Source of the DNA: a virus
DNA: 25,505 nucleotides
Reading direction: 5' to 3' (one strand)
Virus record (IMG/VR): IMGVR_UViG_3300044941_000120
Coordinates: 1-25,505 of that record
A program made the translations under genes and the position numbers. How positions within the stretch are numbered: position 1 is the first letter of the stretch; every line of letters starts with the position of its first letter. This document shows, one piece after another, positions 1 to 25,505 of this stretch. The notes beneath the pieces are model-generated. The model saw only the letters and a list, made by a program, of their open reading frames with translations, had not been told where the DNA came from and searched no databases.

Positions 1-579
<579 letters not shown>

Positions 580-610
580 TAGCCGATGAGCGTGCCAATA
601 TTTTGAGTGA

Positions 611-2131
611 TCATTCACGCACTTCCCCCAATATCTCAGAGCGTGATATTTTGCCGGTTTCGCCGGACAGATCACCATACAACAAAATGTTGACCAGCGG
701 GGCTGGTATTGATGCGACATCCAACAGGTAACAATCTCGCCCCTGCACAAAGGTTTTAGTTGTTGTGTTGAAGTGAATCTCGCAGCCCTGTTCTAATGAC
801 AGACCATTCACAATTACTGGAGGGCCGGCTTTTTTTTGTACTATCGCCGATCGTGCTGGCTCAGTTGTTGATGCGAGTGGCATTTGTGATTCTAAGGGCC
901 TGTGCATCATTTCACTGAAAATGGCGCGAGCATTGGATGCTCGCCATGTTGACGGTAGATTTGTCTTGCCGCGTACCATATTGACATCAGGCCACACCCC
1001 ATTGACGAGCGTCCCTGATGTATAAGCGACATCGACCGAGTACACTGGATATTGATTGAGATAGGGCTTGCGAAAAAACAGAGTCCGAATGCCGTCAGTC
1101 GCACATTCATAGGAAGTCGCATCGAGAACCCCCCTATCAGATACTTGGCAGATTCCGGAATAAATCAAATTGCATACAAATGGGTTGGCGACGGCATCCG
1201 CATACATGGCCGCTACCTTTTGCGCCCGAGCCAACAGCTCTACTTGTGCTATGTGGGACACATTGCCTGACTGGTCTACGGGGCATGGCAGATTGTCGAC
1301 TATTATTGCACTTGCATCATTACCATTCGGCACTTGGTCCAATACGTCAACGCAATACAAAGCGTTATCACTTAATCGCCCGACTGCTTGGATTGGCTTC
1401 CAGATAGGGAACAAAACTCTGACATGTTTTGCTTCTTTAATTTCGGCTTGTGAGTATTTGGTGCCGTCAAATAATAATCGATGTCTATATAGAGACGCTT
1501 CGCGGTTAAAATCCGTTGGTGAGATGAATGTGTCAATGATTTGAATGCGATTTTCCCAGACATTGTAATAAATGGCTCTTCCCACCGAGGCGAGGAGATA
1601 ATCGATTGCATCTGCACATGACCAGCCGCTCTGGATTGGCATTGCTGCCAGATTAGCAACAGCGTTATCCAGCACCGGACAATCAAACGCCGCTCCGGAT
1701 TGGTTCCATAGTATTGCCAAGGCTTCCTTTACGGTAAATATTTGGTCTAGTTCAAAAAACGGCTGTTCACGCTGGTTGATGTTCTGTGTGTTCTGACCGA
1801 TTGCGACCCCCCGCAGGTCGCAGAATGACACTAGGTACGGTGATACGCCTTGTCCTGGTATTAATCGTTTCGGGAAGCCTGTCAATCGAATATCGATTTC
1901 AAAGCCTTCCCCATCCCATTCTATTTTGAGTTTATGACGCGCCGCCCAGTTCAGTTCTGCCAGCTGCGTTTCGGTCAACAGGAGATGCCCCCCACCTCCT
2001 TTGCATCCCAGCACATTGGTATATCTGTTTGCGAGTCCCCACCATTCCGCCACTGGCAGGCCCGCTGCCAGTTGCTGGTCGCGTAAGAATTTTGGATCGA
2101 TACACGAGATGTTATTGAGATAAAACGCCAT
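611..2131 (-). CDS. Putative phage tail or baseplate structural protein, 506 aa
   Basis: Last gene of the long minus-strand structural operon, 38 nt after the portal-ParB stop codon. ATG start; no strong Shine-Dalgarno sequence. The protein has no signal peptide or membrane segment and looks beta-rich. Around residues 168-200 it has a segment of the type GWSCADAIDYLLASVGRAIYYN followed by a beta strand (NRIQIIDT, given here in parts), which recalls the helix-then-strand layout of tail-hub or baseplate proteins. That assignment rests on layout and neighbourhood, not on a recognised family. It could equally be a distal tail or fibre-attachment protein. Confidence 0.7.
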   Translation of the reverse strand: MAFYLNNISCIDPKFLRDQQLAAGLPVAEWWGLANRYTNVLGCKGGGGHLLLTETQLAELNWAARHKLKIEWDGEGFEIDIRLTGFPKRLIPGQGVSPYLVSFCDLRGVAIGQNTQNINQREQPFFELDQIFTVKEALAILWNQSGAAFDCPVLDNAVANLAAMPIQSGWSCADAIDYLLASVGRAIYYNVWENRIQIIDTFISPTDFNREASLYRHRLLFDGTKYSQAEIKEAKHVRVLFPIWKPIQAVGRLSDNALYCVDVLDQVPNGNDASAIIVDNLPCPVDQSGNVSHIAQVELLARAQKVAAMYADAVANPFVCNLIYSGICQVSDRGVLDATSYECATDGIRTLFFRKPYLNQYPVYSVDVAYTSGTLVNGVWPDVNMVRGKTNLPSTWRASNARAIFSEMMHRPLESQMPLASTTEPARSAIVQKKAGPPVIVNGLSLEQGCEIHFNTTTKTFVQGRDCYLLDVASIPAPLVNILLYGDLSGETGKISRSEILGEVRE

Positions 2132-2169
2132 GCTACAAACTTAACTGATGCATCAGGTCAGACATTTAT

Positions 2170-5100
2170 CTAGTCTGCGTGAACATAAGCCATGAGCTTG
2201 CTGCTATGGGGTATGACGAGGTCTGGGTCTGGGATATCGTCCGGCATCCCCGACCATTGTGACAAGCGTAATGATCCTTGTTGTTTCAGTTTCCATAATG
2301 CACGCATGAAATCGTGTTTGCTCAACCCCAGCGGCTGACCGAACTGCTCGTACAGTTGGGTCGTTGGGGTACCGAAAGAAGAGGAAGCGATTTTATCCTT
2401 GATCCGCTGCCCCAAATCCGATAATTCGCCCTCCGAAATGGGCAGCGGGATATCAGGTCTGGTGAACGATTCTTGTGTGAGGGTTCGCGGGCCGCTCGTT
2501 ATTCCTTCTTCTTGGGCGATGTAATCTCTCAATACCTTGAGTTTTTCTTCTCGCGAATGTGCATTTGATAGCGGTGAGGCATACCGCTCTGGTTCGGGGG
2601 TCGTCTTTGGTTTTGTCGTCTTTGGTTTTGCTGCCTTCGGTTTTGAACTATCTGCGGTGGATGCGTTGGGGGTTGCTGGGGGTGACGGTGACGCTTGAGG
2701 TGTCTGCGCCTCAGGTGCCGAGGGGAATACCGGTGAGGCCGCGGTCTCAGAGGTCGAAGAGACCTCGTTAAACATGGATGGGGTATAAGGCCTGCCAAAA
2801 TTAAATAATTTGCCATCGTTAATTTCTGGAGCTTCGAGCTTACCCCGAGCGTGCATCTCTCGAATTTTGTCATTTACCTGATCTCTCACTACTTCGATCA
2901 ATCCGGTATCAGCCCCACGAATGCCAAATTGATTTGCAAATTGTCGCTGTTGATCTTCGCTCAATGAGTTGAAGGTATCCTCGAGTTGTTTTCTTTCTGC
3001 ATCGTTCAGAGTGCCACCAAACTGATATTGCCGCGGCAATTCTTCATCGAACGCTACTTTTCTTTCTGATTCTGTGCCGGTTTCCGATCTGAGTTCTGAT
3101 CTGACGTCAGATCGATTGGGTCCACTTCCGGCAGCCGCATCATCTCCCGATGTTGCTGCTCCACTCGCCGCAGTTGTTCCGGTGTCAATGGCTTGGTTTT
3201 GGTCTGAGTTGTGAAGTGCGTCGATTGCGGCGAGGTATCTTTGTTTGACATTCTCTTTCTCCTTCTTTGTTTTAGCCGCAGCCAGTTCGGCGGCAAACTG
3301 TTTTGTGATCCGACTATGTTCGCCAACCAAGTGGATCTCCCGATGGAAGTTTTCGGCATCTTGCTGGGCTTTCTGTAGTCGGCGTTTATTTTCTTCTACA
3401 GCAATCTGATTCCCCGCATCTGCCACACGTTCCGCACGGCTCTGATTACTGATAGCTTGATAGTCATTGGCTCGTTTGGCCAATTCCCTTGCGACATGGG
3501 CCTCGAGTTCTACTTCTTGGTCGAAGGTGGATTTTTCGTCTTCGATGTCGCCCCAGAGAGTATTTTCTGTTGTGGTGACCTTGCCAGCATTCGCCATTTT
3601 TTTGGCGGCCATCTCAATTTGTTGACGCGACCAGTCTTTACCTTCTTCTGCTCGTTTTTCGAGATGGCTAAACAATTTGTCCTGCAGGCCGTGATCTTTT
3701 AAATGCCGAGCGACGGCCACGGCTGTTTCCTCAGGGATTGCCCCTTGGACCATGCGATTAAAGGCCTGATCCGAGAGGTCGCGTAACTGCATTGCATCGG
3801 CAGCGACACGCCCCGACAGGGACACACCTGCCCTTTGCAGGTGTTCGATGTCTGCCCCCGTATCCCGTAAGTATTTTGCGGCGTCCGTTGCAGTTCCGCG
3901 TCCTTCTGCGATATTGGCCAGTGCCCCTCGGGCACGGGCTTCTTCAGCAGTAGCGGCATCGATGTATCGCACATTGATCTGCCCCGCCCCCAACCGACTG
4001 GCGAGTTCGTGCCTATGGTGACCATTGATGACATAATCCTTCCCGTCCGCTGGGTCTCGCCACACTAACAGCACACCACCTAGCTCGGGGTTCCACGTCT
4101 TGACCCCTTTCAGCTCATCAGTCACCCCATCCTTGCCAATACCTGATACCTTGTACTGGAAGCGTTTCGGATCGACGTGCAGAGAAGATGGGCTTACGGT
4201 GTAGACGTCTTCTTTTTTCGGTTCTTTTGGCGTGCCGTCTGCACGCACTGGCGTCTTTACGGCTCGTTTTTTTGCACGACTTCTATAAGCTTCTGATCTG
4301 TTTTGTATCTCTTCCCACTCCGCAGCATGTTGAGCTGCACGTTCTTGAATTTTGGCATTGTGAGCAGCGACGTGATTCCTCAATCGTGCAACAATTTCGG
4401 CGTGTTTTTTAGCTCCCCCCAGTTTAGCAGTCATATGTGCTCGAGCACGTTTTAGCTCAGCAAGGGTCAGAGCATGTGCGTTGTCTTGGAAGTCCGCAAT
4501 ATCCTGATCAGTAATTTCTTCCAGATTAAAAATTTTATCGACCACTGCCAAAGCCTTGGCAGCTGCGTCTTGGCGTGCTTTTTTTCGATCGCGATGAGAT
4601 TCGTACTCTCCGTTAGTTTCTTTACCACGTAATGCAGCCTCGGCCTGTTTTCCATACAGGACGCGGCCTGAGTCCTCCCCCGTTCCAATTGCTTTTATAC
4701 CGCCACGCTTCGACTTTGAGGAAGTCCAGCCGAGCACCAGTGAGTAGTTTACCCCCTTGAGTTTTGATAGGGCTTCGATCTCGTTGCGTGCCGATTCCGG
4801 GCTCCCGCGTTCTGTGGCTTCGTGCTGGGCTTCGAGCATCGCAGCAAGAATTGCATCGTTCTGGTTCGGTTTGCCCGTTGGTGTGCCCGTAATGCCCTGC
4901 ATATCGGCTTCGGGTTGCATTCCCTCTTCGTCACCCTCGCCCTCTGGCATCTGCATCGGGTCAGGTTGTCCGGTTTGTGCCGGTTGAGGTTGCCCCTGTT
5001 GCTGTCCACTATTCGCCCCCATTGGGTCTTTGCGGAAAATCTCGCGGAATGTGTCTTGCAGATCTTTTGCCACCAATGTGTATACCGTCTCTGGACCGAA

Positions 5101-6210
5101 ATTTACTCGGATGAGTGGCCGGAGAACAAATCGATCAAACGAGTCTACGAGGTCATTGAGTGCGGTTTGTTGTGACATGAGAAAGGCCATCATTGGTATA
5201 AGACGGCCACTGAACCCACTACCGGTTTCGGCAGCTTCCATCAATTCAGGCGGTACGCCCAACCCCATGCTGATCTGTTTGCGGAGATCTGCTTCACGTG
5301 CTAATAGATCGGAGATGGATAAACTCGGAGTCTGGAATTTAATTGCCCACTTTTCTTTTCCTGATTCATCCGTGGTGGACGGGAGTTGGATGTTTGCACC
5401 ACTTTTCAAGAGTTCGCCCATTTCCCGTGCTAGGTCGCGGGCTTCGACCTGCACAGTTTCCCCATTTCGTCGGACTTTAATTTTTTCTTCCGGGAATCTT
5501 ATTTCCGTAAACCCTACGGCGTATTTATATGCCCCTAAATCCGTTGTTTCTTCAGCCCCGTCTACCCCAGCTAGACGTTTCCAATATTTGTGAGCCGACA
5601 AGAGTTGGCTGCGTCCAAAGTGACGCCCAGCGGCACGATTGTGGGCGTACCAAAACCCCTTATTAGGGATATTCTCATTCATCGAATAGAGTTTGGCTCC
5701 GCCACCTTCGGCATTCATCACAGCGACACCGACTATTTGATCATTCAGTGTGAGGGGTCGCACATCACGAGCATGAAAAAAGTTCATGTGGTCATAGTGC
5801 AGAATCCCGTCGATTACATCATACACCACTTCCGTTCCGGCCCATCCGTATGCGTAGCCGCTATCTAACACTCGCACGATTGCATTATTCTTGAATCTGT
5901 CCCATTGTCGGTGCGCGAATTGGACGACGGCAGAGTTTTTCGATGCGACCGAGATTTCACCAACAGTCACTGGTGATTTCACGAAGGCCAGCGGTAGGAA
6001 TATCGCTGGGTGGACGAGCATGGCGTCGATATCCAGATAAAACCGCCATAGGTGTTGTCCGTCATAAGATGATGCACCCAGCAGACTACCCGCACCAATC
6101 CCTATAGACGATCGATATCCAGAGACTATGTTCTCAGTCAGGTTTTTAGGGAGATTTTTTGGCCGGAATTTTTGCAACGCATTCATGTGCGACATTTTCG
6201 CCTTAGGCAT
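2170..6210 (-). CDS. Portal protein fused to a ParB/Srx-like domain and a C-terminal winged-helix-like domain
   Basis: 1346 aa, far longer than a usual portal (about 400-550 aa). Residues ~25-395 look like a DUF935/Mu gp29-type portal: a Tyr-Gly-Trp-Ala segment near 121-124, the GRHFGRSQLLSAHKYWKRL segment near 195-213, and the DLLAREADLRKQI...GLGVPPELMEA region near 301-326. A Gln/Pro/Gly-rich linker (~400-450) and a charged helical region (~450-660) follow. Residues ~668-800 are a ParB/sulfiredoxin-like domain with the NGHHRHE motif at 729-735. Coiled-coil-rich sequence runs to ~1000, then Ser/Thr/Pro/Lys low-complexity sequence, then a winged-helix-like end (~1220-1346). The ATG overlaps by 8 nt the stop of the upstream frameshift product, so the two are probably translationally coupled. 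A portal this far downstream of the terminase is unusual. The portal assignment is good; the role of the extra domains (DNA nicking or binding, host takeover) is inference. Confidence 0.82.
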   Translation of the reverse strand: MPKAKMSHMNALQKFRPKNLPKNLTENIVSGYRSSIGIGAGSLLGASSYDGQHLWRFYLDIDAMLVHPAIFLPLAFVKSPVTVGEISVASKNSAVVQFAHRQWDRFKNNAIVRVLDSGYAYGWAGTEVVYDVIDGILHYDHMNFFHARDVRPLTLNDQIVGVAVMNAEGGGAKLYSMNENIPNKGFWYAHNRAAGRHFGRSQLLSAHKYWKRLAGVDGAEETTDLGAYKYAVGFTEIRFPEEKIKVRRNGETVQVEARDLAREMGELLKSGANIQLPSTTDESGKEKWAIKFQTPSLSISDLLAREADLRKQISMGLGVPPELMEAAETGSGFSGRLIPMMAFLMSQQTALNDLVDSFDRFVLRPLIRVNFGPETVYTLVAKDLQDTFREIFRKDPMGANSGQQQGQPQPAQTGQPDPMQMPEGEGDEEGMQPEADMQGITGTPTGKPNQNDAILAAMLEAQHEATERGSPESARNEIEALSKLKGVNYSLVLGWTSSKSKRGGIKAIGTGEDSGRVLYGKQAEAALRGKETNGEYESHRDRKKARQDAAAKALAVVDKIFNLEEITDQDIADFQDNAHALTLAELKRARAHMTAKLGGAKKHAEIVARLRNHVAAHNAKIQERAAQHAAEWEEIQNRSEAYRSRAKKRAVKTPVRADGTPKEPKKEDVYTVSPSSLHVDPKRFQYKVSGIGKDGVTDELKGVKTWNPELGGVLLVWRDPADGKDYVINGHHRHELASRLGAGQINVRYIDAATAEEARARGALANIAEGRGTATDAAKYLRDTGADIEHLQRAGVSLSGRVAADAMQLRDLSDQAFNRMVQGAIPEETAVAVARHLKDHGLQDKLFSHLEKRAEEGKDWSRQQIEMAAKKMANAGKVTTTENTLWGDIEDEKSTFDQEVELEAHVARELAKRANDYQAISNQSRAERVADAGNQIAVEENKRRLQKAQQDAENFHREIHLVGEHSRITKQFAAELAAAKTKKEKENVKQRYLAAIDALHNSDQNQAIDTGTTAASGAATSGDDAAAGSGPNRSDVRSELRSETGTESERKVAFDEELPRQYQFGGTLNDAERKQLEDTFNSLSEDQQRQFANQFGIRGADTGLIEVVRDQVNDKIREMHARGKLEAPEINDGKLFNFGRPYTPSMFNEVSSTSETAASPVFPSAPEAQTPQASPSPPATPNASTADSSKPKAAKPKTTKPKTTPEPERYASPLSNAHSREEKLKVLRDYIAQEEGITSGPRTLTQESFTRPDIPLPISEGELSDLGQRIKDKIASSSFGTPTTQLYEQFGQPLGLSKHDFMRALWKLKQQGSLRLSQWSGMPDDIPDPDLVIPHSSKLMAYVHAD

Positions 6211-6747
6211 TGTTCAGCATTTGTTTTTGAAGTGCGTCAGCCCTGGCTTTTTCCGCCGCCACTTTTGAGCCAGTGGCTAGGAACGTAGCTGTATAGATCG
6301 CCTCTGGATTTGATAACCCCTCCTGCAGGAGTTGACGGGCACGCACAACCGGTAGAACGGCATCGAGTTCAAAGACCTGTTCCGCAGTAAGATCGTATGG
6401 ATTGATCCCGTACGATAGTGCTACCCATGCTCGACGGACGGCGTTGGGGTCACTTCGGACTTTTTTGTTTCGTTACCCTCCCACTCCATCACGTGCTTAC
6501 CGAATTCTAGGACCGTGTACGCAGACATTTCAGGCAAACCATAGCGTTTCACGATTTCGTTAAGCTCCTTGACTAACGCTATTGTTTTTTCGTTGACGGT
6601 TGTATCACTGGTACCAAACTCCTCATCGGCTCTGATCCATGCAGAGCGGAATTCACATGCGAGTAACAGGATATCAAATTTGTAAGTGGTCACGCCACCT
6701 TCGGTTTCGATTTCGAGAAAGTCAAAGCCTCGTTCTGTGATTCGCAT
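6203..6747 (-). CDS. Predicted -1 frameshift fusion product (gpGT analogue), 181 aa
   Basis: If ribosomes slip back one base at AAAAAAG (6466 to 6460), the first 96 residues continue for 85 more codons to a TAA at 6205-6203. The extension is protein-like: it includes AVRRAWVALSYGINPYDLTA, then a helical stretch ending LQKQMLNNA. The extension has no credible start of its own: the ATG at 6426 is in another frame and stops soon. It fills what would otherwise be a ~210-nt gap, and its stop overlaps the portal ATG. This matches the G/GT arrangement widely conserved in long-tailed phages, where the minor extended form helps tail-tube assembly around the tape measure. Confidence 0.78.
6421..6747 (-). 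CDS. Tail-assembly-chaperone-like protein, zero-frame product (gpG analogue), 108 aa
   Basis: Starts at an ATG that overlaps the previous gene's stop codon as TGATG. It encodes 108 residues, mostly mixed alpha/beta, ending in a charged Thr/Pro tail. It occupies the usual place of lambda gpG-type chaperones, in the tail gene block, and carries a -1 frameshift signal at codons 94-96 (Thr-Lys-Lys). No direct similarity to gpG is claimed. The call rests on size, position and the presence of a well-formed slippery site leading into a long open -1 frame. Confidence 0.75.
   Translation of the reverse strand: MRITERGFDFLEIETEGGVTTYKFDILLLACEFRSAWIRADEEFGTSDTTVNEKTIALVKELNEIVKRYGLPEMSAYTVLEFGKHVMEWEGNETKKSEVTPTPSVEHG
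6460..6480 (-). promoter_or_regulatory. Programmed -1 ribosomal frameshift site: slippery heptamer plus Shine-Dalgarno-like stimulator
   Basis: On the minus strand the zero-frame codons read ACA AAA AAG, giving the A AAA AAG slippery heptamer at 6466-6460, the same heptamer used by E. coli dnaX. A GAGGG element (6480-6476) lies 9 nt upstream. That spacing resembles the internal Shine-Dalgarno stimulator of dnaX. I did not find an obvious strong downstream stem-loop by eye. Confidence 0.75.
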
Positions 6748-8576
6748 CAGGTCGGCATCCTTACTTTAGTACCTTGGTCCACCACCTCATTGGCGATCAA
6801 GTATTTCACACGCCATTGGGCAGCGTATAATTCTGTCCCGCCACCGTCCGTTTGCTCCTCTTGCTGTACAAAGTACTCATCAGACCCATTTGCACGTATT
6901 AGTCGTCGCCCCGCTACCGACACCAGTTCTGGCATGTTGACCGGGTATCCTGCCCGTAACGCTTCCCCTTCGAATATCACATACGGCATACCAGATGATG
7001 GCTGCTGGATAATTGGAGCTAGTCTGGCAGGTGGATCAACAGCTTTGTCTGTAGCGTCAGATAATTGTTGGGTGATTTTTTCAGAATTTAGTTTTCCTGC
7101 TTCGACACGGGCATTTTGAAGAGCGATACGGGCATTTCGTATCACGGCATTTCCTGCTTGTTCTGGCAACGATAGTGGGATATGTACTATTGTCGCATCA
7201 TGCGATTTTAGCGATACCCGAGTACTAAAATGGAGCCAGGAACCCATTTTAGTGGGTTTCGACAGGCCCAACGCAGAGCGTAATACGTTCTCTTGCTGTT
7301 GTCTATTTCGCAATCCCACTTCGCGGAGGTTTACTTGTCGCACGGGTTGTTCGCACAGATTCATTATCACATCATCTTGAGGGTTGAATCCTAATTCTGC
7401 CAAGCCTCTGGCACCCGCAATTTTGCCGAGTGATGCTTTCCAGGCCAACCAATTCCCATCAGGCACTGGTTCCCATAGCCCATATTTAAAAAAAATGCCC
7501 CCAATTTGAGACAGCACCAGATAGGAAATATCCATCGAGAGTTTGGTTGCCCCCATCACGTCATCTTCGGATATGTTATAGCCCAAAATCAGCACGCTCG
7601 TTGGCTGGGGTTCGCCAAATAGCTTTGCTTTATCTTTGGCATCGACGCCCGGCACCGCTACACCCAGAGCGGCTTTGGGGTTATTACCCTTCGCAGCTGG
7701 TGGGATCGCATTGAAAACTGCATTAAGTCTTTGTCGAACCACTTTTAAAAAGTGTTCGTACCCCATTGCTGCGGGGAAACCTTTTACTATCTGATATTCA
7801 CCTGATATTTTACCGATATGTTGGTGAAATTTTCGTGGCTCCGCGTTACTATAACTATGCTTAATGCGTGGAATATCTACGCATCCAGGTGGAGGAGCGT
7901 AAACCCCCGGTGTTTCACGGTCAACGATAGTTACATCCAACCGTGTGCGAGATTCATCAATTGAAAAATCTCTGGTCTCTCTGATAAAACCAACTGGTAC
8001 ATTCGGATAGATCAAATCTCGATAACGGTCTGCAGAATCGAGCACCTGCAACCCATTACGATTGTTGGCGATTATTAAATGCCCCACAAACGATCGTGTA
8101 GTAAGATGATCTTTTCCTATTCTGTAGTCAATTTTAAAATTAAGTTCGGAGATCGGCCGACCTGCAAAAACCACTGCGCATTCCGGAGTTTCCACCTCGA
8201 TTGTAAATTCTAACTCCGTGGCTGCAATCCCAGCCAATGGCTTCCACACAAATCCCCTAGGATGTGGGCCAAAATTGCAGTCAGCACGGCCACCGGGCAC
8301 GTTCAGCACCAAATCACCAAATCCCTTATCTGCGTAAACGAAAGGTTTTCCGGACTGGTAGAGAATTTTCCGTAGGGCTTCCATTGTTGCATCAGTTGAG
8401 GCACCTGCCGTAACTGCAATGATCGTCCGGAGACTGATAGTGTACTTGTTGCGCACCACTACCCGACCCGAGGAATCATAGATCGATTCAGCTCGGATGC
8501 TCACAGTCTCCGTGGCAGGCCCAAACGTGTAACCGTTATAGGACACAGTACCGACGATAGGTAGACCGATTGGCAT
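6747..8576 (-). CDS. Putative phage structural (tail/baseplate) protein, 609 aa
   Basis: The ATG overlaps the RusA-like gene's stop by one base (TAATG) and the gene's own stop overlaps the next start (TGATG), so it sits in a coupled operon. The N-terminal ~180 residues are rich in alternating beta-strand patterns (for example the region around residues 10-50, TVSYNGYTF and TVSIRAESIY). The C-terminal half mixes helices and strands with a Gln/Pro-rich segment. No signal peptide, membrane helix or catalytic motif is evident. The position between the tail tube and the chaperone-like gene suggests a tail or baseplate component. I do not recognise a specific family. Confidence 0.72.
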   Translation of the reverse strand: MPIGLPIVGTVSYNGYTFGPATETVSIRAESIYDSSGRVVVRNKYTISLRTIIAVTAGASTDATMEALRKILYQSGKPFVYADKGFGDLVLNVPGGRADCNFGPHPRGFVWKPLAGIAATELEFTIEVETPECAVVFAGRPISELNFKIDYRIGKDHLTTRSFVGHLIIANNRNGLQVLDSADRYRDLIYPNVPVGFIRETRDFSIDESRTRLDVTIVDRETPGVYAPPPGCVDIPRIKHSYSNAEPRKFHQHIGKISGEYQIVKGFPAAMGYEHFLKVVRQRLNAVFNAIPPAAKGNNPKAALGVAVPGVDAKDKAKLFGEPQPTSVLILGYNISEDDVMGATKLSMDISYLVLSQIGGIFFKYGLWEPVPDGNWLAWKASLGKIAGARGLAELGFNPQDDVIMNLCEQPVRQVNLREVGLRNRQQQENVLRSALGLSKPTKMGSWLHFSTRVSLKSHDATIVHIPLSLPEQAGNAVIRNARIALQNARVEAGKLNSEKITQQLSDATDKAVDPPARLAPIIQQPSSGMPYVIFEGEALRAGYPVNMPELVSVAGRRLIRANGSDEYFVQQEEQTDGGGTELYAAQWRVKYLIANEVVDQGTKVRMPT

Positions 8577-8953
8577 TATTCCACCTTAATTAAAGCAACT
8601 ACTATCTCGGATTTTGGTTTTTGGGCTTGTTCAAACTGAATTGAAATTGACGTGATTTTTTTCGTGTCATCCCCTTCGAGACACCCGAATTTGACTAAGG
8701 CGTCAAGCGTTGGCTTAATGAGGTTGTCGATATCTCTTTTTCGCCAGTCATTCCCAGCCTGCACTTTGATTTCGACCCGCACCGGATAATCTGTAATTTT
8801 GGGCAGCCGTCGCACGTCCAAGGCAATAGTTTCGAGCCAGTTTTTATAAGCCCCAGAGAGATACATCACCGACTTTTTGGAGCCGACACGACGGCCTACC
8901 CGCCAAATCGAGTTTATCGAAGGTGGACACGGCAAAGTTATTTGAGCCAGCAT
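8576..8953 (-). CDS. rusA: RusA-family Holliday junction resolvase
   Basis: 125 aa from the ATG at 8953. The frame extends to a TTG at 8983, but the ATG has a better ribosome binding site (AAGG, 8 nt upstream). The sequence shows the RusA pattern: LPCPPSINSIWR near the N terminus, then KRDIDNLIKPTLDAL with D74, D76 and K80, then GDD with D95, matching the Asp70/Asp72/Lys76/Asp91 set of E. coli RusA. RusA proteins are dimeric nucleases that resolve four-way junctions; in phages they can clear branched DNA before packaging. Here the gene lies within the tail cluster rather than with the recombination genes at 21-23 kb. The family call is firm; the local role is inference. Confidence 0.92.
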   Translation of the reverse strand: MLAQITLPCPPSINSIWRVGRRVGSKKSVMYLSGAYKNWLETIALDVRRLPKITDYPVRVEIKVQAGNDWRKRDIDNLIKPTLDALVKFGCLEGDDTKKITSISIQFEQAQKPKSEIVVALIKVE

Positions 8954-9027
8954 TTCTTTAACCTTTTTACGAAAAATCGCCAAATCGTATATTCTAATGT
9001 TTGCTAATATGTTGCCGGCAAAATCGC

Positions 9028-9051
9028 TTTTTCCGTTTTTCCGTTTTTCCG
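9028..9051. repeat. Three tandem copies of TTTTTCCG in the 88-nt gap before the resolvase gene
   Basis: The plus strand reads TTTTTCCG three times without error. On the transcribed strand it is a purine-rich CGGAAAAA repeat. It lies between the stop region of the resolvase's upstream neighbour and the resolvase start. No stem-loop is apparent and a role is not evident. Confidence 0.7.
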
Positions 9052-9070
9052 AGTTCCTTAGGGATAACGA

Positions 9071-9892
9071 TTAGAATCCAAATACCGGTAGACCCAGCCG
9101 CCCGCCATCGTTTGGGGGCAACGGCGGGGCATTTCGGTTGAGATTTTGCAAAGCCCCGTCGATCATCTGATGGAACATTTCCATAGACAGGTCTTTCAGG
9201 TTGTCCTCTCGTTTCATGGCTTCAGCAATCTGTTCAGGCATTGTGTCGAGTTTTTTCAGAAAGTCTTGCCAACCTGTTCCCGAGCCAGGAGTCATGGCAG
9301 CAAAAAAGGTCATTGCGACGCTGATGGCTACCGACACCCTTGCCGTAAATTCACGATTCGCTTCTAAGCGTTCTTCAATGTTGCCCAAAAACCTGCCAAA
9401 GTGATCAACTAAAACCTTTTTGATAGGCAACATAATCTCACGCACTTCGAGCCAGATATTATTGGCTGCACCTGACACTTTGGCCATGGAATCTTCCATC
9501 AATCGGGCTTCTTTGATGTCCGCTAAAGTCGCTTTCAAATCATTCAACGCGTTCGTCTGAGTTAATACCCCTGAATATCGTTCAAGCTCCTTCCCGCGTG
9601 CAATAAACGTGTTGGTTAGGGCCACCGTGCTTTCTGCGAGTTTGCTGAGACCTGCCGGTAACACGTCCTTGAGCATTGGCACGAATGAGTTATTTGCAAC
9701 TTCGGCCGCACGCCGTAAAGCACCATCGAGCAGGTTAGCCCCTTGATGCCCGCCACGTTGGAAAGAGTCACCAAACCCAGACAACAGTTGACTTACAGAC
9801 GCGGCACGAGATCCGGTCAAGCCACCGAGGATACCACGACTGGCACCACTCATAGCGGCACGTGCAAACCCGGCCAGAATCGGAATTGGCAT
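9071..9892 (-). CDS. Possible short tape measure or tail-associated protein, 273 aa
   Basis: Start chosen at the ATG at 9892, with AGG 7 nt upstream; the frame runs three bases further to a TTG. The protein is almost entirely helical, with a Gly/Ala/Ser-rich hydrophobic N-terminal ~45 residues, a long heptad-like centre (~70-150) and a hydrophobic stretch around 190-205 (VAISVAMTFFAAM). The C terminus is Pro-rich. Location directly after the tail tube gene and a helical, partly hydrophobic composition suit a tape measure protein, but 273 aa would imply a very short tail. A minor virion or membrane-active ejection protein is an alternative. Low certainty on function. Confidence 0.65.
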   Translation of the reverse strand: MPIPILAGFARAAMSGASRGILGGLTGSRAASVSQLLSGFGDSFQRGGHQGANLLDGALRRAAEVANNSFVPMLKDVLPAGLSKLAESTVALTNTFIARGKELERYSGVLTQTNALNDLKATLADIKEARLMEDSMAKVSGAANNIWLEVREIMLPIKKVLVDHFGRFLGNIEERLEANREFTARVSVAISVAMTFFAAMTPGSGTGWQDFLKKLDTMPEQIAEAMKREDNLKDLSMEMFHQMIDGALQNLNRNAPPLPPNDGGRLGLPVFGF

Positions 9893-9903
9893 CAATCGAC
9901 CTA

Positions 9904-9925
9904 TTATTTATGTGTTATTTATGTG
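9904..9925. repeat. Tandem 11-bp duplication (TTATTTATGTG x2) at the tail tube stop codon
   Basis: Two perfect 11-bp copies span the stop codon of the tail tube gene. The duplication adds a second TAA downstream but does not alter the coding sequence visibly. Probably replication slippage. Confidence 0.6.
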
Positions 9926-10431
9926 GTTGTGAAAAACTTAATACCTGCTGACCAGTATGGCCATATGCGTAACCGCCACGGCATTAACCTTTCAGCGGGA
10001 CCAAACAACATGGATACATCAAAGTTTTCGGCCAAGGATGCATAGGCAGCTGTCAGAGTTGAAGGTGACGACGCTGCTGGTGTACCAGCAGTTGCGGTCA
10101 GCACTAACGTACCAGCACGATCGGTATAAGCGGTACCGATCGTACCCAAACTAAATACGCCGCCTGAGCCACCATTCCATCCATTCATCGGATTTAGCAT
10201 GCGATGTACACCAGTGATCCATTCGCGTGCTGTACCGGCAATGTAGAGTTCAAACCCTTGATGGAATGATTCAATAGGGGTGAGACCGTAGGCATCAGTT
10301 TTATTCACTAGGGATGCTAGTGCACGATACTGGATCTGATAGCCCTCTTCCATGATACCTATGGAATACGCTGGCTCGCCAGGAGGCTGATAAGTCGCCG
10401 AATAGCGACCTGCCACAAAAGTGCCCAACAT
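9919..10431 (-). CDS. Putative major tail tube protein, 170 aa
   Basis: Strong ribosome binding site (GAGGA, 5 nt before the ATG). Beta-rich protein beginning MLGTFVAGRYSATYQPPG, with GIMEEGYQIQ near residue 25 and a TDAYG...IESFHQGFELYIAGT segment around 45-70. Start GTF-AGRYS, EEGY and the D-YG-T-I pattern are typical of small tail tube proteins, in which a single beta-sandwich domain polymerises into the tube. It lies after the neck genes, where the tube gene normally sits in siphoviruses and myoviruses. The family call is by pattern, not by a database match. Confidence 0.72.
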   Translation of the reverse strand: MLGTFVAGRYSATYQPPGEPAYSIGIMEEGYQIQYRALASLVNKTDAYGLTPIESFHQGFELYIAGTAREWITGVHRMLNPMNGWNGGSGGVFSLGTIGTAYTDRAGTLVLTATAGTPAASSPSTLTAAYASLAENFDVSMLFGPAERLMPWRLRIWPYWSAGIKFFTTT

Positions 10432-10433
10432 AT

Positions 10434-10685
10434 TTATCCTCGACGACGGAGTTCGTTTTGCAATTCGATGCCGATCGAGTTTAGGCTCAAATTGTGTTCA
10501 AACACCAATAACATGAGATCGGCCCACACCTCACCTAACGAACCCGAAGAAGACAGTACCTTTACCTGTTTGAGTCCTGATCCTGCTGTATGCTGACAAC
10601 ACCGATGCAGCACTAAGATCCTCTGAGACTCTGACAGACGGGCAAGCATCTGATACAACTCTTTACGTTCGTTCATCCGCAACAC
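10434..10685 (-). CDS. Small hypothetical phage protein, 83 aa
   Basis: Two starts are possible. The GTG at 10685 has GAGGA at 6-nt spacing and overlaps the upstream gene by 13 nt. The ATG at 10676 (80 aa) forms an ATGA overlap with the upstream stop. The product is helical and charged, with no membrane segment or recognisable motif. It lies between the neck region and the tail tube gene, which suggests a minor head-tail joining or assembly factor, but that is inference from position only. Confidence 0.62.
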   Translation of the reverse strand: MLRMNERKELYQMLARLSESQRILVLHRCCQHTAGSGLKQVKVLSSSGSLGEVWADLMLLVFEHNLSLNSIGIELQNELRRRG

Positions 10686-10969
10686 CCAATATCCTCAGCG
10701 TCTAATGCTCGTGCCGTCAGTCTGGGATGAGGATGAGCTGCCAAATCTCGCTGGAAACGTTCAGTGCGTGCACAGGCCATGCACCCCACCGCCCAAGGTT
10801 CCCCTGTGGCCCTCTCAGTATCAGACAACACGATCGATGGATCACAACAGCACACAAACTTTCTACCTGTACCTATTGGGCCCAAAGGGCTTGGGATCGA
10901 CCCTGATTCGTGGTGAAAAGCAGGAGCGGTTTCCGCTTCAATGAGGTAATGGATGCGTAACTTAGCCAT
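10673..10969 (-). CDS. Small cysteine-rich hypothetical protein, 98 aa
   Basis: The ATG overlaps the preceding gene's stop by 8 nt and the stop overlaps the next gene. Six cysteines stand out: a CCC run near residues 40-42, a CMAC motif near 63-66, and CC at the end. The CMAC and CCC pieces could bind a metal ion such as zinc. Located among neck and tail-completion genes. Function unknown; the tight overlaps on both sides support it as a real gene. Confidence 0.65.
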   Translation of the reverse strand: MAKLRIHYLIEAETAPAFHHESGSIPSPLGPIGTGRKFVCCCDPSIVLSDTERATGEPWAVGCMACARTERFQRDLAAHPHPRLTARALDAEDIGCCG

Positions 10970-11531
10970 GAGAAGTTTCCAGATATTGACGGCGGTACAT
11001 TCCGCTTATTGTTAGATTGATTTTGACCCCATAAATAGCCGTTCTAACCTGTGTAGGAAGGTCACGCTTTTGTTCCACGTCCCCAAACCAATCGGCTTTA
11101 ACTTCTTCAGGGTCGCTTATTCTGATACTTGTTGCAGGAAGCAAATACCCGTTAGTTGTGTTTGGCAAGAGTGCATTAGCAGCGTTCATCCAAACGTGTT
11201 GAATAGCGCCTATCCACGCCGCGAGATCGTTGGCTTTCTCAATTAGGCCCGTAGTAGCCTTGTACAGCAATTCCGGCCCAATCGTATCCGGTGGCACAAT
11301 ACAACGGGCAGAGATGACCACACCGAGCGTAGGAGCGTCAACCGAATCACTAGCGAATTGCCATTCACTCGAAGCACCGTGTAACCCGTAGAAGAACGGT
11401 GAGCCGTTGGGCTTGGGCATCCCTTTGAACGTCAACCCCGACCAGTCCGAGGAGATACCTAGCCCACCCGAACCCGTAGAGGTTCGCATGAGGGTTAGCA
11501 ACGAGGTCAATAAAGCATCTGGCCCACTCAT
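10962..11531 (-). CDS. Putative neck / tail-completion protein, 189 aa
   Basis: The ATG overlaps the connector gene's stop (ATGA). The protein starts with a helix, then beta-rich sequence including a conserved-looking SSEWQFASDS segment, and ends with strands and a charged tail. Position between a DUF1320-like connector and the tail tube is that of head-closure, tail-terminator or neck proteins. No specific family is recognised, so the role is inferred from gene order. Confidence 0.68.
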   Translation of the reverse strand: MSGPDALLTSLLTLMRTSTGSGGLGISSDWSGLTFKGMPKPNGSPFFYGLHGASSEWQFASDSVDAPTLGVVISARCIVPPDTIGPELLYKATTGLIEKANDLAAWIGAIQHVWMNAANALLPNTTNGYLLPATSIRISDPEEVKADWFGDVEQKRDLPTQVRTAIYGVKINLTISGMYRRQYLETSHG

Positions 11532-12052
11532 TCAATTTCCGGATAGTAATCGTTGTTATCGCGTTTGACAGGATGATTGACCGGCGATCGTTCAGAAGTC
11601 GCCTTTTGTTTGCGTTGTTGAGCCACTTTCTTCGAGTGATCCAGACGGGTATTTGTCCAGCTTGGCGAACCATCGGATACCGTGCCGATGTCGAGAATCG
11701 CTTGACCGAGTGACAGGGCTTCAAGCCGTTTCATTACCCAATTCTCTTGCTCTGCCAGGCCCAACGGCAGGCCATTACCCCGCCGGCGACAGAGCCAACA
11801 GGCGGCGAGTACGGCAGCGTAGTTACGCACCGAGTAGGACAGAGCAAGGTCTTCGACGGCGTACCGTTTCAAAAGGTATTCGTTGACTACCGTGGTTCCA
11901 AGCGCAAGGGCTTTATCGATTCGGAGTTGTTCAGCAGCCGACACCGACCCGTCAGAAGAGTCATCGAGACGCAACGACACTCCGGCATCTGAGAGGATGT
12001 CCATGAGGTCGTCGTATGCGGTGTAGATAGTCGTTGGAGCTGATGCAGGCAT
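11528..12052 (-). CDS. Head-tail connector protein (DUF1320/gp6-like)
   Basis: 174 aa. The sequence TIYTAYDDLMDILSD near the start, then AEQLRIDKALALGTTVVNEYLLKRY (in parts, around residues 40-64), fits the DUF1320 pattern: a helical protein in which A-xx-ID-YL-xRY is the conserved core. It is followed by an Ala/Cys-rich helix (YAAVLAACWLCRRR). The last ~40 residues are basic and polar. DUF1320 and gp6-type proteins form a ring under the portal that joins head to tail. Start is 3 nt after the previous stop region and the end overlaps the next gene. Good call by pattern and position. Confidence 0.75.
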   Translation of the reverse strand: MPASAPTTIYTAYDDLMDILSDAGVSLRLDDSSDGSVSAAEQLRIDKALALGTTVVNEYLLKRYAVEDLALSYSVRNYAAVLAACWLCRRRGNGLPLGLAEQENWVMKRLEALSLGQAILDIGTVSDGSPSWTNTRLDHSKKVAQQRKQKATSERSPVNHPVKRDNNDYYPEIE

Positions 12053-12055
12053 GTT

Positions 12056-12358
12056 TTACTCTTGCACATCTTTTGGGAAAAGCCAAGAACCAGGACACAA
12101 GTTAGCCCCACAGTAGTTGGCTGTCGTTACCCAATCATGTCCATGATCGGGCATCACTTTCACCCGCCAAGTATGATCGTACAGATGTTTTAATAAAATC
12201 GCCGCCACAAACTCGAGTTTGTGGGGTTGCCCCCACACAAACCAGACCGATTGGCCGATGTACGCTTGAACGGCTTCGTCTTTACGAGGCCGTCCACGTC
12301 CACGTTTCTTTGGTTGTTCATCAACTTCTGTTTCTAGTTCCGTAATTTCGTCTGTCAT
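12056..12358 (-). CDS. Small AT-hook-containing hypothetical protein, 100 aa
   Basis: The acidic N-terminal part (ITELETEVDEQ) is followed by KKRGRGRPRKDE around residues 17-28, which holds the canonical AT-hook core (R-GRP-RK) that binds the minor groove of AT-rich DNA. The C-terminal ~65 residues look like a small beta-rich domain with several Trp and His/Cys residues (GHDW, YCGANLCPGSW). It sits directly after the major capsid gene. It may contact packaged DNA or the capsid interior; function is unknown. Confidence 0.68.
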   Translation of the reverse strand: MTDEITELETEVDEQPKKRGRGRPRKDEAVQAYIGQSVWFVWGQPHKLEFVAAILLKHLYDHTWRVKVMPDHGHDWVTTANYCGANLCPGSWLFPKDVQE

Positions 12359-12416
12359 GTCATAGACTCAATGATATCTGTGTGCGATAAATTTGAGATT
12401 ATCACAACCCGATAGG

Positions 12417-13520
12417 TCAAGGAGTGACATCGGCTTGAAACAGCACCTTACCATTTTTGATTGCATACAGGAAAGTGTCACCTGTGTAGCATTCTAAACC
12501 GAGAGGTTCATGGCTGAATCGACTGTACGCAAAGAGGCCATAGAGCAGATCGCTATTACGAATTGCGTCTTCTGCGTTTACCATTAAATCAATGGTTTTT
12601 GGCACACGATAGCTGCCCTCAAATAATTCCCACCAGCCATCATCTGGTTCCGGTGTAAAAATGACGGTATCATCATTTGCAACATAATGGATGGAGTTAC
12701 TCGCATCTTCGTAAAACTGTTCTCCAATTGGAGTCCATTGCAACCCGAACAATTGACCGATCTCATTATCGCTCAGGTACTCGCCTCGGCGGTTCCCTTC
12801 TCTGGCGAGGTAATCCTTCACATAGTTATTATTCGTGAGATACGACAGTACATTATTGCCATAAAGAGCATGTTTTAACGGGTAACCTGACTTGGCTACG
12901 GCTGCCTTTTTTAAATTTCGGATTTGGAGCGGTATGTCAGTTGATGGGTTGGCCCATGACGCAGAGATAATTGGTCCTGTACCGAACACATCCAATTGAT
13001 TCTTATTACCTGGCGGCACTTGGAAATCAGTTGTATAACTGTTGTTTGCACCAGATGAGTTAGGCAGCAGATTGCCCTCATCGTCGAAATAGTTTGCCCC
13101 ATTTACCAAGGCTTGCATTTTCTGCGTTTTTCTCAGGTTATCGAAATAGTCCCGAAAGTATTTGAGCTGTTCGAGAATCACTTCAAAGCTCTTGTCCTGT
13201 TCATACGACTGGAGCGAGAAGAGCCCATCCATTACATCGGCCGGAATCTCTAGTTTCTCTTTAGTATGCACGAGTTTTACATCCCGTTCACCAACGTCGG
13301 CAAGGGCGCGAATCCGCGCCAAACCGCCATAGGCCTGTCGGCGTGCCAGTTTCCGGTTGCCGGGGATTTCTCTAAATCTCGCACGATCGACCGCTACCTC
13401 TTTCTTGAATGCATCAAAGGCAGGGGGCAGGATATCCGGCACCCCCGGTCTCTCAGTTCGCACTAATTTTGTGAGTGTAGTGTATCCTAACATTTGTTGA
13501 AGCGTTTGAGCCACAGTCAT
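12417..13520 (-). CDS. Major capsid protein (gpE/HK97-fold type)
   Basis: 367 aa, the usual length for the lambda gpE-like major capsid family. The N-terminal region has the PDILPPAFDAFKKEVAVD segment and a following Arg-rich strand. The centre contains a long helix (residues ~110-140, SFEVILEQLKYFRDYFDNLR in parts) like the spine helix region. The C-terminal part, with RVPKTIDLMVN and NSDLLYGLFAYSRF, fits the P-domain and A-domain strands. It lies directly after the decoration and protease/scaffold genes, the expected order. AGAGGG lies just upstream of the ATG but close to it. Confidence 0.82.
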   Translation of the reverse strand: MTVAQTLQQMLGYTTLTKLVRTERPGVPDILPPAFDAFKKEVAVDRARFREIPGNRKLARRQAYGGLARIRALADVGERDVKLVHTKEKLEIPADVMDGLFSLQSYEQDKSFEVILEQLKYFRDYFDNLRKTQKMQALVNGANYFDDEGNLLPNSSGANNSYTTDFQVPPGNKNQLDVFGTGPIISASWANPSTDIPLQIRNLKKAAVAKSGYPLKHALYGNNVLSYLTNNNYVKDYLAREGNRRGEYLSDNEIGQLFGLQWTPIGEQFYEDASNSIHYVANDDTVIFTPEPDDGWWELFEGSYRVPKTIDLMVNAEDAIRNSDLLYGLFAYSRFSHEPLGLECYTGDTFLYAIKNGKVLFQADVTP

Positions 13521-13563
13521 ACCCTCTGTATGTCTATTCTGATTTAGTAGTTATACTCTTACG

Positions 13564-14256
13564 TTACGTGTTATAGCTATCGTCCCACACGAACTGACCA
13601 ACGTTGTTTAATTGAGTTTTTAGCCAATTACGAAGACTGGTATCCGATGGCCAGACTGGCAAAAATTGGCTGACGTCGATAATGCCAGCTACGGGTACTT
13701 TCGGGAACTCTACATCATATCCTACACCCGTTTCGTCCACAACCCGTACAGGATAACCATCGGGGATAAACGTGACAGGTTGATGACTACCATCATTTAG
13801 GCAAACGAATGACCCTGCCACCAACGCTGCGTCCAAACCCGATACAGTTAAGTCGCCGGTGGTAGTATTAATTGCCGATATGGTTTCTGTGAAGCTGGCA
13901 ACCGTGCCGTGAGCTGTTGGGGGGCCCACGAATCGGATCGTGCCAGAACTACCTCCTAGGCGAGTTTGTAGTGCGGCAGCCTGAGCAGGGGATACATTCA
14001 CCGTTGTTGCTCCTGCGGTTGCAGCCGCTGTCAGTACCCCAACGATAGCCGGGGCGTACTCTTTGGTAGCCGTGATGATCCCCATCAATAATCCAGGCCG
14101 CAAATTACCGACATCGTCGGCATTACCCGGATCACGGGACGTTGAAGAGATGATTTTCCCATCGGCCAAATAAGATAGTTGTCCTTGTCTCCCGATGAGA
14201 CGATGCGATGCAGTTCGTGACGAACTGACGCCAGAGTTCAGCAGTGGAATTGCCAT
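13564..14256 (-). CDS. Putative capsid decoration protein, 230 aa
   Basis: Located between the protease/scaffold gene and the major capsid gene, where lambda gpD-type decoration genes lie. Longer than lambda gpD (110 aa): an Ala/Thr-rich beta segment around residues 70-150 seems inserted between an N-terminal part (RPGLLMGIITATKEYAP, typical of the gpD-like fold) and a C-terminal part (DGYPVRVVDETGVGYD). GAGAG lies 9 nt before the ATG. A role in stabilising the capsid lattice is inferred. Confidence 0.68.
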   Translation of the reverse strand: MAIPLLNSGVSSSRTASHRLIGRQGQLSYLADGKIISSTSRDPGNADDVGNLRPGLLMGIITATKEYAPAIVGVLTAAATAGATTVNVSPAQAAALQTRLGGSSGTIRFVGPPTAHGTVASFTETISAINTTTGDLTVSGLDAALVAGSFVCLNDGSHQPVTFIPDGYPVRVVDETGVGYDVEFPKVPVAGIIDVSQFLPVWPSDTSLRNWLKTQLNNVGQFVWDDSYNT

Positions 14257-14292
14257 ATGAACATTCTCTCAAAATAATAGAGCCTTAAAAAT

Positions 14293-15561
14293 TTACAATG
14301 TACCGGGCTTAGCTCCGGTACCGTACAATCGTCGAGCCTGTTTTTCCAACCAATCCTGACTGGGTTGTTCTTGTGCCGCTGTTTTTGCAGGTGATTCTTG
14401 CACGCTGGCACGATCTAAGGTAGTTTTGATGTTGGCGTACTCCCCAACCGACTTGGCAAGGGCTTTCAACCAATTCAATTTTTCTTGCACTTCGGGCAAC
14501 CCAAGCTCCTGAGTGACAGGATGAATAGACAGGTGCACCCGTGTCGCTTGGGCTTTAATCTGGTTAACTATATGTGGGGGCATCCCCTGAGCAATTAACG
14601 CATCACAGTCTGCCCGGATTTGGTCACGGATGCGTTTACCTTCTCGTGCAGCCCATGCTTTTTCACGGGGCGTGAGTGATTGAATAGACAAAAACATCAT
14701 GCCACTCGGTGACTCAGTCTTAATAGCCGATTCGTCGTCTAATTGAGATTTGTCAAAATGAATTTTGGCACCAGCAGCGGTGAGGCCTGCCAAAATACCG
14801 ATCAATTGAGACACGAAATTCTCGGAGGTTGTCCCACCGGGCAATTGAATACCCAGTTGAGCCAGCATTTCTACAGCCTGACTGGTTTCGTCATTGAGTG
14901 TTGGGTTTGCCATCTGTTGCTGATCCAATGGCGGATCATCCAGTGCGTTCGGGTCGCCCGTAATAGCGGTGTCGTCGAGTTGGTCCATCATGTTTTGTTT
15001 GTCATCCATTTGCATTCTCCAGGTACGGAATCCATAGAGTGTAGCCCATCGTACTTTCCCACGAGAAAGCGTGATGAGCGATTGTGGCGTTAATTTTGGC
15101 GGTAGAATTTTGGCGTGCTTTTGTAACACGGGATGTGGCGTCAAGGCCACATGTAGGATGGCATCCTCCCAGTAGGTTCCATCGCCGTCTACAAAATCAC
15201 CTATGCCCGCAGAAACCTCGCGTATGCGAGTATGATGCACTGGATCGATCAAATCGCCGTTGGTATCTACCTCCATACCCGGAGGGACAGTGCAGCGCGC
15301 GATTAATCGTCCCTGGTCGTCGGAATACAAGTCCACCACATACCCAGCATTAAACCTCGACCGAAGAAAGGCTTCTTCATGGGGGGCAGCATTCAGATAG
15401 TGCCCCCAAGGCACACAGATTTCATGACCGGCTTTCCGCATTTTGCGGAAAGTCGATATGAATCTTTGAATGCGTTCTGGGCCGAAATAAGCCACTCCCT
15501 GTTGTGTCTGTGGGGCACACTCAGAGGGCATGACTACAGCATCAAAGGTTTTCAGTCCCAT
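14293..15561 (-). CDS. Prohead protease-scaffold fusion (Mu gpI-like)
   Basis: 422 aa from the ATG at 15561; the frame continues 10 codons to a TTG at 15591, which lacks a ribosome binding site. The N-terminal ~155 residues are the protease: a PWGHY motif with a candidate catalytic His (His54 from the ATG), then REVSAGIGDF with candidate Ser117, then the ILHVALTPHPVL segment typical of Mu gpI-type proteins. From ~190 onward the protein is acidic, Gln-rich and helical, as expected for a scaffold that guides capsid assembly and is then degraded. It precedes decoration and capsid genes. Confidence in the family is high; the exact start is uncertain. Confidence 0.83.
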   Translation of the reverse strand: MGLKTFDAVVMPSECAPQTQQGVAYFGPERIQRFISTFRKMRKAGHEICVPWGHYLNAAPHEEAFLRSRFNAGYVVDLYSDDQGRLIARCTVPPGMEVDTNGDLIDPVHHTRIREVSAGIGDFVDGDGTYWEDAILHVALTPHPVLQKHAKILPPKLTPQSLITLSRGKVRWATLYGFRTWRMQMDDKQNMMDQLDDTAITGDPNALDDPPLDQQQMANPTLNDETSQAVEMLAQLGIQLPGGTTSENFVSQLIGILAGLTAAGAKIHFDKSQLDDESAIKTESPSGMMFLSIQSLTPREKAWAAREGKRIRDQIRADCDALIAQGMPPHIVNQIKAQATRVHLSIHPVTQELGLPEVQEKLNWLKALAKSVGEYANIKTTLDRASVQESPAKTAAQEQPSQDWLEKQARRLYGTGAKPGTL

Positions 15562-15613
15562 GCCTACATATTTCCAGTATGATTTGGTCAAAGTTTTTTA
15601 GGGGTTAATAAAT

Positions 15614-16804
15614 ATGGCAATATGTTACTGGACGGGTGGCGGAATCAATAAAAGACAGGTCGTAACCCTCACCGTCGCCTCGGTGGGAACGGTATCTGCA
15701 ACGATCAACGGCAACACGGTGTCGTACACCACGGGTTCGACGACTGCCGAGTGTGCGTCAGGTCTGGCAGCAGCGATCATGGCTGCAGACGCAGCCGAGT
15801 TCTCAGACGTGACCGCTACGGTGTCAAGCAATGTCGTCACCCTCACGGCCAAAACACCGGGGACCCCGTTCACTGTGACCAGCTCTGGAGTTATACAATC
15901 AACTGTGCAGGACAACGTATCCCGCAACGATTGGGACAATACAGCGAACTGGCACGGGGGAACTGCACCCAACAACGGTGACACGGTAATTATCGATAAT
16001 TCCTCTGAATCGATCCTCTGGAACATCAATAAATCGTCCCTCACTTTGGTTGCTATCACGATCCGTAAAGGGTTTACAGGGTTTATCGGGTTGACCAAAC
16101 AAAATCCCGCGGGGTATCCCGAATATCGTACCCAATACCTTACCCTCGCATCCTGCCCTACGGTGAACATCGAGACCAATTCCGGAGACCCCGAAGGCCG
16201 GATACGGCTTTCTATCGGTGGATCGTCGGCCACAACCTGCACCCTCGCAGGTCAATCGGGAGACAGTCCCGCAGCCGGATGTATCGACCTTGTGTTGCCC
16301 ACTTCGGGCACACACGTTATCAAGGCGTCCAACGTCGGAGTAACGGTAGGCCGAGATGGTCAGACCGCAACAACGGTAGGCACACTCATGGCAGTTGATT
16401 CCAATATCCAAACGGGAACAGCCACAAGCGTAACTAATGCGACACTAGAAAGCACGGTGGCCGACTTTCGTAGTTCGCCGAGCACGTCGCTTATCGCTAC
16501 GGAAGGTTCCTCGGTGTTGGTTCGGTCTGGTGCGGCTGCTACGGTCAGGATGATCGCATCAACACTCGATTGGCAGGGGGGCAATATCTCGACCGGATTG
16601 ATTTTGCAAAACGGAGCAAGTGCAATATTCTCAGAATCGCTAGGTTCTGGCACGGTGGCCGACATTGACATGATGCCTGGAACATCGGTGACTCACAAAA
16701 ATAGGAACATCACTATTACCTCAATTGGACTGAATGGGTGTAAGCCATCTGAAGTAACGTTGAATTTACTGACGCATTCACGCTTAACACCGGCAAACTA
16801 CTAG
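15614..16804 (+). CDS. Beta-rich phage protein, probable fibre/spike-like or accessory protein, on the opposite strand
   Basis: 396 aa, preceded by AGGGG 9 nt before the ATG. It is Thr/Ser/Gly/Val-rich with alternating strand patterns throughout. Residues ~15-95 form a repeated-strand domain (VTLTVASVGTVSATINGNTV in parts). Then comes the NDWDNTANWHGGTAPNNGDTV segment (around 104-124), a motif type seen in bacterial and phage beta-helix proteins, followed by about 250 residues of parallel-beta-like repeats. No signal peptide. It is the only plus-strand gene between 0.6 and 23.5 kb, so it needs its own promoter. It lies between terminase and protease and reads as an inserted accessory gene; a tail-spike or capsid-surface role is inference. 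Confidence 0.75.
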   Translation: MAICYWTGGGINKRQVVTLTVASVGTVSATINGNTVSYTTGSTTAECASGLAAAIMAADAAEFSDVTATVSSNVVTLTAKTPGTPFTVTSSGVIQSTVQDNVSRNDWDNTANWHGGTAPNNGDTVIIDNSSESILWNINKSSLTLVAITIRKGFTGFIGLTKQNPAGYPEYRTQYLTLASCPTVNIETNSGDPEGRIRLSIGGSSATTCTLAGQSGDSPAAGCIDLVLPTSGTHVIKASNVGVTVGRDGQTATTVGTLMAVDSNIQTGTATSVTNATLESTVADFRSSPSTSLIATEGSSVLVRSGAAATVRMIASTLDWQGGNISTGLILQNGASAIFSESLGSGTVADIDMMPGTSVTHKNRNITITSIGLNGCKPSEVTLNLLTHSRLTPANY

Positions 16805-16850
16805 GCCCGAATCTTTATAAATGCACGTTTTTTCTTCTGGTCACGACACA

Positions 16851-18485
16851 TTAATATCGCATTTTGACCTTTTTGGAACCCATGACGTTGCCTACCACGG
16901 GTCCAGACACTCCTCCAGTATTAGACGGAGCAAAAGCCAGATTCATAGCGTCCATACCATCTGGCGATGATCCTAGATGCACTCGCATCTCATCTTTCGC
17001 AGTCACGACTCGTTGCCCTTTTGCGTTGAAATAGTACTTCGCAGCGAACGCTTGTGCATGTAGACGATCTAAGGTTTCGGCTTTCAGTCTGGAAAGGTCT
17101 AGCTGATTGTTACGCGCCAATTCAGGGAGCAAAAACCACATTTCCGAACGTCGGTTTGGATAATCTTTTGTGAACGATGCCGTTTTAGCCACGACTCTAG
17201 TTACTGCATAACCATCAGCCAAAAGGTTGTCACAGATAGTGCCCCCAATGCCATCATCATCTATCTTGATATTGACGTCTTCTGGGGCACATGCTGACCC
17301 GGAACGTTCCTGTTGCCATCTGGCCCATTTTTGGGCTAGTTCTTTTATCCGTGCTTCGGTTGTAGCTCCATCTTGTCCGTTGTACTCTTCGTGATGCAAA
17401 GCACAGGGCCCACACCGCACATGAAAGGCCGTCCAATCCAAACCAAATCGTGCCACATCAACACCAATCTCGGGCCGATCATCGAGCGGTATCTCGAGTG
17501 GAGGCAAGTTCAACCTGAGTGCTGCATGCCAATCGCCATCCGACCAAATGGAATTGACCGATTGCGATGGGAATTGGGCAAAGAGACGGCATTCGGCAAT
17601 TGGCCCAGGCCGCCAATACCTGGGTTTTTGATTAGTTTGTTGCTGGTATTCTAGCGCGTTCTGTGGCGGCCAACATATATCTGTTGCCTTCGGTTCTTCA
17701 TCCTCTCTGACCAGATGACACCACTGTTTTAGCCGTCGCTCAAATCCCTCTATGCGTAATGCGTGTTGCACAGGTGGGGGTTCCCCACGTAAACCAGCTG
17801 CAATGTTTGGGTGTTGCAATGCATTCATACGCACAATATGCCAGCTTTGATTGCGGCCTGCCGAGGTATACTCTCGGTAGACCTGCTGTGTAATATCTGT
17901 CGGGTTAAAAAACACTATCCAGGCGTGATTAGGTGGGGAGAACATTGTCTCGGCGGCCTCAAAGAATTCTCCACGCAGTCCGGTCGCTTCATCAAATATG
18001 ATCAACTGGTTTGGACCGTGATGCCCTTGGAATTCCGTCGCATTTCTCGCGGTGTATCCTTCCATGTAATCATCAGCTGCACGAGCAGCGCGTATGGCTT
18101 CAGGCCCAGCAAACTTAATTGGATGGCCTCGTGATAGTCTACGTATCTCCTTCCAAAGCAAGTTCTTGATTTGCTTTTTATTCGGGGCCGTAGTCAGAAC
18201 TATGGACGGCCGATAACAGAGATGCCACCAGAGTGCTATGACGGCACCTAGAAAAGTTTTTCCTTGTTCATTGGCCGAGGGAACCAGCACGCGGTACGGC
18301 GGCTGAAGCAATAACTGGGCTGCTTCAGCCTGCAGCGGGGTGAGATAGACCCCCAGTGCTTCGTTTGCAAATCTTACGGGGTCCTTCAGATATTTGACGT
18401 AAGCATTATCGGCAGTGGCCGTACGAATCTCTTCGGACTTATACAGCACCCGTAAGGTATCCGCGAATGATTTGTGCCACGTCAT
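16851..18485 (-). CDS. terL: Terminase large subunit (packaging ATPase-nuclease)
   Basis: 544 aa, standard length. ATPase: Walker A at residues ~70-77 (SANEQGKT), Walker B at 161-167 (LIIFDEA), and the motif III-type FFNPTD at 192-197. Nuclease: IGVDVARFGLDWTAF around 340-354 with the first catalytic Asp, KIDDDGIGGT around 407-416 with the second acidic cluster, and a late DGMDAMNLAFA segment carrying the third Asp. These are the hallmarks of a phage terminase motor, which threads DNA through the portal and cuts it. The start overlaps the small subunit gene by 47 nt. The stop faces that of the plus-strand beta-rich gene, 46 nt apart. Confidence 0.96.
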   Translation of the reverse strand: MTWHKSFADTLRVLYKSEEIRTATADNAYVKYLKDPVRFANEALGVYLTPLQAEAAQLLLQPPYRVLVPSANEQGKTFLGAVIALWWHLCYRPSIVLTTAPNKKQIKNLLWKEIRRLSRGHPIKFAGPEAIRAARAADDYMEGYTARNATEFQGHHGPNQLIIFDEATGLRGEFFEAAETMFSPPNHAWIVFFNPTDITQQVYREYTSAGRNQSWHIVRMNALQHPNIAAGLRGEPPPVQHALRIEGFERRLKQWCHLVREDEEPKATDICWPPQNALEYQQQTNQKPRYWRPGPIAECRLFAQFPSQSVNSIWSDGDWHAALRLNLPPLEIPLDDRPEIGVDVARFGLDWTAFHVRCGPCALHHEEYNGQDGATTEARIKELAQKWARWQQERSGSACAPEDVNIKIDDDGIGGTICDNLLADGYAVTRVVAKTASFTKDYPNRRSEMWFLLPELARNNQLDLSRLKAETLDRLHAQAFAAKYYFNAKGQRVVTAKDEMRVHLGSSPDGMDAMNLAFAPSNTGGVSGPVVGNVMGSKKVKMRY

Positions 18486-19065
18486 GAGGTAATTTCGACA
18501 ATAAGAACTCTAAGGGAGGCAATTCTCCTTTTATTATGCCCAGATGTTTACAGAGCATATCCAATGCTTTTGTTTTATCCCAGAGTTTTATATCACACTC
18601 TACTAACTCTTTATCCCCATCCAATTTTTTGATTTTGTGCCTTTTTGCTGCAATAGCCCGCATGCGCTCAGCAGGTATACCGTGTTTCATAACGAGATTA
18701 CCCTGTGTGTCCACACGATAATCGTCGAGATTTGAAAACGCAATTATCGCCAACTCTCGTATGACACGAATTACAGTAACTTCAGTTTGTGATTCGAGGT
18801 ATCTGCGACGCTCGCTTAAATATTGAGCGACCTTAGAATTACTTAGCAATTTTGACCCAGTGACAAAAGCGCTTTTGGGCGCATATCCAGCACGGATTGC
18901 CGCTTGGGTCGCATTCAGATCGATGAGATATTCGTCTGCAAATTTTTTTTGTTTAGCGGTCAATTGAGTTGCTGTATCGGCGACAACCTCCGGCGGGTTT
19001 ATCGGGCGTGTTAGTTCGCGTTGCTTTCTCATCGTTCGGGACTGGATGCTGGTAGACCCGGCCAT
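18439..19065 (-). CDS. terS: Terminase small subunit (Terminase_2 family)
   Basis: 208 aa from the ATG at 19065; a second ATG at 19032 is also possible and neither has a strong ribosome binding site. Residues ~35-75 hold the Terminase_2 signature: LTAKQKKFADEYLIDLN, then ATQAAIRAGY, then a helix with KLLSNSKVAQYL. This part recognises the packaging site in phage DNA and forms a ring that loads the large subunit. The first ~35 residues lie over another short open frame. Sits directly upstream of terL, as in most tailed phages. Confidence 0.88.
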   Translation of the reverse strand: MAGSTSIQSRTMRKQRELTRPINPPEVVADTATQLTAKQKKFADEYLIDLNATQAAIRAGYAPKSAFVTGSKLLSNSKVAQYLSERRRYLESQTEVTVIRVIRELAIIAFSNLDDYRVDTQGNLVMKHGIPAERMRAIAAKRHKIKKLDGDKELVECDIKLWDKTKALDMLCKHLGIIKGELPPLEFLLSKLPHDVAQIIRGYLTGAV

Positions 19066-19108
19066 CCTTAAGCTCGAAATCAGTAGTGGTCACGCGCACG
19101 ATTTGCAT
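18953..19108 (-). CDS. Possible small protein overlapping the start of terS, 51 aa
   Basis: The ATG at 19108 has GGAGG 8 nt upstream, the best ribosome binding site in this part of the operon; two more in-frame ATGs lie at 19114 and 19123. The first part, MQIVRVTTTDFELKDGRVY then QHPVP, looks like a natural small phage protein. The last ~25 residues run over the terS N terminus in another frame and look less protein-like. Either a genuine small gene with a 113-nt overlap or a chance frame that shows terS starts later. Confidence 0.45.
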   Translation of the reverse strand: MQIVRVTTTDFELKDGRVYQHPVPNDEKATRTNTPDKPAGGCRRYSNSIDR

Positions 19109-19172
19109 GTCCATAACCTCCATTTAACCATGAACTCTGAGCAACGTCAAGTAGACTTGGGCAAGTTTTCAG

Positions 19173-19652
19173 TCAACTGCTTGCGCCCTCAGTTGGCATT
19201 TTGCCGAAATCAGAAAATTTCAATGTCGGGCGTGGCTGTTGTTTCGATTCCTCAGCCTCTTTCCGACGTTGTGACGCCTCTGTTAGTGTCTTAATTCGGC
19301 GTAATTCTTCGCTCGCTTCTGTTGCGATATGTTGGATTAACTGATTGCCAAAATTGAATTTAGCCATCACCGATGGATGCGTCAGCTTTTCTAGGATTGC
19401 GATAATGGAGGCCTGCTGCAATTTATGCTCTGCGATCCACACCGACAGACAGGAGCATAACGAGAAGCTCGATTCAAACCCTTGCAGATGTTTGTACATA
19501 CACCAGATTTTCAGCACGGTCGGGCGTACCGGTGCGGGGAGCATTCGCAGAGGTTTTTTGAGCAGCTCCGCCATCGTGTTTTGTCCGAGAGGAACAACCT
19601 CATCGGGTTGCCGTTTGGGAATTTCCCTCACAGCGTTTTTTGTAGCAACCAT
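19173..19652 (-). CDS. Hypothetical phage protein, 159 aa
   Basis: Well-supported start: AAGGA lies 5 nt before the ATG. The first ~45 residues are basic and Pro-rich; residues ~45-125 are helical with a cysteine-containing stretch (LCSCLSVW); the last ~35 are charged and Pro-rich. No recognised motif. It sits between the replication initiator and the terminase small subunit. Similar positions in other phages hold regulators or packaging accessory factors, but nothing here shows that. Confidence 0.72.
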   Translation of the reverse strand: MVATKNAVREIPKRQPDEVVPLGQNTMAELLKKPLRMLPAPVRPTVLKIWCMYKHLQGFESSFSLCSCLSVWIAEHKLQQASIIAILEKLTHPSVMAKFNFGNQLIQHIATEASEELRRIKTLTEASQRRKEAEESKQQPRPTLKFSDFGKMPTEGASS

Positions 19653-19688
19653 AATTTTCCTTGTGTTAGTTTGTAATGATTATAACTG

Positions 19689-20537
19689 TTATTCAAATGC
19701 CGATTCTATCTGATCGAGTATGTAAGCCTCTTCCTGTTCGCGTTTCGTCATATGCCTTTGCTGCCCCGTTTTGGCCCCGCCAGTCGCTTTAGGTGGGAAA
19801 AGGCCAGACCATCCGTTTTCGATACTGTTCGCTATGCTCTCGATAGCTCCAGACTCTCCGAATCGAGAGAGTTTTTGGAGTTGCCCCCGCATCGTCGAGG
19901 GGGTGAGTGTGATCCGTCTCTCTCTGCGATAGTCGATCCACGCTTTCCACGCTACGCGAAATTGCTCCGATTGGAAGGGTAACGGCAAGTCTTCGGGTTT
20001 TTCCCTCACGGGTCTTGGTTCGGGTTTGGGCGTTGGCTTCGGTGTCGGTGCAGGCGTGGTGGTAGGATCGGGTTCGATCACAAATCCCCCTTTGGGGGTA
20101 GGGGGTGTATTAATATATTCTCTCTTCTCTTCTCTTCTCTTCTCTAGGTGCGCTTTTTGTCCGCTTTCACTGCGGACACTTTGCGGACGTTTGTCCGCAC
20201 GCGCGGACATTTTGCGGACAGAATCGGACGCCCTACGCTTCGCCGTCTGCCCGTTATGCTTCTCAAAGTCCACTGCTATAAGACCTTGCGGAGTTGCTTG
20301 TATCCAACCGACAGAAATCATACTTTCGGTAATTCCAGGAAGCCCTACCATTTCATCCAAAATCGTAGGCGTGTAGTGGGGGAGGTGCCCGTCGAGGGTT
20401 TGCTCGTCGAATAGACACCAGACCGCAAAGAGCCCGCCGATTGTTCGCAACCTGTCCGCACCCAATGCGGACATAATGCGGACAGTTCGCGGATCTGTGA
20501 GCAGGCACTTTCGCATTTTGATCCAATCGTTAGCCAT
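19689..20537 (-). CDS. Putative phage replication initiator (winged-helix N terminus, O/DnaD-like)
   Basis: 282 aa. Residues ~1-105 form a helical, winged-helix-type domain (WIKMRKCLLTDPR at the start, GGLFAVWCLFDEQTLDG around 33-49, then SVGWIQATPQGLIAVDFEKH around 80-96), as in phage initiators. A basic region (~100-140) and a Pro/Thr/Lys linker (~150-180, PTPKPTPKPEPRP) follow. The C-terminal region includes FRVAWKAWIDYRRER around 196-210 and ANSIENGWSGLFPP around 240-252, the layout of the helicase-loader-binding end of initiators. The gene itself contains origin-like repeats. ATG with a weak GGA upstream. The initiator role is inferred from layout; no exact family is claimed. Confidence 0.72.
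   Translation of the reverse strand: MANDWIKMRKCLLTDPRTVRIMSALGADRLRTIGGLFAVWCLFDEQTLDGHLPHYTPTILDEMVGLPGITESMISVGWIQATPQGLIAVDFEKHNGQTAKRRASDSVRKMSARADKRPQSVRSESGQKAHLEKRREEKREYINTPPTPKGGFVIEPDPTTTPAPTPKPTPKPEPRPVREKPEDLPLPFQSEQFRVAWKAWIDYRRERRITLTPSTMRGQLQKLSRFGESGAIESIANSIENGWSGLFPPKATGGAKTGQQRHMTKREQEEAYILDQIESAFE
20108..20119. other. AT-rich stretch next to the iteron cluster (possible DNA unwinding element)
   Basis: TATTAATATATT is the only continuous A/T run of this length near the iterons. It sits 39 nt from the first iteron of the cluster, with the pyrimidine tract between. In lambda the iterons are likewise followed by an AT-rich region that melts. Function is inferred. Confidence 0.4.
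20121..20145. repeat. Five tandem copies of TCTCT within the initiator gene
   Basis: A perfect (TCTCT)5 tract on the plus strand. On the coding strand it encodes the charged EKRREEKRE segment. Gain or loss of one 5-bp unit would shift the reading frame and remove the Pro-rich linker and C-terminal domain. It also forms the asymmetric purine/pyrimidine tract of the origin-like region. Confidence 0.85.
20158..20484. repeat. Iteron-like repeats TGTCCGC/GCGGACA inside the initiator gene (candidate replication origin)
   Basis: Nine copies, eight exact, in two clusters. Cluster near 20158-20220: positions 20158, 20172, 20183 (last base differs), 20192, 20203 and 20214. Cluster near 20453-20484: positions 20453, 20467 and 20478. 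Three neighbouring pairs of direct copies start 11 bp apart (20172/20183, 20203/20214, 20467/20478), about one helical turn. In the protein the same 7-mer is read in different frames (as VR, MSA and AD), so the repetition is in the DNA, not only in the protein. Lambda has its origin iterons inside gene O in the same way. Confidence 0.68.
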
Positions 20538-20549
20538 GATTTCATCCGG

Positions 20550-20741
20550 TTAGATTTCTAGGGTTACAGCAATTTTGCGTTGTCTGACGATCACTTTGCA
20601 CGCTCTGGGTTGCTCCTGAAAATCCGATTGTGCAAGATGGTAGCGTTATCCGTCGATCTCCAGAGTGATCTTGTACCAGTGCCACTCTCCGAGATATTCG
20701 CCATCGGGCAACGAGGTTGGTATGGGGGCGGTAGCTTCCAC
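20550..20741 (-). pseudogene. Small gene interrupted by an in-frame TAA
   Basis: From a GTG at 20741 the frame reads 31 codons (LPDGEYLGEWHWYK then ITLEIDG), meets TAA at 20648-20646, and then continues protein-like for 31 more codons (RYHLAQSDFQEQPRACK then VIVRQRKIAVTLEI) to a TAA at 20552-20550. Both halves look like one small beta-rich protein, with the stop in place of a residue such as Gln or Lys. It lies 12 nt before the initiator ATG and 20 nt after the previous stop. No strong ribosome binding site is seen. It could instead be two tiny genes or a remnant. Confidence 0.5.
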
Positions 20742-20761
20742 GAGGTTCTAGGTTGCTCTGG

Positions 20762-20992
20762 TCACAGGGAAACCTCCGTTTTGGTGTCTCGCCAAATCAA
20801 CACCCCATCGGCTCGCAACTCGACCGATAAGCCAACCACCCACACGACCCAATCCGTCCAGTGCCCGCCGAAGAGCTTCGCTGCCATGTACTGAGCTTCT
20901 TGCATTGACCAAAAATAATCAGGCAAATCAAAGGTTCCGCTCTTGGGCTTCCCTTGTACTCGGCGTTTCACATTATCCGCGAAAAATTGCAT
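20762..20992 (-). CDS. Small hypothetical protein, 76 aa
   Basis: The ATG overlaps the upstream small membrane-protein gene's stop (TAATG), with GGGGG at 6-nt spacing as a ribosome binding site. The product is rich in aromatic residues (YFW, HWTDWVVWVVG) and has no clear membrane helix, though the WVVWVVGL stretch is hydrophobic. It sits between the annealing-protein gene and the replication initiator. Function unknown. Confidence 0.62.
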   Translation of the reverse strand: MQFFADNVKRRVQGKPKSGTFDLPDYFWSMQEAQYMAAKLFGGHWTDWVVWVVGLSVELRADGVLIWRDTKTEVSL

Positions 20993-21171
20993 TAAATGCC
21001 CCCGCGTTTATTGTGATATTTCCGCTCTAACATTCGTTCCTCTGTACGGTCGAGAATGTCGAGCAAACACAAAAACGGATAGAACGCAACAAACATCAAC
21101 CCCAAAACAATCGCAATCGGAATCAATGGAGCTTGGAGGATCAAGCGTGCAATTTTGATAAGCGTTCTCAT
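20992..21171 (-). CDS. Small membrane protein, 59 aa
   Basis: ATG at 21171 with a strong purine-rich ribosome binding site (GAGGGGGA, 3-4 nt before the start). After a short basic N terminus (MRTLIKIARLI) comes one hydrophobic helix of about 25 residues (PLIPIAIVLGLMFVAF then YPFLCLL), then a charged C-terminal tail (DRTEERMLERKYHNKR). This suits a single-pass membrane protein with its tail inside or outside the cytoplasm. Its stop overlaps the next ATG. In phage early regions such proteins may affect the host membrane or exclude other phages; nothing here shows which. Confidence 0.72.
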   Translation of the reverse strand: MRTLIKIARLILQAPLIPIAIVLGLMFVAFYPFLCLLDILDRTEERMLERKYHNKRGGI

Positions 21172-21242
21172 TTGTCCCCCTCTGGCTTGTGGGTGGTTCG
21201 GGGTTAGATAAAGGTTTGTTTATGCGTTGTTAGATACAGGGG

Positions 21243-22100
21243 TTATCCCTTGATTGCCGACGTATCGGTCTGGCTGTTGAACAATTCCCCTTTCGGAGGT
21301 TCGGGCTGTTTCGCCTCGGATTGCTTCGCTGCGATTCGATTTTTCACCGAGTCTGTGCGTGATTTGGCAGCGGGGAAATACTCGGCAAATTTTTCTTTGT
21401 CCGACTTCAATTCTTCGTACACTGATCGGATTGTTAGCAGGTCATCGTAAGTGAGTTCCGACACGGTTTGTTTGTCAACCAATTCGAGAATCTGAGCCGG
21501 TTGTAATCCCCACTGATCCGCCCCGTATTTGACCGCTCGCCCCCATTGTTCCGAGAGCGAAGGTCCATCTTTCTCGATTGTGGCTTTGCATTTCTCCACG
21601 ATCTCATCAATGAAAACACGCGGGACAACACGGAAAATAGCGTTGCGAAGAGCTTTCGACTGACCCGCATTCGCTGCCATCGTAATCATATCGTCGTTGT
21701 AACGTTGCCCCTGTTTGTTTGTGATCCGCACGCGCACCTCAGACGAGAAAGAGGTATTCGATTCGAGGTCGTGAGCGAACCCTTGCACGACAATCGATGT
21801 TGCACCTTCCTCAACGACCCTCGCCCCGAAACGAACATTACCCCATGCGTTCGCCACGATCTCAGCGAGATGCACTGACGGCCCTTCGATTGTCTGCCCA
21901 CCACGAGGAAGACGATAGACACATTTTTGGGCAACGCTCGGCGAGAATGTCGCCTGTGCAAGGCATTTGTCAAACGACTTTTTGACGTTGCGGGGAAACG
22001 CTTTTGCCGTTGCGATTTGGCTATCAATCTCCGCTCGTGCGGTTGCCAGTGCCAACGATGCTGGGTCGATTTCTGTGGTTATTTCTGCTAATTCTGTCAT
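21243..22100 (-). CDS. Putative single-strand annealing protein (recombinase partner of the exonuclease)
   Basis: 285 aa; AAGGA 8 nt before the ATG. The gene starts one nt after the exonuclease stop, so the two are co-translated. The core (~30-170) has motifs shared by a phage protein family: CVYRLPRGGQTIEGPSVHLA around 61-80, IVANAWGNVRFGARVV around 82-97, then a DLESNTSF-containing strand pair, then NDDMITMAANAGQSKALRNA around 134-153. The C-terminal ~50 residues are charged and disordered. Genes paired with YqaJ-type exonucleases usually encode annealing proteins (Red-beta, RecT or ERF type). I infer that role from pairing; direct similarity to RecT is not evident by eye. Confidence 0.68.
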   Translation of the reverse strand: MTELAEITTEIDPASLALATARAEIDSQIATAKAFPRNVKKSFDKCLAQATFSPSVAQKCVYRLPRGGQTIEGPSVHLAEIVANAWGNVRFGARVVEEGATSIVVQGFAHDLESNTSFSSEVRVRITNKQGQRYNDDMITMAANAGQSKALRNAIFRVVPRVFIDEIVEKCKATIEKDGPSLSEQWGRAVKYGADQWGLQPAQILELVDKQTVSELTYDDLLTIRSVYEELKSDKEKFAEYFPAAKSRTDSVKNRIAAKQSEAKQPEPPKGELFNSQTDTSAIKG

Positions 22101-22101
22101 G

Positions 22102-23001
22102 TTAATTATCCTTGTTTTGTGACACGTCGAATCGGTAGTATTGACTCGGCTCTACCGTATAGCCTTTGCGTTGTACTAATTCTCGTTTGATCGTATACCC
22201 GCCAGTGTAGCAGGTTTCAGCATCGCCGATTGCATGCAAGATTTTCGCTTTCGCTTCCTCAGCTTCTTTGTCGGCCTTTCGTGCGATCTCTTTACAAGCG
22301 GCGTATACCCCTGCGAGTTCTGCAATCGAGTGATCGACCGTGATAGTCTTGTCCGGTGTTGGTCGATAGAGAGCTTCGAGAATCGCTATCGTTTGGTGAT
22401 GCCTCCAATCTGGTTCGGGCGGTGCGTTCTCTTGCACCCGTTTCCACATCTCGAAGCATTGATCGTGTATCATTCCGGCGAGCGTCTCATTGTAATTCAC
22501 TGTGTAAATCAACAACTCTTCCCCACCGACCAACACGACAACCTCAGCCCGTTTGTGCCCCGTCACGTCCATCTGGTGCATCACCTGCAACAAGTAACTC
22601 GGCGGTATCTGATCGGTTCCGGGTTCGCCCCAACCCTCCTCCCCTTGCCGAAGATGCCGAGCTGTTTTGATCTCCACGATTCCCGACCCGTCCGCACGGA
22701 ACCTATCGACCGTTGCTAGTTTCCATTCGTGCGACGGGTGAACAAACGTTTTACCGTTTGGATCGAGTAGCCCGTTCCCCGTATCCTCCTCGTACATCTG
22801 AGCTGCGACCGGTTCGAGCAATCGGCCCCGTCTCATTGACGGGGTATCAGGTTGCGACCATACCCCACGTTTGTCAGCCCATACATGTAGAGGGGTCTTG
22901 AACGGGTCGATTCCGCAACAGGCAGCCACGTCTGAGGAACCAATCCCACGTCTGCGACGTTCGAGCCATTCGCTACGGCTCGGAGTGATTGACTCTACCA
23001 A
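22102..23001 (-). CDS. YqaJ/lambda-exonuclease-family recombination nuclease
   Basis: 299 aa. Begins with TTG at 23001, supported by AAGGGG 8 nt upstream; no in-frame ATG lies nearby. Motifs of the YqaJ family: GIGSSDVAACCGIDPFKTP at 19-37, RRGRLLEPVAAQMY at 57-70 (Glu63), the core D99 and E110-I-K112 (VEIKTA), and SYLLQVMHQMDVTG at 135-148 (Gln139). Together these give the PD-(D/E)XK active site, which needs Mg2+. Such enzymes degrade one strand of duplex ends 5' to 3' so that a partner can anneal the other, here probably the next gene's product. Confidence 0.92.
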   Translation of the reverse strand: MVESITPSRSEWLERRRRGIGSSDVAACCGIDPFKTPLHVWADKRGVWSQPDTPSMRRGRLLEPVAAQMYEEDTGNGLLDPNGKTFVHPSHEWKLATVDRFRADGSGIVEIKTARHLRQGEEGWGEPGTDQIPPSYLLQVMHQMDVTGHKRAEVVVLVGGEELLIYTVNYNETLAGMIHDQCFEMWKRVQENAPPEPDWRHHQTIAILEALYRPTPDKTITVDHSIAELAGVYAACKEIARKADKEAEEAKAKILHAIGDAETCYTGGYTIKRELVQRKGYTVEPSQYYRFDVSQNKDN

Positions 23002-23013
23002 GGCGTTTTCCCC

Positions 23014-23118
23014 TTAACGAGCGTGAGAGAATCGGCGAATTGCCTCGCACACTTCTTTAGTAGTCAGCATGCGGGTAGTCAGCATAGGCGTTAATTCAGT
23101 TTTCCGTTTCTTCGTCAT
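23014..23118 (-). CDS. Very small protein, 34 aa, with an excisionase/HTH-like start
   Basis: ATG at 23118 overlaps the upstream stop as ATGA; AGGAGAGG lies just before it. The product is MTKKRKTELTPMLTTRMLTT followed by KEVCEAIRRFSHAR. MLTTKEVCEAI resembles the first helix of excisionase/MerR-type HTH domains, but the rest of the domain is missing. An 11-bp direct repeat (ATGCTGACTAC) produces the doubled MLTT. Either a genuine small protein or a truncated HTH gene. Confidence 0.5.
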   Translation of the reverse strand: MTKKRKTELTPMLTTRMLTTKEVCEAIRRFSHAR

Positions 23119-23390
23119 GACCTCTCCTGACAGCAACGAATTTTGGCAATCAGCCTTCCTTTATTGGTCTGAATGAGAATGGCATGATCACCTTTAGGCA
23201 GACCGGTGAGCCTCTTGGCCCAAGACAGTGACCAGACTAGAGCCAATCGGAACGCTTGTTTCCGGCTTTTAACTCGGCTCTCCAAAATGCGGTACACTGG
23301 GCCTCCGGCAGTAGGGCAGAAGAGTAGCACCGTATATGTCTTGGGACCGATGTTTTTTGCACTTGTGAGCCACATTCTCCTCTCGTTCAT
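23115..23390 (-). CDS. Hypothetical early phage protein, 91 aa
   Basis: First gene behind the predicted early promoter. GGAGG lies 6 nt before the ATG, a strong ribosome binding site. The product is basic, with beta-strand patterns and a helix near residues 40-60 (SRKQAFRLALVWSLSWAKRL). No recognised motif. The 5' leader is about 40 nt. As the first early gene it may be a regulator or anti-host factor, but this is only positional. Confidence 0.68.
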   Translation of the reverse strand: MNERRMWLTSAKNIGPKTYTVLLFCPTAGGPVYRILESRVKSRKQAFRLALVWSLSWAKRLTGLPKGDHAILIQTNKGRLIAKIRCCQERS

Positions 23391-23438
23391 TTCACCCTCC
23401 TATGATTGGTCATCATTTGTTCACCCGTCAGTTTGCAC

Positions 23439-23466
23439 ATTATGCTACAATTTGTAGTATCGTCAA
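23439..23466 (-). promoter_or_regulatory. Predicted sigma70-type early promoter with internal palindrome
   Basis: On the minus strand: TTGACG (-35, 23466-23461, 5 of 6 consensus bases), a 16-nt spacer, and CATAAT (-10, 23444-23439, 5 of 6). Transcription would begin near 23432, about 40 nt before the first early gene. The spacer contains a 13-bp palindrome, a good place for a repressor to block RNA polymerase. Confidence 0.68.
23445..23457. promoter_or_regulatory. Candidate operator palindrome CTACAATTTGTAG
   Basis: Perfect 6-bp arms (CTACAA / TTGTAG) around a single central base, lying wholly between the -35 and -10 boxes of the early promoter. A second TGCTAC half-site-like copy lies 31 bp away at 23474-23479. 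The adjacent plus-strand ribbon-helix-helix protein is a natural candidate binder; that pairing is inference. Confidence 0.55.
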
Positions 23467-23576
23467 TATATTCTGCTACGAAAGATAAAAAATTGTAATT
23501 ATTCACATGGAAATACAAAGCAAAAGAACTGTAGAATGATTAAGTAATGCTGGATATAACAAAGGGGTTACTTCAA

Positions 23577-23765
23577 ATGGCTGCATTAAGAATTTCAGTG
23601 AGCAAAAAAAAAGAGAAGAAAGAACAAATAAACCTTTGGTGGGATGCAGAATCTCACAAAAAGTTAGTAGCTCTGGCGGAAAAGCATGGCTTATCTTTGG
23701 CCGCTTATGCACGTATGGTGTTGTTAAAACACATACACAAGGTGGGAAAAGAGCGAAATAGTTGA
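23577..23765 (+). CDS. Ribbon-helix-helix (Arc/CopG-like) DNA-binding protein
   Basis: 62 aa from the ATG at 23577, which has AAAGGGG 9 nt upstream; an earlier in-frame ATG at 23547 lacks a ribosome binding site. After a lysine-rich start, EQINLWWDAESHKKLVALAE then KHGLSLAAYARMVLLKHIHK gives the ribbon strand, helix A, turn and helix B of Arc/CopG-type proteins. These act as dimers and bind short palindromes. It is transcribed away from the early promoter that carries a palindrome, so it may be the phage repressor or an autoregulator. A mobilisation-type RHH protein is an alternative. Confidence 0.7.
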   Translation: MAALRISVSKKKEKKEQINLWWDAESHKKLVALAEKHGLSLAAYARMVLLKHIHKVGKERNS

Positions 23766-23773
23766 CATGACAC

Positions 23774-23808
23774 TAGCGCGACACGGCCATAAAAGCCGTG
23801 TCGCGCTA
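23774..23808. terminator. Perfect 14-bp stem-loop after the RHH gene
   Basis: TAGCGCGACACGGC (23774-23787) and GCCGTGTCGCGCTA (23795-23808) pair without mismatch around a 7-nt CATAAAA loop. It begins 8 nt after the RHH stop codon. It has no U-tract on either side, so it is not a typical intrinsic terminator. It could still stabilise or end the transcript, or be a protein-binding palindrome at the boundary with the repeat block. Confidence 0.55.
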
Positions 23809-23905
23809 ACTGTGACCATGCCAAGCCGTGCCCAGCCACGCCGCGCCTCGCCCAGCCTTGCCCCGCCTCGCCTCGCCAGGCCACGCCGCGCCTCGCCGCG
23901 CCTCG

Positions 23906-23988
23906 CTTGTCTCTCGTGTATCGCTAGGGTGGCTACTTAGGCCGCTCATATGTCGGCAGGGATTCCCCCGCCGACCAGCGGCACGAAC
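23906..23988. repeat. Hairpin unit A
   Basis: Starts CTTGTCTCTCGTGTATCG and ends after AGCGG. The hairpin spans 23942-23981: outer CCGCT/AGCGG, inner GTCGGC/GCCGAC, apex GGGA/TCCC. Nearly identical to unit B (one mismatch over ~76 bp), 197 bp away. Confidence 0.85.
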
Positions 23989-24102
23989 CACGCCATGCCA
24001 TGCCATGCCATGCCTAGCCGCGCCTCGCCCAGCCTTGCCCCGCCAGGCCGCGCCTCGCCGAGCCCGGCCTTGCCCCGCCAGGCCGCGCCTCGCCGCGCCT
24101 CG

Positions 24103-24186
24103 CTTGTCTCTCGTGTATCGCTAGGGTGGCTACTTAGGCCGCTCATATGTCGGCAGGGATTCCCACGCCGACCAGCGGACACAAAT
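24103..24186. repeat. Hairpin unit B
   Basis: Same order of elements as unit A, hairpin at 24139-24178. Its segment CCCACGCCGACCAGCGG is the closest of the three to the end of the neighbouring 207-aa gene. Confidence 0.85.
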
Positions 24187-24369
24187 GAGCCTCGCCATAC
24201 CACGCCGCGCCTAGCCTTGCCTCGCCCGACCTCGCCTCGCCTCGCCGAGCCATGCCATGCCTTGCCTAGCCTCGCCGCGCCCCCCCGCGCCTGACCCAGA
24301 CTGACCACGCCAAACCACGCCACGCCTAGCCTTACCACACCCAGCCCAGCCAAGCCAAGCCTTGCCTCG

Positions 24370-24449
24370 CTTAGCTCTCGTGTATCGCTAGGCGGTTTGG
24401 GACCGCTCATATGCGGCAGGGAGCCCCCGCCGATCAGCGGACACGAATG
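24370..24449. repeat. Hairpin unit C, diverged
   Basis: Shares CTCTCGTGTATCGCTAGG and CCGCTCATATG with A and B, but the middle differs and the inner stem is reduced to CGGC/GCCG. Hairpin about 24403-24440. Confidence 0.8.
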
Positions 24450-24554
24450 AGGCTTGTCGACTTGCGACGGAGGCCTCGCCATACCACGCCGCGCCTAGCC
24501 TCGCCTCGCCAGGCCACGCCTCGCCAAGCCCCGCCGTACCACGCCTGGCCAAGC

Positions 24555-24638
24555 CTTGTTTAGTCCTCAAGTATTCCGAAGCTGACCACCTGGAATCGCC
24601 CATATGTCGGTCTAAAATCCCCCACGCCGATCAGCCGG
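24555..24638. repeat. Unit D: the homologous segment inside the 3' end of the 207-aa gene
   Basis: The last ~80 bp of the 207-aa coding sequence aligns with units A-C: CTTGT at the start, CATATGTCGG in the middle, and CCCCACGCCGATCAGC near the end. Here it encodes the conserved-looking GVGDFRPTYGRF end of the protein. The hairpin arms are weaker than in A and B. Confidence 0.6.
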
Positions 24639-25183
24639 CCGGCGTCGGTCAACAGCCCCAGGAGCATCTCCTGTGAGACGTACTCGGGCAAATTGACCAT
24701 GAAAATGAACTCTGCCTGCCAGCCGGCTCGCAATGCCGGCCGCACCCGGGTCACGCCGTTGCGCTGCACCTGCACCCGGCAGCGGTGCTCATAATCCCAT
24801 TCTGTGACCCCCAGGCTGGCTAGCGGCGTCAGGCTGACCACCGCCGCTTTGACGAGATCCTGGGCCGATTTTCTCGGGGACCGCGGGTCTTGCCGGAATT
24901 TGGCGGCCGCGATCACCGCCTGCCGCAAGTACTCTCCGGGCAGACAAATCTCCCCCTGATCGTTGCGGTAGACATACGATTCGATATTGTCTGTTTTCTT
25001 CGCCGCCGACCCCTTGGCGGCCTTGGATTTGGCCTCGACCGCCTCGCAGTTCCACCGATGGAATAGCAGGTCTGCTTCCCCTCGGATGGTCAGGCTGACG
25101 CGGTAGGGGATCGACCGCTCAATCTCGGCCGCCCCGCCGTTGGTCGTGTCGGGGCCGATGTTCTTGGCCGTTTTTGTGCTCAT
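24560..25183 (-). CDS. Conserved phage-type protein of unknown function, 207 aa
   Basis: AAGGAG 5 nt before the ATG. After a ~25-residue polar start come a beta strand (YRVSLTIRGEADLLFHRWN), an Ala/Lys-rich segment (EAKSKAAKGSAAKKTDN), then SYVYRNDQGEICLPGEYL and a helix. The C-terminal half has GVTRVRPALRAGWQAEF and ends with AGRLIGVGDFRPTYGRFQVV. I recall this arrangement from uncharacterised phage proteins; the Gly-rich end resembles a nucleic-acid-binding loop, but no function is claimed. The gene follows the HTH regulator by 9 nt. Its 3' end is the apparent source of, or is related to, the hairpin units downstream. Confidence 0.78.
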   Translation of the reverse strand: MSTKTAKNIGPDTTNGGAAEIERSIPYRVSLTIRGEADLLFHRWNCEAVEAKSKAAKGSAAKKTDNIESYVYRNDQGEICLPGEYLRQAVIAAAKFRQDPRSPRKSAQDLVKAAVVSLTPLASLGVTEWDYEHRCRVQVQRNGVTRVRPALRAGWQAEFIFMVNLPEYVSQEMLLGLLTDAGRLIGVGDFRPTYGRFQVVSFGILED

Positions 25184-25192
25184 TATATCTCC

Positions 25193-25450
25193 TTATTTGG
25201 CCGCCTTGTTGTCTGAGTTATTCTCGCCAGTATTGCTGGCCTCGTCGCTCTGGTCACAGACCAGAGCAGCCACGGTGACCCCCAGAGCGGCAGCTATCTG
25301 GGGCAACCGGTGTGCTCGTGGGGCTAGCCCACGCTCCCATCCGGCCACTACCGACTGGTGAGTGTTCAGAATTGCTGCTAGTTGCTTCTGTGTCAGCCCG
25401 GCGGCCAGTCTGGCCGCACGGATTCTTTCTGATATGTGTTGTGATTTCAT
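25193..25450 (-). CDS. XRE-family HTH transcriptional regulator
   Basis: 85 aa. Residues 6-63 are a complete Cro/C1-type HTH: ISERIRAARLAAGLTQKQLA, then ILNTHQSVVAGWERG with the recognition helix, then LPQIAAALGVTVAALV. The last ~20 residues are polar and disordered. The ATG overlaps the end of an upstream frame (ATGA). Such proteins act as dimers on phage or plasmid operators. It is co-transcribed with the 207-aa gene and may control this small operon. Confidence 0.88.
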   Translation of the reverse strand: MKSQHISERIRAARLAAGLTQKQLAAILNTHQSVVAGWERGLAPRAHRLPQIAAALGVTVAALVCDQSDEASNTGENNSDNKAAK

Positions 25451-25505
25451 TGCTCGCCATCCTTCTCCATGATGGCGGTGATGATGTGTCGCCGCCCTAA
25501 GACGC
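25447..25505 (-). CDS. C-terminal end of a gene entering from the right edge
   Basis: An open minus-strand frame enters from the right edge, encodes VLGRRHIITAIMEKDGEQ, and stops with TGA overlapping the HTH gene's ATG. This ATGA coupling is the same style as elsewhere in the window. Only 18 residues are visible, so identity is unknown. Confidence 0.5.
   Translation of the reverse strand, partial: VLGRRHIITAIMEKDGEQ

Follow-up and report, generated by a model that had tools for sequence, protein, structure and literature searches.

That a replication origin can lie within the gene of its own initiator is known from phage lambda, whose origin occupies the middle of gene O and places its iterons next to an AT-rich tract (PMC7466680). 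Here we ask whether the initiator gene of another virus holds an origin of the same kind. The gene lies in a stretch of viral DNA of 25,505 nucleotides (hereafter the window), for which a first-pass annotation, made from the letters alone, had predicted a lambda-like origin within the initiator gene. Our comparisons indicate that 20086-20484 is very probably the phage's replication origin, situated inside the initiator gene and working in the lambda manner. To judge from sequence, the origin-like element is real and its layout is lambda-like, although its initiator is not of the lambda O family. Beyond the lambda precedent, a large phage family has conserved these parts at the DNA level, and, newly seen here, a regular purine pentamer recurs with many iterons and in several initiator families.

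Iterons and low-stability DNA within the initiator gene

The 7-mer TGTCCGC, or its complement GCGGACA, occurs exactly 11 times in the 25.5-kb window against an expectation of 3.66, and none of 100 shuffles reached 11. Eight of these sites fall within 20158-20484, a 327-bp section of the initiator gene, and such a cluster has a Poisson probability of ~6e-16 (~1e-11 once multiplied by window length). The exact sites at 24175 and 24437, outside the cluster, belong to an unrelated GC-rich repeat. The 7-mer is not frequent elsewhere, and in five complete related phage genomes TGTCCGC-N4-TGTCCGC pairs (≤ 2 mismatches) occur solely within the initiator gene.

The first-pass annotation had listed nine sites, eight of them exact, and both its counts and its coordinates were right; the ninth, at 20183, reads CGTCCGC (one mismatch). 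It missed two further degenerate sites, of which TGTTCGC at 20442 departs from the 7-mer at one position and GGTGCGC at 20147 at two. When these are counted, two four-site dyads are complete (Table 1), each made of two direct and two inverted sites. Sites start 11 bp apart in every direct pair, as had been noticed, and 14 bp apart across each dyad centre. Both clusters originally described are present; in gene orientation, a partial array follows ~220 nt past the upstream dyad, and the two dyads are ~260 bp apart. The upstream array spans gene nt 54-96, inside the codons for the DNA-binding domain, and the sites, which the annotation had placed in different reading frames, are spread over all three.

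Beside the larger cluster, where they had been placed before, lie the pyrimidine tract and the AT-rich stretch. Tandem Repeats Finder reported (TCTCT)5 at 20121-20145 (5.0 copies, 100%). Read in gene orientation, the purine tract is followed by TATATTAATA and then by an inverted repeat of C5/G5. In a nearest-neighbour profile, the tract together with the AT stretch ranks within the least stable 0.03% of window positions at 20 bp and the least stable 0.11% at 40 bp. The gene has two features of lambda-type origins: iterons clustered within the gene of the matching initiator and adjacent AT-rich, strand-asymmetric DNA, the latter easily melted as far as nearest-neighbour energies tell. At this locus GC skew shows no change of sign. 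Being weak and mostly negative over the whole window, which may be a fragment, it is uninformative and was dropped as an origin marker.

Table 1. Features of the initiator gene, its protein, and the candidate origin.
Feature	Position	Strand	Basis
Replication initiator gene, 282 aa	19689-20537	minus	phrog_2509 profile match
N-terminal DNA-binding domain (predicted)	initiator residues 1-116		AlphaFold2 model
Disordered linker (predicted)	initiator residues about 120-185		AlphaFold2 model
Helical C-terminus (predicted)	initiator residues 191-281		AlphaFold2 model
Upstream iteron array, four-site dyad TGTCCGC-11-TGTCCGC-14-GCGGACA-11-GCGAACA	20442-20484	minus	27/28 matches
Partial extra array, two direct and one inverted site	20192-20220	minus	three exact sites
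Downstream iteron array, four-site dyad, last site degenerate, adjoining the purine tract	20147-20189	minus	25/28 matches
Homopurine pentamer tract, AGAGA units, 28 nt	20118-20145	minus (coding strand)	(TCTCT)5 on plus strand
AT-rich stretch TATTAATATATT	20108-20119		read from sequence
Inverted repeat of C and G runs, CCCCCTTTGGGGGTAGGGGG, with CCCCCT/AGGGGG as its stem or CCCCC-TTT-GGGGG as an inner one	20086-20105		

Conservation as DNA among relatives chosen by protein

Relatives were selected solely by the N-terminal domain of the initiator, and the best 80 viral loci were reduced to 51 non-redundant ones, the window included. All 51 have an AGAGA-type tract at gene nt 360-405, with one variant (AGAGGAGAGG) and two shorter forms. 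Exact sites stand just upstream of the tract in most of them, where the consensus sites of the downstream array lie at -42, -31, -18, and -7 from the tract, and the upstream array recurs at nt 53/64/78 in nearly all. Relatives that keep the protein also keep the repeats, with both clusters positioned alike in nearly every case.

The first-pass annotation had argued from the reading frames that the sites are constrained as DNA, and codon use bears this out. Synonymous bias was 1.32 bits at the upstream array versus 0.41 elsewhere in the DNA-binding domain (p = 2e-5), with one codon dominating at V19 (GTC, 100%), S23 (TCC, 100%), A27 (GCG, 100%), and R20 (CGC, 92%). Arginine codons within the tract were AGA in 145/145 cases versus 121/991 in the rest of the genes; this count uses the protein-selected relatives, and a count on loci found by their tract was set aside as circular. 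When 1.9 kb of the window was compared with phages by blastn, the sole match was 73 bp of iterons and tract, ~88% to epsilon15-like phages, whose initiators have ~47% protein identity to that of the window. These phages (Uetakevirus) and Pseudomonas phage phiPSA1 share a homologous DNA-binding domain (46-48% identity), with TGTCCGC sites and an AGAGA tract at matching places, but have other C-terminal domains. No described epsilon15 origin was found in the literature searched. In complete phage records, the tract, where present, occurs at one place only, within the initiator gene. The iterons and tract are conserved as DNA, and it is well supported that the tract is a conserved cis element.

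We considered whether the sites might instead be operators for self-repression, with the purine tract merely encoding a charged linker, REEKR. Consistent with this idea, the upstream array and the beginning of the initiator gene overlap, and the REEKR peptide recurs. However, the tract-side sites lie 320-390 nt into the gene, the exclusive use of AGA constrains the tract codons beyond what the peptide demands, and the DNA pattern persists with other peptides: KERKGK in Lin1244_N proteins, KSRVDKSRVD in L020, and EEEEE in L026, L028, and L030. This explanation is very improbable.

Some relatives have other iterons (GTAACG, GTCACG, GTCTAC, TGTCCCG, and more) in an unchanged layout. Every protein of the GTCCGC class has G or A at residue 35, and those of the GTAACG and GTCACG classes mostly have another residue there. 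This is suggestive of a tie between residue 35 and iteron specificity, an association uncorrected for kinship that may reflect shared descent. The tract itself also varies. Four relatives from Escherichia, Klebsiella, and Enterobacter phages (L023, L026, L028, and L030) have, at the usual place after GTAACG-type iterons, a period-6 tract of AGAGGA that codes for EEEEE and lacks the exact pentamer. In Vibrio phage 1.211.A (L020, initiator gene from 2501), AGAGT/AGATA pentamers coding for KSRVDKSRVD retain the 5-nt period and have lost both the purine-only rule and the peptide.

The initiator protein and the comparison with lambda

The phrog_2509 replication initiation protein profile matched residues 1-236 of the initiator with E = 7.1e-48. 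AlphaFold2 confidently modeled a winged-helix-like domain at ~10-96, followed by a long helix to ~116. The predicted disordered linker is the part of the protein that is encoded by the origin sequence, and disorder would be expected there if selection acts on the DNA rather than on the protein.

In a fold search, 5kbj and 4pt7, which we take to be N-terminal domains of RepA_N-type plasmid initiators, aligned to residues 1-90 (Z 5.4, 81 aligned, rmsd 3.2 Å). Their likeness to the predicted model is the winged-helix arrangement over these residues; they have no sequence match to the initiator, and their Z of ~5.4 was tied with many unrelated winged-helix proteins. The search yielded generic winged-helix matches only, and the absence of other families from it carries no weight. 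Nothing relevant emerged from searching the PDB by sequence or profile, and a protein scan of genome contigs found no relatives of the initiator. The 159-aa gene next downstream had no helicase-loader match in a Pfam/PHROG-type profile search, which counts against the origin reading.

Membership in the lambda O family was rejected. Pfam gave no hit for the initiator, to Phage_rep_O (PF04492) or any other family, and the Phage_rep_O profile scores 5.7e-36 on lambda O itself; BLASTP against lambda O returned a best E of 2.5 over 15 residues. A phrog_678 'O-like' match was restricted to residues 119-270. Lambda O relatives were gathered for a census, but they hardly differed from lambda and offered no diversity.

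The likeness to lambda is one of layout. Like the origins of lambda and the Stx phages, the candidate origin sits in the central part of the gene that encodes the initiator (PMC5043065, PMC7466680), and the parts come in the order that had been recognized at first, namely iterons, strand-asymmetric purine tract, and AT-rich DNA. An inverted repeat follows, and in our reading of the lambda sequence one stands at the matching place there. Where lambda has four palindromic iterons of 18-19 bp, the candidate origin has 7-bp sites grouped in four-site dyads. It also has a further conserved array ~260 bp upstream, and a regular pentamer where lambda has an irregular, non-periodic AAAAG-rich tract. 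The prediction of a lambda-like origin is supported as to protein family, clustering, constraint, order, low stability, and disordered linker, with the amendment that the protein is not of the lambda O family by sequence. The analogy also undersells the locus: it has a pair of arrays, an inverted repeat lies downstream, and its pentamer tract is common to several other initiator families.

The C-terminal domain is swapped among relatives (L015, L018, and the window), with the DNA-binding domain and the origin cassette retained. Its type is DnaT-like in epsilon15 and different in the window initiator and phiPSA1.

Purine pentamers in other initiator families

To follow the tract itself, 2.9 million viral contigs were searched with the 21-mer (AGAGA)4A, using no protein information. 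The abundances of (AGAGA)n and (AAAGG)n are lower bounds, to be read as at least the numbers given, and the loci listed are not a random sample. Among the matches listed, (AGAGA)4A fell in 95 non-redundant proteins, including that of the window; 72 match phrog_9474 and 65 phrog_2509, and some of the remaining ones belong to further replication-initiation families. Pfam assigned members of these listed proteins to DnaT, Lin1244_N, and Phage_rep_org_N. Iteron-like repeats were present in the 90 bp upstream of the tract at 76% of listed (AGAGA)n loci; for the 90 bp downstream the figure was 7%. Most AGAGA tracts in bacterial genomes are simple repeats that lie outside initiators, and a minority are prophage origins.

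(AAAGG)n, first picked as a neutral control, turned out to lie in initiator genes as well; it was then counted as evidence, and other controls took its place. Among the (AAAGG)n matches listed, 49/79 proteins match Lin1244_N and 49/79 match phrog_2562 initiators, with further initiator families also seen. When Lin1244_N relatives were selected by protein, 13/13 had a purine tract, made of AAAGG pentamers in 12 and of a shorter degenerate run in L693. The new controls fell mostly outside initiator genes, both the non-purine pentamer (ACACA)n (61 loci) and the period-4 purine (AAGG)n (36 loci). On the strength of these searches, the purine pentamer is common to several initiator families with unrelated iterons, which suggests a common, apparently unnamed component of phage replication origins. 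We found nothing about phage origins in literature on the tract or its peptide, in a search that left most subscription journals outside.

The pentamer array has a median length of ~20 nt, close to a helicase footprint. Its autocorrelation is 0.93 at lag 5, and nearly all initiator loci carry the purines on the coding strand. The latter would suit a mechanism in which mRNA rich in purines anneals to the pyrimidine template strand during transcription and the resulting R-loop holds the origin open, as would the activation of ori-lambda by transcription (PMC5043065). We consider such an R-loop unlikely, because it leaves unexplained both the strict 5-bp period and the use of different pentamers in different families. 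Moreover, a period-4 purine tract should hybridise equally well, yet is rarer and mostly not in initiators.

A second account of how the tract might work is that any low-stability or triplex-prone purine run would serve. The tract region is a stability minimum, the purine-rich tract of lambda is non-periodic, and some relatives have period 6. Against this, the pentamer period is strict, the choice of pentamer is family-specific, and pentamers fit poorly into coding sequence, since one added unit shifts the reading frame. An unspecific run is conceivable but somewhat unlikely as the full account, although the period-6 relatives and the irregular lambda tract argue that at least part of the effect of the tract is physical.

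Stem-loops, defined as perfect stems of ≥ 6 bp within 60 nt downstream of the tract, were present at 36/97 listed AGAGA viral loci, versus 6% in shuffles and ~10% further downstream. They also occurred at 13/46 homology-selected loci (5% in shuffles) and at 27/80 listed AAAGG loci (versus 11%). Stem sequences are unrelated between loci, and a TAAC-like loop is common to several. A DnaA box was rejected as a general origin part, being near the tract in only 6/51 relatives and absent there in the window. A consensus box 42-48 nt after the tract was seen only in L514, L519, L521, L524, L527, and L537.

A proposed course of initiation

In lambda, the iteron-bound initiator bends DNA, neighbouring DNA opens, and helicase enters (PMC5043065, PMC7466680); the minimal unwinding unit is two iterons with the AT-rich tract, and O binds single strands (PMC7466680). 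By analogy, the winged-helix-like N-terminal domain would bind the four-site dyads of TGTCCGC and assemble with them into a nucleoprotein complex. The neighbouring pentamer tract and AT-rich stretch would then open, with negative supercoiling and transcription across the gene as aids. Of the tract, one strand would be captured in single-stranded form, and helicase would be recruited there via the C-terminal domain of the initiator. We infer that the tract is a strand-asymmetric element for unwinding and helicase entry. The upstream dyad may be a second binding array for loop formation or control, and the stem-loop may also have a role.

The strict 5-nt period and family-specific unit suggest that the captured strand is read, as with DnaA-trios and the repeats of plasmid unwinding elements. 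Unwinding-element repeats of the DnaA-trio, of plasmids, and of V. cholerae ori2 are bound as a single strand (PMC10797057). They resemble the tract in being short tandem repeats beside initiator sites on a fixed strand. The window differs in having a 5-nt purine repeat on one strand of phage coding sequence, whose reading is a prediction, and an initiator that is neither DnaA nor RctB. We tentatively propose, as plausible if not quite probable, that an (AGAGA)n or (AAAGG)n array just downstream of iterons is a widespread, sequence-specific part of phage origins, common to several initiator families, and that the initiator or helicase loader reads it single-stranded, 5 nt at a time, which would make it a phage counterpart of the DnaA-trio.

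The purine asymmetry of lambda has been called paradoxical, in that it stiffens DNA where opening is needed (PMC5043065). A periodic, family-specific tract makes this paradox testable, with period, composition, and strand varied separately. Iterons, purine pentamers, AT-rich DNA, and a stem-loop together could also offer a simple DNA signature for locating origins in uncultured phages.

Other repeats in the window

A GC-rich array of 0.7 kb at 23830-24550 consists of 5-bp GGCNN units with higher-order repeats of 197 bp and 35 bp. It is interleaved with three copies of an element holding a CCGCTGGTCGGCG...CTGCCGACATATGAGCGG inverted repeat, and weak matches (~70%) occur both in Enterobacter plasmids and in some mycobacteriophages. 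Tandem repeats also occur at the left end of the window, at 120-192 and 415-548, with units of GCCCGAGCCTGA and 24 bp.

Follow-up and report, generated by a model that had tools for sequence, protein, structure and literature searches.

CRISPR systems have a relative, VIPR, that was described in 2026 in a preprint (PMC13142463). There, the effector Vipr is an ancestral RAMP and its guide, the vrRNA, consists of 9–16 GGY/NN repeats and ends in a 3′ tail. The NN pairs recognise double-stranded DNA, skipping one base from each pair to the next, and in nature the guides are directed at competing phages and in some cases at the VIPR loci of these (PMC13142463). Seven types are distinguished; a reference system is that of the Escherichia phage SUSP1 (type II; Vipr at KT454805.2 28474–29061), and another VIPR type has hammerhead-interspersed arrays (PMC13142463). 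We analysed a 25.5-kb virus sequence (IMG/VR record IMGVR_UViG_3300044941_000120, positions 1 to 25,505; “the window” below means this whole stretch) that carries a repeat block directly 3′ of a 207-aa gene on the minus strand. A first-pass annotation, made from the letters alone, had described this block as hairpin units separated by GCCNN pentamer tracts and had known of no named system with such a layout; a VIPR locus fits it (PMC13142463). Because protein, tract, and code agree, we are highly confident that the repeat block and the 207-aa gene form a phage VIPR locus, one in which the guide tracts are split by folded units.

The 207-aa protein (24560–25183, minus strand) is a RAMP-fold homologue of SUSP1 Vipr, as seen from its 74 relatives, its structure model, and its homology to the SUSP1 protein. 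The AlphaFold model (pLDDT 86, pTM 0.77; 43-sequence alignment) was compared with the PDB using Foldseek, and each of the 50 listed matches (best E 1.6e-6) was either a chain from a type III or type VII CRISPR effector complex or a Csm3 subunit of such a complex. A tblastn search with the protein reached phage SUSP1 and its relatives (E 1e-5), and a profile comparison with SUSP1 Vipr gave a probability of 97.3 and an E value of 2e-11 via the common loop GVGDxRPxxGRF; in the window, the C-terminal glycine-rich loop reads LIGVGDFRPTYGRF. Pfam returned no family for the protein, and its match in PHROG, 4652, is a family of unknown function. Relatives are encoded in 74 viral contigs, and those in genomes come mostly from Phycisphaerales MAGs (up to 80% identity), with others in cyanobacteria, proteobacteria, and Alicyclobacillus; a planctomycete host for this virus is thus plausible on sequence grounds. 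One relative, from Phage DSL-LC04 (OR003939.1; complete genome), is 62% identical and carries the annotation of an HTH regulator; short GGYNN runs lie upstream of it, and the gene downstream overlaps (L083:3721–3870 and 3995–5052). This phage is a possible experimental system.

Read on the strand of the vipr gene, the GCCNN tracts are GGYNN repeats, and the array—all of it on the minus strand—alternates four tracts of 17, 36, 23, and 18 repeats with units C, B, and A. Tract 1 (24471–24555; 17 repeats), of which the first 12 repeats form what we call guide 1 (24496–24555), is followed by unit C (24370–24452), tract 2 (24187–24366; 36 repeats, two of them imperfect) by unit B (24103–24186), and tract 3 (23985–24099; 23 repeats) by unit A (23906–23988; as a part of the array, 23906–23984). 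Tract 4 (23813–23902; 18 repeats) comes last, and a strong hairpin with 14-bp perfect arms (23774–23808) closes the array; closely similar hairpins end the arrays of three related loci (L004, L006, and L007), and this element is either the tail of the last vrRNA or the end of the transcript. Strict GGYNN runs reach 17, 13+19, 23, and 18 repeats, far beyond chance given that the longest run in composition-matched Markov-1 sequences (300 × 800 nt) was 4. Both units and tracts lie where the first-pass annotation had placed them; its view of the pentamer tracts as spacers has to be given up, since these tracts are the part that carries the guide information. Such GGYNN tracts adjoin vipr, on the gene strand, in most relatives. 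An HTH protein gene, truncated by the record end, lies 9 bp upstream of vipr (25193–25504, minus strand); it adjoins vipr in L007 too and is a candidate accessory (vap) gene, whereas the vap1 gene of SUSP1 is downstream. At the left record end, an open frame with long PEPEPEP runs (1–579, plus strand) is overlapped by GSGSG-type frames on the opposite strand.

The vipr relatives—viral contigs and Phycisphaerales and other genomes—offer an independent test, from sequence only, of the one-base-skip code. We decoded 153 tracts from the window and 74 relatives and scanned the resulting guides over 1.36 million positions on both strands, with tracts masked and skips of 0–3 allowed. Strong matches numbered 76 at skip 1 and none at skip 0 or skip 2; at skip 3 there were 14, and the top ones inspected sit in or beside relatives’ tracts that had escaped masking. 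Since coding DNA is periodic in three, we also shuffled the order of the NN pairs at skip 1: real 10-repeat guides gave 61 matches of 19/20 bases and 19 of 20/20, whereas no 10-repeat guide reached 19/20 in either of two shuffled sets. The skipped base was the wobble base of an open frame in 69 of the 76 strong matches. These matches derive from nine tracts, and many are homologues of one target; a score of at least 16 arose in 0.5% of shuffles, a rate at which roughly one of the nine tracts could be a chance hit. What the guides match are conserved stretches within genes of sister phages: vipr, a small gene adjacent to it (LSAICRAVGVMQPK), a helicase (NVNVLTTGFDAP), and a nuclease-like gene (VDLKTC), where “helicase” and “nuclease-like” are our reading of the sequences rather than database matches. 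Scores at the guides’ own loci, some of which are fragments, are far weaker (8–10 vs 16–23). Guides of this kind, which match vipr and further conserved genes in sister phages much better than they match self, bear on how CRISPR-like guides originated and on the sparing of self without a PAM.

Guide 1 follows this pattern. Its NN pairs (TT CA GT AC GG TT GA GT CT GA GA TA) spell F-Q-V-T-x-F-E-V-L-D/E-D/E-stop. When repeat 5 was allowed to vary and either stop was accepted, matches occurred in four of 2.9 million viral contigs, all four at vipr 3′ ends; with up to three mismatches, 5 of 45 records matched, every one at the vipr 3′ end by coordinates, and ten host-type genomes of 3–8 Mb gave no match. 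The score of guide 1 was reached in none of 1,000 shuffles. An exact target including repeat 5 was absent from the viral contigs: repeat 5 (GG) is mismatched in every match, and the stop codon in most. In a related locus, L008, the first guide falls on vipr in this register too, and no exact target was found for it with one repeat free. The last 9 residues of Vipr (24560–24590, minus strand), whose counterpart in other phages is what guide 1 spells, are also its most variable 9-aa stretch among ten close relatives, with a mean identity of 0.75 vs 0.95 for the body. This hypervariability is real but modest, and protein C termini drift anyway, so we regard it as suggestive only.

For the remaining tracts, no target was found for tract 3, tract 4, or the start of tract 2. 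The end of tract 2 gave 7 exact matches to MMSDDERDK-like peptides in about five different proteins; given that three contigs share one protein and that acid-rich codon runs are common, we treated these as chance, and tract 2 is left without a convincing target.

Over 76 nt, units A and B share 99% of their bases; C is more distant, at about 83% identity to them. All three share a predicted three-way junction with the units of L004, L006, L007, and L008, in which a long and a short hairpin extend from an outer stem (UCGUGU/ACACGA with CGCU/AGCG) and CATATG and TAGCGATACACGAGAG form the constant joints. In single-sequence folding, the units proved more stable than their shuffled versions (z −2.4 to −6.5), and the gene end, unit D (24560–24645, minus strand), did not (z +0.24). 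Unit A departs from the common form in that one strand of its outer stem is altered and the stem is absent from its predicted fold; the short hairpins are weaker in A and B. The hairpin stems vary on both sides yet stay paired (for example, GCGGU/ACCGC becoming GCAGC/GCUGC); RNAalifold, run on an imperfect alignment, found only two compensatory pairs, and we take the covariation as supportive, not strong. The earlier suggestion of a structured RNA family is supported. The nested hairpin proposed in the first-pass annotation does fold, but it was an incomplete description: most units, with unit A as the exception, fold as three-way junctions closed by UCGUGU/ACACGA. Such a constant folded unit comes after each of tracts 1–3, and the last repeats ahead of it are conserved (for example, GT AT GA TC), which points to the unit as the 3′ tail of the preceding guide; the units are thus most likely structured RNAs that stand between guides as vrRNA 3′ tails, C probably serving guide 1, B tract 2, and A tract 3. 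Other clades have different folded units between guides (L073:3081–3640; L075:4443–5020, e.g., GGGCCTTATTGCAAGGAATAGGGCGGCTAAGAACCGCCTTATGACGTGCAAT; L013:5615–6800; L024:5658–7031), suggesting that tails differ by clade. Two close relatives have long unit-free tracts downstream of vipr, one of 140 consecutive GGYNN repeats (L010:5636–6345) and another at L009:5596–5795, possibly the staggered, overlapping arrays mentioned in PMC13142463.

As the first-pass annotation had noticed, the units resemble the end of the vipr gene. The alignment spans the whole length, from CTGATCGGC up to where the tract begins, and scores highest between unit D and a relative’s unit, L004:2773 (score 47); the window’s own units score 30, which is weaker and still above every one of 1,018 control segments of the window (≤25). 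In frame, unit L004:2773 reads LIGVRDSRPTYE, the counterpart of LIGVGDFRPTYG, the G-loop peptide of Vipr, and when synonymous codons were randomised, 23 of 2,000 trials equalled or exceeded the score, indicating that the signal lies mostly in the encoded peptide. The tail thus probably began as a copy of the 3′ end of vipr, with D as the probable ancestor of units A–C; relatives that lack units also conserve the gene end, which suggests that the direction was from gene to unit. This accords with the duplication of gene tail plus tract that had been put forward as the origin of the array. The suggestion of a mobile repeat is unsupported: a 21-base pattern from the conserved 3′ part of the unit occurs only in the window and four contigs of the same vipr clade. 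More broadly, the vipr relatives suggest how an effector gene may give rise to the tail of its guide RNA.

From these observations, we propose the following scheme. Transcription of vipr on the minus strand would continue through the array of guide tracts parted by folded units, yielding vrRNAs that each have a GGYNN run and, after it, a structured tail at the 3′ end. The GGYNN repeats would be coated by Vipr, a RAMP of one domain, much as the RAMP subunits Csm3 and Cas7 line the guide RNA in type III/VII systems. In each repeat the NN pair would be matched to double-stranded DNA, passing over one base, and the gene bound in this way would be repressed. Guide 1, spelling the last vipr codons of related phages, would switch off a rival’s VIPR, and the window’s own vipr gene would be spared through its mismatches. 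Duplication of the vipr 3′ end together with the start of its tract would have produced units A–C, later shaped into a tail. That both ideas hold together—a tail taken from the coding sequence of the effector’s own RNA-binding loop, and a guide 1 that attacks the same gene end in rivals—is a tentative proposal, to which we give a little under an even chance. If it is true, VIPR-against-VIPR conflict at the vipr 3′ end drives amino-acid change there, the change being expected in amino acids because wobble changes give no escape.

Several other explanations were weighed. Guide 1 might be self-regulating, having evolved to bind its own vipr, with the mismatches due to drift and the matches elsewhere to common ancestry. 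Within its own locus, guide 1 does match the vipr 3′ end best, and the same is true of the first guide of L008; but that site, where the gene ends QVVSFGILED and mismatches guide 1 in 4 of 12 repeats, scores only 9, against 19 on other phages, and the remaining guides among the vipr relatives likewise match sister phages better than self. We therefore consider self-regulation unlikely and prefer rival phages as the targets. A more credible alternative, still the less probable one, keeps the same VIPR locus and makes units A–C processing elements between guides, such as a self-cleaving ribozyme or a nuclease site, in place of retained tails. Their position between guides, the invariant joints of their three-way junctions, and the different hairpin that closes the array would all suit such a role. 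Against it, searches of Rfam at gathering and relaxed thresholds found no match, either to a ribozyme, hammerhead included, or to any other family; the hammerhead core (CUGAUGA, GAAA) was not seen by eye in the units; and the conserved last repeats pass straight into the unit, as they would into a tail.

The first-pass annotation had further proposed that the units are silent cassettes whose recombination alters the Vipr C terminus. Descent of the units from the gene end and the variability of the last 9 residues are what such cassettes would lead one to look for, but the units contain frame breaks and stops and fold as RNAs, unit-like variants are absent from the gene ends of relatives, and among the relatives examined we saw no strain with unit sequence in place of the gene end. 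We judge this reading highly improbable and retain that of structured tails.

Set beside the described systems, the locus shares with SUSP1 VIPR a homologous RAMP protein with the GVGDxRPxxGRF loop, a GGY/NN guide array that flanks the gene on its strand, a phage-borne setting, one-base-skip matching, and some guides aimed at other VIPR loci (PMC13142463). It differs in that its tail is a three-way junction derived, it appears, from the vipr gene end, whereas SUSP1 has a pseudoknot tail, and in its tracts of 17–36 repeats; the 36 repeats of tract 2, which exceed the 9–16 of published vrRNAs, count against the VIPR reading, as do the failure to find an exact target for guide 1 or a convincing one for tracts 2–4 and the small number of compensatory pairs seen by RNAalifold. 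Like the hammerhead-interspersed arrays in the main text of PMC13142463, it places a folded RNA between successive guides, but its units match no Rfam ribozyme; it is a VIPR member with a tail type absent from that main text. The protein fold is that of CRISPR-Cas type III/VII effector subunits such as Csm3 and Cas7 (Foldseek E about 2e-6). Unlike those systems, the part examined has no CRISPR repeat-spacer array and no other recognised cas gene, and its guide information is broken by GGY every two bases; a CRISPR-Cas array was accordingly rejected as an identification, the block consisting of GGYNN tracts parted by units and not of contiguous spacers. A GCCNN-like stretch resembling the window’s array also occurs in mycobacteriophages, as in Mycobacterium phage Donkeykong (NC_051648.1 37049–37223; L132:2501–2675), where it sits inside annotated genes 48 and 49.
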